In this document: positions 1-64,000 of the stretch, in pieces
How the letters are laid out: each line of letters opens with the position of its first letter
How positions within the stretch are numbered: position 1 is the first letter of the stretch
Source of the DNA: Pelagibacteraceae bacterium AG-337-I02
GTDB lineage: Bacteria; Pseudomonadota; Alphaproteobacteria; HIMB59; GCA-002718135
DNA: 64,000 nt
Assembly: GCA_003282155.1 (NCBI GenBank)
Contig: QBZY01000001.1
Coordinates: 236,312 to 300,311, forward strand
Reading direction: 5' to 3'
Made by a program: the position numbers and the translations under genes
The notes under the pieces: model-generated
Seen by the model: the letters and a program-made list of their open reading frames with translations, nothing else
What the model was told of the DNA's origin: nothing
Databases searched by the model: none

Positions 1-431
1 TTGTTCTAAACTGGGATCCTTATAAAACTTCAAAAATTTTAATTGCTGGGGCAAATTTTGGTTGTGGATCAAGTAGAGAGCATGCACCATGGTCACTTTT
101 AGATTTTGGTTTTAAGTCAATAATTGCGCCAAGCTTCGCAGATATTTTCTATAATAATTGTTTTAAAAATGGAATTCTGCCAATTAAGTTAGATCAACAA
201 AATGTAGATATATTAATTTACGAAGCAGAAAATAAAAATGATGTTTCAGTTGATTTAGAAAATCAAAAAATCACTTATCAAAATGATAAAACAATAGAAT
301 TTGAAATTGATGCATTTCGAAAAAAATGTTTACTAGAAGGTTTGGATGATATTGGTTTGACACTCCAAAAAAATAAAAAAATTGATGTTCACGAAGAAAA
401 AATACACAGTATCCAACCTTGGATAGTGTAG
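1..431 (+). CDS. leuD: 3-isopropylmalate dehydratase small subunit, C-terminal part (5' end outside window)
   Basis: Open frame from base 3 reads VLNWDPYKTSKILIAGANFGCGSSREHAPWSLLDFGFKSIIAPSFADIFYNNCFKNGILPI, ends TAG at 429-431; directly upstream of leuB. Confidence 0.9.
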   Translation, partial: VLNWDPYKTSKILIAGANFGCGSSREHAPWSLLDFGFKSIIAPSFADIFYNNCFKNGILPIKLDQQNVDILIYEAENKNDVSVDLENQKITYQNDKTIEFEIDAFRKKCLLEGLDDIGLTLQKNKKIDVHEEKIHSIQPWIV

Positions 432-437
432 TCAAAA

Positions 438-1550
438 ATGAGTAATAAAAAAATTTTAATTTTACCTGGTGACGGAATTGGCAATGAAGTTATGGCTGAG
501 GTATTAAAAATAATAGATTGGATGGAAAAAAATAAATCTTTATCTTTTGATATTTCTGAAAGATTAGTTGGGGGTACGGCATACGATAAAGAAGGTAATT
601 CTATAAGTGATGAAACAATGCAAGTAGCTATGGATTGTGATGCAGTATTATTTGGTGCGGTAGGAGGCGCTAAATGGGATAACGTTGAAAGAGATAAAAG
701 ACCTGAAGCAGCCTTATTAAGATTAAGAAAAGACCTTGATCTCTTTGCAAATCTAAGACCAGCTGTTGTTTTAGATGCTCTTTCAGATTCATCATCTTTA
801 AAATCTGATCTTGTTAAAGGATTAGATATTTTGATAATAAGAGAGTTAACAAGTGGTGTATACTTTGGACAACCAAGAGGTATATCAAAAATTAGTGAGA
901 CTGAAAGTAAAGCAGTTGACACTCAACTGTATACCACATCTGAAGTTAATAGAGTTTCACGAGTGGCATTTGATTTAGCAAAGTTACGTAATAATAAAAT
1001 TACATCAGTAGAAAAATCAAATGTAATGGAAACAGGTTTATTTTGGAAACAAACCGTAACAGATTTACATAAAAAGGAATATTCTGATGTTAATTTAGAA
1101 CACATGCTTGCAGATAATTGTGCAATGCAATTAGTTCGTTATCCAAAACAATTTGATGTTATACTTACAGATAACTTATTTGGTGATCTTTTAAGTGATA
1201 CTGCAGCTATGCTAACAGGATCTTTAGGAATGCTTCCTTCAGCAGCTCTTGGACCGGTTAAAGAAAATGGAACTAGAGCAGCAATGTACGAGCCTGTTCA
1301 TGGTAGCGCACCAGATATAGCTGGGCAATCTAAAGCAAATCCTTTAGCAATGATCATGAGTTTTGCTATGATGTTGAAATATAGTTTTGATATGCAAGAA
1401 GATAGCCAAATGATTGAGAAAGCTGTACAGAACGTATTACTAAAAGGTTTAAGAACAGCTGATATAAAAGATGGAGCAGAAAAAATTATCTCAACTCCAG
1501 AAATGGGCAATGCTGTTATTGAAGAATTAAAAATTCTATCTGGAAATTAA
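438..1550 (+). CDS. leuB: 3-isopropylmalate dehydrogenase
   Basis: 370 aa; [45 protein letters not shown] motifs. Confidence 0.96.
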
Positions 1551-2594
1551 ATGACTCAAAAATACAATATAGCAGTAGCAGGAGCAACAGGTGCGGTAGG
1601 AACAGAAATAGTTCAAATATTAGAGCAAAGGGATTTTCCAATAGACAATTTATATTTACTCGCATCGTCAAAATCAAAAGGCAAAAAAGTAGAATTTAAA
1701 GATAAAGAAATTGTTGTAGAAGACTTATCAGAATTTGATTTTTCAAAAGCTCACATTGGCTTATTCTCCCCAGGAGGTAAAATTTCTGCAGTATATGCAC
1801 CAAAAGCAGCTAAAGCGGGATGTCTTGTTATAGATAATACATCTCATTTTCGAATGCAAAAAAATATTCCTTTAATCGTACCTGAAGTTAACGCTAATGC
1901 ACTTGATGAATTTTTTGATGATGAAAACAGAACTAATATTATCTCAAATCCTAATTGTTCAACAATACAAATGGTTGTTGCATTAAAACCACTTCATGAG
2001 AAAGCAATTATAAATAGAATTGTTGTATCAACATACCAAGCTGTATCTGGAGCAGGTAAAACTGGTATGGATGAATTATTTAATCAGACTCAAAATGTTT
2101 ATGCAAACCAAGAATTAAAAAAAGAAAAGTTTACAAAACAAATTGCTTTTAATGCTATTCCACACATTGGAGCTTTTTTAGAAAATGGTAATACAGAAGA
2201 AGAGCAAAAAATGATTGATGAAACAAAAAAAATTCTAGACGAAGGTATTAATGTTTCAGCAACTTGTGTTAGAACAGCTGTATTTATTGGACATTCAGAA
2301 ACTGTAAACATAGAGTTTGATTCGCCATTAGATGAAAAAGAAGCTAACGAAATATTATCTAACTCTCAAGGTATTTCAGTAATTGATCATCGAAAAGATG
2401 AAGGTTATGTAACTCCAGTTGAAATTGCAGGAGAGGATAAAGTTTATATAAGCAGAATTAGAAAAGATCAATCAATAGATAGTGGTTTGAATTTATGGGT
2501 GGTCTCAGATAATTTGCGCAAAGGAGCAGCACTTAATGCTGTTCAAATAGCAGAGTTAGTAATTTCAAAGTACGCAGAAAAAATAACTATTTAA
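1551..2594 (+). CDS. asd: aspartate-semialdehyde dehydrogenase
   Basis: 347 aa; VAGATGAVG, SNPNCSTIQMV active-site Cys motif. Confidence 0.95.
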   Translation: MTQKYNIAVAGATGAVGTEIVQILEQRDFPIDNLYLLASSKSKGKKVEFKDKEIVVEDLSEFDFSKAHIGLFSPGGKISAVYAPKAAKAGCLVIDNTSHFRMQKNIPLIVPEVNANALDEFFDDENRTNIISNPNCSTIQMVVALKPLHEKAIINRIVVSTYQAVSGAGKTGMDELFNQTQNVYANQELKKEKFTKQIAFNAIPHIGAFLENGNTEEEQKMIDETKKILDEGINVSATCVRTAVFIGHSETVNIEFDSPLDEKEANEILSNSQGISVIDHRKDEGYVTPVEIAGEDKVYISRIRKDQSIDSGLNLWVVSDNLRKGAALNAVQIAELVISKYAEKITI

Positions 2595-2595
2595 T

Positions 2596-2670
2596 TGGCG
2601 GTCTCGTAGGGACTCGAACCCCAAATCCATGTTCCGAAGACACGTGTGATATCCATTTCACCACGAGACC
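2596..2670 (-). tRNA. tRNA-Arg(TCG), CCA encoded
   Basis: Reverse complement GGTCTCGTGGTGAAATGGATATCACACGTGTCTTCGGAACATGGATTTGGGGTTCGAGTCCCTACGAGACCGCCA folds as a cloverleaf; loop CTTCGGA gives anticodon TCG. Confidence 0.93.
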
Positions 2671-2681
2671 ATTTATTATAA

Positions 2682-3608
2682 TTATTTATTATTGAAATTT
2701 TCTAATTTTTGAATGAAATCTTTAAGAATAGGATCTCTTTTTATTTCATAGACTATTTTAATTGGGTGGCGATTTTTATCTAAAGCCCATTTCATATCAT
2801 CTAAAAGAATTGGAGATGGAATTGTGTTAGTTGGTGCCCAGTCCTCGTTTAAGACATAACCAACAGCTGCCATATCCCAAATTTCTTTTGACCAACCTTT
2901 ATGGATACTACTGTATTCTTTAAATCGCATTGCGAGAAATCTACCAATTTCACCATGAGGTTCGATGTATTTTTCTATTTCTGGAACTGTTGAAATAAGA
3001 TGAGAAGTTACTCCCTTACAAGGAACCATAACAAGAGAAACGCCACTATCAAATAAAACTTGAGTACCTCCAATATCTTGCTTTAGATTAAATTCCAAAT
3101 TTTGCGGCCAATAAAGTGCATTACCTCCCAACCAAACTACAACAATTTTTTTTATTATTTCTGGTTCTTTTAATAAGGCAGAGGCAACATTTGAAATAGC
3201 GCCTATAGCTAATACGTATAGAGGATCTTCTTCAGAACATTTTAAAGCACTTTCTATAATATTATCTACTGCAGGTGAATTAATTGGTTTTTTTTCAAAA
3301 CCTACATATTTTGTTGAGCCTTTAAAAACAAAATTATTTTTTTTAAAATTTAATTTTTCTAATAATCGAAAGATTTCATCATAACTCAACTCCATTCCCT
3401 TCTTTGGATTATCTGAACGATTATTCATTGAAAAAGGAGCAGCATTTATACTTCGCACTTCTATTTTTTCTTTTGAAAACAACATTTGTACTAAAGCAAA
3501 TTGATCATCAATTTCATTGTAGGTGTCTGTATCAAGAATTGCTTTAATTTTTCCTTTTTTAAACTTAAGTTGTTTTAAAATATCTGAAAAATCTCTTTTT
3601 AAAAGCAT
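2682..3608 (-). CDS. inosine/uridine-preferring nucleoside hydrolase family protein
   Basis: 308 aa; DTDTYNEIDDQFAL N-terminal Asp cluster, LAIGAISNVASAL. Confidence 0.85.
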   Translation of the reverse strand: MLLKRDFSDILKQLKFKKGKIKAILDTDTYNEIDDQFALVQMLFSKEKIEVRSINAAPFSMNNRSDNPKKGMELSYDEIFRLLEKLNFKKNNFVFKGSTKYVGFEKKPINSPAVDNIIESALKCSEEDPLYVLAIGAISNVASALLKEPEIIKKIVVVWLGGNALYWPQNLEFNLKQDIGGTQVLFDSGVSLVMVPCKGVTSHLISTVPEIEKYIEPHGEIGRFLAMRFKEYSSIHKGWSKEIWDMAAVGYVLNEDWAPTNTIPSPILLDDMKWALDKNRHPIKIVYEIKRDPILKDFIQKLENFNNK

Positions 3609-3617
3609 ATCTTTGTT

Positions 3618-4211
3618 TTACCACGAACTATTTGGTTGTTTTAAAAACAACTCTTCTTCTTTTGTTGAATTTCTATTTAGTATTTTATTCCTATGCGGAT
3701 ACCTTCCAAATTTTTTAATAGCCACACTATGATCATCCCAAGCTTTTTTAATATTAGTATATTCTGGATGATTATTTAAATATTGATCGACTAATTTATG
3801 ACCAAGATTATGATCTAAAATATCTTCACTATGAATTAATGGTAGTAATAAAAAATGTATTTTATCAATATCTAGGCTATCTAAATATTTTTTACTTATT
3901 GCTTCTTTGACAATTAAAACACACTTAATATCCTGGTGATAAGCTTTTGAATTACTTCTGAAAAAATTTCTTGATAGTTGATCAAGTAATATAATCAAGG
4001 CTACACATTCTTCAGCATTATTTTTCCAATTATCGTACTTATTATTAATAGCATTAATGTAATCATCCATAAAATTACTTTTCAAAATATTATCAAATTC
4101 ATCATCTTTTTTAAACCATTGTTCAAGTGGAGTTTTGATAAAACAAAATTCTAGAATAGCTTTAGCTCTTTCATTAATCATAGGACTGTAATATAAATAT
4201 ATATTTTCCAA
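3618..4211 (-). CDS. DUF924 family protein
   Basis: 197 aa; AILEFCF...QWFKKDDEFD, IILLDQLSRNFFR, RYPHRNKILNR motifs. Confidence 0.85.
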   Translation of the reverse strand: MENIYLYYSPMINERAKAILEFCFIKTPLEQWFKKDDEFDNILKSNFMDDYINAINNKYDNWKNNAEECVALIILLDQLSRNFFRSNSKAYHQDIKCVLIVKEAISKKYLDSLDIDKIHFLLLPLIHSEDILDHNLGHKLVDQYLNNHPEYTNIKKAWDDHSVAIKKFGRYPHRNKILNRNSTKEEELFLKQPNSSW

Positions 4212-4883
4212 ATGACATTAAGTAATTTAAACAAATCCATTATTGATTGCCGAAAGTGTGAACGCTTAGTTAACTTCCGTGAAAAAATTGCTAAAGAAAA
4301 AAGAAAACAATATATTGATCAAAGTTATTGGGGTAAGCCAATTACTGGCTATGGAGATGAAAAAGCAAAATTATTAATGGTAGGTCTTGCGCCAGCAGCG
4401 CATGGAGGAAATAGGACAGGTCGAGTTTTTACAGGTGATAAATCAGCAGATTTTTTATTTTCTTGTTTATATAAAACTGGATTTGCAAATCAACCAGATT
4501 CAATAAAAAGAGGTGACGGTTTGGAACTTCAAAATATGTACTTAACTACTGCTCTTAAATGTGTACCCCCGGAAGATAAACCTACTTCACAAGAATTGAA
4601 AACATGTTTTAATTTTTTCAATCAAGAAATTGCTTTCTTAAAGAAAATAAAAGTCATTGTCGCCCTTGGTAAAATTGGTCATGACGCCTGTGTAAATTAT
4701 TATAAACAACAATATGAAATACAAAACAAAGATTTTATTTTTTCTCACGGATCTATAAATATTTTACCTGATAAGAAAATTTTAGTTGGTAGTTATCATC
4801 CAAGCCCACGAAATGTTAACACTGGAAGAATTGATAAAAGTAAAATGGTAAAACTTTTAAATAGTATTAAAAAATTGCTTTAA
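4212..4883 (+). CDS. uracil-DNA glycosylase family protein (family 4/5-like)
   Basis: 223 aa; CRKCERLV, LMVGLAPAAHGGNRTGRVFTGD, SYHPSPRNVNTGR. Confidence 0.82.
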   Translation: MTLSNLNKSIIDCRKCERLVNFREKIAKEKRKQYIDQSYWGKPITGYGDEKAKLLMVGLAPAAHGGNRTGRVFTGDKSADFLFSCLYKTGFANQPDSIKRGDGLELQNMYLTTALKCVPPEDKPTSQELKTCFNFFNQEIAFLKKIKVIVALGKIGHDACVNYYKQQYEIQNKDFIFSHGSINILPDKKILVGSYHPSPRNVNTGRIDKSKMVKLLNSIKKLL

Positions 4884-4889
4884 GCCATT

Positions 4890-6080
4890 ATGAAAAAATT
4901 TTTTTTACACGATCCTAATCTCTTAGTATACGGATTTGCCATGGTCTTCTTTGCAAGTTTTGGACAGACTTTCTATATTGCATTATTTAATGATGATATT
5001 CGAAATCTTTATAAAATAACAGATGGAGAGTTTGGATTAGTTTACGCCATAGCCACACTTGTAAGTTCATTTTTATTTATAAATTTTGCTAAATTGATAG
5101 ATAAAATTGATTTAAGATTATACTCCATGGGTATTATTCTTGGTTTAGCTTTTGCCTGCATTGGCTTTTATTTTATTTTCGATAATATCTTTCATCTTTT
5201 TCTTATTTTATTTTTATTACGTTTTTTTGGACAGGGAGCTATGACACATGCAGGCTCAACTTCTATGGCAAGATATTTTTTAATTGATAGAGGTAAAGCA
5301 ATATCAGTTGCAACTCTAGGAGGAATGATAGGCATAATGTTTTTACCAAAGATTGTGGTTAATTTAGACTCATACTTTACTTTTAAAACCCTTTGGTTCT
5401 TTACAACTTTGATTCTTTTGATCTTTATTCCGATAATATTCTTTACTCTTTATAATCAAAAAAGTAGAGATGCTACTCTTCAAAAAAATATTGATAATGA
5501 GAAAATACATAAAAGTTGGACCATTAAAGAAATATTAAAAGACCGAGTTTTTTTTATCTATTTACCATTAGCTGTATCCTTTCCATTTATTGGTACTGGG
5601 TTAATGTTTCATCAGATTTATATTTTTGATACTAAAGGATGGACAATGGAAATGCTTGGGAACGGTTATATATATTTTGGATTATTTTCTATTTTAGGAT
5701 TATTAATAGGAGGGCCCTTAATAGATAAGATAAACACAAAGAAAGCCATACCTTTTGTGCTATTACCGTTGTTAGTCTGTATCACTATTCTTTTAATTTT
5801 TAATAATTATTGGTCATTTGTAGTTTACATGTCTTTATTTGGATTTAACCTTGGTTTATCAGCACCTTTCATGGGATCACTCTGGGCAGAAATCTACGGA
5901 GTGAAAAGTATTGGAACTGCTAAAGCCTTACTGCACGCAATCGGGGTTTTCGCGAGCGCCTTATCGCCTGTTGTTTTTGGTTATATTATTGATTGGGGCT
6001 ATGGAATATCAGCTATATTTTTAATCAGTTCCATTATGATTGTTGTATCATCAATTTTACCAATAATTTATAAAACATGA
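4890..6080 (+). CDS. MFS transporter
   Basis: 396 aa, ~12 hydrophobic segments, MFS-like repeats. Confidence 0.85.
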   Translation: MKKFFLHDPNLLVYGFAMVFFASFGQTFYIALFNDDIRNLYKITDGEFGLVYAIATLVSSFLFINFAKLIDKIDLRLYSMGIILGLAFACIGFYFIFDNIFHLFLILFLLRFFGQGAMTHAGSTSMARYFLIDRGKAISVATLGGMIGIMFLPKIVVNLDSYFTFKTLWFFTTLILLIFIPIIFFTLYNQKSRDATLQKNIDNEKIHKSWTIKEILKDRVFFIYLPLAVSFPFIGTGLMFHQIYIFDTKGWTMEMLGNGYIYFGLFSILGLLIGGPLIDKINTKKAIPFVLLPLLVCITILLIFNNYWSFVVYMSLFGFNLGLSAPFMGSLWAEIYGVKSIGTAKALLHAIGVFASALSPVVFGYIIDWGYGISAIFLISSIMIVVSSILPIIYKT

Positions 6081-6217
6081 ATAAACAAATAATAGAAAGT
6101 CTTAATTTTTTAATCACTGAATATAAACGATTAAAAAAGAAAAAAGAAGATAAAAGCATCAGCAGGGGTGAACTTGAAACTTTAAAAAAACTAGAACAGT
6201 ACTTAGGTAAAAAATAA
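6077..6217 (+). CDS. small 46-aa protein, possibly translationally coupled
   Basis: MNKQIIESLNFLITEYKRLKKKKEDKSISRGELETLKKLEQYLGKK; ATG overlaps upstream TGA and TAA overlaps the zapE ATG (TAATG). Confidence 0.5.
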   Translation: MNKQIIESLNFLITEYKRLKKKKEDKSISRGELETLKKLEQYLGKK

Positions 6218-7251
6218 TGTTTAATGTTATTGATCAGTACAATAGTTTTGTTGAAAACAATTTTATTAAAAAAAATAAAGATCAAATTAAATTCTTAAGA
6301 CAAGCTGACAATGTATGGTCATCTTTTAGTAAAACAAAGTTATTTTTTAAGGATAAAATTTTTGAAGGAATTTATCTTTATGGCCAAGTTGGAACAGGAA
6401 AAACATTTTTATTAAATTTATTTTATCAAAATACTAAGAGTGGAAAAAAAATTCATTTTAATAACTTAATGAATGAAATCCATGAACAAGTTAAAAAATC
6501 AGAAAATAAAGAGCTTGCAATTGAAAACTATGTGAAGAATTTAAGTAGAGATTTTAAGATAATATTTATTGATGAATTGCATATTTTTAATATTGTCGAT
6601 GCATTAATAATAAGAAAAATATTTAATTATTTTTCAAAGTATAAAATTTTTATATTACTCTCATCAAATTTTCATCCAGATAATTTATATAAAGATGGTT
6701 TGCAGAGAAATGACTTTTTGCCATTTATTGATTTAATTAAAAAAAATTTTTTTCTCTATGATATTAGTATTAAAACTGATTTTCGTCGGCAAACATTAAA
6801 TCAATCAAAGACATATTTCACACCTATAACAACTGATACAATAAGTGAATTTGAAAAACTGTTTAATCGCTTTGTTGATCCCTCACATTTAACAACTGTA
6901 AAAATTAAATCTAAAAGTCGTGAACTAGAGTTTGATAAATGCACATCAAATCTCATGATGATAGATTTTGAAAATCTTTGTGAAGTAAATTTCGGTAACG
7001 AAGATTATAAAAATATTGCAGATAAATTTAAGTTGGTATTTTTAAAAAATGTTCCTGAATTTGATAATCAGAAAAAAGATTCGTGCAGAAGATTTATTGG
7101 ATTAATTGATATGTTATATGAAAATAATTGTTCAATTGTAATTTTAGCTTCAAAACCTATAAATTCATTAAATAATATAAATACTCTGGCTGAAGAATTT
7201 AAAAGAACCGCTAGCAGATTGTATGAAATGACTATAGTAAAACCAGATTGA
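6217..7251 (+). CDS. zapE: AFG1-family ATPase / cell division protein ZapE
   Basis: 344 aa; Walker A GQVGTGKT, IIFIDELHI Walker B, RRFIGLIDMLYENN. Confidence 0.85.
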   Translation: MFNVIDQYNSFVENNFIKKNKDQIKFLRQADNVWSSFSKTKLFFKDKIFEGIYLYGQVGTGKTFLLNLFYQNTKSGKKIHFNNLMNEIHEQVKKSENKELAIENYVKNLSRDFKIIFIDELHIFNIVDALIIRKIFNYFSKYKIFILLSSNFHPDNLYKDGLQRNDFLPFIDLIKKNFFLYDISIKTDFRRQTLNQSKTYFTPITTDTISEFEKLFNRFVDPSHLTTVKIKSKSRELEFDKCTSNLMMIDFENLCEVNFGNEDYKNIADKFKLVFLKNVPEFDNQKKDSCRRFIGLIDMLYENNCSIVILASKPINSLNNINTLAEEFKRTASRLYEMTIVKPD

Positions 7252-8237
7252 TGAAATACATAATAAGATTTTTAGTAAGTACAGTAGTTTTATTTATAGT
7301 ACTTTACTTTACTGCAGGTTTTTATGTTGCGCATCAAATTTTAAAAATAGATCCAACTTGTGGTTTGCACGAAGGATCTCTTCCTAATTCATGGAGTACT
7401 ACAGTTGATTCTCATGAATACACAATTTTTGAACGACAAAAAGTAAGAGAAAATTTTAACTTTAAGGACTATCATTTAGATGAATGGCAAGATGTATATT
7501 TTCAATCTCGTGACTCTGACATTAAGATTAATGGATGGTTGTTTAATTATTTTCCAAATAGACCAATTATAATTGTTACTCATGGTATAAGTCCTAACGG
7601 TAAATGTAAGTCTGAACCCAATCTTATTGCAAGTTTTTTAGTTAATAAAAAGTTTAATGTTCTTACGATAGATTTAAGAAACTACGGTCAAAGTGATACT
7701 GTAAGTAGTTACGATGATTTAGGATTAAAGTCCTATAATGATATTCTGGGTGCTTTCGACTTTTTAAAAGGGATTGGTTTTAAGTCTAATAGTATAGGTT
7801 TACATGGTATCTCTCTTGGAGCAAGCACATCTATTTTTGCAGCAAATGCAGAACCAGAAATACTTGCTGTATGGGCTGATAGTTCATTTGCTGAATTTAA
7901 TATGGCATTAAAAGATGAAATAGCAAGATACGGTCTTGAAATAGAATTTGGACCAGTAGTCAGTTTAGCAAGCAGAATTTTAACCGGAATAGATCCTAGG
8001 GAATTATCTCCATCCAAAAAATTATCAGATAAACAATTCTATTTCTTTATTCACGGTGACTCTGATACAAGAATCTTAACAAGACATTTTAATTATTTTA
8101 AAGAATACACGAAAAAAAATAAAATTAATGCTGATTTTTGGCTAGTAGAAAATGCCTATCATGTAGATGCTATGTTTAAATATCCAGAGATATATTCTAA
8201 AAAAATGGAAGATTTTTTTAATAAAAATTTGAAGTAG
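7251..8237 (+). CDS. alpha/beta hydrolase with N-terminal membrane anchor
   Basis: N-terminal hydrophobic helix; VTHGISPNG, GLHGISLGAST nucleophile elbow; start moved to ATG 7251 (TGATG overlap with zapE). Confidence 0.85.
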   Translation: MKYIIRFLVSTVVLFIVLYFTAGFYVAHQILKIDPTCGLHEGSLPNSWSTTVDSHEYTIFERQKVRENFNFKDYHLDEWQDVYFQSRDSDIKINGWLFNYFPNRPIIIVTHGISPNGKCKSEPNLIASFLVNKKFNVLTIDLRNYGQSDTVSSYDDLGLKSYNDILGAFDFLKGIGFKSNSIGLHGISLGASTSIFAANAEPEILAVWADSSFAEFNMALKDEIARYGLEIEFGPVVSLASRILTGIDPRELSPSKKLSDKQFYFFIHGDSDTRILTRHFNYFKEYTKKNKINADFWLVENAYHVDAMFKYPEIYSKKMEDFFNKNLK

Positions 8238-8385
8238 GCCGGACTCTAAAACTAGTTTGTACCTTGGCAGACACTTCTCTAGAATAAGAAACTCAACTAA
8301 TTATCAAACGGCGGGTAAGATAATTAAAATTCTTGGCGTTCCTCCGAAGCTAAGAAACGAGTATTATCCGGCTAATCAAAATTAA
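8238..8385. other. Structured or possibly coding intergenic region between hydrolase and sdhC
   Basis: Visibly more GC than its flanks; GCCGGA (8238-8243) and TCCGGC (8367-8372) are complementary; inner AATTATC...GATAATT hairpin; one + frame (8233-8385) stays open without an ATG. Confidence 0.35.
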
Positions 8386-8568
8386 TATCTATCTTTTAAA
8401 AATTCAAGATATTTAGTAAAATTAATCGTTAAATTTTATGGTTTTTAAGGAAATTTGACACTTTTTATCAACATTTTAGTGAACATACGTGGTAGTAGGT
8501 AAAAAGCTCTCAAATTTTGAAATTTACTACAAAAAATATAAATATAATAAAAATAAATATTAATAAAA

Positions 8569-8940
8569 ATGATTGATAACAGGCCATTATCCCCACACTT
8601 GTCTATCCACAAAAAGGTTCTAACTGCAGTTTTTTCAATAACTCACAGAATGACTGGGATTGGACTTAGCATTGGATCTATACTTATTTCTGTCTGGTTT
8701 TTATTAATTAGTTTAGGACCAGAATATTTTTATTATTTTGAAATGATATCTCAAAATATACTTTTTAAACTTGTTCTTCTAATTTGGACAATAGGTATTT
8801 TTTATCATCTATTTAATGGTTGTAGAAAATTGTATTGGTCATTTGGAATAGGAATGGATCTTAAAACTGTTTACACCTCAGGCTATATTGTAATTGTTTT
8901 AACTGTATTATCTACTTTAGTAGTTTGGTTGATATTATGA
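8569..8940 (+). CDS. sdhC: succinate dehydrogenase cytochrome b556 subunit
   Basis: RPLSPHLSIHK, SITHRMTGIGL, HLFNGCRKL motifs; upstream of sdhD/A/B. Confidence 0.95.
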   Translation: MIDNRPLSPHLSIHKKVLTAVFSITHRMTGIGLSIGSILISVWFLLISLGPEYFYYFEMISQNILFKLVLLIWTIGIFYHLFNGCRKLYWSFGIGMDLKTVYTSGYIVIVLTVLSTLVVWLIL

Positions 8941-9266
8941 AAAACTATGCGTTAAAATGGGTTTTGCAAAGAATCACAGCTACAATAATGATACCTTTAA
9001 CTTTTTGGTTCATTTATTCTGCAATTTCACTATCCAAAATGGGTTATGACGAAATTAATATATTCTTCAACTCATATATTAATTCTCTACTTTTCTATGT
9101 AATGATGATTTCTATGCTTCTTCATTCCAAATTAGGCCTACAAACAATAGTAGATGATTATGTCACATCGAAAAAAATTTCAAAAAATATTAAACGCGTT
9201 TTGAATATAAACGCTTATATGTTGATGATCTTAATAACTATATTTATAATAAGAAATATACTCTAA
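8937..9266 (+). CDS. sdhD: succinate dehydrogenase membrane anchor subunit
   Basis: [23 protein letters not shown]; start taken at ATG 8937. Confidence 0.9.
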
Positions 9267-11062
9267 TGTCCAAAAATTCTTACAATATAATTGATCACCA
9301 CTACGATGTTATAGTAGTAGGTGCAGGAGGTTCAGGTCTAAGAGCTACGCTTGGATGCGCTGAATCTGGACTGAAAACAGCTTGTATTTCAAAAGTATTT
9401 CCTACAAGAAGTCACACCGTAGCCGCCCAAGGCGGTATTGGAGCTGCATTAGGAAATATGGGAGAAGATAATTGGAAGTGGCACATGTATGATACTGTAA
9501 AAGGCTCCGATTGGTTAGGAGATCAAGATGCTATAGAGTATCTCTGCTCAAAAGCTCCCGAAGCAGTTATAGAGTTAGAAGAATATGGAATGCCATTTAG
9601 TAGAACCGATGATGGCAAAATTTATCAGAGACCTTTTGGAGGACATTTAACAAATAATGGTGAAGGCGCTCCAGCAATGAGAGCATGTGCAGCAGCAGAT
9701 AGAACAGGTCACGCTCTTTTACACACGTTGTATCAACAATCACTAAAGAACAACGTTGAATTTTTTATCGAATACTTTGTTTTAGATTTGATTACAGATG
9801 ATAATGGTAATTGTATTGGAGCAGTAGCATGGTGTCTGGAAGATGGTTCGATACACCGTTTTTTATCCCACCAAACTATTCTAGCCACTGGAGGATATGG
9901 AAGAGCATATTTTTCTTCAACTAGTGCTCATATTTGTACAGGTGATGGAAGTGCTATGGCATTGAGACAAGATCTGCCACTTTCAGACATGGAATTTATC
10001 CAGTTTCATCCAACAGGAGTTTATGGGGCTGGAGTTTTAATTACCGAAGGTGCAAGAGGTGAGGGCGGTTACTTAACTAATAGTGATGGAGATAGATTTA
10101 TGGAAAGATATGCTCCTAATGCAAAAGATCTTGCTTCCAGAGATGTTGTTAGTAGAGCTATGACAATAGAAATTAATGAAAAAAGAGGTTGTGGTGAAAA
10201 TGCAGATCACGTTTTACTCCATCTTGAGCATATAGATGCAGACACTATACACAAAAGGCTACCTGGTATTTCTGAGACTGCTAAAATTTTTGCAGGTGTA
10301 GATTTAACAAAAAAACCAATACCGGTTCTACCAACAGTACATTATAATATGGGTGGTATTCCCACAAACTATAGAACAGAGGTTCTTAGACCAACAAATG
10401 ACAATCCTGACAATGTATGTGAAGGTCTTTTGGCAGTCGGAGAAGCAGCATGCGTTTCTGTTCATGGCGCTAATAGGCTAGGAACAAATTCACTAATTGA
10501 TCTTGTTGTTTTCGGAAAAGCATCAAGTGAAACATGTAAAGAAAAAGTACAACCTAATTCAAAAAAAATTGAAATTAGCAAGTCTATAACCGAAGGAATT
10601 ATTGATAGATTTGACAAGATTAGGCATAGCAAAGGAGATTCAACAACTGGAGAATTAAGAACTTCAATGCAACATATTATGCAAAAAAATTGTGCTGTAT
10701 TTAGAACTCATGAATTAATTTCTGATGGTATAAATGAATTCCAAAAAGTTGAAAACTCAATGGACTCAATAGATATAAAAGACAGATCAATTATATTTAA
10801 TACAGATCTTGTAGAGTCTTTAGAACTACATAACTTAATGGCTCAATCAAAAGTTACACTTCATTCTGCTTTAAACAGAACTGAGAGTAGAGGAGCACAT
10901 GCTCGTGAGGACTATCAAAAGAGAGATGATAAAAATTGGCTTGTTCACTCATTAGCTTGGCTTAAAGATAATGGGGAAGTTAATATGGGCAAAAGAGCAG
11001 TGCATACTAATACATTAACGAATCATGTACAACCTATTCCACCGAAAAAACGAGTATATTGA
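9266..11062 (+). CDS. sdhA: succinate dehydrogenase flavoprotein subunit
   Basis: 598 aa; [46 protein letters not shown]. Confidence 0.98.
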
Positions 11063-11856
11063 TGGTACAATTTACTTTACCCTCTAATTCTAAAATTACA
11101 GAGGGAATAAATCATAAAATTAAAGAGCCTAATGAGTCACCAAGAAAATTAGTAATTTATAGATGGGATCCAGAAGATAATAAAAATCCTAGGCTTGACA
11201 CTTATGAAATTGATCAATCAAAATGTGGCCCAATGGTCTTAGATGCATTAATGAAAATTAAAAACGAAATTGATCCATCATTAACATTTAGAAGATCTTG
11301 TCGTGAGGGTGTCTGCGGCTCGTGTGCAATGAACATTGATGGTGTAAATACTCTTGCATGTTTGAAAAGTATGTCGGATGTAAAAAAAGATATACGTATA
11401 TATCCATTACCGCATATGAAAGTTGTCAAAGATTTAGTCCCTGATTTGAGTAAAGCATATGAGCAGTTGGCTTCAATTAAACCATGGCTTGAAAGAAAAA
11501 ATACAACAAATGATTTTGCTAAGAGTAATGGTGAAGAAAAAAAACAATCACCAAAAGATAGAGAAAAACTAGATGGTAAATGGGAGTGCGTATTATGTTT
11601 TTGCTGCACTACTTCTTGCCCAAGTTATTGGTGGAATGGAGATGAATATTTAGGACCTGCAGTCCTTTTACAAGCAGCAAGATGGGTAAGCGATTCTAGA
11701 GACTCAGAAAGAAAAGAGAGATTAAAAGCTATAAATGATTCTTTAAAACTTTATAGATGTCATTCAATAATGAATTGCACCAGATCTTGTCCTAAAGGTT
11801 TAAATCCAGCTAAAGAAATTGCTGGACTTAAAAAGGCTATTGTTACAGAATTGTAA
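11062..11856 (+). CDS. sdhB: succinate dehydrogenase iron-sulfur subunit
   Basis: [44 protein letters not shown]. Confidence 0.97.
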
Positions 11857-11874
11857 TTAAAGTATAAAACTTAA

Positions 11875-12837
<963 letters not shown>

Positions 12838-12878
12838 TTGTATTTTGCATCCATTCTAACTATTACCCTTTTATCATA

Positions 12879-14063
12879 ATGAATTTGCATGAATATCAAG
12901 CTAAAGATCTACTAAGAAAGTACAACCTACCTATACTTGAAGGTCAAACTTATGTAGAAAATGTTGACAATTTAGAAAAAGATTTACAAAACATAAAAGG
13001 ACCACCATGGGTTATCAAATCACAGATACATGCTGGGGGAAGAGGAGCAGGTAAATTTTTAAAACCATTTAATACAAAAGGTGGAGTACAAATAATAGAA
13101 TCAATCGATGAAGCACAAAAAATTGCAAAAGGAATGATGGGTAACATATTGATTACAAAACAAACAGGCAATGAAGGAAAGTTAGTAAACAGAATCTACT
13201 TAGAAGCTGGATGTGAAATTGATAGGGAATATTATTTAAGTATTCTTCTTGATAGGAATCAATCAAAATTAATGATGATGGTATCTGATGCTGGTGGTGT
13301 AGACATAGAAGATGTAGCTGAAAAAACACCAGAAAGAATTCAATATGTTTATTTTGATAACCTAGGAGATTTTACAATTAGTGACAGTCTTCAAAATAAA
13401 TTAAATTTTTCTATTAATGAGTTTTACCAATTTAAAGAAATTATTTCAAATTTATGTAAGGCCTATGTCGAAATAGATGCTTCTTTAATTGAAATTAATC
13501 CTCTTGTTGTAACAAAAGATGAAAAACTAATTCTTTTAGATGCGAAAATCAATATTGATGATAATGCTCTTTATAGACAGGTTGAAATTGAAAAATTAAA
13601 AGATACTTCAGAAGAAAATGCTTTAGAACTTGAAGCTTCTGTTAACGATATGGTTTACATTAAACTAGATGGAAAAATAGGGTGTATGGTTAATGGAGCG
13701 GGGTTAGCTATGGCAACTATGGATATTATTAAACAATTTGGAATGGAACCAGCCAATTTTTTAGATTTAGGCGGTACAGCAAATAAAGAAAGAGCCATTA
13801 AAGCTTTCAAGATTATTCAATCAGATAAAAACGTGAAATCAGTCTTTATAAATATTTTTGGAGGAATTATCCATTGTGATATGATTGCTAATGGTATCAT
13901 TGATGCAATTAAAGAATTAGAATTTAAACTTCCCGTTGTTGTACGGTTTCAAGGAACAAATTCTAAAGAAGGAAGAGATATTATAAATAGTTCATCTTTA
14001 GGATTAATTTCAATTGATGATTTTTCAAATGCAGCTCAGAAAGCTGTGGAGTTATCAGAATAG
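12879..14063 (+). CDS. sucC: succinyl-CoA synthetase (ADP-forming) beta subunit
   Basis: [43 protein letters not shown]. Confidence 0.97.
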
Positions 14064-14947
14064 TGTCAATTTTAGTTAATAAAAATACAAGACTAATTTG
14101 CCAAGGCTTTACTGGTTCACAAGGAACATATCATTCCGAACAAGCTATAGCATATGGCACGACCCTTGTCGGTGGTGTCACGCCCGGTAAAGGAGGAAAA
14201 ACTCATTTAAATTTACCAGTGTTTGATACTGTCGCCGAAGCAGTAAAACAAACTGAAGCTAATGCAACAGTTATATATGTGCCTGCTAAGTTTGCTGCTA
14301 AAGCAATCCATGAGGCTTTAGATGCAAATATTGAATTAATTGTTTGTATTACAGAAGGTATTCCCGTCTTAGATATGATTGATATAAAAAAAAGAATTAT
14401 TAACAATAAAACATATTTAATTGGACCAAACTGTCCAGGATTAATTACGCCTTCCGAATGCAAGATTGGAATCATGCCTGGCTTCATCCATAAAAAAGGT
14501 AAAATAGGAATAGTCAGTAGATCAGGAACATTAACTTATGAAGCGGTTGCTCAGACAACAGAGGTAGGATTAGGCCAATCAACATGTGTTGGTATTGGTG
14601 GTGATCCAATACACGGGATGAATTTTGTAGATTGTATTAAACTGTTTTTAGAAGATAATGAGACCGAAGGAATTTTAATGATTGGTGAAATTGGTGGCGA
14701 GGAAGAAGAAAATGCGGCGGAATTTATTTCAAACTCAAAAAGGAAAAAACCAGTTTCAGCATTTATAGCTGGACAATCTGCCCCTAAAGGAAAACGTATG
14801 GGTCATGCAGGTGCTATTGTTTCAGGCTCAAAAGGTACAGCACATTCCAAAATAAAATCCTTAGAAAATGCTGGAGTTTTGGTATCTAAATCACCAGCAT
14901 CATTGGGAAAAACAATGAAATTAGCAATGCAAAATAGGAATAATTAG
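14063..14947 (+). CDS. sucD: succinyl-CoA synthetase alpha subunit
   Basis: [44 protein letters not shown] start. Confidence 0.97.
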
Positions 14948-14998
14948 CTTCCATTAGTATGATTGTTATGCGAAATGATTTTAGTTTAATAAAAATCT

Positions 14999-17902
14999 AT
15001 GAATGATACTTTCTTAAATAGTGCTAATGCGCCATATATAGCTGAACTTTATTCAAAATATATAAATGATCCTGAAAGTGTGGATACAACTTGGAAAGAT
15101 TTTTTTAATAATTTAAATGAAGATGACTACTCTGTTCTTAAAGATTTTGGAGGACCAGAATGGAAAGAACGTCCATCAAGTATAATAGACAAAAATTACA
15201 TAACTAAGGTTATAAAATCAAATACGAATTACAATTCTGAGGAATTTAGAATATCAACTTTAGATTCAATTAGAGCATTAAGATTAATTAGGGCCTTTAG
15301 AATAAACGGACATTTAATTGCAGATCTTGACCCCTTAGGAATATCTGAAAGAGAGTATCCTCAAGAATTAGATTATAAAAGCTATGGTTTTAATGAATCA
15401 GATTTAGAAAAAGAAATATTCATTGATGGAAGTTTGGGTTTAGAAAAAGGTAAATTAAAAAATATTATTAAAATATTAAAAGAAACTTATTCCGCTTCAA
15501 TTGGTGTTGAATTTTTACACATACAACAAGCCGATCAAAAACAATGGGTTCAAGAAAGAATTGAAGAAGTAAGAAATAAAACAAATTTTACAAATGAAGG
15601 AAAAAAAGCAATCTATAAAAGATTAGTTGAATCAGAACTGTTTGAACAGTTTTTAGATAAAAAGTTTTTAGGCACAAAGAGATACGGTATCGAGGGTGGT
15701 GAAGCGATGATACCTGGTATAGAGCAAATTGTTAAACAAGCATGTTTGTCTGGAATTGAAGATATTATTATTGGAACAGCTCATCGAGGTAGACTAACAC
15801 TTCTATCAAGTGTTTTAGAGATGCCTTACAAAAAAATATTATCAAAATTCCAAGGATCTTTAAATGATCCAAATGAAGTACTAGGTTCGGGTGATGTAAA
15901 ATATCATTTAGGTGTTTCTGCTGATCGTGAATTTGAAAAAAAAAAAATTCATTTATCGCTTACTTCTAACCCCTCCCATTTAGAAGCAGTTAACCCAGTT
16001 GTGGCAGGAAAAGTAAGAGCTAAACAAACTTTAGCTAAAGATAAAACAACAGATAAAGTTATAGGTTTATTAATTCATGGAGATGCAGCAATAGCTGGAC
16101 AAGGAGTGGTAGCGGAAACATTTGCTATGTCACAATTAAGAGGCTTTAAAACTGGTGGCACCATTCACTTTGTAATTAACAATCAGATTGGTTTTACAAC
16201 TATGCCCCAATATGGACGATCAGCACCTTATTGTACTGAAATTGCAAAAATGGTTCAGGCTCCGATATTTCATGTTAATGGTGATGATCCAGAGGCAGTA
16301 GTTCATGTTTGTAGACTTGCAACAGCATTTAGAAATAAATTTAAAGTCGATGTTGTTGTAGATATGTTTTGTTATAGGAGATCAGGACATAACGAAGCTG
16401 ACGAACCTTCTTTTACTCAACCACTTATGTATAAGGCTATCAAAAAACAAATCACAACGAGAAAAAAATATGAAAAAAAATTAATTGAGAATAATACTCT
16501 TTCAGAAGAAGAATCTAAAGACATTGTAGATTCTTTTAAAAATTTTTTGGATAAAGAATTTGAATCAACTAAAAATTATAAGCCAAATAAAGTAGATTGG
16601 TTAGAGGGAACTTGGACAGGTTTATCTACTGCTACATTTGATGCGAGAAAGGGAAAAACTTCCGTAAAAGAAAAAACATTAGTTAATGTAGCTAAAAAAA
16701 TTCATGAGATACCTCCAGATTTCAATGTCCATAGAAGAATAAAAAAAATTTATGGAGATAGATTAACAAGTGTAACTAAAGGAAAAGGTATCGATTGGGC
16801 CACCTCTGAAAGCTTAGCTTTGGCAACACTTTTAGATGAGGGATACGGTGTTCGTATATCTGGTCAAGATGTTGGAAGGGGCACATTTAGTCATAGACAC
16901 GGTGTTCTATATGATCAAGAGAACGAAAATCGCTTTGTTCCATTAAGACATTTTCAAATTAAGCAAGGTTACTTTGAAATTGTAGATAGTTTTTTATCTG
17001 AATTTGGTGTTCTAGGTTTTGAATACGGATACTCACAAGTTGATCCTAAAACACTTGTTATTTGGGAAGCCCAGTTTGGTGATTTTGCAAATGGTGCGCA
17101 AATTATGATTGATCAATTTATCAGTTCTGGAGAAAGAAAATGGTTGAGAATGTCTGGTTTAACTTTGCTTCTTCCCCACGGTCATGAGGGCCAAGGTCCT
17201 GAGCATACAAGTGGAAGATTAGAAAGATTTTTACAAATGTGTGCAGAAGATAATATGCAAATTGTCAATTGCACTAGTCCTGCAAATTATTTTCACGTTT
17301 TAAGAAGGCAACTACATAGAAACTTTAGGAAACCTCTAATTATATTTACACCAAAATCTACACTTAGACATAAATCTAATGTTTCTAGTATTGAGGATTA
17401 TATTAATGGATCAACTTTCCATAGAATTCTCACCGACAAATTATCAGTTAAAGAAAAAAGAAAAAATAAAAGATTAATAATTTGTTCCGGAAAAATATAT
17501 TTTGAATTAGCAGATTATATTGCAAAAAATAAAATTAAAAATCTCTCCATAATAAGATTGGAGCAGATTTACCCATTTCCTTATGAAAACTTTAGAGATG
17601 AATTAAAATATTATACGGATGCTGAAATTATTTGGGTACAAGAGGAGCCAAAAAATATGGGTGCCTGGGGTTTTGTGAAAGGTAGATTGGAAAGTGTTAT
17701 GCAGGAAGCCAAAGTTAAACAAGAAAAAATATTCTATGTTGGCAGAAGTCCAGCTGCCTCTCCTGCGGCTGGCTCTTTAGAAAGACACTTAAGTAACCAA
17801 GAAACTATTATAAAAATAGCAACTGAAGTTTCGATTAGCAAAATTATCAAATCTTGGGCAGGTATTTCAACAAAATTAAAGACTAATCTGCCAATTGAAT
17901 AA
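14999..17902 (+). CDS. sucA: 2-oxoglutarate dehydrogenase E1 component
   Basis: 967 aa; GTAHRGRL, ETFAMSQLRGFKTGGTIHFVINNQIGFTT, GQDVGRGTFSHRH, GHEGQGPEHTSGRLERFLQ. Confidence 0.98.
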   Translation: MNDTFLNSANAPYIAELYSKYINDPESVDTTWKDFFNNLNEDDYSVLKDFGGPEWKERPSSIIDKNYITKVIKSNTNYNSEEFRISTLDSIRALRLIRAFRINGHLIADLDPLGISEREYPQELDYKSYGFNESDLEKEIFIDGSLGLEKGKLKNIIKILKETYSASIGVEFLHIQQADQKQWVQERIEEVRNKTNFTNEGKKAIYKRLVESELFEQFLDKKFLGTKRYGIEGGEAMIPGIEQIVKQACLSGIEDIIIGTAHRGRLTLLSSVLEMPYKKILSKFQGSLNDPNEVLGSGDVKYHLGVSADREFEKKKIHLSLTSNPSHLEAVNPVVAGKVRAKQTLAKDKTTDKVIGLLIHGDAAIAGQGVVAETFAMSQLRGFKTGGTIHFVINNQIGFTTMPQYGRSAPYCTEIAKMVQAPIFHVNGDDPEAVVHVCRLATAFRNKFKVDVVVDMFCYRRSGHNEADEPSFTQPLMYKAIKKQITTRKKYEKKLIENNTLSEEESKDIVDSFKNFLDKEFESTKNYKPNKVDWLEGTWTGLSTATFDARKGKTSVKEKTLVNVAKKIHEIPPDFNVHRRIKKIYGDRLTSVTKGKGIDWATSESLALATLLDEGYGVRISGQDVGRGTFSHRHGVLYDQENENRFVPLRHFQIKQGYFEIVDSFLSEFGVLGFEYGYSQVDPKTLVIWEAQFGDFANGAQIMIDQFISSGERKWLRMSGLTLLLPHGHEGQGPEHTSGRLERFLQMCAEDNMQIVNCTSPANYFHVLRRQLHRNFRKPLIIFTPKSTLRHKSNVSSIEDYINGSTFHRILTDKLSVKEKRKNKRLIICSGKIYFELADYIAKNKIKNLSIIRLEQIYPFPYENFRDELKYYTDAEIIWVQEEPKNMGAWGFVKGRLESVMQEAKVKQEKIFYVGRSPAASPAAGSLERHLSNQETIIKIATEVSISKIIKSWAGISTKLKTNLPIE

Positions 17903-17932
17903 ATTGATGTAAATGTTATTAAGCATTTATTA

Positions 17933-19114
17933 ATGAGCACTGAATTAATAGTTCCAACACTTGGAGAGTCAATTACGGAAGCAACTGTTTCAAAATGGCT
18001 TAAGAATATAGGCGATAATTTTGAAGCAGATGAACCTTTAGTTGAAATTGAAACTGACAAAATTACAGTTGAAGTACCAGCGCCTCATGCAGGATCTCTA
18101 AAAGAAATAAAAGTTTCTGAAGGAACTGATGTTGAAATTGGTGGTATTTTAGGAATCTTAGATGAATCAAAAGGTAAAAAACCAACTTCTAAAAAAACTG
18201 AAACTAAAGAAGAAAAAGTAAAAGAAGAAGTAAAAGCAGTTAAGGTTGAAACAAAGTCTTCACCCGCAAAATCTTCACCATCTGCAAGAAAAATAGCTGA
18301 GGAAAATAATATTAAACTTGAAGATGTCACTTCTTCACGTTTTGATGGAAGAATTAACAAAGAAGATGTAGTTTCTCATCTTTCTTCTTCAAATAAAACA
18401 CGCACTAACAAAGCCGAAAGAGAAGAAGTAATTAAAATGTCTAAAATTAGACAGACAATATCTAAACGTTTAAAAGAAGCTCAAAATACAGCAGCAATAC
18501 TTACAACTTTCAATGAAATTGATATGTCCAAAGTTGTGGAAATTAGAAAATCAAAAAACCAAGAATTTCAAAGTCGGTATGAGGTCAAATTAGGTTTCAT
18601 GTCATTTTTTGTAAAAGCTGTAGTAAAAAGTTTGCAAGAATATCCGGCTGTGAATGCTGAAATTAAAGATGAAAATATAATTTATAAAAACCATTTTGAT
18701 ATAGGTATAGCTGTTGGAACTGAAAAAGGATTAGTTGTACCAATACTTAAAGACGCTGATCAATTGAGTTTTGGAGAAATAGAAACTAAAATTATTGATC
18801 TTAGTACAAAAGCCAAAGATGGAACGTTGACCATGGACGATTTGACAGGTGGAACTTTTACAATTTCAAATGGTGGAGTTTATGGATCAATGCTCAGCAC
18901 CCCTATAATCAATAGACCTCAATCTGGAATTTTAGGAATACATAATATTCAAAAAAGAGCAGTAGTTGTAAATGATGAAATAGTAATTAGGCCAATGATG
19001 TACGTTGCATTAAGTTATGATCACAGAATTATTGATGGAAAAGAAAGTGTTGGATTTTTAGTGAAGGTGAAAAAACTACTAGAAGATCCATCAGAATTAG
19101 TATTAGGAATATAA
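17933..19114 (+). CDS. sucB: dihydrolipoyl succinyltransferase (E2)
   Basis: [14 protein letters not shown] lipoyl site, C-terminal [16 protein letters not shown]. Confidence 0.97.
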
Positions 19115-19115
19115 A

Positions 19116-20513
19116 ATGGAAGATTTTGATTTAATAGTAATTGGTGCAGGACCTGGTGGATATGTAGCTGCAATCAGAGCAGCTCAACTTGGAATGAAGG
19201 TTGCTTGTATAGAAAAAGAGCCATCACTTGGTGGAACTTGTTTGAACATTGGATGCATACCTTCTAAAGCATTATTAAATTCATCTGAAAAATTTGTTGA
19301 AATTTCAAATCATGCTGCAGAGCATGGCATAAAAACATCAAAGATAGATTTAGATTTAAATGTTTTGATGGATCGAAAAACAAAGATTGTAAAAAAGCTC
19401 ACAACAGGGATTGGTTTTTTATTTAAGAAAAATAAAATCACGCATATTCCTGGTATGGCTTCATTTTTAGATAAAAATACTATTTCTATTACAAATGGAA
19501 AAAATGAAATTACTGCTAGTGCTAAAAATTTTATTATTGCAACAGGATCATCTTCGATTGAGATACCAAATATTCCTGTCGATGAAAAACAAATAGTATC
19601 TTCAACAGGCGCTCTTTCTCTATCTAAAATACCAAAATCACTCTTAGTTATTGGTGGTGGATATATTGGATTAGAGATGGGTTCAGTATGGAGTAGATTA
19701 GGTTCAAAGGTAACAGTTGTTGAAGCTCTTGACAGAATTGTTCCAACTATGGATGGTGAAATTGCGAAAGAGTTTATGAAAATGTTAACTAAACAAGGAT
19801 TAGAATTTAAATTATCTCGTAAAGTGAGTTCTGCAAAATCTGGTAAATCTGGTGTAGATGTTGAAATGGAAACATCAGATAAAAAGAAAATAAAAGAAAA
19901 CTACGAAATAGTTTTAATGTCAGTAGGAAGAAAACCAAACACAGATGGACTTGGTCTAGAAAAAATTGGTATTAAATTAACCGAAAAAAAATCCATTGAA
20001 ATTAAAGATAACTTTCAAACTTCTGTTGAGGGAATCTACGCAATTGGCGATGTAGCACCGGGACCAATGCTAGCACACAAAGCTGAAGAAGAAGGAGTTG
20101 CTTGTGTTGAATTTATAAATGGTCAAAAACCTCATATAAATTATGACGCTATACCAGCCATTGTTTATACCAATCCAGAGATTGCATCTGTAGGTAAAAC
20201 AGAAGAACAACTCCAGCAAGAAAAGAAAGACTTCAAGGTTGGAAAATTTCCTTTTATGGCAAATGGTCGTGCCTTAACCACTTCTGCATCAGAAGGGTTT
20301 GTTAAGATTTTAGTTGATAAAAAAACAGATGAAATTTTAGGTGCTCATATAATCGGTCATGATGCGGGACAACTGATTGCAGAAATTGTTACAACAATTG
20401 AATTTGGTGGTAGCGCAGAAGATATTGCTAGAGTATGTCATGCTCATCCGACAACTAGTGAAGCAGTAAAAGAAGCAGCGTTAAGTGTAGATGGTAGAGC
20501 AATTCATATTTAA
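19116..20513 (+). CDS. lpd: dihydrolipoyl dehydrogenase (E3)
   Basis: GAGPGGYVAAIRAAQLG, GGTCLNIGCIPSKALL, HAHPTTSEA. Confidence 0.97.
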   Translation: MEDFDLIVIGAGPGGYVAAIRAAQLGMKVACIEKEPSLGGTCLNIGCIPSKALLNSSEKFVEISNHAAEHGIKTSKIDLDLNVLMDRKTKIVKKLTTGIGFLFKKNKITHIPGMASFLDKNTISITNGKNEITASAKNFIIATGSSSIEIPNIPVDEKQIVSSTGALSLSKIPKSLLVIGGGYIGLEMGSVWSRLGSKVTVVEALDRIVPTMDGEIAKEFMKMLTKQGLEFKLSRKVSSAKSGKSGVDVEMETSDKKKIKENYEIVLMSVGRKPNTDGLGLEKIGIKLTEKKSIEIKDNFQTSVEGIYAIGDVAPGPMLAHKAEEEGVACVEFINGQKPHINYDAIPAIVYTNPEIASVGKTEEQLQQEKKDFKVGKFPFMANGRALTTSASEGFVKILVDKKTDEILGAHIIGHDAGQLIAEIVTTIEFGGSAEDIARVCHAHPTTSEAVKEAALSVDGRAIHI

Positions 20514-20713
20514 ATTTTAGCGAGATCCATTCCTTTTTTGTATTTTTTTGATGACTCTTTTATAACTGCTTGACCACATCTCATAACTTTTCTTTTATGA
20601 TCAAAAGTTATTTTTGGTTCTCCATGTAATTTCCATCCATTAGATAATGCCTCTGTTACTCTTTGACAAAAATCAACAGTATCATCATCAGTAATAAATC
20701 TATAACCTTTCAT
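20510..20713 (-). CDS. DUF1737-like small protein
   Basis: 67 aa; YRFITDDDTVDFCQRVTEALSNGWKLHGEP..CGQAVIKE. Confidence 0.7.
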   Translation of the reverse strand: MKGYRFITDDDTVDFCQRVTEALSNGWKLHGEPKITFDHKRKVMRCGQAVIKESSKKYKKGMDLAKI

Positions 20714-20730
20714 CTATGCTCCTTTTTGTA

Positions 20731-22053
20731 TTAATTTATTTGATCTAGAATTTTTAATTGTTCCTTTGATTTTAAACCAATAAATGTTTCAAACTTTATG
20801 AGAAAATCATCATAACTCATATTAAAATTTTTCCTAAAAGACTCTCTCCATCCTTGGTGGATTTCTCCTTCTTTCCTTTTTTCTAATTCAAGTTCAGCAA
20901 TATCTTCATAAAAATCATAGAACACTTTTTGATTAGATCCACTTAAAGAAGCAAGGTACGCTGTAGCCCACATACCACCATCATACTCAAAGCCCTGATC
21001 ACATTTACTGCGCAGTTTCATGGCATCCTCTTCTCTTTCTACATCTTTGAGTTTAATTCCTTTTTTTGCACATTTGCGAAAGGACTTTAGTGTTTGTTTC
21101 ATAATTTTTTTATAATCAGCTAAATTATTTTTTCCAATAATATAATAACCAAAATATTCTGCCCCACCTTCTTCAATCCACATTGGCATACCATCATTAA
21201 ACTTATATTGGGCAACACCAAAACGTTTTTCATCTTCAAAAAAAATTTTTTTCATATTTTGATGAATGTGAAAATATTCATGTGCTACTATTTTTGCAAC
21301 ACTCCACGCTTCATTTTTATATCCCCTCCACCAACATTTATTACCCTCAATACTTCCTTTTAATGTTTCAGGTGAAAAATAGGCAGACGCCACACATCCT
21401 TTGAACCATTTTTTGTTATCACCACCACCTACATTTAAACATTCTTCATTAAAATTTTCCCCACGATTTACTTCACACCAATTTTGAGCAACTTTTTTTA
21501 GATTAGATTTTTTTTCATTCCAGATAATAACATGAGTTTCAGCAATAGGTTTTTCACCAAGTTCAAGGTAGGAATATTCAAGGGTTTCCATGAATAAATT
21601 GTGAAGATCATCAGGGACTCCTTTATATTTTGGAAATATGATTGTTTCCTGCCCAAACCAGTCAGGTATCCTATATTCATATTCAACCATATTGGTTGAG
21701 TCGTCATACTCTCTTTCTCCCTTTTCATTTGTGACAAAGGCAACATTTTCCCAAATAATTTTGTCGTTAACAGCAAAAGGTTCACACTTACCTGAAATAT
21801 TATTTTTTTTTCTATGTTTCTCACAATCTTTAAAAGCTACTTTTTTTGCTTTCTCTTCTGACTTTTTACCAATAATCATTCCGTATTCACATTCACCATC
21901 GCTGACTACAACATAAAATGCAGAATGTTCATCTCTTGCTTCTTCTTGATATTCTTTAAATGGTTCGTCCATTATCCAACCACATATTTGAGGATTGGCA
22001 AATAAATTCTGGGAATTAACTAATAAAAAAAAAATTATTAGCAAGATTTTCAT
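20731..22053 (-). CDS. secreted protein: DUF4189-like N-terminal region plus HExxH metallopeptidase-like domain
   Basis: Signal peptide MKILLIIFFLLVNSQNLFA; HEYFHIHQN followed by WIEEGGAEYFGYY (HExxH...E). Confidence 0.6.
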   Translation of the reverse strand: MKILLIIFFLLVNSQNLFANPQICGWIMDEPFKEYQEEARDEHSAFYVVVSDGECEYGMIIGKKSEEKAKKVAFKDCEKHRKKNNISGKCEPFAVNDKIIWENVAFVTNEKGEREYDDSTNMVEYEYRIPDWFGQETIIFPKYKGVPDDLHNLFMETLEYSYLELGEKPIAETHVIIWNEKKSNLKKVAQNWCEVNRGENFNEECLNVGGGDNKKWFKGCVASAYFSPETLKGSIEGNKCWWRGYKNEAWSVAKIVAHEYFHIHQNMKKIFFEDEKRFGVAQYKFNDGMPMWIEEGGAEYFGYYIIGKNNLADYKKIMKQTLKSFRKCAKKGIKLKDVEREEDAMKLRSKCDQGFEYDGGMWATAYLASLSGSNQKVFYDFYEDIAELELEKRKEGEIHQGWRESFRKNFNMSYDDFLIKFETFIGLKSKEQLKILDQIN

Positions 22054-22712
22054 TTTATATTTAATAAATTAATTTCAATGATTTTTATTAAGTACTCCAT
22101 AAGATCAGTTTGCATATCAACTGTGAATTTATTTTTATCTTTTGATCCCATAGCTAATATTATACTATCATCACGAAATTTAACTTTTAATAAAATATAT
22201 GATTTTATCGTTGCTGATTTATTAGGAAAAAATAAAAGTAAACCTTTAGGATTTTGATTTAAATTTGTAACGATGTTGTTTTTAAAATAACTATTTGCAA
22301 TTTTAATATCTAGTTGTGATAAGTTTTCTGCTCTAATATCTTCATTTGTAATAAAACAATTCATTTCATCACAACCTAAAATTGTCTTAAGATCATTTTT
22401 AATTAAGTTAATTAATTTTGGTAAACTTTTTATATTTAAAATTCTAATTGTAGACTTAAGAATTCTTTTTTGTGCAGTTAAATGACTTTTTCCCGCAAGC
22501 AACACTTTTGTCATTTGATTTTGTAGATCTATATTTTGTTGAGATATTTTCTTATATCTGTAGGCCTCTAAATCAATTACTTTATCTGAACTATTGTCTA
22601 GAGTGGGAAAATTTAGATCATTAACTAATTCTGAATTTTTAATAAAAAAATTTTTATTTTTTTTTAAAAAGTTTATTATTTGTTTTTCATTAATTTCATC
22701 TTCATGCGCCAT
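22050..22712 (-). CDS. DUF484 family protein
   Basis: INFLKKNKNFFIKNSELVNDLNFP, VIDLEAYRYKKISQQN; internal Met (MAHEDE) preferred because the longer ORF overlaps tal. Confidence 0.8.
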   Translation of the reverse strand: MAHEDEINEKQIINFLKKNKNFFIKNSELVNDLNFPTLDNSSDKVIDLEAYRYKKISQQNIDLQNQMTKVLLAGKSHLTAQKRILKSTIRILNIKSLPKLINLIKNDLKTILGCDEMNCFITNEDIRAENLSQLDIKIANSYFKNNIVTNLNQNPKGLLLFFPNKSATIKSYILLKVKFRDDSIILAMGSKDKNKFTVDMQTDLMEYLIKIIEINLLNIK

Positions 22713-22717
22713 GATAA

Positions 22718-23377
22718 TTATTCTGGCAAGATTTGCTGTCCTGTTTTTGCCCAATCATCGAGAAATGCTTTCAGTCCTTTATCTGTGAGAGGATGTTTAT
22801 ATAATTCGTGAATAACTTTAGGTGGTAGAGTTGAAACATGGGCACCAATCACAGCTGCATCAATCAAATGTTGAGTGTTTCTTACCGAAGCAACTAATAC
22901 TTCAGTATCAAATCCATAATTTTCATACATTATTACTATATCTGAAATTAGATCCATACCTTTTTCACCAATATCATCGAGCCTTCCCACAAATGGAGAA
23001 ATAAATGTTGCACCAACCTTAGCGGCTAGTAACGCTTGAGCAGCACTAAAACATAATGTTACATTTACCATGATGTTCTTTTCTCTAAGAGCTTTGCATG
23101 TCTGAAGACCAGCAGGTGTGAGAGGAACTTTTACAGTAACATTTTTAGCTAATGATGCTAAGTACTCACCTTCTTCGAGCATTTTATCATGTTCAGTTGC
23201 TGTCACTTCTGCACTTACTGGACCGGATACTATAGAACAAATTGTTTTAATTGTTTCTCCCATATCTTTACCGTTTTTTGCAATTAGAGATGGGTTTGTC
23301 GTAACACCGTCTATTAATCCACTAGGCATTAACTCTTCAATCTGAGGTATATCGGCAGTGTCTATAAAAAATTTCAT
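22718..23377 (-). CDS. tal: transaldolase / fructose-6-phosphate aldolase family
   Basis: 219 aa; [58 protein letters not shown]. Confidence 0.94.
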
Positions 23378-23440
23378 TGTTTGTTGTATACCATATACAA
23401 GTTATTTAGAAAGTTAACATATAAAAAATACATAAATATA

Positions 23441-25396
23441 ATGTTGTACGACGTAGTAGTAACAAGACCTTTCGACAAAGTTTTTACTTATTGTTCAACA
23501 AATGAGCAACTTGAAATTGGTCAAGTAGTCTTAGTTCCATTTGGAAAAAAAATAGAAGCTGGAATTATTTGGAAGAAGAATGTTAAAAATCCTGGATACG
23601 AAATTAAAGAGGTTACAAAAATTTGTGATGATCTTATCCTTTATAATTCTTCAATCGATTTCATAAATTGGATCGCTAGTTATACCCTAGCTCCACTAGG
23701 AGCAGTTTTAAAATTATTTCTAATTAACAATGATATAGTTGAATTTGATAAAGAAAGATTAGATAATTTCAATAACACCGAACCTTCTTTAGTGACCTTG
23801 AGTGAAGAGCAAGCAAATTCATTTAAAGAAATCACCCAATCATTTAATAAATCAAACAAACCTGTTTTATTAGAAGGTGTAACAGGCTCTGGTAAAACTG
23901 AAGTGTATTTTGAAATAATAGATAAATTTTTAAAAGAAAAAAAACAAATATTAATAATGGTTCCAGAAATTAGCTTAACACCGCAATTAGAGACAAGAGT
24001 AAAGAAGCGTTTTGGAATGGAAGTGTGTTTATGGCATTCTAAAATTACAAAAAAAAATAGGCAAAAAATTTGGCATAAATGTTTTGCAGGAGATCCAGTC
24101 ATTGTTATTGGTGCTCGATCAAGTTTGTTTCTTCCTTTTACAAACTTAGGATTAATTGTTGTCGATGAAGAACATGATTCTAGTTATAAACAAGAGGATA
24201 ATATTCGTTATCAAGCAAGAGATCTTGCAGTTGTAAGAGCAAAAATTGAAAAAAATTTTATATTATTAGCCTCGGCAACGCCGTCTTTAGAAACAATAAA
24301 TAATGTTAAAATTAAAAAATATCATCAAGTCTATTTATCCAAACAATTTTCTGGAACTCCATTACCTGAAATTTCTATAATTGATTTAAATAAAGATAAA
24401 CTCGATAAAGATAAATGGATATCACAATCAATTATAGATTCTATTTCTCAGTGCTTAGAAAATAAGGAACAAACTCTTATTTTTTTAAATCGTAGAGGAT
24501 ACTCACCATTAACCTTGTGTAATAGTTGTGGATACAGATATGAATGTGATCAATGTTCATCATGGATGGTTATGCATCAACACAAAAAAGTTTTCTTATG
24601 CCATCAATGTGGAACTATAAAAAAATTTAATTTAGATTGTCCTCAATGTAATGAAAAAGATAGTATAAAATTTGTTGGTCCTGGTGTTGAGAGAGTTGCA
24701 GAGGAGCTAAAAGAGTTCTTTCCTGGGAAAAATATTTCCATCATGTCTAGCGACAACGTTAACACACCAAACAAAATTAAAAAATTTATTACTGAAATAA
24801 ACAATAAAGATATAGATATAATTGTAGCCACACAAATTATGGCAAAAGGATATGATTTTCCAAATTTGTCATTAGTAGGTATAGTTGATGCGGACGCAGG
24901 TTTATTTGGCGGTGATCCTAGAGCTATAGAAAAAACTTTTAATCTACTTCAGCAAGTTGGAGGAAGAGCTGGTAGAGGAAAAAAAATTGGTAAAGTTTTT
25001 CTTCAAACATATTTTCCAGATCAAGAAATAATTAAGTCGATTAAACTTCGTGAAAGAGAAGCTTTTATTGAAAGAGCTTTAGAAGAGAGAAAGAATTTTA
25101 ATATTCCTCCATTTGGTTTTATGACTTCAATTATTATTTCTAGTCACACAAAAGCTTTAGTTCTTAAACATGCTTCAAGACTGGTTCAACAAGATCAAAA
25201 TAGCGATAATATTAAAATTCTAGGTCCAGTTGAAGCTCCAATTTCTTTGCTTAGAGGACAATATCGATACAGAATATTATTGAAGAGCAATAGTAGAAAA
25301 AATCTGAATAAATTCACAAAAAAAATTGTTGAAAAGACTAAATTACCTTCCTCTATAAAGGTAATTATTGATGTCGATCCCTATTCATTTATGTAA
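23441..25396 (+). CDS. priA: primosomal replication protein N' (PriA helicase)
   Basis: LEGVTGSGKTEVY, DEEHDSSYKQ, zinc-binding CNSCGYRYECDQC...CHQCG; start taken at MLYDVVV (longer ORF begins 23381). Confidence 0.95.
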   Translation: MLYDVVVTRPFDKVFTYCSTNEQLEIGQVVLVPFGKKIEAGIIWKKNVKNPGYEIKEVTKICDDLILYNSSIDFINWIASYTLAPLGAVLKLFLINNDIVEFDKERLDNFNNTEPSLVTLSEEQANSFKEITQSFNKSNKPVLLEGVTGSGKTEVYFEIIDKFLKEKKQILIMVPEISLTPQLETRVKKRFGMEVCLWHSKITKKNRQKIWHKCFAGDPVIVIGARSSLFLPFTNLGLIVVDEEHDSSYKQEDNIRYQARDLAVVRAKIEKNFILLASATPSLETINNVKIKKYHQVYLSKQFSGTPLPEISIIDLNKDKLDKDKWISQSIIDSISQCLENKEQTLIFLNRRGYSPLTLCNSCGYRYECDQCSSWMVMHQHKKVFLCHQCGTIKKFNLDCPQCNEKDSIKFVGPGVERVAEELKEFFPGKNISIMSSDNVNTPNKIKKFITEINNKDIDIIVATQIMAKGYDFPNLSLVGIVDADAGLFGGDPRAIEKTFNLLQQVGGRAGRGKKIGKVFLQTYFPDQEIIKSIKLREREAFIERALEERKNFNIPPFGFMTSIIISSHTKALVLKHASRLVQQDQNSDNIKILGPVEAPISLLRGQYRYRILLKSNSRKNLNKFTKKIVEKTKLPSSIKVIIDVDPYSFM

Positions 25397-25514
25397 ATTA
25401 CCCACAATTTTAAAAATATTTTTAATTTAACTCATTTGACGCACAAACTGACAGTTTACCTACTTTTTCTGATGTGTTAATAGCCTACATCTAATCTTCT
25501 TATGAATTATATTT

Positions 25515-26072
25515 ATGGCATCTAATACTTTATCTGGAGACCTTATATCTGAAAGGTACGGAGCAGCTCTCTATGATCTTGCTTCCGAAAAAAAATGTAT
25601 TGATGATATTCTAAATGACTTTGAATTAGTGCAAAAAGCTTTGAAAGAAAGTTCTGAATTGAGACAAGTTATTAAAAGTCCATTAGTAAATTCAGATGAG
25701 AAACTTAATATTTTGCTAAAATTATTTTCTAAAGCAAATTTACATAATCTTACAACAACTTTTTTAAAAGTTCTTGATAACAATAAAAGAATTTCAAATA
25801 TCGCTTCTATTATTTTACAATTTAAAAAAATAAACTCTGAAAAAAGAGGTGATATTACTGCTGACATAACATCAGCAAACATATTATCCGATGATGAAAA
25901 AAATAATATTACAAATCAACTTAAAAAATCTTTAGGTGAAAAATTATCTTTAAATTTTGATGTTGATGAAGATATTATTGGTGGTTTAATTGTTAAGGTT
26001 GGTTCCAAAATGATTGATACATCTATAGCGAATAAAATTAATAAACTTAAAATTGCAATGAAGGGGGTATAA
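25515..26072 (+). CDS. atpH: ATP synthase delta subunit
   Basis: [32 protein letters not shown]; first of atpHAGDC. Confidence 0.95.
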
Positions 26073-27607
26073 TGGAAATTAAAGCTGCAGAAATATCGTC
26101 TGTAATAAAAAACCAAATAGCTAATTTTGAAACCAAAGCGGATGTTGCTGAGGTTGGAACAGTACTCAGTGTTGGAGATGGAATTGCACGTGTGTATGGT
26201 CTTGATCAAGTACAAGCTGGAGAGATGGTAGAATTCCCAGGCGGCATTAAAGGTATGGCCCTCAACCTTGAAATGGATAACGTTGGTGTTTCAATCTTTG
26301 GTGATGATACTGGAATTAAAGAAGGTGATACAGTTAAACGTACAGGAGAAATTGTTGACGTTTCTGTTGGAAAAGAATTGTTAGGACGTGTTGTTGATGG
26401 TTTAGGAAATCCTATTGATGGTAAAGGTCCTATTCAATCTTCTGAAAAGAGAAGAATTGAATTAAAAGCCCCAGGTATTATTCCTCGTCAAAGTGTATCT
26501 GAACCTATGCAGACAGGTATTAAAGCACTTGATGCTCTTGTTCCAGTTGGAAGGGGACAACGTGAATTAATAATTGGTGACAGACAAACAGGTAAAACTG
26601 CTGTTGCTATTGATACGATTTTAAATCAAAAATCTGTTAATCAATCAAACAATGAAAAAGAAAAATTGTATTGTATCTATGTTGCGATTGGTCAAAAAAG
26701 ATCAACAGTTGCCCAAATTGTAAAAACACTAGAAGATAATGGTGCAATGGAATATACAATTGTTGTATCTGCAACTGCATCAGAGCCTGCTCCATTACAA
26801 TTTTTATCAGCTTATACTGGTTGTACAATGGGTGAATATTTTAGAGATAACGGTATGCATGCATTGATTGTTTATGATGATTTATCAAAGCAAGCTGTTG
26901 CTTACAGACAGATGTCCCTTTTATTAAGAAGACCTCCTGGACGTGAAGCATATCCTGGAGATGTATTTTATATACACAGTCGTCTTTTAGAAAGAGCTGC
27001 CAAAATGAGTGATGAACACGGTGGCGGAAGTTTAACCGCTCTTCCAATTATTGAGACTCAAGCTGGAGACTTATCTGCTTACATTCCAACAAATGTTATT
27101 TCCATTACTGATGGACAAATATTTTTAGAAACAAATTTATTTTTTGCTGGTATTCGTCCTGCGATTAACGTTGGTCTTTCAGTAAGTCGTGTTGGTTCTG
27201 CAGCTCAAACAAAAGCAATGAAAAAAATTGCTGGTCCTGTAAAACTAGAATTAGCTCAATATCGTGAGATGGCTGCTTTTGCACAGTTTGCATCAGACTT
27301 AGACGCTTCAACGAAACAATTACTTGATCGTGGAGCAAGATTAGTTGAAATCCTGAAACAAGGACAATATTCTCCGTTAACAGTTTCTGAGCAAGTTGTG
27401 TCTATATATGCAGGCGTTCGTGGTTACTTAGACAAAGTAGCCGTCAATGATGTTGTTCGTTTTGAAACAGAAGTTTTAAATGAAATGAGGTCTAGTCATT
27501 CTGATTTATTAGATGCTATCGCAAATGAAAAAGAATTATCTAAAGAAAATGATGATAAATTAAAATCTATCTTAGATAATGTTGTTGAAAAATTTACAAG
27601 TAGCTAA
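26072..27607 (+). CDS. atpA: ATP synthase alpha subunit
   Basis: [28 protein letters not shown]. Confidence 0.99.
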
Positions 27608-27610
27608 TCA

Positions 27611-29935
<2,325 letters not shown>

Positions 29936-29936
<1 letters not shown>

Positions 29937-30334
29937 TGGCGACAATTTCTTTTGATTTAGTTTCCCCAGAAAACCTCATTTTTAATGATGAGGTTGGAAC
30001 TATAATTGTTCCAGGTAAAGATGGTGATCTTGGTGTGTTGCCCGGACATACTCAAGTAATGTCCTCATTGAGGCCTGGGAGAGTGATGGTTTATAGCGAG
30101 GATAAAAACTTAGTTAAATCATTTTTTGTATCAGGTGGTTTTGCTGAAATTAACCCAGAAAAATGTATAGTCCTAGCAGAAAGCGTAGTTGAGTTAAATT
30201 CTTTAGATAAGTCTTCGATTGAAAAAGAAATAGAAGAACTAGGCAGCAAGGAAGATAAAGAATCATTGGAACAATTGTCTATAGCAAAAGCTAAACTAGA
30301 GGCTGTAACTGTAAGTTTTTATGATAAGATTTAA
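29936..30334 (+). CDS. atpC: ATP synthase epsilon subunit
   Basis: FDLVSPENLIF, VPGKDGDLGVLPGHTQVMSSLRPG. Confidence 0.95.
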
Positions 30335-31365
30335 TTTATAGATTGAACAGAATCTATTAAATTTTTTGCATTATTATAAAAAAGATCCTGCTTTTCACTT
30401 TCTGTTATAATACTATTTCGAATTCCTCTTTTCATTGCTCTTAATTGTTCATATCTAATAAATGTCATTCGATCATCACAATGGCTTAGAGCTAAATTAT
30501 GATTTTCAGAATCTATTGCAGACCAAGCTTTTCCAAAAGTAATATATTTCCCTCTCATTCTCCCTATCATATCATCAGATCCATACATTATTTTTTCAAG
30601 ACCCACTCCTTGATACAGAGCGTCAATTGAATCAGATTCACATACTGTAGAACAATCATACCAAATATTTTTTAAATCTCTAATTTTCTTAATTCCTTTT
30701 TCTAACGCCCAAGCAGAATAACTTCTAGCACAGTGAGCAAGTATCCATTTAACGTTAGGATATTTATTACTCAAATAAATTAGGTCATTAATATTATCAT
30801 TATCGGCAATTGCATCCTTTTTTGCTAAATGCATCATAATAATAAGTCCAAATTTATCTGCAATTTCTATTTGCTCTTCAGTTATAAAATCTAAAATTTT
30901 GCAATTAATTGTATCGTTTGTTTTTGAATAAAACCTATATGGTTTAAAACCTTTAATGTTATTTTTTAATAAAAGCTCTTCAATATAATTTTTATCCATA
31001 TTTGGGTTAATTAAAATTAAGCACTTATTTTCAGTAAGTGTTTTAGTTTGTTCTAAAATATATTTATTAGAACCTTCAAAGTTACATGGATATTTGAATG
31101 GAAAAGGAAAACTTAACCTATTAACAATTCTATTAGGCATAAGTAATTGATCTACTTGATCCGCAAATCTCATAGATACTTCACTAAAATATTTTCCTTG
31201 AAAATTTCTTTCACCAATATCTTTTTTAGGATCCTTATTAAAACTCCATTTATAAATATGGGTATGAACATCAAAAATATTTTTAGGAACAAAGTTTTCT
31301 AACTCCTCATCCCATATTTGTTTATCTAAGCTTGTGATTTTTAATTCAGGATTTTCATTAAACAT
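30331..31365 (-). CDS. amidohydrolase family protein (TIM-barrel metal-dependent hydrolase)
   Basis: FDVHTHIY metal-binding motif, ILAHCARS, YGSDDMIG. Confidence 0.75.
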   Translation of the reverse strand: MFNENPELKITSLDKQIWDEELENFVPKNIFDVHTHIYKWSFNKDPKKDIGERNFQGKYFSEVSMRFADQVDQLLMPNRIVNRLSFPFPFKYPCNFEGSNKYILEQTKTLTENKCLILINPNMDKNYIEELLLKNNIKGFKPYRFYSKTNDTINCKILDFITEEQIEIADKFGLIIMMHLAKKDAIADNDNINDLIYLSNKYPNVKWILAHCARSYSAWALEKGIKKIRDLKNIWYDCSTVCESDSIDALYQGVGLEKIMYGSDDMIGRMRGKYITFGKAWSAIDSENHNLALSHCDDRMTFIRYEQLRAMKRGIRNSIITESEKQDLFYNNAKNLIDSVQSIN

Positions 31366-31828
31366 CTTTTAGAATATTTTTAAATTCACTTTGAATTTTC
31401 TGATAAACGTTTTTTTTAAATGGCACCGCATTATGAGTAATTTCATTGTAATTCATCCATTTCCAGTTACTAAATTCAGGATTTTCTGTTCCTACGTTTA
31501 TATCGCTATCATCACCTTTAAAGTTAAAAAGAAACCATTTTTGAATTTGACCCATATACTCATTTCCCCATGGTAATGTGCTTAAAATTTCACTTGGTAT
31601 GTCATAAGATACCCATTCTTTAGATGAAGCAATTAGTGACGCTTTATTAGTTCCAATTTCTTCCATCATTTCTCTCCAAACTGCTTCTTCAGGATTTTCA
31701 TTTTCATCAATACCACCTTGTGGCATTTGCCAATATCCGCTAGGATTATCTAGTCTTTTGCCAACTAAAATCTGATTTTTTGTGTTGAGAATCATCATTC
31801 CCACACATTTTCTATATTTTTTTTGCAT
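31358..31828 (-). CDS. rppH: RNA pyrophosphohydrolase, Nudix family
   Basis: YRKCVGMMILN, WQMPQGGIDENENPEEAVWREMMEEIG Nudix box. Confidence 0.92.
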   Translation of the reverse strand: MQKKYRKCVGMMILNTKNQILVGKRLDNPSGYWQMPQGGIDENENPEEAVWREMMEEIGTNKASLIASSKEWVSYDIPSEILSTLPWGNEYMGQIQKWFLFNFKGDDSDINVGTENPEFSNWKWMNYNEITHNAVPFKKNVYQKIQSEFKNILKDV

Positions 31829-31830
31829 TA

Positions 31831-33135
31831 TTATTCTTGAATTTCATTAAAGAGACTCACACCCTGTACAAGATCAAAGGCTCTACGAAGTTGATAATCA
31901 AGCTCAAATCGTTTTTCAAATTCACTTAATTCATTATCTTCACTATCTTCATTATCTTCCAAATCTTCTTCATTGTTCTTATCAAGAGAATCTTTTAAAT
32001 CTGACTCAGAAAATCTTCTATAATTAAATGATTCGAATTCTCCTTGTTCTATGATTATATCTGGCACAATACCCTTACCCTGTATTGATTCACCTGAGGG
32101 AGTATAATATCTAGCTGTAGTTAATCTTATACCAGTGAGATTGTCACTATTTGAAACTTGAAAGGGAATTATCGTTTGTACTGATCCTTTACCAAAAGAT
32201 TGTGTGCCAATAATTATTGCTCTTTTATGATCCTGCAGTGCGCCTGCAACAATTTCAGATGCAGATGCAGAACCACCGTCAATAATTACAACAAGTGGTT
32301 TACCATTAGTTCTGTCAGAATTTTTTGCACGATATCTTCTAATATCTTTTTTATCTCTACCTCTTGTTGAAACAATTTCTCCTCTTTCCAAGAATATGTC
32401 TGTTACCTTAACTGCTTGAGTAAGAAGACCCCCTGGGTTAGACCGTACATCTAAAACATAACCTTTTATTTGGTTTTCTTTTTCAATTTTTTTTATTGCA
32501 TCAAGAAGGCCACTTTCTGTTTGTTCGTTAAAAGATGTTATTCTCAAATATCCAATATTATTAAGTACTTCACTTTTTACTGATCTAATTTTTATATAAT
32601 CTCTAATAATTTCAATCTCAAAGGGTTCAGTATTTGCTCTCGAAATAGTAATTACTATTGGTTCACCTTTTTTGCCTCTCATTAATTCAACAGCTTCGTT
32701 TAGAGTTAGACCAAAAACAGGTGTTTCGTCTATTTGAATAATGTAATCACCTGCAAGAATTCCAGCTTCATATGCTGGCGAATCTTCTATCGGAGCAATG
32801 ACTTTCACAAAACCTTCTTCCATGGTAATTTCAATTCCTAATCCGCCAAATTTACCCTCTGTATCCATTTGCATTTCTTGAAATACTTCTTCATTCATAA
32901 AACCAGAATGAGGATCTAAACCTGACAACATTCCATCAATCGCTTTTTCAATTAATTCTTGATCCGTAACCTCTTCCACATAGGAAGATCTTACCCTGTC
33001 AAATACCTGTCCAAATAGATCTAAATATTTATATTTTTCTTCATCTGAAGAAGATCCATATGTTTTAGTTGCAAGAAGTGTAATTAGGGTGAACAGTAGT
33101 ATTACTTTTAAAAATACATTTTTTGAAATTATCAT
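31831..33135 (-). CDS. ctpA: S41 family C-terminal processing peptidase
   Basis: PDZ domain plus DVRSNPGGLL, DGGSASASEIVAGALQDH, GTQSFGKGSVQ. Confidence 0.93.
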   Translation of the reverse strand: MIISKNVFLKVILLFTLITLLATKTYGSSSDEEKYKYLDLFGQVFDRVRSSYVEEVTDQELIEKAIDGMLSGLDPHSGFMNEEVFQEMQMDTEGKFGGLGIEITMEEGFVKVIAPIEDSPAYEAGILAGDYIIQIDETPVFGLTLNEAVELMRGKKGEPIVITISRANTEPFEIEIIRDYIKIRSVKSEVLNNIGYLRITSFNEQTESGLLDAIKKIEKENQIKGYVLDVRSNPGGLLTQAVKVTDIFLERGEIVSTRGRDKKDIRRYRAKNSDRTNGKPLVVIIDGGSASASEIVAGALQDHKRAIIIGTQSFGKGSVQTIIPFQVSNSDNLTGIRLTTARYYTPSGESIQGKGIVPDIIIEQGEFESFNYRRFSESDLKDSLDKNNEEDLEDNEDSEDNELSEFEKRFELDYQLRRAFDLVQGVSLFNEIQE

Positions 33136-33140
33136 ATATT

Positions 33141-33494
33141 TTAAGCTAGTTTAGTTTGTGAAGAATCAAAGCTTACTTCCCATAATTTTTCTAATGCATA
33201 TAATTCTCTAATTTCTTGTCGAAACAGATGAACAATGATCTCACCTGCATCAACAATTATCCAGTCACATTGAGGTCTTCCTTCAGGATTTGGACATTTT
33301 ATTCCTGCTCTTTTTAATTTTTTTACCATTTCATCTGCTGTGGCATCTGAATGTCTAGTTGATCTGCAGGTGGCAATTACAAAGGCATCAGCAACAGATG
33401 ATTTGTTAGATAAATCAATAACTTTTATATCTTCAGCTTTTGCATCACTTAGTATTGATACAATATTTTCTGTTAATGAAGTAATTTTATTAAT
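33141..33494 (-). CDS. rsfS: ribosomal silencing factor RsfS, probable ATT start
   Basis: Frame is open to 33503 and reads NKITSLTENIVSILSDAKAEDIKVIDLSNKSSVADAFVIATCRSTRHSDATADEMVKKL upstream of the ATG used in the ORF track; no ATG/GTG/TTG upstream. Confidence 0.8.
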   Translation of the reverse strand: MNKITSLTENIVSILSDAKAEDIKVIDLSNKSSVADAFVIATCRSTRHSDATADEMVKKLKRAGIKCPNPEGRPQCDWIIVDAGEIIVHLFRQEIRELYALEKLWEVSFDSSQTKLA

Positions 33495-34068
33495 ATTTGC
33501 CTCTTAATTTATTTCTTTGATTTCTAATTTCAGATGATGAAATTTTAATTTCTTTATTTTGTATTAAAGTCCAAGCAGGAATTTTTTTTGAATTATGTTC
33601 TATGTTTTGAGCTAAATATTTATTATGAATAAATTTTTTTGCTGCAACACTTTTCAAAGCATTTGTATTATATCCATGTCTTCTAAAAATAACAATAGAG
33701 ATAATATGAAAAATTGATTGCCATTTTTCCCATTCGTGAAAATTAACTAAATTGTCTGCACCCATTAACCAAAAAAATTTAATATTTTTATAATATTGAA
33801 TAAGAAATTTAATTGTTTGATAAGAATATTGAGATTTAATTTTTTTTTCTACTTCTAATATTTTTATAGGAAAATTTTTTGTAATTTGTTTACAATTTTG
33901 TAATCTTTCCTCATATGTTGCAGGTTTTGATATCTTCAATGGGTTCTGAGGTGTAACTATCCACCAAATTTCATCTAGCTGTAATACTTTTTTAGCTTCA
34001 TTTGAAATAAATAGATGCCCCCGATGTGGTGGATCAAAAGACCCTCCAAGAAGTCCGATCTTTTTCAA
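33490..34068 (-). CDS. nadD: nicotinate-nucleotide adenylyltransferase
   Basis: IGLLGGSFDPPHRGHLFIS, WWIVTPQNPLK, FFWLMGADNL. Confidence 0.95.
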   Translation of the reverse strand: MKKIGLLGGSFDPPHRGHLFISNEAKKVLQLDEIWWIVTPQNPLKISKPATYEERLQNCKQITKNFPIKILEVEKKIKSQYSYQTIKFLIQYYKNIKFFWLMGADNLVNFHEWEKWQSIFHIISIVIFRRHGYNTNALKSVAAKKFIHNKYLAQNIEHNSKKIPAWTLIQNKEIKISSSEIRNQRNKLRGKY

Positions 34069-35318
34069 TTAAGGTCTTTCCTGGCCATTACCATTAACTA
34101 CATATTTAAATGTAGTTAAATGTTTTGTTCCCACTGGTCCTCTTACATGTATTTTATCAGTTGAGATTCCTATCTCAGCACCAAAACCAAATTCACCTCC
34201 ATCGGCAAACTGTGTAGATGCATTTTTTAATATTATTGCACTGTCAATTTTATTATAAAATTTTTCAAAGGTTTTTTCACTTTCTGTAATTATACTTTCC
34301 GTATGTCCAGAAGAATAATCATTTATATGTTTCACAGCTTCATCAACACCTGAAACAATTTTTACCGATAAAATTTTATCTAAATATTCTAATGACCAAT
34401 CTTCTTCACTTGCAATTTTAAAATCACTATCTAAAGACTGAATATATTTATCGCCTCGAATTTCACAATTTACTTCTTTAAGAGGTTTTAATATTTTCAT
34501 TGCTTCGTCTTTAATTTTTTCATCAATTAAAAGTGTTTCTGCAGCACCACATATTTCAGGACGCCTCATTTTACTGTTAAAAACAACTTTTTCTGCAATG
34601 TTTAAATCAGCATCTTTATCTACATACACATGACATATACCATCTAAATGTTTGATAACGGGTATCTTGCTTGCTGAATTAATTTTTTCAATCAAACCTT
34701 TGCCACCTCTAGGAATAATTACATCAACATAATTTCTCATACCAAGTAAATGATCAACCGCTTCTCTTGCAGGTGTATTGATCATTTGGACACAATGTTC
34801 AGGTAGGCCAGCTTCCGTGAAAGCATTTGTAATATTATTTACCAATTCCTTAGAGGAGTGAAAACTATCACTACCACCTCTTAAAATTATACAATTGCCA
34901 GATTTAATAGAAAGACATGAAGCATCAACAGTTACGTTTGGCCTTGATTCATAAATCACGCCTAATACACCAAGTGGTGTAGAAATTTTACGAAACTGTA
35001 AACCATTAGGTCTTTCCCATTCTTCTAATGTAATGCCAATTGGATCTGGTATTTCGATTATATCTTCAATTGATGTAATCAATCCATCAATAGATTTTTC
35101 AGTTAATGTAAGTCTATTTATTAAAGGCTTAGCTAAAGATTTTTTTTCACCATTTTCTAAATCTATTTTATTAGCTTCAAGAATTTTATTTCTATTTTTA
35201 TCTAAATTTTTAGTGAGTTTTGTTAAAGCAAGATTTTTTTGATCACTGCTACAGACTTTCATATTTAGAGAGGCAGATTTTGCTCTTTTGCCTAATTCAA
35301 TAATATTATTTTCAATAC

Positions 35319-35322
<4 letters not shown>
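34069..35322 (-). CDS. proA: glutamate-5-semialdehyde dehydrogenase
   Basis: PLGVLGVIYESRPNVTVDA, RRPEICGAAETLLID, EIGISTDKIHVRGPVG. Confidence 0.96.
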
Positions 35323-37416
<2,094 letters not shown>

Positions 37417-37430
37417 TTAATTAATTGGAA

Positions 37431-37688
37431 TTATTGTTCTGTGGGAACAACTGATACAAAAGTTCTTACTCTTGTTTTTTTAAAAGCTACTTTTCCATTT
37501 ATTGTAGCAAATATTGTGTGATCTTTACCTATGCCAACATTATCACCTGGATGAAACTTTGTGCCTCGTTGTCTAATAATAATGTTTCCTGCTATTACGT
37601 TTTCACCGCCAAATTTCTTAACTCCAAGTCTTCGACCCGCCGAGTCTCTTCCATTCCTAGAACTACCACCTGCTTTTTTCGTTGCCAT
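37431..37688 (-). CDS. rpmA: 50S ribosomal protein L27
   Basis: [29 protein letters not shown]. Confidence 0.98.
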
Positions 37689-38209
37689 TATTTATCTTCT
37701 TTTTTAGTTTTAACAGTTTTTTTAACAGTTTTCTTTACTGATTTTTTCTTAGTAGGTGAAGCTTTATTTACTGCTTTTTTTGTAACTGTCTTCTTTTTTG
37801 CAACTTTTACCTCATTAGACTCAATTTTTTCTTTAGTAACTTTAGTTTCAGTTTTTTTAACTTTTTTTGTTTCAGGTTCAGCAGTGGATTTTTTTCCACC
37901 ATAAGAAATTGATTCTATTCTTAATACAGTTAGATATTGTCTATGACCCTGAGTTAGTCTGTAATTTTGTCTTTTTCTTTTTTTAAAAACTATTATTTTT
38001 TTATCTCTGATTTGATCAACAATTTTTGCTTCAATTGAAGCATCTTTAAGTAATGGTTCGCCTAAGCTATTTGTGCTTTGATCACTGATAGCTAATACAT
38101 CAGTAATAGACACTTTATCACCTTTGGATCCCTCAAGTTTTTCTACTTTAAGTATCTGACCAGCTCTTGCTGAGTATTGCTTTCCACCAGTTTTGAATAT
38201 TGCTAACAT
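37688..38209 (-). CDS. rplU: 50S ribosomal protein L21 with long Lys-rich C-terminal tail
   Basis: [27 protein letters not shown] core; ~65-residue K/T/V/E-rich tail. Confidence 0.95.
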
Positions 38210-38289
38210 TTCTTTTGATGGCGGGGTTTATAGTGAACTATGCTAATAGTCAAATTAAAAATATGGCATAAATACTGGAAATAAAGACC

Positions 38290-39042
38290 TTAAAAGCTAT
38301 CCTTTGCTTTTCGCAAATAAGCAAATAATTCAAAGTCTGTAAAACCTAGCTCTTTCTTAATTATAGTACCTAATTTTGAATTTTGATTCAGGAATAAATT
38401 ATATTGTTTTTCATCTTCTAATAAAAATGGTACGGATTTTCCTTTATTATTTAAATCATCATTAATTTTGTTTCTAACTGTTAAATAAGCACTTTGTTTT
38501 TTGAGTGTTTTCTCAAGAAAATTTAAATTACTTATTGTATATTCATGACCACAATAAATAATTGTATTTTTATCTAATTCATTAATTTTTTGTAAACTGT
38601 TAAACATTTCATTTAATGTTCCTTCAAACACACGACCACAACCAAGTCTGAACAGTGTATCACCACAAAATAAAACACCATTGTTTTTATCATAGTAAAT
38701 TATATGATCTAATGTATGTCCGGGTGTTTTTATTATTCTAAATGTATTTAAGCAGGAGTTGACTTCATCTCCATCACGTAAAATAAATCTTGTATTTTCA
38801 ATCTGAGCACTTGGAGAGTGTATATTAACTTCTGGAAAAGCTTTAAGTATTCCTTTTACACCTGATGTGTGATCTTTATGATGATGTGTAATAAATATAT
38901 CTTCTATGGTTAAATTGTTTTCAAGAGCAAAATTTAATATAGTATTACTATCAGCAGGATCTATAACACAGCTTTTAAGCGTGTCATTATATAAAACAAA
39001 AGAGTAGTTATCTTTTAATTGATTTATTATTTCAACTTTCAT
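38290..39042 (-). CDS. gloB: hydroxyacylglutathione hydrolase (glyoxalase II)
   Basis: THHHKDHTSG, GHTLDHIIYY, FCGDTLFRLGCGRVFEG. Confidence 0.93.
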   Translation of the reverse strand: MKVEIINQLKDNYSFVLYNDTLKSCVIDPADSNTILNFALENNLTIEDIFITHHHKDHTSGVKGILKAFPEVNIHSPSAQIENTRFILRDGDEVNSCLNTFRIIKTPGHTLDHIIYYDKNNGVLFCGDTLFRLGCGRVFEGTLNEMFNSLQKINELDKNTIIYCGHEYTISNLNFLEKTLKKQSAYLTVRNKINDDLNNKGKSVPFLLEDEKQYNLFLNQNSKLGTIIKKELGFTDFELFAYLRKAKDSF

Positions 39043-39049
39043 CTAATAA

Positions 39050-39733
39050 CTAATTTGCAATAACAGAATTTTTTGCAAAAACTTTTTTTGACGATTTAAT
39101 TTTTATTGGTTCAAAATTTTTATAACTTAATAAAAAGATAGCTTCGTGAGTGAAAAAATTAACTCCAGTAATTGATTCACTTATATCAAATTGCCTACCT
39201 TTTGATGTTAATCCAATACTTTTTTCAATCACAATATTCATTTCATTACACAAATTCAAAAAATCCTTAATTGTAAAAAAATGAATGTTAGGTGTGTCAT
39301 ACCATGTATAAGGTAAACTTTCTGTTACTGGCATTTTTCCAGATATTAAAAGCTGTAATCTTATTTTCCAATGTCCAAAGTTAGGAAAAGAAACTATTGC
39401 TTTTGATCCTATTCTTAATAATTCAGACAGAATATCTTTGGGTTTCATCATTGCTTGTAAAGTTTGACTTAAAATTACATAATCAAAACTATTATTTGAA
39501 TATTGGGACAAATCTAGTTCTGCATTTCCATGTACAACATTGAAACCTCTTGCGATAGCATTTGCAGCTAGATCTCTATTTAATTCAATGCCATGAGTTA
39601 TCGCATTACGATTATTTTCTAATTGTTCCATAAGACCGCCATCACCACATCCAATATCAAGGATTTTTCTGTCTTGTGCGATAAGTGTTTCAATAAGAGA
39701 CCAATCTTTTCTTATGCTATTAATTTTATTCAT
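39050..39733 (-). CDS. metW: methionine biosynthesis protein MetW
   Basis: ILDIGCGDGGLMEQL, FDYVILSQTLQ, next to metX. Confidence 0.93.
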   Translation of the reverse strand: MNKINSIRKDWSLIETLIAQDRKILDIGCGDGGLMEQLENNRNAITHGIELNRDLAANAIARGFNVVHGNAELDLSQYSNNSFDYVILSQTLQAMMKPKDILSELLRIGSKAIVSFPNFGHWKIRLQLLISGKMPVTESLPYTWYDTPNIHFFTIKDFLNLCNEMNIVIEKSIGLTSKGRQFDISESITGVNFFTHEAIFLLSYKNFEPIKIKSSKKVFAKNSVIAN

Positions 39734-40874
39734 CTATCTTCGCAAAGTTGTTTGTTAGGAAACCTTTTATTACATCATCTAACTGTGGTTCCTCTAATAA
39801 AAAACTATCATGTCCTTTATTAGTATCTATTTCTAGAAAGCTTACTTCTCTTGATAGAGAATTTAATTGATTTACAATCATTTTACTTTCTATTGTAGGG
39901 AATAACCAATCTGAGGTAAATGAGACAATTAAATATTTTAAATGGTCATTTGGATTATGACTAAACTCAATATTTTTTCTAAATGTTTCATCATGATCAA
40001 AATAATCCATAGCTCTGGTTAAATAAAGATATGAATTTGCATCAAATCTTTCAACAAATGATTTACCTTGATATCTCAGATAACTCTCAACTTGAAAATC
40101 AGCATCAAATCCAAAAGAAATAATATCTCTTGATTGAAGTTTTCTTCCAAATTTTTTATGCATCGCATTTTCGGATAAATATGTGATATGTGCAATCATT
40201 CTTGCTACTGAAAGACCTCTTTCTGGTACTTCATCATTTTCAAAATACTTTCCATTTCTCCAAATAGGATCACTCATTATTGCCTGTCGTCCAACTTCAT
40301 GAAATGCAATGTTTTGAGCCGAATGTTTTAAAGCGCCAGCAATATGTATTATATTTAAAATTTTATCTGGAAAATCGATTACCCATTGAAGTGCTTGCAT
40401 TGCTCCCATCGAACCACCAATTACAGAAAATAACTTCTCTATATTTAAACTTTCAATCAATAAAGATTGAGCCTTAACCATATCTTTTATTGTTACGGAA
40501 GGAAAATTACCACCATATGCAACATCACTTCCATTTAGTAACTCTTTAGGACCAGTTGAGCCAGCACAACCGCCGAGTACATTTGAGCAAATTACAAAAA
40601 ATTTGTTTGTATCAATTGGTTTATTGGGCCCAACCATTCTAGACCACCAACCTTCTCTCCCAGTAATGGGATTATTTCCAGCAACATATTGATCTCCAGT
40701 TAAAGCATGGCAAATAAGAATAGCATTAGTTTTATCAGTATTTAATTTGCCATATGTTTTGAATGCTAGTTTAAAACTATCTATTAAATCCCCTGATTCT
40801 AGTTTTAAATTAATATTCTCGAAATAAGCTATTTCGCTTTCAAGTTTTGTGTCAGTAGTAAATTTTGTATTCAT
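39726..40874 (-). CDS. metX: homoserine O-acetyltransferase
   Basis: CHALTGDQYVAG, GGSMGAMQALQW, FTSDWLFP. Confidence 0.95.
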   Translation of the reverse strand: MNTKFTTDTKLESEIAYFENINLKLESGDLIDSFKLAFKTYGKLNTDKTNAILICHALTGDQYVAGNNPITGREGWWSRMVGPNKPIDTNKFFVICSNVLGGCAGSTGPKELLNGSDVAYGGNFPSVTIKDMVKAQSLLIESLNIEKLFSVIGGSMGAMQALQWVIDFPDKILNIIHIAGALKHSAQNIAFHEVGRQAIMSDPIWRNGKYFENDEVPERGLSVARMIAHITYLSENAMHKKFGRKLQSRDIISFGFDADFQVESYLRYQGKSFVERFDANSYLYLTRAMDYFDHDETFRKNIEFSHNPNDHLKYLIVSFTSDWLFPTIESKMIVNQLNSLSREVSFLEIDTNKGHDSFLLEEPQLDDVIKGFLTNNFAKIDE

Positions 40875-40920
40875 ATTTTTTTAGTCTAACACTATTTGAA
40901 AGAATTAAGGAGGAGTGTAA

Positions 40921-40972
40921 ACGCTTTAGCTGATTATTGCTCCACCCGCAAGCTGTCTCAAATCGGTGATAA
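40921..40972 (-). promoter_or_regulatory. SAM-II-like (metA/metX) riboswitch
   Basis: Reverse complement TTATCACCGATTTGAGACAGCTTGCGGGTGGAGCAATAATCAGCTAAAGCG; CACC/GGTG stem and SAM-II-type GATTT...GCTTGC...GCTAAA segments; ~50 nt upstream of metX. Confidence 0.75.
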
Positions 40973-41071
40973 TCGGTCTTATATTTATATATCTTTCTAA
41001 GTCAATAAATCGTCATTTTTTAAATTAAATACTACTTTATTTTGATTTATCGTAAGATAGTTTGTAAAGAA

Positions 41072-42433
41072 ATGTCCGATATTATGAAAAATAAAGAATT
41101 AGACAAATTAAGAAGCAAAATTAATAACATTGATGATGAAATTTTATCTTTATTATCTAATCGATCTAAAATTGTTTTAGAAATAGGAAAACACAAAAAA
41201 GATAATTCAGTTGTTGACCCAGATAGAGAACAAAAAATTCTAGATAGATTAAGTTCTAAATTTACAGGATCTTATCCGAAAGATACTATTGTTAGACTTT
41301 GGAGAGAAATCTTCCAATCTTCTGAAAAACTTCAAAAATTAACCAAGGAAAATATTCAATCAAAAAGATCTATAGAAAACATTAATGTTTATAAAGGTGG
41401 TAAGGCGAAGTTAAATAACAATAAAAGAGTTATCAAACTTTCTTCAAATGAAAATCCCTATGGCGCTTCACCGAAAGCAATTGAATTGTTAGAAACAAAA
41501 AATATTAATAATGATTTACACAGATACCCAGAAATTGATGGATCATCATTAAGAGAAGCAATAGCTAAAAATTTTTCTATTGATAGTAATAGAATCATTC
41601 TTGGCTCTGGTTCAGATGAAGTTTTATTATTTGCAGCTTTAGCATTTTGTCAAGATGGTGATGAAATTCTCCACGCTAACCATGGTTTTGAGATGTATTC
41701 AATTGTGAGTAAAGTAGTTGGTGCAGTTCCAAAAAAAATTGAGGAAGATGTACATTTTAATTTAAATATTGAAAATCTCATCAGTCAAACAAATGACATT
41801 ACTAAAGTAATTTATATTGCATCACCTAATAACCCAACGGGAACTTATTTGACTAGAGATCAACTTGTTAAATTAATGAATAGTATTTCTAAAAATATTA
41901 TAGTTGTTATAGATGGAGCATATGTCGAATATGTGCAAAAAGAGGATTATGATAAAGGATTTAGCTTAACGGATGAATATGAGAATATAATTTTAACAAG
42001 AACATTTTCAAAAACATATGGACTCGCAGCTTTAAGAGTAGGCTGGTGTTATACCAGTCAAAAAATAGCTGACATAATGAATAAAATAAAACCTCCTTTT
42101 AATACGACAACTATATCACAGTCCTTAGCTATTAAAGCTTTGGAGGATAAAGAACATATTGAAAAATCTGTTAAATTAAATTCTGAAATCAAAAATTGGT
42201 TTGAAAAAGAGCTCAAACTTCTAAATATTAAAACCAGACAAACCGAAGGAAATTTTACTTTGATTGAAACTTCAGAAGAAGAAGCTGAGAAAATTAGTAA
42301 TCACCTTATGAATGAAGGCATTATTATAAGGCGTTTAAATAGTTATAATCTGCCTAATTTTCTAAGAATTAGTATTGGTACGAAAGAAGAAATGGATTTA
42401 ACAGTTGAAAGTTTGAAGAAACTCAATGTCTAA
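41072..42433 (+). CDS. chorismate mutase (AroQ-type) fused to HisC-like class I/II aminotransferase
   Basis: N-terminus LDKLRSKINNIDDEILSLLSNRSKIVLEIGKHK..REQKILDRL is AroQ-like; then SSNENPYGASPKA..., SPNNPTGTYL, TRTFSKTYGLAALRVGW; longer TTG ORF begins 41042. Confidence 0.88.
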   Translation: MSDIMKNKELDKLRSKINNIDDEILSLLSNRSKIVLEIGKHKKDNSVVDPDREQKILDRLSSKFTGSYPKDTIVRLWREIFQSSEKLQKLTKENIQSKRSIENINVYKGGKAKLNNNKRVIKLSSNENPYGASPKAIELLETKNINNDLHRYPEIDGSSLREAIAKNFSIDSNRIILGSGSDEVLLFAALAFCQDGDEILHANHGFEMYSIVSKVVGAVPKKIEEDVHFNLNIENLISQTNDITKVIYIASPNNPTGTYLTRDQLVKLMNSISKNIIVVIDGAYVEYVQKEDYDKGFSLTDEYENIILTRTFSKTYGLAALRVGWCYTSQKIADIMNKIKPPFNTTTISQSLAIKALEDKEHIEKSVKLNSEIKNWFEKELKLLNIKTRQTEGNFTLIETSEEEAEKISNHLMNEGIIIRRLNSYNLPNFLRISIGTKEEMDLTVESLKKLNV

Positions 42434-43337
42434 AATAACTTATGAATCGGCCCTGGTCATTGGTATGGGATTAATTGGATCATCCATAGCGAGGACGCTT
42501 AAGGAAAAACAATTATCAAAAAAAATTTTTGCTATTGACAGAGATAGTGAGGTAATAAGTATTTCAAAAAATTTAAATCTTGTGGATGCAATAGAGAGTG
42601 ATTTAAATAAATATAATCAACAATTTGATATTATTTTTATTTGTACGCCTTTGAGTGCATATAGGGATATATTTAATCAATTGAATAGCTATGTTAATAA
42701 AACAACACTATTAACAGATGTTGGTTCAACAAAAGTAAGTGTTATAGAAGATTTTAAAGAATCAATTAATAATAAAAAAATTTTATTTGTTCCTGCCCAC
42801 CCTATTGCTGGATTAGAGAAAAGTGGACCAGAATTTGGTTTCGCAAAGCTGTTTGAGAATAGGTATTGTATTTTGACCCCAATAGAAACTCAGAGTGAGA
42901 TAACAAGATCAATTTCAGATATTTGGAAGTCATTTGGAATGAATATAGAAACCATGGAACCTAAACATCATGACAGAGTACTAGCTATGACATCTCATAT
43001 TCCACAACTCATTGCATATTCTGTCGTAGGCACTGCAACAGAGCTTGAATCTCAAATGAAAGATGAAGTGATTAAGTATTCAGCTGCAGGTTTTAGAGAT
43101 TTCACAAGATTAGCAGGTAGTGATCCAGTAATGTGGCGTGATGTTTATGAAAAAAATAAAGAAGCCGTTTTAGAAATGCTTGGTCGTTTCAGTGAAGATC
43201 TACTTACTTATCAAAAAGCAATAAGAAATAATGATTTAAAATATTTGGAAGAAAAATTTATAAAATCAAAAGAAATTAGAAAAATTATTGAAGAGATTGG
43301 TCAAGCAGGAACTTTTGATCCCACAGAAAAGAATTAG
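42426..43337 (+). CDS. tyrA: prephenate/arogenate dehydrogenase family protein
   Basis: VIGMGLIGSSIARTLK, HPIAGLEKSGPEFG, MTSHIPQLIAYS. Confidence 0.9.
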   Translation: MSKITYESALVIGMGLIGSSIARTLKEKQLSKKIFAIDRDSEVISISKNLNLVDAIESDLNKYNQQFDIIFICTPLSAYRDIFNQLNSYVNKTTLLTDVGSTKVSVIEDFKESINNKKILFVPAHPIAGLEKSGPEFGFAKLFENRYCILTPIETQSEITRSISDIWKSFGMNIETMEPKHHDRVLAMTSHIPQLIAYSVVGTATELESQMKDEVIKYSAAGFRDFTRLAGSDPVMWRDVYEKNKEAVLEMLGRFSEDLLTYQKAIRNNDLKYLEEKFIKSKEIRKIIEEIGQAGTFDPTEKN

Positions 43338-44041
43338 TTATCCAATAATAAATTTGAAGCAGTTTCTATTCTATTTTGAACTTCTTTTAATAAAATTTTT
43401 TTATCTAAACCTTCGTCAATTATTGGTAAAAATTTTATAGTAATTAATCCTTTCTCTAATACCCATGATTGTTTTGGCCAACATAAACCTGAATTTAAAG
43501 CCACAGGAAGGATTTTTCTTTTTGTATGGTTATAAACTCCAATAAAACCTGTCTTATAATCAGGTTTACTACCAGGCAGCTTTCTTGTTCCTTCGGGGAA
43601 AATAATAATTGATGATCCAAAAGATAATTTTGATTGAACTTTTTGTAACATATCTCTCATAGCTTTTGTTCCCCCATCTCTATTAATCGCAACCATATTA
43701 GACTTGAATAAATATTGACCAAAAATTGGTATAAAGAAAAGCTCTCTTTTATGGACAAAGAAACAATCTTTTAAATAATAATAGAGTGCGAGTGTCTCAA
43801 ATGTGGACTGATGTTTAGACGCAATTAAGACACTTTCATTTGGAATATTTTCTAAACCCTCAATTTTATGTTTAATGTTGCATATAAGATTAAGAAAAAC
43901 AAAAATAACACGTATCCAAAGTTTGGTTGGATATTTAAGTAAATAACTTGGTAATAAGAGGAAAGGTAAACACACAATACCCATCAACACAGTCCAAATA
44001 ACTAAGGAAATATAAAATATTATACTTTTTAAAATTAACAT
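43334..44041 (-). CDS. plsC: 1-acyl-sn-glycerol-3-phosphate acyltransferase family
   Basis: IASKHQSTFETL (HX4-type motif), IIFPEGTRK. Confidence 0.88.
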   Translation of the reverse strand: MLILKSIIFYISLVIWTVLMGIVCLPFLLLPSYLLKYPTKLWIRVIFVFLNLICNIKHKIEGLENIPNESVLIASKHQSTFETLALYYYLKDCFFVHKRELFFIPIFGQYLFKSNMVAINRDGGTKAMRDMLQKVQSKLSFGSSIIIFPEGTRKLPGSKPDYKTGFIGVYNHTKRKILPVALNSGLCWPKQSWVLEKGLITIKFLPIIDEGLDKKILLKEVQNRIETASNLLLDN

Positions 44042-44091
44042 ACTTTATGATTTTGTTTTATATACTAGCCTGACTGATCTATATATAATTT

Positions 44092-44535
44092 ATGTTCATT
44101 GTTTGCTCTAATTGTGATTTCAAGTATTTAGTAAATTCTGCAGATCTTAAACCAAATGGTAGAATGGTTGAATGCGCAAATTGTAATCATCAATGGTTTC
44201 AAGAATTAGATGATACGGACATTACATCATCAGTTCCATCTACAAAAAAAGAAGAATTCGATCAAAATTTAAAAGATAATAAACAAAAAGAAAAATTAGA
44301 AAAAGGTCCAGTTAGAAATTTACCAAGTACAGTTGTAAAACACGAAAGACCAAGTGTTATTAATTCAACTATAGTAATCGCACTAGCTATAGTTGTAATT
44401 TTAGCAATATGGATTTATCGATCCTATGGTGTAAACACGTTTGTCATTATTGATTTCTATATTAGGGAATTTTTCTTTAATTTAAATTTGATAATTTCAG
44501 ACTTAGCTAAAATTATACACAATACTTTAAATTAG
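44092..44535 (+). CDS. zinc-ribbon (MJ0042-type) domain membrane protein
   Basis: FIVCSNCDFKY...VECANCNHQW plus one TM segment. Confidence 0.85.
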   Translation: MFIVCSNCDFKYLVNSADLKPNGRMVECANCNHQWFQELDDTDITSSVPSTKKEEFDQNLKDNKQKEKLEKGPVRNLPSTVVKHERPSVINSTIVIALAIVVILAIWIYRSYGVNTFVIIDFYIREFFFNLNLIISDLAKIIHNTLN

Positions 44536-45777
44536 TTACAACCAACTCGGAATAATATCAGCTTCAATTATTTTCTCAATTTTCTCTGGAGAAAAAACAA
44601 TTGCATAATTATCTTTGTTAACTAAAATTTCAGAAGGTAATGGTCTAGAATTATAATTGGAAGACATCACCTTTCCATAAGCTCCTGTATTTTTTATAAC
44701 TAATAGATCACCGATTTTTTGTTTAGTTAACTTTATATCTCGTGAAAAAATATCTGAACTTTCACAAATTGGACCCGCAATAGTATAATCTATAAACTCC
44801 TTAGAGTTTGAATTTATTGCCAATATTTCATGATGTGCGCCATACATTGCTGGACGTATTAATGTATTCATACCAGCATCAACAATTAAATAGTTAATAC
44901 CTCCATTATTTTTCTTTGTAATAATTGAAGTAACAGTAATTCCTGCTTCAGCAATTAAATACCGACCGGGTTCAAAAGATAGTTCATATTCTGTTTGTGT
45001 AAAGCAATTATCAAGTTCTTTTTTTACCATCTCAATATTAAAATCTGGATCAGAAACCTTATATTTAACATGGAATCCTCCACCCAAATCAACATGTTTT
45101 ATATTAATACCTGATTCAATAAACTTATTTGCAGCCATTTTCATTTGATTAAAAGTATTTTTAAAAGCCTCAATTTTACTTATTTGACTTCCAATATGAC
45201 AACTAATACCAACTAAATTTAGACTTTTACAAGTTTTAACTAATTCAACAATTTTGTCTATTTTATCAATTTCGATACCAAACTTATCCGTTTTTTTGCC
45301 TGTAGAAATTTTACTTAAAGTTTCACCATCAATATCTGGATTAAGCCTAACACCAATATCAACAACTTTATTTTTTTCAGTCGCTAAACTATCAAGTAAT
45401 TTTATCTCCTCTAAAGATTCAGTATTAATTAAACGTATATTTTTATGCATAGCATAGAGTAAATCTTGTTCAGATTTTCCTACACCTTCAAAAATAATTT
45501 TATTTGGATTAAAGCCAGCCTCCAAAGCTCTCTTAAGCTCTCCAACTGAAACTACATCTGCTCCAAGATCTAATGAGTTCATTAATTTCAAAATAGCTTG
45601 ATTTGAATTAGACTTAATTGAATAAAAAATATTGTTGCCCAATATTTCTTTAGTTTTATTCACTTGATTAATAATTTTTTCTTGTGAATATACATAAAAA
45701 GGGGTTGCACAAACTTTAACTAAGTCATGCAATGAAGTACCCTCAATATATGGGTCATTATTTTTATAATTAAGCAT
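44536..45777 (-). CDS. lysA: diaminopimelate decarboxylase
   Basis: TPFYVYSQEKI, FYSIKSNSNQAIL, GISCHIGSQ, GPICESSDIF, GAYGKVMSSNYN. Confidence 0.95.
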   Translation of the reverse strand: MLNYKNNDPYIEGTSLHDLVKVCATPFYVYSQEKIINQVNKTKEILGNNIFYSIKSNSNQAILKLMNSLDLGADVVSVGELKRALEAGFNPNKIIFEGVGKSEQDLLYAMHKNIRLINTESLEEIKLLDSLATEKNKVVDIGVRLNPDIDGETLSKISTGKKTDKFGIEIDKIDKIVELVKTCKSLNLVGISCHIGSQISKIEAFKNTFNQMKMAANKFIESGINIKHVDLGGGFHVKYKVSDPDFNIEMVKKELDNCFTQTEYELSFEPGRYLIAEAGITVTSIITKKNNGGINYLIVDAGMNTLIRPAMYGAHHEILAINSNSKEFIDYTIAGPICESSDIFSRDIKLTKQKIGDLLVIKNTGAYGKVMSSNYNSRPLPSEILVNKDNYAIVFSPEKIEKIIEADIIPSWL

Positions 45778-45966
45778 TTAATCAGTATTTATAACAATAG
45801 ACTGTTGACGTTTTTTTTCTTCTTCTAATTTCTCTAAACATGCTTCATCACATGGGTATGTAATTACTGATTTGTCTACCTGATCCTCTGGTAAGCTTAA
45901 TGGGCCAACTTTCCCACAACTAAAAGTAAACAATAAAAATGATAATAATATTAGTCTGATCATCAT
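45778..45966 (-). CDS. small lipoprotein (LptM/YifL-like)
   Basis: LLFTFSCGKVGPLSLPE lipobox; between argH and lysA. Confidence 0.75.
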   Translation of the reverse strand: MMIRLILLSFLLFTFSCGKVGPLSLPEDQVDKSVITYPCDEACLEKLEEEKKRQQSIVINTD

Positions 45967-47345
45967 AGGTATTTTTTTATAGCAAATTTTATCATTTTTT
46001 TAGTAAATTTGGGAGCTGTTCCACCAAAACTAGTTTTTGAATTTACACTATTAATAGCTGATAGCACTTTTTTTGCACCTTCTGTTATATTTTTGTCAAA
46101 CTTTCTTAATTCATCAAGAGATAATGAATCTATATTTATTGTTTTTCTTGAACAATAAGAAACAACCTTTCCTGTAACATTATAAGCATCTCTAAAAGAA
46201 TAATTAAGATTTTGGACTAACCAATTAGCTAAATCTGTAGCAGTGGCATTTGAATTGTCTATTAACTCTTTCATTTTAGTTTTATTGAATGTTGATTTTG
46301 ATAAAATTTCATTAATAACTTTTACGCACAAGAAAACATTGTCGTATGAGATAAAAGTTAATTGTTTATCATCTTGTAAGTCTTTACTATATGAAAGTGG
46401 CAATCCTTTAACAATATTAAGCATTGAACTTAAATTGCTAATGATAATACTTGTTTTTCCTCTGACAAGTTCTGCTCCATCAGGGTTTTTTTTCTGTGGC
46501 ATAATTGAACTGCCAGTTGAAAGATCGTCTGGTAAATTTATAAAATTAAATTGTTGGTTTGACCAAAGTACAATTTCCTCAGCTATTTTTGAAAAATGAA
46601 CAGCGATCAAAGATAAAACAAATAAAAATTCTATTACAAAGTCTCTATCTGAGACTGAATCCATTGCATTTTTTGTTGGCTCTCTAAAGCCTAATTTTTT
46701 AGATGTATATTTTCTATCAATAGGAAATGATGTGCCAGCAAGCGCAGCTGCACCTAATGGACTTTCATTTAGACGATATAAACAATCTTTAAGTCTTGTT
46801 CTATCTCTACCAATCATTTCAACATAAGCTAAAAGATGATGAGCTAATGATATTGGTTGAGCAATTTGTAAATGTGTGTAACCAGGCATAATTGTTTCAG
46901 TATTTTTTGTTGCAATATTAATCAAGGTTTTCTGAAATTTTTTTAGCTCACTATCTAAGAATTTTGACTCTTTTTTAATCCATAATTTTAAATCAGTTAC
47001 TACCTGATCATTTCTAGATCTTGCCGTGTGAAGTTTCCCTGCAACTTTTCCAATTTTTTTAAACAGTAAACTTTCAATATTCATGTGAATATCTTCAAGT
47101 TTTTTTGAAAATACTACCTTGTTTTTTTCAATATCTCTTTCAATTGCTTTAAGTCCAGAGACTATTGCACTTTGTTCTTTTTTATTTATTATTTTTTGTT
47201 TACCAAGCATTTCAGCATGCGCTATTGATCCAGCTATATCTTCTTTATAAAGACGCTGATCAATATCTATAGACGAATTAATCGCATCTAAAATCTCACT
47301 AGGTCCTTTTGAAAAATGGACATTTCTTGAAGGGTTTTTTTTCAT
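45963..47345 (-). CDS. argH: argininosuccinate lyase
   Basis: LHTARSRNDQV, MPGYTHLQIAQPIS, GSSIMPQKKNPDGAELVRGK. Confidence 0.96.
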   Translation of the reverse strand: MKKNPSRNVHFSKGPSEILDAINSSIDIDQRLYKEDIAGSIAHAEMLGKQKIINKKEQSAIVSGLKAIERDIEKNKVVFSKKLEDIHMNIESLLFKKIGKVAGKLHTARSRNDQVVTDLKLWIKKESKFLDSELKKFQKTLINIATKNTETIMPGYTHLQIAQPISLAHHLLAYVEMIGRDRTRLKDCLYRLNESPLGAAALAGTSFPIDRKYTSKKLGFREPTKNAMDSVSDRDFVIEFLFVLSLIAVHFSKIAEEIVLWSNQQFNFINLPDDLSTGSSIMPQKKNPDGAELVRGKTSIIISNLSSMLNIVKGLPLSYSKDLQDDKQLTFISYDNVFLCVKVINEILSKSTFNKTKMKELIDNSNATATDLANWLVQNLNYSFRDAYNVTGKVVSYCSRKTINIDSLSLDELRKFDKNITEGAKKVLSAINSVNSKTSFGGTAPKFTKKMIKFAIKKYL

Positions 47346-47449
47346 TTTCCGGCCCTATAAGAGATATTTATATTAATTTCCACCCTTATGCTTAAATTAT
47401 TTTCATACGGCAATTTTTTCTTATATAAGCTCAACTTTATAGAACTCAT

Positions 47450-49684
47450 ATGAATATTAAAAAAGTAGTTGTAATAGGATCAGGCACTATGGGAAGTGGA
47501 ATTGCTGCTCAAGTTGCTAATGCAGGTATCTCAGTAACTCTCCTTGATTTGCCTTCAAATGAGGGATCACGAAATCAAATAACAGAAAAAGCTAAAGAAA
47601 GAATTATAAAATCAAGACCTCCATTACTTCTAGAAATAACTAAGGCAGAATTTATTGAAACTGGAAATATAGAAGATGATTTTTCTGTTGTCTCACAAGC
47701 TGATTGGGTTGTTGAAGCTGTAGTAGAAAGAATTGATATCAAACATTCAATATATTCTAAAATACAAGACGCACGTAAAGCTTCTTCAATAATTTCATCT
47801 AATACCTCAACTATTCCATTGAAAGTTCTATCTGCAAATATGTCTGATGATATGAAGAAAAATTTCTGTATCACTCATTTTTTTAATCCGGTTCGTTATA
47901 TGGCTCTTTTAGAAATTGTTACTGAACCAATTAATGATACTAAAAAAATCAAATTCTTAAAATCTTTTTGTGATCAACAACTTGGAAAGGGTGTAATTAT
48001 TTGTAATGATACCCCAGGATTTATTGGAAATAGAATTGGTGTTTATGCAATGCAAGTTGCTATGACTGAAGCATTTAAAATGAATATTTCAATTGAAGAA
48101 GCAGATGCAGTATTTGGAAGACCAATGGGTATACCTAAAACAGGTATTTTTGGTTTGTATGATTTGATTGGTATCGATTTAATGGCAGATGTCTTAAAAA
48201 GTTTTATAAAAGAGTTACCAATTGAAGATCCCTTTCACGAAGTTGCTCAAGAAATTCCGTTAGTAAAAAAACTAATCGATACAGGTTATACTGGAAGAAA
48301 AGGCAAGGGTGGTTTTTATAGAATGAATAAGTCAGATGGTAAAAAAATTCTTGAAGCAATCGACCTAAAAACTGGAGAATACTCTACTAGTAAAAAAATA
48401 AATTTAGGATTGGGTGATAAAATAGATATAAAAAAATTAATCGAAAGAGATGATAAATATGGCAAGTATGCAAAATCGATACTAACAAAAGTAATTAGAT
48501 ATGCTGCTTTTCTTATTCCTGATGTTTCATCTAAATATATAGATATTGATGATGCTCTAAGATTAGGCTTTAATTGGACTATTGGTCCATTTGAAATGTT
48601 ATCAAATATAGAAACAAATTCTTTTATTCTAGAAAATACTGATATCAATTATTTTGCGTCAGTTCAAAATAATTTCAAATTTGAAAAAAGACCAGACTAT
48701 CTTGATCCTAATATTGATAATCTTAGGTCTCTTAAATTAAAGAAAACATTTCATAACACCTCTGCAAACGTTCAAGAATCTTCATCTTTTCAAATTGTAG
48801 AATTTACCACTAAAGCCAATGCCCTTAGTACAGACTCTATGCTTGCTTTAAATGAAGCTGCACAAAATAATAAAAGTACAATTATAATAAATGAAGCAAT
48901 GCAATTCTCAGCAGGTGTAAATTTAAATTACGTAATGGATTTTGCTACAAATAACGAGTGGTCAAAAATTGAAAAATTTATTGTTGATTTCCAACGAACA
49001 TGCAAAGCTATCAAATATGCAGATAAACCTTTTATTGCAGCACCTTCTGGTTTAGCGATTGGAGGAGGATTTGAAGTAGTTCTTCACTGTGATTACTCTG
49101 TTTCACATATAAATGTTGTTCTAGGCCTTGTTGAGTCTCTAGTTGGTCTAATTCCTGCAGGTGGAGGATGTAAGGAAATGTTGTGGCGTTGGCTACAAAC
49201 ACCCGAAGGAAAAGAAAATTCAGAATATGCTTCAATGAAAGTCTTTGATCTTATTGGATATGCTATTACTGCAAGTTCACCAAATGAAGCAAAACCTAAT
49301 CAATTTTTTCTTAGTAAAGACAAGGTTGTAATAAACAGGGATAGACAACTTACAACTGCAATTGAATTACTTAATAATATCGAAAGCAATTACTTAAAAC
49401 CTAGTGAACCTGTATTCAGACTTGGAGGCAGTTCTGTAAAAGATAAAATGTTTGAAAAGTTAGAAAAACTTCACAGTGAAAAGAAAATAATGGATCATAG
49501 CTTAGAAGTTGGAAAGCAAATTGCTTTTGTTTTAAGTGGTGGTGATACAAATATAAATTCTGATCTTACGGAAGATGATCTATATAATTTAGAGCTTGAA
49601 GCTTTCATGCGACTTATCCAGATGCCTAAAACCCAGGAAAGAATAAAACACACATTAGAAACAGGAAAACCATTAGTAAATTAA
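47450..49684 (+). CDS. bifunctional 3-hydroxyacyl-CoA dehydrogenase / enoyl-CoA hydratase
   Basis: VVIGSGTMGSGIAAQVANAG, NTPGFIGNRIG; C-terminal crotonase-like FIAAPSGLAIGGGFEVVLHCD. Confidence 0.92.
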   Translation: MNIKKVVVIGSGTMGSGIAAQVANAGISVTLLDLPSNEGSRNQITEKAKERIIKSRPPLLLEITKAEFIETGNIEDDFSVVSQADWVVEAVVERIDIKHSIYSKIQDARKASSIISSNTSTIPLKVLSANMSDDMKKNFCITHFFNPVRYMALLEIVTEPINDTKKIKFLKSFCDQQLGKGVIICNDTPGFIGNRIGVYAMQVAMTEAFKMNISIEEADAVFGRPMGIPKTGIFGLYDLIGIDLMADVLKSFIKELPIEDPFHEVAQEIPLVKKLIDTGYTGRKGKGGFYRMNKSDGKKILEAIDLKTGEYSTSKKINLGLGDKIDIKKLIERDDKYGKYAKSILTKVIRYAAFLIPDVSSKYIDIDDALRLGFNWTIGPFEMLSNIETNSFILENTDINYFASVQNNFKFEKRPDYLDPNIDNLRSLKLKKTFHNTSANVQESSSFQIVEFTTKANALSTDSMLALNEAAQNNKSTIIINEAMQFSAGVNLNYVMDFATNNEWSKIEKFIVDFQRTCKAIKYADKPFIAAPSGLAIGGGFEVVLHCDYSVSHINVVLGLVESLVGLIPAGGGCKEMLWRWLQTPEGKENSEYASMKVFDLIGYAITASSPNEAKPNQFFLSKDKVVINRDRQLTTAIELLNNIESNYLKPSEPVFRLGGSSVKDKMFEKLEKLHSEKKIMDHSLEVGKQIAFVLSGGDTNINSDLTEDDLYNLELEAFMRLIQMPKTQERIKHTLETGKPLVN

Positions 49685-49724
49685 TTTGATTTCTTGTAGT
49701 ATCGATTAAAGTTTGGAGGAATGG

Positions 49725-51356
49725 ATGAATAATTTCGATACAAATCTTGATAAAAATACTGCTAATTTTGTCCCTTTATCTCCCTTAAGTTTTATTTCCC
49801 GTGCTAAAGATATTTATCCAAATTATGAGTCACTGATTTATGGTAATAGAAATTATACCTGGATAGAAACTTATAAACGTTGTACGAAATTTGCTAGCGC
49901 TTTAGAAAAACAAGGTATTGGTAAAGGAGATACAGTTTCTATAATTGCAGCTAATACACCTGAAATATTCGAAGCCCATTATTCTATTCCAATGATTGGT
50001 GCAGTAATTAATACAATTAATACAAGATTGGATGCAGAAACAATTGCATATATTCTGGATCATAGTGATGCAAAATTATTAATTACAGATACACAATTTT
50101 CACCTACCATGAAAAAAGCCTTAAGCCTTTATGGAAAAAATATTCCTATTATTGATATTCATGATGAACAAGCAATATTCAAAATAGGTGAAGGTGAAAG
50201 AATAGGTAAATGGACTTATGAAGATTTTCTTTTAACTGGAGATGATAACTTTGAATGGTCTTTACCTGATAATGAGTGGCAAGCTATCTCTTTAAGTTAT
50301 ACCTCAGGAACAACAGGAAAACCCAAAGGTGTTGTCTATCATCATAGAGGTTCTTATCTAATGTCAACAGGCAGTGTAACGGCATGGAATATGCCTAACA
50401 AATTAACTTTTTTATATACAGTGCCAATGTTCCATTGCAATGGATGGGGTTATCCGTGGACTGCTGCATTAATTCACGCCAAGGTTGTTTGTTGTCGATA
50501 TATTATTGCTAAAGATATTTATAATTTGATTGATCAACATAAGGTTACTCATTTTGGAGGTGCACCAATAGTATTAAGTTTAATCGCAAATGCAGATGAA
50601 AAAGATAAAAAAGTAATCAACCATAAGGTATTTGTTCTAACTGCTGGTGCGCCACCTACAAGTGCTATCCTTGAGAAAATGGATAACCTAGGTTTTGAGG
50701 TAATGCATGTATACGGATTAACAGAAACATATGGGCACATATTACAATGTGCATGGAATGAAGAATGGAATGAACTTCCTAAAACAGAAAAAGCAGATAT
50801 TAATTCTAGGCAAGGTGTTCGTTATCCTAATACAGAAGAAGTTATTGTTGCTGATCCAGAGAGTCATAAACGCGTTCCAAGGGATGGTAAGACAATGGGA
50901 GAAATACTTATAAGAGGTAATGTTGTAATGAAAGGATATTATAAAAATAAAGAAGCAACTGAAACATCTATGAAGAATGGCTGGTTTCACTCTGGAGATT
51001 TAGCAGTTGTTTATCCTGATGGTTATATTCAAATAAAGGATCGCTCTAAAGATATTATAATTTCAGGCGGAGAAAATATTTCATCAGTAGAGGTAGAAAA
51101 TATTGTAGCAAAACATGATTCTGTTTCTCTTGTTGCCGTTGTAGCAAAGCCAGATGAAAAGTGGGGTGAAACTCCTTGTGCATTTGTTGAATTAGCACCT
51201 GGAAAAAATGCCACAGAGGAGGAAATTATACAGTTTTGTAAAGAAAATATGGCTGGATTTAAGAGACCAAAGCATGTAATCTTTGGTGAATTACCAAAAA
51301 CTTCCACAGGGAAGATACAAAAATTCGAATTAAGAACAAAAGCAAAGGAGTTATAA
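49725..51356 (+). CDS. acyl-CoA synthetase (DmdB-like AMP-dependent ligase)
   Basis: SLSYTSGTTGKPKGVVYHHRG, VYGLTETYGH, GWFHSGDLAVVYPDGYIQIKDRSKDIIISGGENISS; start moved to internal Met. Confidence 0.85.
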   Translation: MNNFDTNLDKNTANFVPLSPLSFISRAKDIYPNYESLIYGNRNYTWIETYKRCTKFASALEKQGIGKGDTVSIIAANTPEIFEAHYSIPMIGAVINTINTRLDAETIAYILDHSDAKLLITDTQFSPTMKKALSLYGKNIPIIDIHDEQAIFKIGEGERIGKWTYEDFLLTGDDNFEWSLPDNEWQAISLSYTSGTTGKPKGVVYHHRGSYLMSTGSVTAWNMPNKLTFLYTVPMFHCNGWGYPWTAALIHAKVVCCRYIIAKDIYNLIDQHKVTHFGGAPIVLSLIANADEKDKKVINHKVFVLTAGAPPTSAILEKMDNLGFEVMHVYGLTETYGHILQCAWNEEWNELPKTEKADINSRQGVRYPNTEEVIVADPESHKRVPRDGKTMGEILIRGNVVMKGYYKNKEATETSMKNGWFHSGDLAVVYPDGYIQIKDRSKDIIISGGENISSVEVENIVAKHDSVSLVAVVAKPDEKWGETPCAFVELAPGKNATEEEIIQFCKENMAGFKRPKHVIFGELPKTSTGKIQKFELRTKAKEL

Positions 51357-52667
51357 ATGGACCCAAAAACTTATAAATTTGACACACTAAGTCTTCACGC
51401 AGGTTATCAGCCAAGCAAAAACGCTGGCTCAAGACAAGTACCAATCTATCAAACAACTTCATATATGTTTGATGATGTTGATCATGCGGCAGCACTTTTT
51501 AATCTAGAGAGAGGTGGTCATATTTATAGTCGTATGTCCAACCCAACAGTACAAGTCTTAGAAGAAAGAGTTTGTGCATTGGAAGGTGGAACAGCTGCTC
51601 TTGCAACTGCATCTGGAATGAGTGCAATATTTTTAACGATCATGACTCTTTGCAATGCTGGTGATCACATGGTTGTTTCTTCTCAACTTTACGGAGGAAC
51701 AGTAAACTTATTTAGATTAACACTTCCTAAGTTTGGTATTAAAACAACTTTTGTAAAACCAAGAGATACAGAAGGTTTTAAAAAAGCTATTCAACCAAAT
51801 ACTAAAGGTATATTTGGTGAGCTTGTCGGTAATCCAGGTAATGAATTAATGAATATGCCGGAAGTATCAAACATTGCTAAAGAAGCAGGTATACCACTTA
51901 TTATTGATAGTACCTACCAAACTCCTTATCTATGCCGACCTTTCGAACACGGTGCAGATCTTGTAGTTCACTCACTAACTAAATGGATGAGTGGTAATGG
52001 TTCATCTATGGCAGGTATTTTAGTTGAAGGCGGAACATTTGATTGGATGCAAAATGATAAGTTTCCATCTATGACTGAGCCGTACGAAGGTTATCATGGA
52101 TTATCATTCGCAGAAGAATTTGGTCCAACAGCATTTACAATGATGGCAAGAGCTGAAGGAATGAGAGATATGGGACCTTGCTTAGCACCTCAAAATGCTT
52201 GGAACATTCTACATGGACTTGAAACTCTTTCACTGCGTATGGAAAAACATTGTTCTAATGCTTTGAAGATGGTTGAGTATTTATCAAACCATGAAAGTGT
52301 CGCATGGGTATCTCATGCAAGTGCACCAGGACATCCTGATAAGGAACTAGCAGAAAAAATTCTACCTAAGGGGACTGGATCTATGATTGCCTTTGGAATT
52401 AAAGGTGGGAAAGAAGCAGGTGCTGCGTTTATTAATAATGTTAAGCTTGCATCACATTTAGCAAATGTAGGTGATGCAAGAACATTAGTTATTCATCCGG
52501 CATCAGCAACTCACTCACAAATGGATGAGGCAACTTTAAAATTTGCTGGATTATCTCATGATATGATTAGATTATCTGTTGGTTTAGAAGATTTTGAAGA
52601 TATCGTAAACGATTTTGAAGACGGATTTAGAGCTGCAAAAAAACCTCGTTTAGTTGCAAACAAATAA
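51357..52667 (+). CDS. cystathionine gamma-synthase family PLP enzyme
   Basis: DTLSLHAGYQP, SRMSNPTVQVLEERVCALEGGTAALATASGMSA, HSLTKWMSGNG, HPASATHSQM. Confidence 0.9.
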   Translation: MDPKTYKFDTLSLHAGYQPSKNAGSRQVPIYQTTSYMFDDVDHAAALFNLERGGHIYSRMSNPTVQVLEERVCALEGGTAALATASGMSAIFLTIMTLCNAGDHMVVSSQLYGGTVNLFRLTLPKFGIKTTFVKPRDTEGFKKAIQPNTKGIFGELVGNPGNELMNMPEVSNIAKEAGIPLIIDSTYQTPYLCRPFEHGADLVVHSLTKWMSGNGSSMAGILVEGGTFDWMQNDKFPSMTEPYEGYHGLSFAEEFGPTAFTMMARAEGMRDMGPCLAPQNAWNILHGLETLSLRMEKHCSNALKMVEYLSNHESVAWVSHASAPGHPDKELAEKILPKGTGSMIAFGIKGGKEAGAAFINNVKLASHLANVGDARTLVIHPASATHSQMDEATLKFAGLSHDMIRLSVGLEDFEDIVNDFEDGFRAAKKPRLVANK

Positions 52668-53483
52668 ATGAAGTTTAAAGTTCGTGGTATCGATACGTTT
52701 GCCTCCACTGGAGGCAGACCTTTTGATAAAAATAAACCTCTTATTATTTTTGTTCACGGCAGTGGACTAAGTCATATGGTCTGGGTCTTACAAACACGTT
52801 ACTTTGCATTTCGTGGATACAGTGTTTTAGCAGTTGATTTACCAGGTCACGGATTATCTTCTGGCGAAAGTTTAAAAACTATTGAAGAAATGGGAAACTG
52901 GGTTGGTGATGTAATTGGAGCAGCTGGATGCAAAGAAGCTTCGCTAGTTGGACATTCTCAAGGATGTCTTGTAACAATGGAATGTGTTGCACAACACCGA
53001 GAAAAAATTAAAACCTTAACTCTTATGGGCGGTGCGTCTGCTATTCCGATGAACCCAGAATTATTAAAGCTAGCTGAAGAGAGTAATCCTAAGGCTGTTG
53101 ATCTTATGATGGATTTTGCGCATGGCCCGGCAGGACATTTTGGAGGTCATCCTGTTCCAGGTTTATACCACTTGAATGTTGGTTCAATGATTGTTCAAAA
53201 TAAAGAAATCAAAGATACCCTAGGTGTGGATTTTAGAGCATGTGATAATTATAAAAACGGACCTGAGATTGCAAAAAAATTAGATTTACCAACTCTTTCT
53301 ATATTAGGTGCACAAGATAGAATGTGCCGTTTAAAAGATGGAAAAATTCTTGCTGATTATATTAAAGGATCAGAAGTAAAGATTATTGAAGATTGTGGTC
53401 ATATGATGCTCTTAGAAGAAGCAGATCAAACATTAGAAATTTTAAAGAAGTTCATAGCTGAACATTACCCTTTACCTAATTAG
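52668..53483 (+). CDS. alpha/beta hydrolase
   Basis: FVHGSGLSHMVW, LVGHSQGCLVTMEC, EDCGHMMLLEE. Confidence 0.88.
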   Translation: MKFKVRGIDTFASTGGRPFDKNKPLIIFVHGSGLSHMVWVLQTRYFAFRGYSVLAVDLPGHGLSSGESLKTIEEMGNWVGDVIGAAGCKEASLVGHSQGCLVTMECVAQHREKIKTLTLMGGASAIPMNPELLKLAEESNPKAVDLMMDFAHGPAGHFGGHPVPGLYHLNVGSMIVQNKEIKDTLGVDFRACDNYKNGPEIAKKLDLPTLSILGAQDRMCRLKDGKILADYIKGSEVKIIEDCGHMMLLEEADQTLEILKKFIAEHYPLPN

Positions 53484-53508
53484 ATAATTTTAAAAATTAA
53501 ATCAAAGA

Positions 53509-53691
53509 CTACTTAATTTCTTCATTATCAGGTCTTGTAAGTTCTTCGAGTTTACGCATTTCCTCTTCCATTTTAAGTTTTTCTTGCTCTTCACGTTTCT
53601 TTTTACGTTCTTCAGCTTTCTGTTTAAGCTTAAGCTCTTTTTGCATTTTACGGTCTCCCGCTTTTGATTTATGATTAAAATGAATGCCCAT
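53509..53691 (-). CDS. small charged hypothetical protein
   Basis: 60 aa highly charged helical ORF; nothing overlapping. Confidence 0.45.
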   Translation of the reverse strand: MGIHFNHKSKAGDRKMQKELKLKQKAEERKKKREEQEKLKMEEEMRKLEELTRPDNEEIK

Positions 53692-53745
53692 ATAAACCCT
53701 GCGTCTATATACTAAAATTTATAAAATTTTTCTAGAGCCTAAATA

Positions 53746-53940
53746 CTAATTTCTTGCTAACCAGACAATCAATACGAAAACAAATATAGCAATTGCTTGG
53801 AAAAGCACCCTTAAACGCATTAGTTTATTGCTGTGATTTTTATTAAGTTTTCCATTAACAGCCATTGCTATTACTCCAATCACAACTACTGCAAGCGTTG
53901 CTGCCATAAATAATACTAGGACTATTTGCATTGTACTCAT
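53746..53940 (-). CDS. twin-transmembrane (HIG1-like) small protein
   Basis: 64 aa; two TM helices separated by GKLNKNHSNKLMRLRVLFQ. Confidence 0.75.
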   Translation of the reverse strand: MSTMQIVLVLFMAATLAVVVIGVIAMAVNGKLNKNHSNKLMRLRVLFQAIAIFVFVLIVWLARN

Positions 53941-54004
53941 ATACTATTTCTATATAAAACTTTTCTTGTTTGAAACAAGAAACTATAAGTAAAGCCTGTA
54001 ATTG

Positions 54005-54676
54005 ATGAGTAAAATACTAGAAACCTCTTCTTATAGTAACCACTCAAAACCAAGGAAATTAATGATACTTCTTCACGGTTATGGTGATACTGCTTCAAAT
54101 TTAATTCCTCTTGCACAAGTATTAGATCAAGAAAATTGGGGTATGTATTATGCCGCTCTTAACGCACCAAACTCAATCCCTGGTTATCCCATAGGTTTTC
54201 AATGGTTTGATTTGAATATCAGTGGTGTTCATATTTCAAATGCTGGTCCAAAAGAATATGAAGTTATAAGAAAAGTAATTAATATTAATATCGATAAAAT
54301 TGTAACATCCATTTCTGAGATATTAAAAAAATTAAATTTAGAAATGAAAGATTGTTTTGTTATGGGTTTTTCACAAGGTGGAACAATGACTTTTGAATTA
54401 GGTAGGTCACTAAAGAATACCTTGGCTGGTTTAGGAATTATTTCTTCAAGAATTATAACTAAAGATTATACAAATGAATTATTCGAAAAAACACCAGTAT
54501 TTATCTCCCACGGTGGAAAGGATAGTGTTATTCCACTTAACAATTATGAAAGATCATTAGAAATTTTAAAAGAGAGTAAATTTAATTTTGAACATCATCT
54601 TATTGAAAATGACGAGCACACTATGTCGCAAGAAACAATAACTTTATTTCAAAATTTTATTAAAAAAAATATTTAA
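54005..54676 (+). CDS. phospholipase/carboxylesterase family protein
   Basis: LMILLHGYGDTASNL, MGFSQGGTMTFELG, HGGKDSVIP. Confidence 0.88.
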   Translation: MSKILETSSYSNHSKPRKLMILLHGYGDTASNLIPLAQVLDQENWGMYYAALNAPNSIPGYPIGFQWFDLNISGVHISNAGPKEYEVIRKVININIDKIVTSISEILKKLNLEMKDCFVMGFSQGGTMTFELGRSLKNTLAGLGIISSRIITKDYTNELFEKTPVFISHGGKDSVIPLNNYERSLEILKESKFNFEHHLIENDEHTMSQETITLFQNFIKKNI

Positions 54677-54740
54677 AGTAATCGAAACTTTATATTATAT
54701 TACTATTTTAATATTATGACATGGGTAAGTAGAAACTAAA

Positions 54741-55295
54741 ATGAGCACAACAGAAAATCCAGCTTTGGTCCTTAATGCTGATTTTCGGCCGCTATCTTAT
54801 TACCCACTTTCCCTGTGCTCATGGCAAGATGCTATCAAAGCTGTTTTTCTTGAAAGAGTTTCAGTGATAGAAAATTACGAGCATGAAGTTCATTCTCCAA
54901 ATCTTACTTTTAAGTTACCAAGTGTAATTGCCTTAAAAGATTATGTAACTCCACAACGAAGGCCTGCTTTTACACGTTTTAATGTTTTTTTGAGAGATAA
55001 CTTTACTTGCCAATACTGCACCAATCGTTTTCCAGCTAATGAATTAACATTTGATCATTTAGTACCAAAATGTCTGCATGGAAAAACTACTTGGGAAAAT
55101 GTTGTCTCAGCATGCACTTCATGTAATTTAAAAAAGGGAAGAAAACTTATTCAGAACACTGATATGAAACTTTTCAAAAAACCTCTACGACCGTCTTCAA
55201 TTCAACTTCAAAATAATGGAAGAAATTTCCCTCCTAATTTTTTACATGAAACTTGGAGAGACTATTTATACTGGGATACTGAATTAGAAAATTAA
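54741..55295 (+). CDS. HNH endonuclease
   Basis: FTCQYCTNRFPANELTFDHLVPKCLHGKTTWENVVSACTSCNLKKG. Confidence 0.92.
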   Translation: MSTTENPALVLNADFRPLSYYPLSLCSWQDAIKAVFLERVSVIENYEHEVHSPNLTFKLPSVIALKDYVTPQRRPAFTRFNVFLRDNFTCQYCTNRFPANELTFDHLVPKCLHGKTTWENVVSACTSCNLKKGRKLIQNTDMKLFKKPLRPSSIQLQNNGRNFPPNFLHETWRDYLYWDTELEN

Positions 55296-55861
55296 ATTTT
55301 TTTCGAAATTGCAATTGCTGTTTTACAACCTAGTTCTATTACTTTTGACATAATTTTAAATCCTGGTGCACTTTCAGCATCATGTTCTATACCAATATCG
55401 TGATGTTCAAGTTCATCATCTCTAAATTTTGAAATTGTTTTTTTTAAATCTTTATGATCATCTCCTAAGAGATCCAGTTGTTCTTGGTAGTGTTCACCTA
55501 TTACTTTTTCAACAGCAACAGTGCACGCCATGGCAGCCTTTTCTCCCATTAATGCTGTGGACGCACCAAGCGCATAACCCGCAACATTCCACAAAGGAAG
55601 GAGAGCAGTTGGTCTAACTCTATGTTCCACGATAAGTTCATTGAATTTATCAATATGTTCTTGTTCTTGATCTGCCATATGTTGAATTGTTTTACCAAGC
55701 TTTGAACTTTTGCCAAATATTGCTATTTGACCATCATATATTTTGGTTGCACCATATTCACCAGCATGATCGACTCTTATAATTTCTTCTAAAACTTCCC
55801 TATGAGTAGTTCTACCTGATGAAGAATTTTTTTTAGACGTTTTTTTCTTTTTTAGTGCCAT
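55292..55861 (-). CDS. coq7: demethoxyubiquinone hydroxylase
   Basis: IRVDHAGEYGATKIYDGQ, QEQEHIDKF, DELEHHDIGIEH diiron motifs; start at MALKKKK. Confidence 0.93.
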   Translation of the reverse strand: MALKKKKTSKKNSSSGRTTHREVLEEIIRVDHAGEYGATKIYDGQIAIFGKSSKLGKTIQHMADQEQEHIDKFNELIVEHRVRPTALLPLWNVAGYALGASTALMGEKAAMACTVAVEKVIGEHYQEQLDLLGDDHKDLKKTISKFRDDELEHHDIGIEHDAESAPGFKIMSKVIELGCKTAIAISKKI

Positions 55862-56327
55862 AGTTCTTAAATAAATAAATAGCATTTAAAATAAAAATAA
55901 CTAGTAAAACAAGCGTATTAATTGAAGCAGCTGAAATACCAAAAAAACTCCAAATAACTTCATCACAACTGATAACTTGCTTTGATAATATTTGCGCTTT
56001 AAGGTCGGAAGCGCTCTCACTATTCGTTAACATTACTGAACAGCCTGAAGGACCTTTAAGAATTTTATTTTCAACTCCAACATGCCATATAGAATAAAAT
56101 AGACCGTAAACTGCAGCTAATTGAATCAACAAATAAAACACAACTTTATTAAAATTTTTAATAATAAAAATAAAAACTAAACTTACTAAAATTAAATAAT
56201 ATGGATGTCTTTGTTTTAAACACAACTCACATGGTTGCAGATTAAAGAAGTGCTCTGCAATTAATGCGGATGATATTGAAATAAGCGCAATAATAAATAA
56301 AAGTAAAGTCCAATTACGAATGATCAT
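55833..56327 (-). CDS. dsbB: disulfide bond formation protein DsbB
   Basis: FNLQPCELCLKQRHPYY CxxC, 4 TM helices. Confidence 0.87.
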   Translation of the reverse strand: MIIRNWTLLLFIIALISISSALIAEHFFNLQPCELCLKQRHPYYLILVSLVFIFIIKNFNKVVFYLLIQLAAVYGLFYSIWHVGVENKILKGPSGCSVMLTNSESASDLKAQILSKQVISCDEVIWSFFGISAASINTLVLLVIFILNAIYLFKNYGTKKEKNV

Positions 56328-56908
56328 AAAAATCTAATTATAAACACACTGCCAACAAGTAAAATAAAAAATGTAATAGATAAGATATTAAAATATTTAT
56401 CAATAAATAGTTTTATTTTTTCACCAAAAAAATACAACAGAATTGCAATTAAATAAAATCTAAGGCCTCTACCAATTATAGAAACTATAACAAATAAGTA
56501 AATATTTAATCCAAATACACCACTTGCAATTGTAATAAACTTATATGGAAATGGAGTTATACCAGCACCCAAAACAATCAAAATACCCAATTCTTTGTAA
56601 TAATTTTCAAAAATACTAAACGAATTTTCTAAATGATAAAATTCAACTATATACAAACCAATTGAATTGAAAAAAAAATATCCAATTGCATATCCAAATA
56701 TCCCTCCTAGAACTGAAGACAAAGTACAGATAAAAGCATAAAATAAAGCTTTTGTTTTTGAAGCCAATGCCATTGGTATCAAAAGTATATCTGGTGGAAT
56801 TGGAAAAAACGAACTCTCAGCAAATGATATAAAGCTTAAATACCATTTTGCATTTTTATGTTCTGCTTTTTTTAAAGTCCAAATGTAAATATTTCTAAGA
56901 AAATTCAT
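56324..56908 (-). CDS. YqaA/DedA-type membrane protein
   Basis: FAESSFFPIPPDILLIPMALA, GGIFGYAIGYFF, GAGITPFPYKFITIASGVFG. Confidence 0.88.
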   Translation of the reverse strand: MNFLRNIYIWTLKKAEHKNAKWYLSFISFAESSFFPIPPDILLIPMALASKTKALFYAFICTLSSVLGGIFGYAIGYFFFNSIGLYIVEFYHLENSFSIFENYYKELGILIVLGAGITPFPYKFITIASGVFGLNIYLFVIVSIIGRGLRFYLIAILLYFFGEKIKLFIDKYFNILSITFFILLVGSVFIIRFL

Positions 56909-56989
56909 TAATTATTACAATATAAATAATTTTGACTTATACTAATAACGATTTTAAATCTAAAAAATTTATCTTCTCAATATTTTTAA

Positions 56990-58183
56990 ATGGAAACGAC
57001 AGAAACTAAAGAATTAAAAACAGCTTTTATTGCAACTTTTTCTCAAGGATTATTTGCAACACTCATTTTTAGTACATTTATGGTTAACACTCCAATTCTT
57101 TTTGAGTTAATAGAAATGACAAAAACTGAATTCTCAATACCTTTAGTATTATTTGGTATCTTTAATGTAATTACTAATCAATTGACAACACGCTTTTTAT
57201 TACCAAAAATTGGAAGTACAAATTGCTTAATAATAGCAAGAGTAATGTATTCCTTTATTCCATTTTATATTTTTTATTTTTCAAACTATAATATTTTTAT
57301 TTTAGTTTCTATATTCTGGGGAATTTCTATTGGAATACAAGCGCCAAATATTTTCACACAAGTTGCCATTATAGAAGAAAGAACTAAAAAAATTCTTAAT
57401 CCAATTTTTAAATCTTCTTTTAATTTTGGTTTTTTAAGTGGTGCAGCAATATCAAGTATTTGTCTGGGTTTTGACATTGATCCTATTTACACAACTTTTT
57501 TCATTGGGTTATTTGTATTTATTTCATCACTATCAATGTATTTTTTTGGTTTAGAAAAAAAATATGATGTAGTGAATGAGAATCCAAGATTTGCAGTTCC
57601 AAACTTCAACATCATTTTATTTGCATCTATTAATATGTTTATTATTGCTTTCATGGGAATAATTGTTCAATGGTCGCCTCTGTGGCTTGTTACCGATTTG
57701 TCAGCCCCAATATATCTAGTTGGATCAATTGTAATTTTTTTTAATGCCGGTGAGATCATTGGTAATATTTTTGCTTCTAAATTAATTAAAAAATTTAATG
57801 AACTAATTGTAGGCCCTTGTTTTGCAATGGTAGGATCAATAATATTATTATTGAGTATAATTACTCAAAATATTACTACTATATTTTTATCAATAACAAT
57901 ATTTGGTTTCTTAATTTCGAATGTTATGCCTATCGTATTTAGGCAGGCTGTAAGGCACTCAGATAATCCAATACCTATAACAATTTCTCATATATCAAGC
58001 ATAGCTTTCGTAGGAGCTATATTTGGGCCTGCAGTTGTTGGTATTTCTGCTGAAACATTTGGCTTAACTTTTAATATGTATGCTTTAGGCGCAATAATGT
58101 TTCTGATTTCTCTATTAATGTATTTAATCATGTTCAAAAGTAAAAAAAAAATAGATAATAAAATACGAACATCGCAAAATTAA
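56990..58183 (+). CDS. MFS transporter, paralog 1
   Basis: 397 aa polytopic; similar along its length to the next gene. Confidence 0.85.
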   Translation: METTETKELKTAFIATFSQGLFATLIFSTFMVNTPILFELIEMTKTEFSIPLVLFGIFNVITNQLTTRFLLPKIGSTNCLIIARVMYSFIPFYIFYFSNYNIFILVSIFWGISIGIQAPNIFTQVAIIEERTKKILNPIFKSSFNFGFLSGAAISSICLGFDIDPIYTTFFIGLFVFISSLSMYFFGLEKKYDVVNENPRFAVPNFNIILFASINMFIIAFMGIIVQWSPLWLVTDLSAPIYLVGSIVIFFNAGEIIGNIFASKLIKKFNELIVGPCFAMVGSIILLLSIITQNITTIFLSITIFGFLISNVMPIVFRQAVRHSDNPIPITISHISSIAFVGAIFGPAVVGISAETFGLTFNMYALGAIMFLISLLMYLIMFKSKKKIDNKIRTSQN

Positions 58184-58223
58184 GAGTAGTCTTAAAACTA
58201 ATATTTTAGAGAGATTAAATATT

Positions 58224-59414
58224 GTGACTGAATATAAAGTATTAAAAAGATCTTTTTATATCGCTTACTCAGTAGGCGCACTAAATATTTTTCTATTAAC
58301 CGTTTATATGGTTCATGTTCCACTTTTACTAGATATACTAAAAATTACAAAAGTAGAATTCTCATTTGGATTAACATTATTTGGTTTATGCAGTATAATT
58401 TCTAATCAAGCAACTACACTTTTTTTGACTCCAAAGATTGGAACAAAAAACTGTATTGTCATTTCAAGAACTATTATATCTTTTTTACCTCTAATAGTTT
58501 TTTTTTCAGAAAGTTATTTTGTTTTCTTAATTGTATCATCTATTTGGGGTTTAGCCATGGGTATACAGGTACCAAATGTTTTGTTGCAAGTTAGTATTAT
58601 TGAAAAAGAAACTTCTGAAATTTTAAACCCTATATTTAAATCAGCATTTTCAATAGGTGTAATATGCGGTTCAATAACTGCCAGTATTGCACTTGGGTAT
58701 AATATTAATCCCATTAATATATTTATTTTTTTTGGCTTTATTTTTATCCTTTCAGCGATAACAATTTATTTTTTGGGATTACCAAGGAAATATGACATTG
58801 TAAACAAAGGTTCAAAATTTACTCTACCAAGTAAAGGTGTTTTTATATTTGGACTCATAAATATGCTTATCTTTGCTTCCATGGGAATAATTGCACAATG
58901 GTCATCATTGTGGCTGCTTAATGATCTTAACGCAGCTATTTTTATGGCCGGCTCAATAGTACTTTTTTTTAATATTGGAGGAATAATTAGCAATTTTTTG
59001 GCATCAAATCTTATCAATCTGTTTAATGAAAAAGTTGTAGGCCCTTACTTTTCCATAATAGGATCAATAATTCTGATAGTCAGTATTACAACAATGAACT
59101 TATATATAATTCTTTTAGCTATGATAATTTTTGGATTTTTTACATCAAATTTATTACCTATAGTAATTAGATTAGCTGTTAAAATCTCTAAAGAGCCTAT
59201 GCCTAAGACTATCTCTCATATAACTAGCATAGGTCAAGCAGGAGCTTTATTTGGTCCAGCAATTGTTGGTTTTTCTGCATCAATCTTTGGATTAACTTTT
59301 AATATGTATGCACTAGGTTTTATTTTTTTAGGTATTTCGTTTTTATTATTAACGGCTATAAAAAATAATACAGTGGTAGGAGTAGAGGGAATCGAACCCA
59401 CACCACCGAAGTGA
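58224..59414 (+). CDS. MFS transporter, paralog 2; C-terminus runs into tRNA-Leu remnant
   Basis: 396 aa; shared ILNPIFKS.F..G, AGALFGPAIVGFSA..FGLTFNMYALG; ends VVGVEGIEPTPPK, the antisense reading of a tRNA-Leu 3' end. Confidence 0.85.
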   Translation: MTEYKVLKRSFYIAYSVGALNIFLLTVYMVHVPLLLDILKITKVEFSFGLTLFGLCSIISNQATTLFLTPKIGTKNCIVISRTIISFLPLIVFFSESYFVFLIVSSIWGLAMGIQVPNVLLQVSIIEKETSEILNPIFKSAFSIGVICGSITASIALGYNINPINIFIFFGFIFILSAITIYFLGLPRKYDIVNKGSKFTLPSKGVFIFGLINMLIFASMGIIAQWSSLWLLNDLNAAIFMAGSIVLFFNIGGIISNFLASNLINLFNEKVVGPYFSIIGSIILIVSITTMNLYIILLAMIIFGFFTSNLLPIVIRLAVKISKEPMPKTISHITSIGQAGALFGPAIVGFSASIFGLTFNMYALGFIFLGISFLLLTAIKNNTVVGVEGIEPTPPK

Positions 59415-59429
59415 CCGGATTTTGAATAC
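59374..59429 (-). pseudogene. tRNA-Leu 3' half truncated at the anticodon loop
   Basis: Reverse complement ATTCAAAATCCGGTCACTTCGGTGGTGTGGGTTCGATTCCCTCTACTCCTACCA; no matching D-arm or 5' acceptor strand next to it. Confidence 0.8.
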
Positions 59430-59507
59430 AACGAGTACAGATTTTGAGTACCCTCAGTCTGCAAAACCCCTAGAGTTTCCCTTGTTTCTACTGCTCTCTT
59501 TTACCTC

Positions 59508-59783
59508 TCATTTTAGTGTACGACTTGTATACGACTTCTGTTCATTGATTAATAGTGATTTCTGCAAATCATCAATCTGAAATCTTATGAACGAGAAAAT
59601 ACTACCTAACACTTCGTTTTTCAATACTTCATCAGTATCAACATTTTGACCATGTAAACCAGTCTGAATGAAATGCCCCAGAACTGCACCATAATAGTCA
59701 TTAGATTTCAGACCATTTGCGTGAGTTAGAGAACAAACCCAAATAGACAATCCAAAGACTAAGAATAAGAATACCTTAATCAT
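59508..59783 (-). CDS. small secreted protein of the element, unknown function
   Basis: 91 aa; MIKVFLFLVFGLSIWVCSLTHA signal peptide; start overlaps stop of the serine recombinase gene. Confidence 0.6.
   Translation of the reverse strand: MIKVFLFLVFGLSIWVCSLTHANGLKSNDYYGAVLGHFIQTGLHGQNVDTDEVLKNEVLGSIFSFIRFQIDDLQKSLLINEQKSYTSRTLK
59511..59523. repeat. 13-bp inverted repeat, left copy TTTTAGTGTACGA
   Basis: Exact reverse complement of 60533-60545. Confidence 0.85.
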
Positions 59784-60529
59784 GCAACCCTAACGAAGTT
59801 GTCCTTTTCTCTATTGTAGATTTTATTGATATGTGAGAAGTGCAGTTTTCTGCCATACTCAGTTTCTATTAATTTAGAGATATCTCTAAACCCTGTCTTA
59901 CTATCCTTAAGTTCAAATATCCTATTAAGAATAGATTGTTCCTTTTCGTCATCTACATAAGTTTTCCCGTCTGCTGATAATTTCTTACCAAACAGAATGT
60001 TTTTACCCCCAAGATAACGACCAGACTTTCTCATTCTAGTCTTTGTTGATTTAACTCTTTCAGAAACCATTAGTCTTTCTGTTTCTGCAAAGACTGACAT
60101 TATTAGAAATACTATTCTGCCAATACCCTCGCCATTGATATGACCTAAGTCTGTTGTATGAACTTCAATACCCTTTGATTTACATATCTCTAAGAAATCT
60201 AGAGTATCTTTGATAGACCTAGACATTCTATCCAAACGAGAGAATAGAATTACACTACCCCTAGAACATTGAGAAAATAGTTGTTTAAATATCTTCCTTT
60301 TTAAAAGAGATACTCCACCAGACACATGCTCTTTGTAAATATCCTTGATATCTAAGTCATGTAATTCTGCATATGAATAACATTTGTCAATCTGCGTATC
60401 TGATGAACTTTCTTTATTAAATGAGTCCAAATCAGAATTACGAGTATAGATAAATGTTTTTCTCTTTATTTCTGTCATTATTAAACTCCTTGTTTCATTA
60501 ATGTTCATAGATGATACAACATTTTCCAA
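59780..60529 (-). CDS. serine site-specific recombinase (resolvase/invertase family)
   Basis: TFIYTRNSD...DTQIDKCYSYAE, VILFSRLDRMSRS, HTTDLGHINGEGIGRIVFLIMSVFAETERLMVSERVKSTKTRMRKSGRYLGG. Confidence 0.9.
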   Translation of the reverse strand: MENVVSSMNINETRSLIMTEIKRKTFIYTRNSDLDSFNKESSSDTQIDKCYSYAELHDLDIKDIYKEHVSGGVSLLKRKIFKQLFSQCSRGSVILFSRLDRMSRSIKDTLDFLEICKSKGIEVHTTDLGHINGEGIGRIVFLIMSVFAETERLMVSERVKSTKTRMRKSGRYLGGKNILFGKKLSADGKTYVDDEKEQSILNRIFELKDSKTGFRDISKLIETEYGRKLHFSHINKIYNREKDNFVRVA

Positions 60530-60532
60530 TAT

Positions 60533-60545
60533 TCGTACACTAAAA
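60533..60545. repeat. 13-bp inverted repeat, right copy TCGTACACTAAAA
   Basis: Exact reverse complement of 59511-59523. Confidence 0.85.
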
Positions 60546-60548
60546 CCA

Positions 60549-60636
60549 CCCTAAGTATGCGTAGTTTTCCGCTAGTATACGACTAAATCCCCCAGATTGC
60601 GTAAATCGTACACAAGAATTACCCTCAGTTTGCGTA
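60549..60636. repeat. Three iteron-like 15-bp direct repeats, consensus CCCYMAGWWTGCGTA
   Basis: 60549-60563 CCCTAAGTATGCGTA, 60589-60603 CCCCCAGATTGCGTA, 60622-60636 CCCTCAGTTTGCGTA; degenerate copy at 59451-59465. Confidence 0.75.
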
Positions 60637-60799
60637 AAATTACGCAGTTTTAGACTTATCCCCAGAAATATTGATAAAATTGTGATGTAGAGAGTACATC
60701 TCTTATAAATAATTATGACACAGAACGCATGACTTAAAAATAGTCAAATAAACCATATGTCGTGCTGTTCTTAGTCTGCAATATATCGACAGAAAAAAT

Positions 60800-60916
60800 A
60801 TGACAGAGAAACAACAAATAGAGAATTTGCTTAAACAGATTGAAAGACAACCTTCTGCTGAACTCAAATTCAAAACACTTATTCAGATTGTGAGAATGAT
60901 TATCAAACTCCTATGA
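60800..60916 (+). CDS. 38-aa small ORF, ATGA-coupled to next gene
   Basis: MTEKQQIENLLKQIERQPSAELKFKTLIQIVRMIIKLL; TGA overlaps next ATG. Confidence 0.5.
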   Translation: MTEKQQIENLLKQIERQPSAELKFKTLIQIVRMIIKLL

Positions 60917-61521
60917 CCAGAAACTTCAAACATTTCCTTGATAAGAAATCCCACAATCTGATGAAGTTGATGAAACAATATTCAGAGAGAAGTGAGTTAG
61001 TCGATTTCTTAGATGATGCTGACTTTAATTATCAGATTACCATTCCATGTCATCACATGAATTATACTTCTGACACTTATGAGAAAAAGATTAAAGACTT
61101 CGTATCTCTCCTAGAAAAATTAATCTTCACTAGAAAAGAATTGAAACGAATTGATAAGAAATCTAAGAAACGAATTTATCAAATCCAAAGATATGCAACC
61201 TATGAAAATAATTCTCATGTTCACATTTTAATTGATAGACCAGATTGCAAGAAGATAAGAGAACTTGATAATGATGAAGTTGATGATTTCATCAAGACCA
61301 AAGTAATTAAAGTTTTACAAAAGTTGAGAATGTTTAATCTCAAACAGATTGACCCAACATTATCCAAGTTCTTCAAAACGATTAAGAATACGACAGAGAA
61401 ATTTATTTGTTTGAATTACAATACCAAAGAATACTCAAACAATATTAGACGATATAAGAATAACGATAAGTTATTCAGTACAATTGATTTCAGTAATTTA
61501 TATGTAAGACCTGCTCTTTGA
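60913..61521 (+). CDS. possible HUH/Rep-like protein
   Basis: 202 aa; YQITIPCHH (motif I-like), NNSHVHILIDRP (HUH-like), LNYNTKEY (YxxK-like). Confidence 0.4.
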   Translation: MTRNFKHFLDKKSHNLMKLMKQYSERSELVDFLDDADFNYQITIPCHHMNYTSDTYEKKIKDFVSLLEKLIFTRKELKRIDKKSKKRIYQIQRYATYENNSHVHILIDRPDCKKIRELDNDEVDDFIKTKVIKVLQKLRMFNLKQIDPTLSKFFKTIKNTTEKFICLNYNTKEYSNNIRRYKNNDKLFSTIDFSNLYVRPAL

Positions 61522-61586
61522 AGTGATGCTCTCGAAGTATCTGTAAGTGCATTATTAAATTAAGTAATCATAAATATTTAAACCAA

Positions 61587-61629
61587 GACAATGTTAGATA
61601 GTTCTAACCTTGATTAGAACTCTATTGTC
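61587..61629 (+). promoter_or_regulatory. Stem-loop just upstream of the next gene
   Basis: GACAAT-gttagat-AGTTCTAA-ccttga-TTAGAACT-ct-ATTGTC. Confidence 0.65.
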
Positions 61630-61645
61630 CAAAGAAAGTAAAAGA

Positions 61646-62134
61646 ATGTTTAGACAACAATTAGATACATTATCTCAGAGTAAGAAAAGACAAGAACAAC
61701 GAGTAAGATTGAATGAGAGAATAAACCAAATCCATAATAACCAGACCTACAACCAATTACCTACTAAAGAAGTAGTTGATGTAGTGAACAAAGTTTCTTC
61801 TGAGTTTGATACTTTGAAATCTCAGAATTTGACTGAAATTAGACGATTTCTGAACATCTCAACACAGATTGCTCAGTTAAATAAATCCAAACAATCCTTA
61901 TCCAATGTGAATACAAAATATAACCAATTAAAATCCTCAATATCCAGTATCGACCAGAATGATAGTGCTCAACAAATACTCAAAAAGATGTCTAACGCCA
62001 TTTTATTATTATCAGATATGTTGATGTCCTCTACTGCACTAAGTAGAAGTAATACCATATCATCTGTTTCCAATAGTATTTTGACTAGAGATGTTGCAAA
62101 GAAATTTGACCAATTAACCAAGAAAAGAAGATAA
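61646..62134 (+). CDS. coiled-coil hypothetical protein of the element
   Basis: Q/K/S-rich coiled-coil-like ORF; longer TTG ORF from 61610 would overlap the stem-loop. Confidence 0.6.
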   Translation: MFRQQLDTLSQSKKRQEQRVRLNERINQIHNNQTYNQLPTKEVVDVVNKVSSEFDTLKSQNLTEIRRFLNISTQIAQLNKSKQSLSNVNTKYNQLKSSISSIDQNDSAQQILKKMSNAILLLSDMLMSSTALSRSNTISSVSNSILTRDVAKKFDQLTKKRR

Positions 62135-62143
62135 GAGAAACCA

Positions 62144-62332
62144 ATGACAAAATATCCATCAATTAGAACTAATATAATTTTAAACGAAGTGACCCAAAAA
62201 CAATTAGATGATTTATCTAAAAGTGAATTTACATCTAAATCACAATATCTAAGAAAAGTGATTTCTGAACAACACCAAAAGATGAATTCTCAAATTGAAC
62301 GAGTTAAGAATTTTAACTTACAATCAGCATAG
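62144..62332 (+). CDS. ribbon-helix-helix-like small DNA-binding protein
   Basis: RTNIILNEVTQKQLDDLSKSEFTSKSQYLRKVISEQ pattern. Confidence 0.6.
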   Translation: MTKYPSIRTNIILNEVTQKQLDDLSKSEFTSKSQYLRKVISEQHQKMNSQIERVKNFNLQSA

Positions 62333-62343
62333 AACTTTTGCGT

Positions 62344-62386
62344 AAGTGAGTATCATTTTCTAGTCTCCCTAGTTTGATACTCACTT
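62344..62386. terminator. Strong hairpin after the element operon
   Basis: 12-bp stem AAGTGAGTATCA / TGATACTCACTT; 19-nt loop containing CTAG twice. Confidence 0.55.
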
Positions 62387-62683
62387 TAGACTTTTATCTA
62401 AAATATGTTTCACTTGATATTTTGATTTAAACGAACTCTCAATAATGAAATTCTGAAATTAAGTGTCATACATCAAAACTCAAAAATAAACCTCTCATAA
62501 GTAATCTATTACGATTTAGATACTTCGCCTTACAAAGTACCCCCCGTCAAAACTGAACGACCTTTAAATAAAAAAGAATTATTATTTTTTAAATCTATAA
62601 TCAGTTTCTAAAGTTGTTAGAGATATACTAAAAGTGTTTAGTATCTTTTTTTGTAAATTTTTTTTTGAGAATTTTTTTACTTC

Positions 62684-62770
62684 TGGTAGCGATGGTGGGA
62701 CTCGAACCCACACGCCATTGCTGACAACGGATTTTGAATCCGTCTTGTCTACCAATTCCAACACATCGCC
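62684..62770 (-). tRNA. tRNA-Leu(CAA), CCA encoded
   Basis: GGCGATGTGTTGGAATTGGTAGACAAGACGGATTCAAAATCCGTTGTCAGCAATGGCGTGTGGGTTCGAGTCCCACCATCGCTACCA; loop TTCAAAA; long variable arm. Confidence 0.94.
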
Positions 62771-62798
62771 AGATGATTATCTTTTAACATCAGAGAAA

Positions 62799-64000
62799 TT
62801 ATTTTACCAATCTTAAATTACCTTTTGCAATTTTGCTTTGTCTTTCAATCTTATTAATCTGTTCAATAAGACTATCGACCTTCATGTTTGCTGTGTAATT
62901 CTTATCAATCATTGTTGTAGATGTTCCTAACATCTTTGCGATTATTGTTGAGTTCACACCTTTATCTAAAAGAACTTGAATGAAAGAATGCCTAAAACTC
63001 TTGCTATCTCTAGTTAATTCACGATCCCCAGACTTCTCTATTTTCAGACCACTTTCTTCAAGTAGACTATTCAATCCTTCTCTAAATGATTTCTGACCTA
63101 ACCAAATATTGCCTGTAATCTTGATGTTATTGTCCTTGTAAACTTTCATTAACCTTTGAAGTCCAAAGTATGCACTACCCATACCATATCCTTCTCTTTC
63201 GCCAGTTTTAGAATTAACTACCCTCATTCTTAAATAGTTATTTTCAATATCAGAGTAATAGTCACCTCTTCTCTTTTCTCTATCTCTGCTCTCAAACTTT
63301 ACATCTTCCCAATCCATACCCATACATTCATCAACCCTTAATCCAGTTCCCATCATCACGATACAAAAGTAATGAAGTTTTTGTCTTTCAAATTTTAACC
63401 TTTGATTAGTTGATTGCTTTATTCTGTTAGTGCTTACATTCATCATGTGCTTGTATTCGTCCATAGTGAATTGAGTACGACTTGTTTTTTGATGTTTTAA
63501 TTTTTTAGATAATGTCTTTGTTGTTATTCCTTCAAGTTTGTTAGAACGATAACCTTGTCTATGTGCCCAATTCATTACATTAGAAATAGTATTCAAACTA
63601 CCTAACAATGTTGCACCTCTAACCTTATCTAGACCTCGACCAGATTTCTTTAATTTATTTGTGTACCAAGAAATATGTTTATTGATGTCATCTAAAGAAA
63701 CTTGATTGACATTTAATTTTAAGAAGTCCTTGTTTCCTCTTATTATATCAATTCTTTGTGCCAGAGTTCTTTTAGTAGATTGTGATTTTGAATTATCACC
63801 TGTTAACTGATTTACAAATTCCTTAAAACATTCGTCCATTGTTTTTACATGAACATTCATTTTATGCTTATTCTTGAACTGCAATTCATCATACCAAGTA
63901 TCAAGTATTTTCTTTGCAGTAGATTTTGCTTCAGTTCCTGATGATTTCTCTACTTGCTTATCTTGTATGAAAGTTCGACCATACCAATTATTTGATTTGT
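62799..64000 (-). CDS. tyrosine recombinase/integrase, N-terminus beyond window
   Basis: Frame open to window edge: KSNNWYGRTFIQDKQVEKSSGTEAKSTAKKILDTWYDELQFK; catalytic-like GTGLRVDECMGMDW, FRHSFIQVLLDKG, IDKNYTANM. Confidence 0.88.
   Translation of the reverse strand, partial: KSNNWYGRTFIQDKQVEKSSGTEAKSTAKKILDTWYDELQFKNKHKMNVHVKTMDECFKEFVNQLTGDNSKSQSTKRTLAQRIDIIRGNKDFLKLNVNQVSLDDINKHISWYTNKLKKSGRGLDKVRGATLLGSLNTISNVMNWAHRQGYRSNKLEGITTKTLSKKLKHQKTSRTQFTMDEYKHMMNVSTNRIKQSTNQRLKFERQKLHYFCIVMMGTGLRVDECMGMDWEDVKFESRDREKRRGDYYSDIENNYLRMRVVNSKTGEREGYGMGSAYFGLQRLMKVYKDNNIKITGNIWLGQKSFREGLNSLLEESGLKIEKSGDRELTRDSKSFRHSFIQVLLDKGVNSTIIAKMLGTSTTMIDKNYTANMKVDSLIEQINKIERQSKIAKGNLRLVK

Follow-up and report, generated by a model that had tools for sequence, protein, structure and literature searches.

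An integrative element of about 4.8 kb that very probably replaces the tRNA-Leu(CAA) gene it splits, and its orphan protein with HUH-like motifs

The 202-aa open reading frame (ORF) considered here is held within a single integrative element of about 4.8 kb, which extends from position 59427 to about 64228 on the scale of the window (the whole stretch of 64,000 nucleotides that was analysed). This element very probably uses tRNA-dependent integration, in which the host gene that is entered is lost and a complete tRNA brought in by the element takes its place. By gene content the element is not a temperate phage, with no virion, packaging or other phage structural genes recognised among its ORFs in Pfam and PHROG. 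The context provided by the element is more informative than the 202-aa protein itself, for which the motif trio and the surroundings point to a probable role as an HUH-like initiator of replication or transfer. Evenly balanced, in our estimate, is the complete proposal that this is a minimal (~4.8 kb) non-phage element with tRNA-dependent integration, whose host depends on a tRNA from another class and whose 202-aa protein founds a new HUH family and drives replication or transfer. The features of the element and its borders are collected in Table 1.

Table 1. Features of the element and of the host tRNA gene at its borders, in window coordinates unless stated otherwise
Feature	Position	Strand	Remarks
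Displaced 3' half of host tRNA-Leu(CAA)	59374..59427	-	core ATTCAAAATC at 59418-59427
attP arm-like CTCTAGGGGTTTT	59463..59480		AACACTAGAGTTTT, inverted, at about 64188-64204 towards the opposite end
91-aa ORF, signal-like N-terminus	59508..59783	-	start overlaps resolvase stop; no Pfam or PHROG family
CGTACAC, five copies (59516, 60534, 60607, 64099, 64145)	59516..59522	-	5 found vs 0.2 expected
Small serine recombinase (resolvase/invertase family), 233 aa	59780..60481	-	PF00239 (3.4e-25), PHROG 95/125, NCBIfam
Iteron-like repeats CCCTCAGTTTGCGTA, three copies (60549, 60589, 60622)	60549..60636	+	between divergent operons
38-aa ORF	60801..60916	+	stop overlaps start of 202-aa ORF, ATGA at 60913-60916
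202-aa orphan ORF with HUH-like motif trio (HH47-48, HxH 102-104, Y169xxK172)	60913..61521	+	candidate replication/mobilization initiator
Imperfect hairpin, CCTTGA loop, without T run	61587..61629	+	3' of 202-aa ORF
174-aa ORF (or about 162 aa from ATG at 61646)	61610..62134	+	no family in Pfam, PHROG or NCBIfam
Probable ribbon-helix-helix DNA-binding protein, 62 aa	62144..62332	+	weak repressor/RelB-like matches
Complete element-borne tRNA-Leu(CAA)	62684..62770	-	between integrase and cargo
Tyrosine integrase, 429 aa	62799..64000, gene on to about 64088 (L002 4111-5400)	-	PF00589, PHROG 1
Matching 5' half of host tRNA-Leu(CAA)	64219-64259 (L002 5531-5571)		beyond window end

The borders of the element can be read directly from the sequence. 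The host tRNA-Leu(CAA) gene is cut at its anticodon loop, and joining its two halves reproduces the intact tRNA-Leu of the sister genome G078 without a mismatch over 85 nt. No more than the 10-bp core ATTCAAAATC is shared at either border; beyond it the sequence diverges at once on each side. ARAGORN found no tRNA at either junction, and the host tRNA is rebuilt at neither. The host flanks match the two sides of this tRNA locus in genome G074 at 96% identity and are therefore regarded as native; in G074, other insertions occupy the site. CGTACAC, present at both ends of the element and in its centre, links the end with the integrase to the opposite one as parts of one element. After excision, the circle would present the core flanked by the inverted arms CTCTAGGGGTTTT ... 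AACACTAGAGTTTT.

The complete tRNA-Leu(CAA) carried by the element looks functional, with an Rfam score of 56.6 bits vs 56.8 bits for a sister host tRNA. Its identity to the host type is about 75%, whereas tRNAs from genomes of other classes in the phylum reach 84% and several phage tRNAs about 80%; the element-borne tRNA is therefore foreign. It is also the only full tRNA-Leu(CAA) found in the assembly, which is 79% complete (1.45 Mb in 40 contigs, 31% GC). The genome belongs to an order represented by two families among the genomes searched, and it resembles the marine HIMB59/AEGEAN-169 order (PMC10734472), to which it is tentatively assigned. In a small sample, TTG accounts for 17% of leucines in five element genes vs 8% in four host genes.

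Within the complete tRNA there is a further copy of the core ATTCAAAATC, and sister genomes commonly carry elements with 5' tRNA fragments at this locus. Both observations would suit a different history, in which the 4.8 kb consists of two tandem elements, one with the integrase that restored the 5' half of the tRNA and one with the 202-aa ORF that restored the 3' half, instead of a single element with a cargo tRNA. However, in the complete tRNA the two strands of the acceptor stem pair with each other (6 Watson-Crick pairs plus 1 G-U of 7), whereas either of its halves combined with the other half from the host yields only 2/7 Watson-Crick pairs, and each single step of a tandem history would thus leave a broken tRNA. 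Furthermore, the inverted attP arms and CGTACAC are found at the two outer ends and are absent at the internal tRNA. The tandem arrangement was rejected on the pairing of the tRNA stems, and we regard it as very improbable. TRNA-dependent integration of one element is favoured instead, because the host halves join exactly, 10 bp are shared at the borders and a full tRNA lies inside.

Integrases normally restore the tRNA gene that they enter (PMC8371274; PMC4383910). Tyrosine integrases that do otherwise were described in 2024 for temperate phages under the term tRNA-dependent lysogeny, which was demonstrated experimentally in mycobacteriophages and involves a core of ~10 bp, no reconstruction of the host gene and a phage-encoded tRNA of matching isotype that is required for survival; the authors asked how widespread the strategy is elsewhere (PMC10865867). 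The element described here presents the same combination, namely a tyrosine integrase with a core of ~10 bp inside a host tRNA gene, junctions that reconstruct no host tRNA, and a tRNA of the same isotype within the element. Phage Gaia is listed as using tRNA-dependent lysogeny at tRNA-Leu-CAA with an 8-bp core (PMC10865867), and a similar tRNA substitution has been reported for phage-related sequences in Sinorhizobium (PMC11476347). The tRNA-replacing architecture is thus like that of the temperate actinobacteriophages Fionnbharth, LeBron and Gaia (PMC10865867), here as judged from sequence alone, and unlike them the element is only ~4.8 kb long, has no recognisable phage gene and resides in what is probably a streamlined marine alphaproteobacterial host. 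What appears to be new is that this architecture, known before in temperate phages, occurs in a minimal element whose genes include none recognisable as phage genes.

We propose that the integrase would use the 10-bp core to recombine attP with the host tRNA-Leu(CAA) gene at its anticodon loop, thereby destroying the host gene, and that the complete tRNA-Leu(CAA) of the element would substitute for it, so that cells keeping the integrated element stay viable. If the element works in this manner, a core tRNA gene has become an addiction lock through a tiny element, which put a gene from a distant lineage in its place. Tycheposons and other tRNA-bordered islands of marine bacteria (PMC10872708) are similar in combining a tyrosine recombinase with a tRNA gene at a variable locus in a streamlined marine bacterium. 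They differ in being cargo islands bordered by a tRNA, in contrast to the tiny element with a complete foreign tRNA found here. Charybdis elements (PMC12324425), which have archaeal hosts and a different gene set, were dropped from the comparison.

The integrase is divergent, with 22-31% identity to its nearest relatives in Alphaproteobacteria and plasmids, and tblastn of the phage collection with this protein gave no match. The serine recombinase shows 28-33% identity to phage recombinases and is possibly a multimer resolvase. The adjoining 91-aa ORF may encode an exported element protein, as suggested by its signal-peptide-like start. On the other strand, the 174-aa ORF is probably a coiled coil, judging from its composition, and the weak matches of the 62-aa protein are to PHROG 876 (E 0.0014) and NF048017 (E 0.0067). 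The ribbon-helix-helix gene is followed at 62350-62390 by a strong inverted repeat, GTGAGTATCA ... TGATACTCAC, which is the lowest-energy stretch of the element and likely the operon terminator. Matches to Nip7, Suc_Fer-like and potA were discarded, the scores being at chance level.

The 202-aa ORF itself is a real gene. Its open frame of 219 codons exceeds every frame obtained when the element was shuffled 300 times (longest frame 89 codons on average, 165 at most). Its start overlaps the stop of the 38-aa ORF in a manner that resembles a translationally coupled operon. The encoded protein is very basic and Lys/Asn-rich. The sequence-only reading had proposed an HUH-type Rep or relaxase on the basis of HH, HxH and YxxK motifs in the order expected for HUH enzymes, and these were confirmed at the positions listed in Table 1. 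Residues IPC-H47-H48 follow a predicted strand, H102-V-H104-ILID places the HxH (HUH) motif on a hydrophobic strand, and Y169-N-T-K172 forms a downstream Tyr motif as in Rep and Y1 enzymes, with Y169 as the candidate catalytic Tyr. Likeness to HUH endonucleases (Rep, Y1 transposase, relaxase) thus extends to a hydrophobic strand, an HxH on a hydrophobic strand and a downstream YxxK, with about 65-67 residues from HxH to Tyr. Among shuffles of the composition of the protein, 0.11% contain HxH plus three hydrophobic residues followed 20-110 residues on by YxxK, and of the 301 different ORFs with 100 aa or more that the window and related loci contain, the 202-aa ORF alone shows it; the pattern was defined after the protein had been seen, so both figures are optimistic and serve as support rather than proof.

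The protein has no detectable sequence homology to HUH endonucleases. Searches against Pfam, PHROG and NCBIfam returned no HUH Rep or relaxase profile even at E up to 10, the PDB sequence search gave no relative, and a search of the element's own genome with PF23343 (REP_ORF2-G2P) gave no match at E up to 1. The profile and PDB searches agree with the earlier impression that no family is recognisable over the rest of the protein. The assignment to an HUH-type Rep or relaxase therefore stands in part: the motif order and the mobile-element context fit, and a profile match to any HUH family is lacking. Homologs above chance were absent from the 163 genomes of its own order, the 387 of its class and the 349 of its phylum, from the 51 genomes of the family with the best tRNA match, from phages and plasmids searched by tblastn, and from the contigs of the GTDB genome collection. 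The weak class-level matches (E 0.006-0.1) cover short local segments, and roughly half of them run across stop codons.

Single-sequence AlphaFold models reached a pLDDT of 38 for the full 202-aa protein and 42 for residues 33-202, which is too low for an HUH palm to be either recognised or dismissed. Strands and helices follow an order compatible with such a palm in each of the two low-confidence models. Foldseek gave no match below E 0.09 with these poor models, and a Y1 transposase (2ec2) and viral Reps appeared at an insignificant E of 0.3-1.3; these Foldseek results were not counted as evidence.

The lack of any HUH profile match and of homologs, the orphan status, the very basic Lys/Asn-rich composition and the after-the-fact definition of the motif pattern would all be expected if the protein were some other small DNA- or RNA-binding or regulatory protein whose His and Tyr motifs are coincidental, with replication left to the host or a helper. 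We hold this to be a serious though less probable account. It must contend with the rarity of a motif trio in the right order and hydrophobic context, as quantified above, and with an element context that predicts such an enzyme. The HUH reading is favoured because the motif trio is rare by chance and correctly ordered, because a coupled operon start is combined with iteron-like repeats upstream, and because Pfam, PHROG and NCBIfam revealed no other replication candidate among the element ORFs. The repeat CCCTCAGTTTGCGTA has a fourth, degenerate copy at 59451, giving 4 copies vs 0.03 expected, mainly upstream of the 202-aa ORF. The HUH reading is weakened by the missing profile matches and homologs noted above, by the poor models and by the fact that a nick site was not found in the element: CTTGAT in the loop region of the hairpin was rejected as a phiX174/pC194-type site, being one of nine copies in the element. 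The hairpin at 61587-61629 had been noted previously and is indeed present (-7.7 kcal/mol as DNA, z -2.66). Having no T run, it is ruled out as an intrinsic terminator, and it is a candidate origin or operator.

Rolling-circle initiators are known to act as relaxases in some integrative and mobilizable elements (IMEs), and IMEs with Rep-like relaxases are common in streptococci (PMC5704250). Since such initiator-like relaxases are common in these elements, a Rep or relaxase role would be natural for the 202-aa protein. The present element resembles these IMEs (PMC5704250) in being small, in lacking conjugation machinery and in combining an integrase, a candidate HUH Rep/relaxase and an accessory DNA-binding protein. 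It is unlike them in that its 202-aa protein matches neither Rep_trans, Rep_2, Viral_Rep nor another HUH profile and in that it carries a replacement tRNA. With moderate confidence, we view it as an integrative plasmid-like or mobilizable element, with the 202-aa protein most likely its HUH-type initiator (Rep or Rep-like relaxase). Following excision, the protein may nick one strand at the element origin (the iteron region or the hairpin at 61587-61629) via Y169, with H102 and H104 holding the metal. Such a nick would set off transfer of the element or its rolling-circle replication, whose multimers the serine recombinase could resolve. If the HUH assignment is true, the orphan protein is a small HUH enzyme missed by current profiles.

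A more specific version of this proposal, which overlaps with an HUH initiator and does not exclude it, holds that the protein is the relaxase of a minimal IME and not a maintenance Rep: it would nick an oriT, a helper conjugation system would carry the element, and the ribbon-helix-helix protein would be a relaxosome accessory. The small ribbon-helix-helix protein encoded in the same gene cluster is in line with this, as is the frequency of Rep-like relaxases among streptococcal IMEs (PMC5704250). Against it, no coupling protein or helper was identified, and no oriT was identified in the element. The Tyr of the 202-aa protein lies C-terminal to HxH, as in Reps, whereas in canonical relaxases it is usually N-terminal to HxH. 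A dedicated relaxase is thus considered unlikely, and the broader assignment as an HUH-type initiator is retained.

The tRNA-Leu(CAA) locus is an insertion hot spot in the sister genomes (loci L047-L062; e.g., L048 1270-3230, L053 1660-2640 and L049 1340-2890). In these loci an intact tRNA is followed by one or two short cassettes of 0.7-3 kb, most with one or few genes and mostly without an integrase, each closed by either a second full tRNA or a displaced 5' tRNA fragment. In Islander such 5' fragments are rare, numbering 159 vs 3760 3' fragments (PMC4383910). In one of the sister loci (L058 2375-2731, minus strand), a remnant similar to a tyrosine integrase N-terminus adjoins a displaced tRNA fragment.
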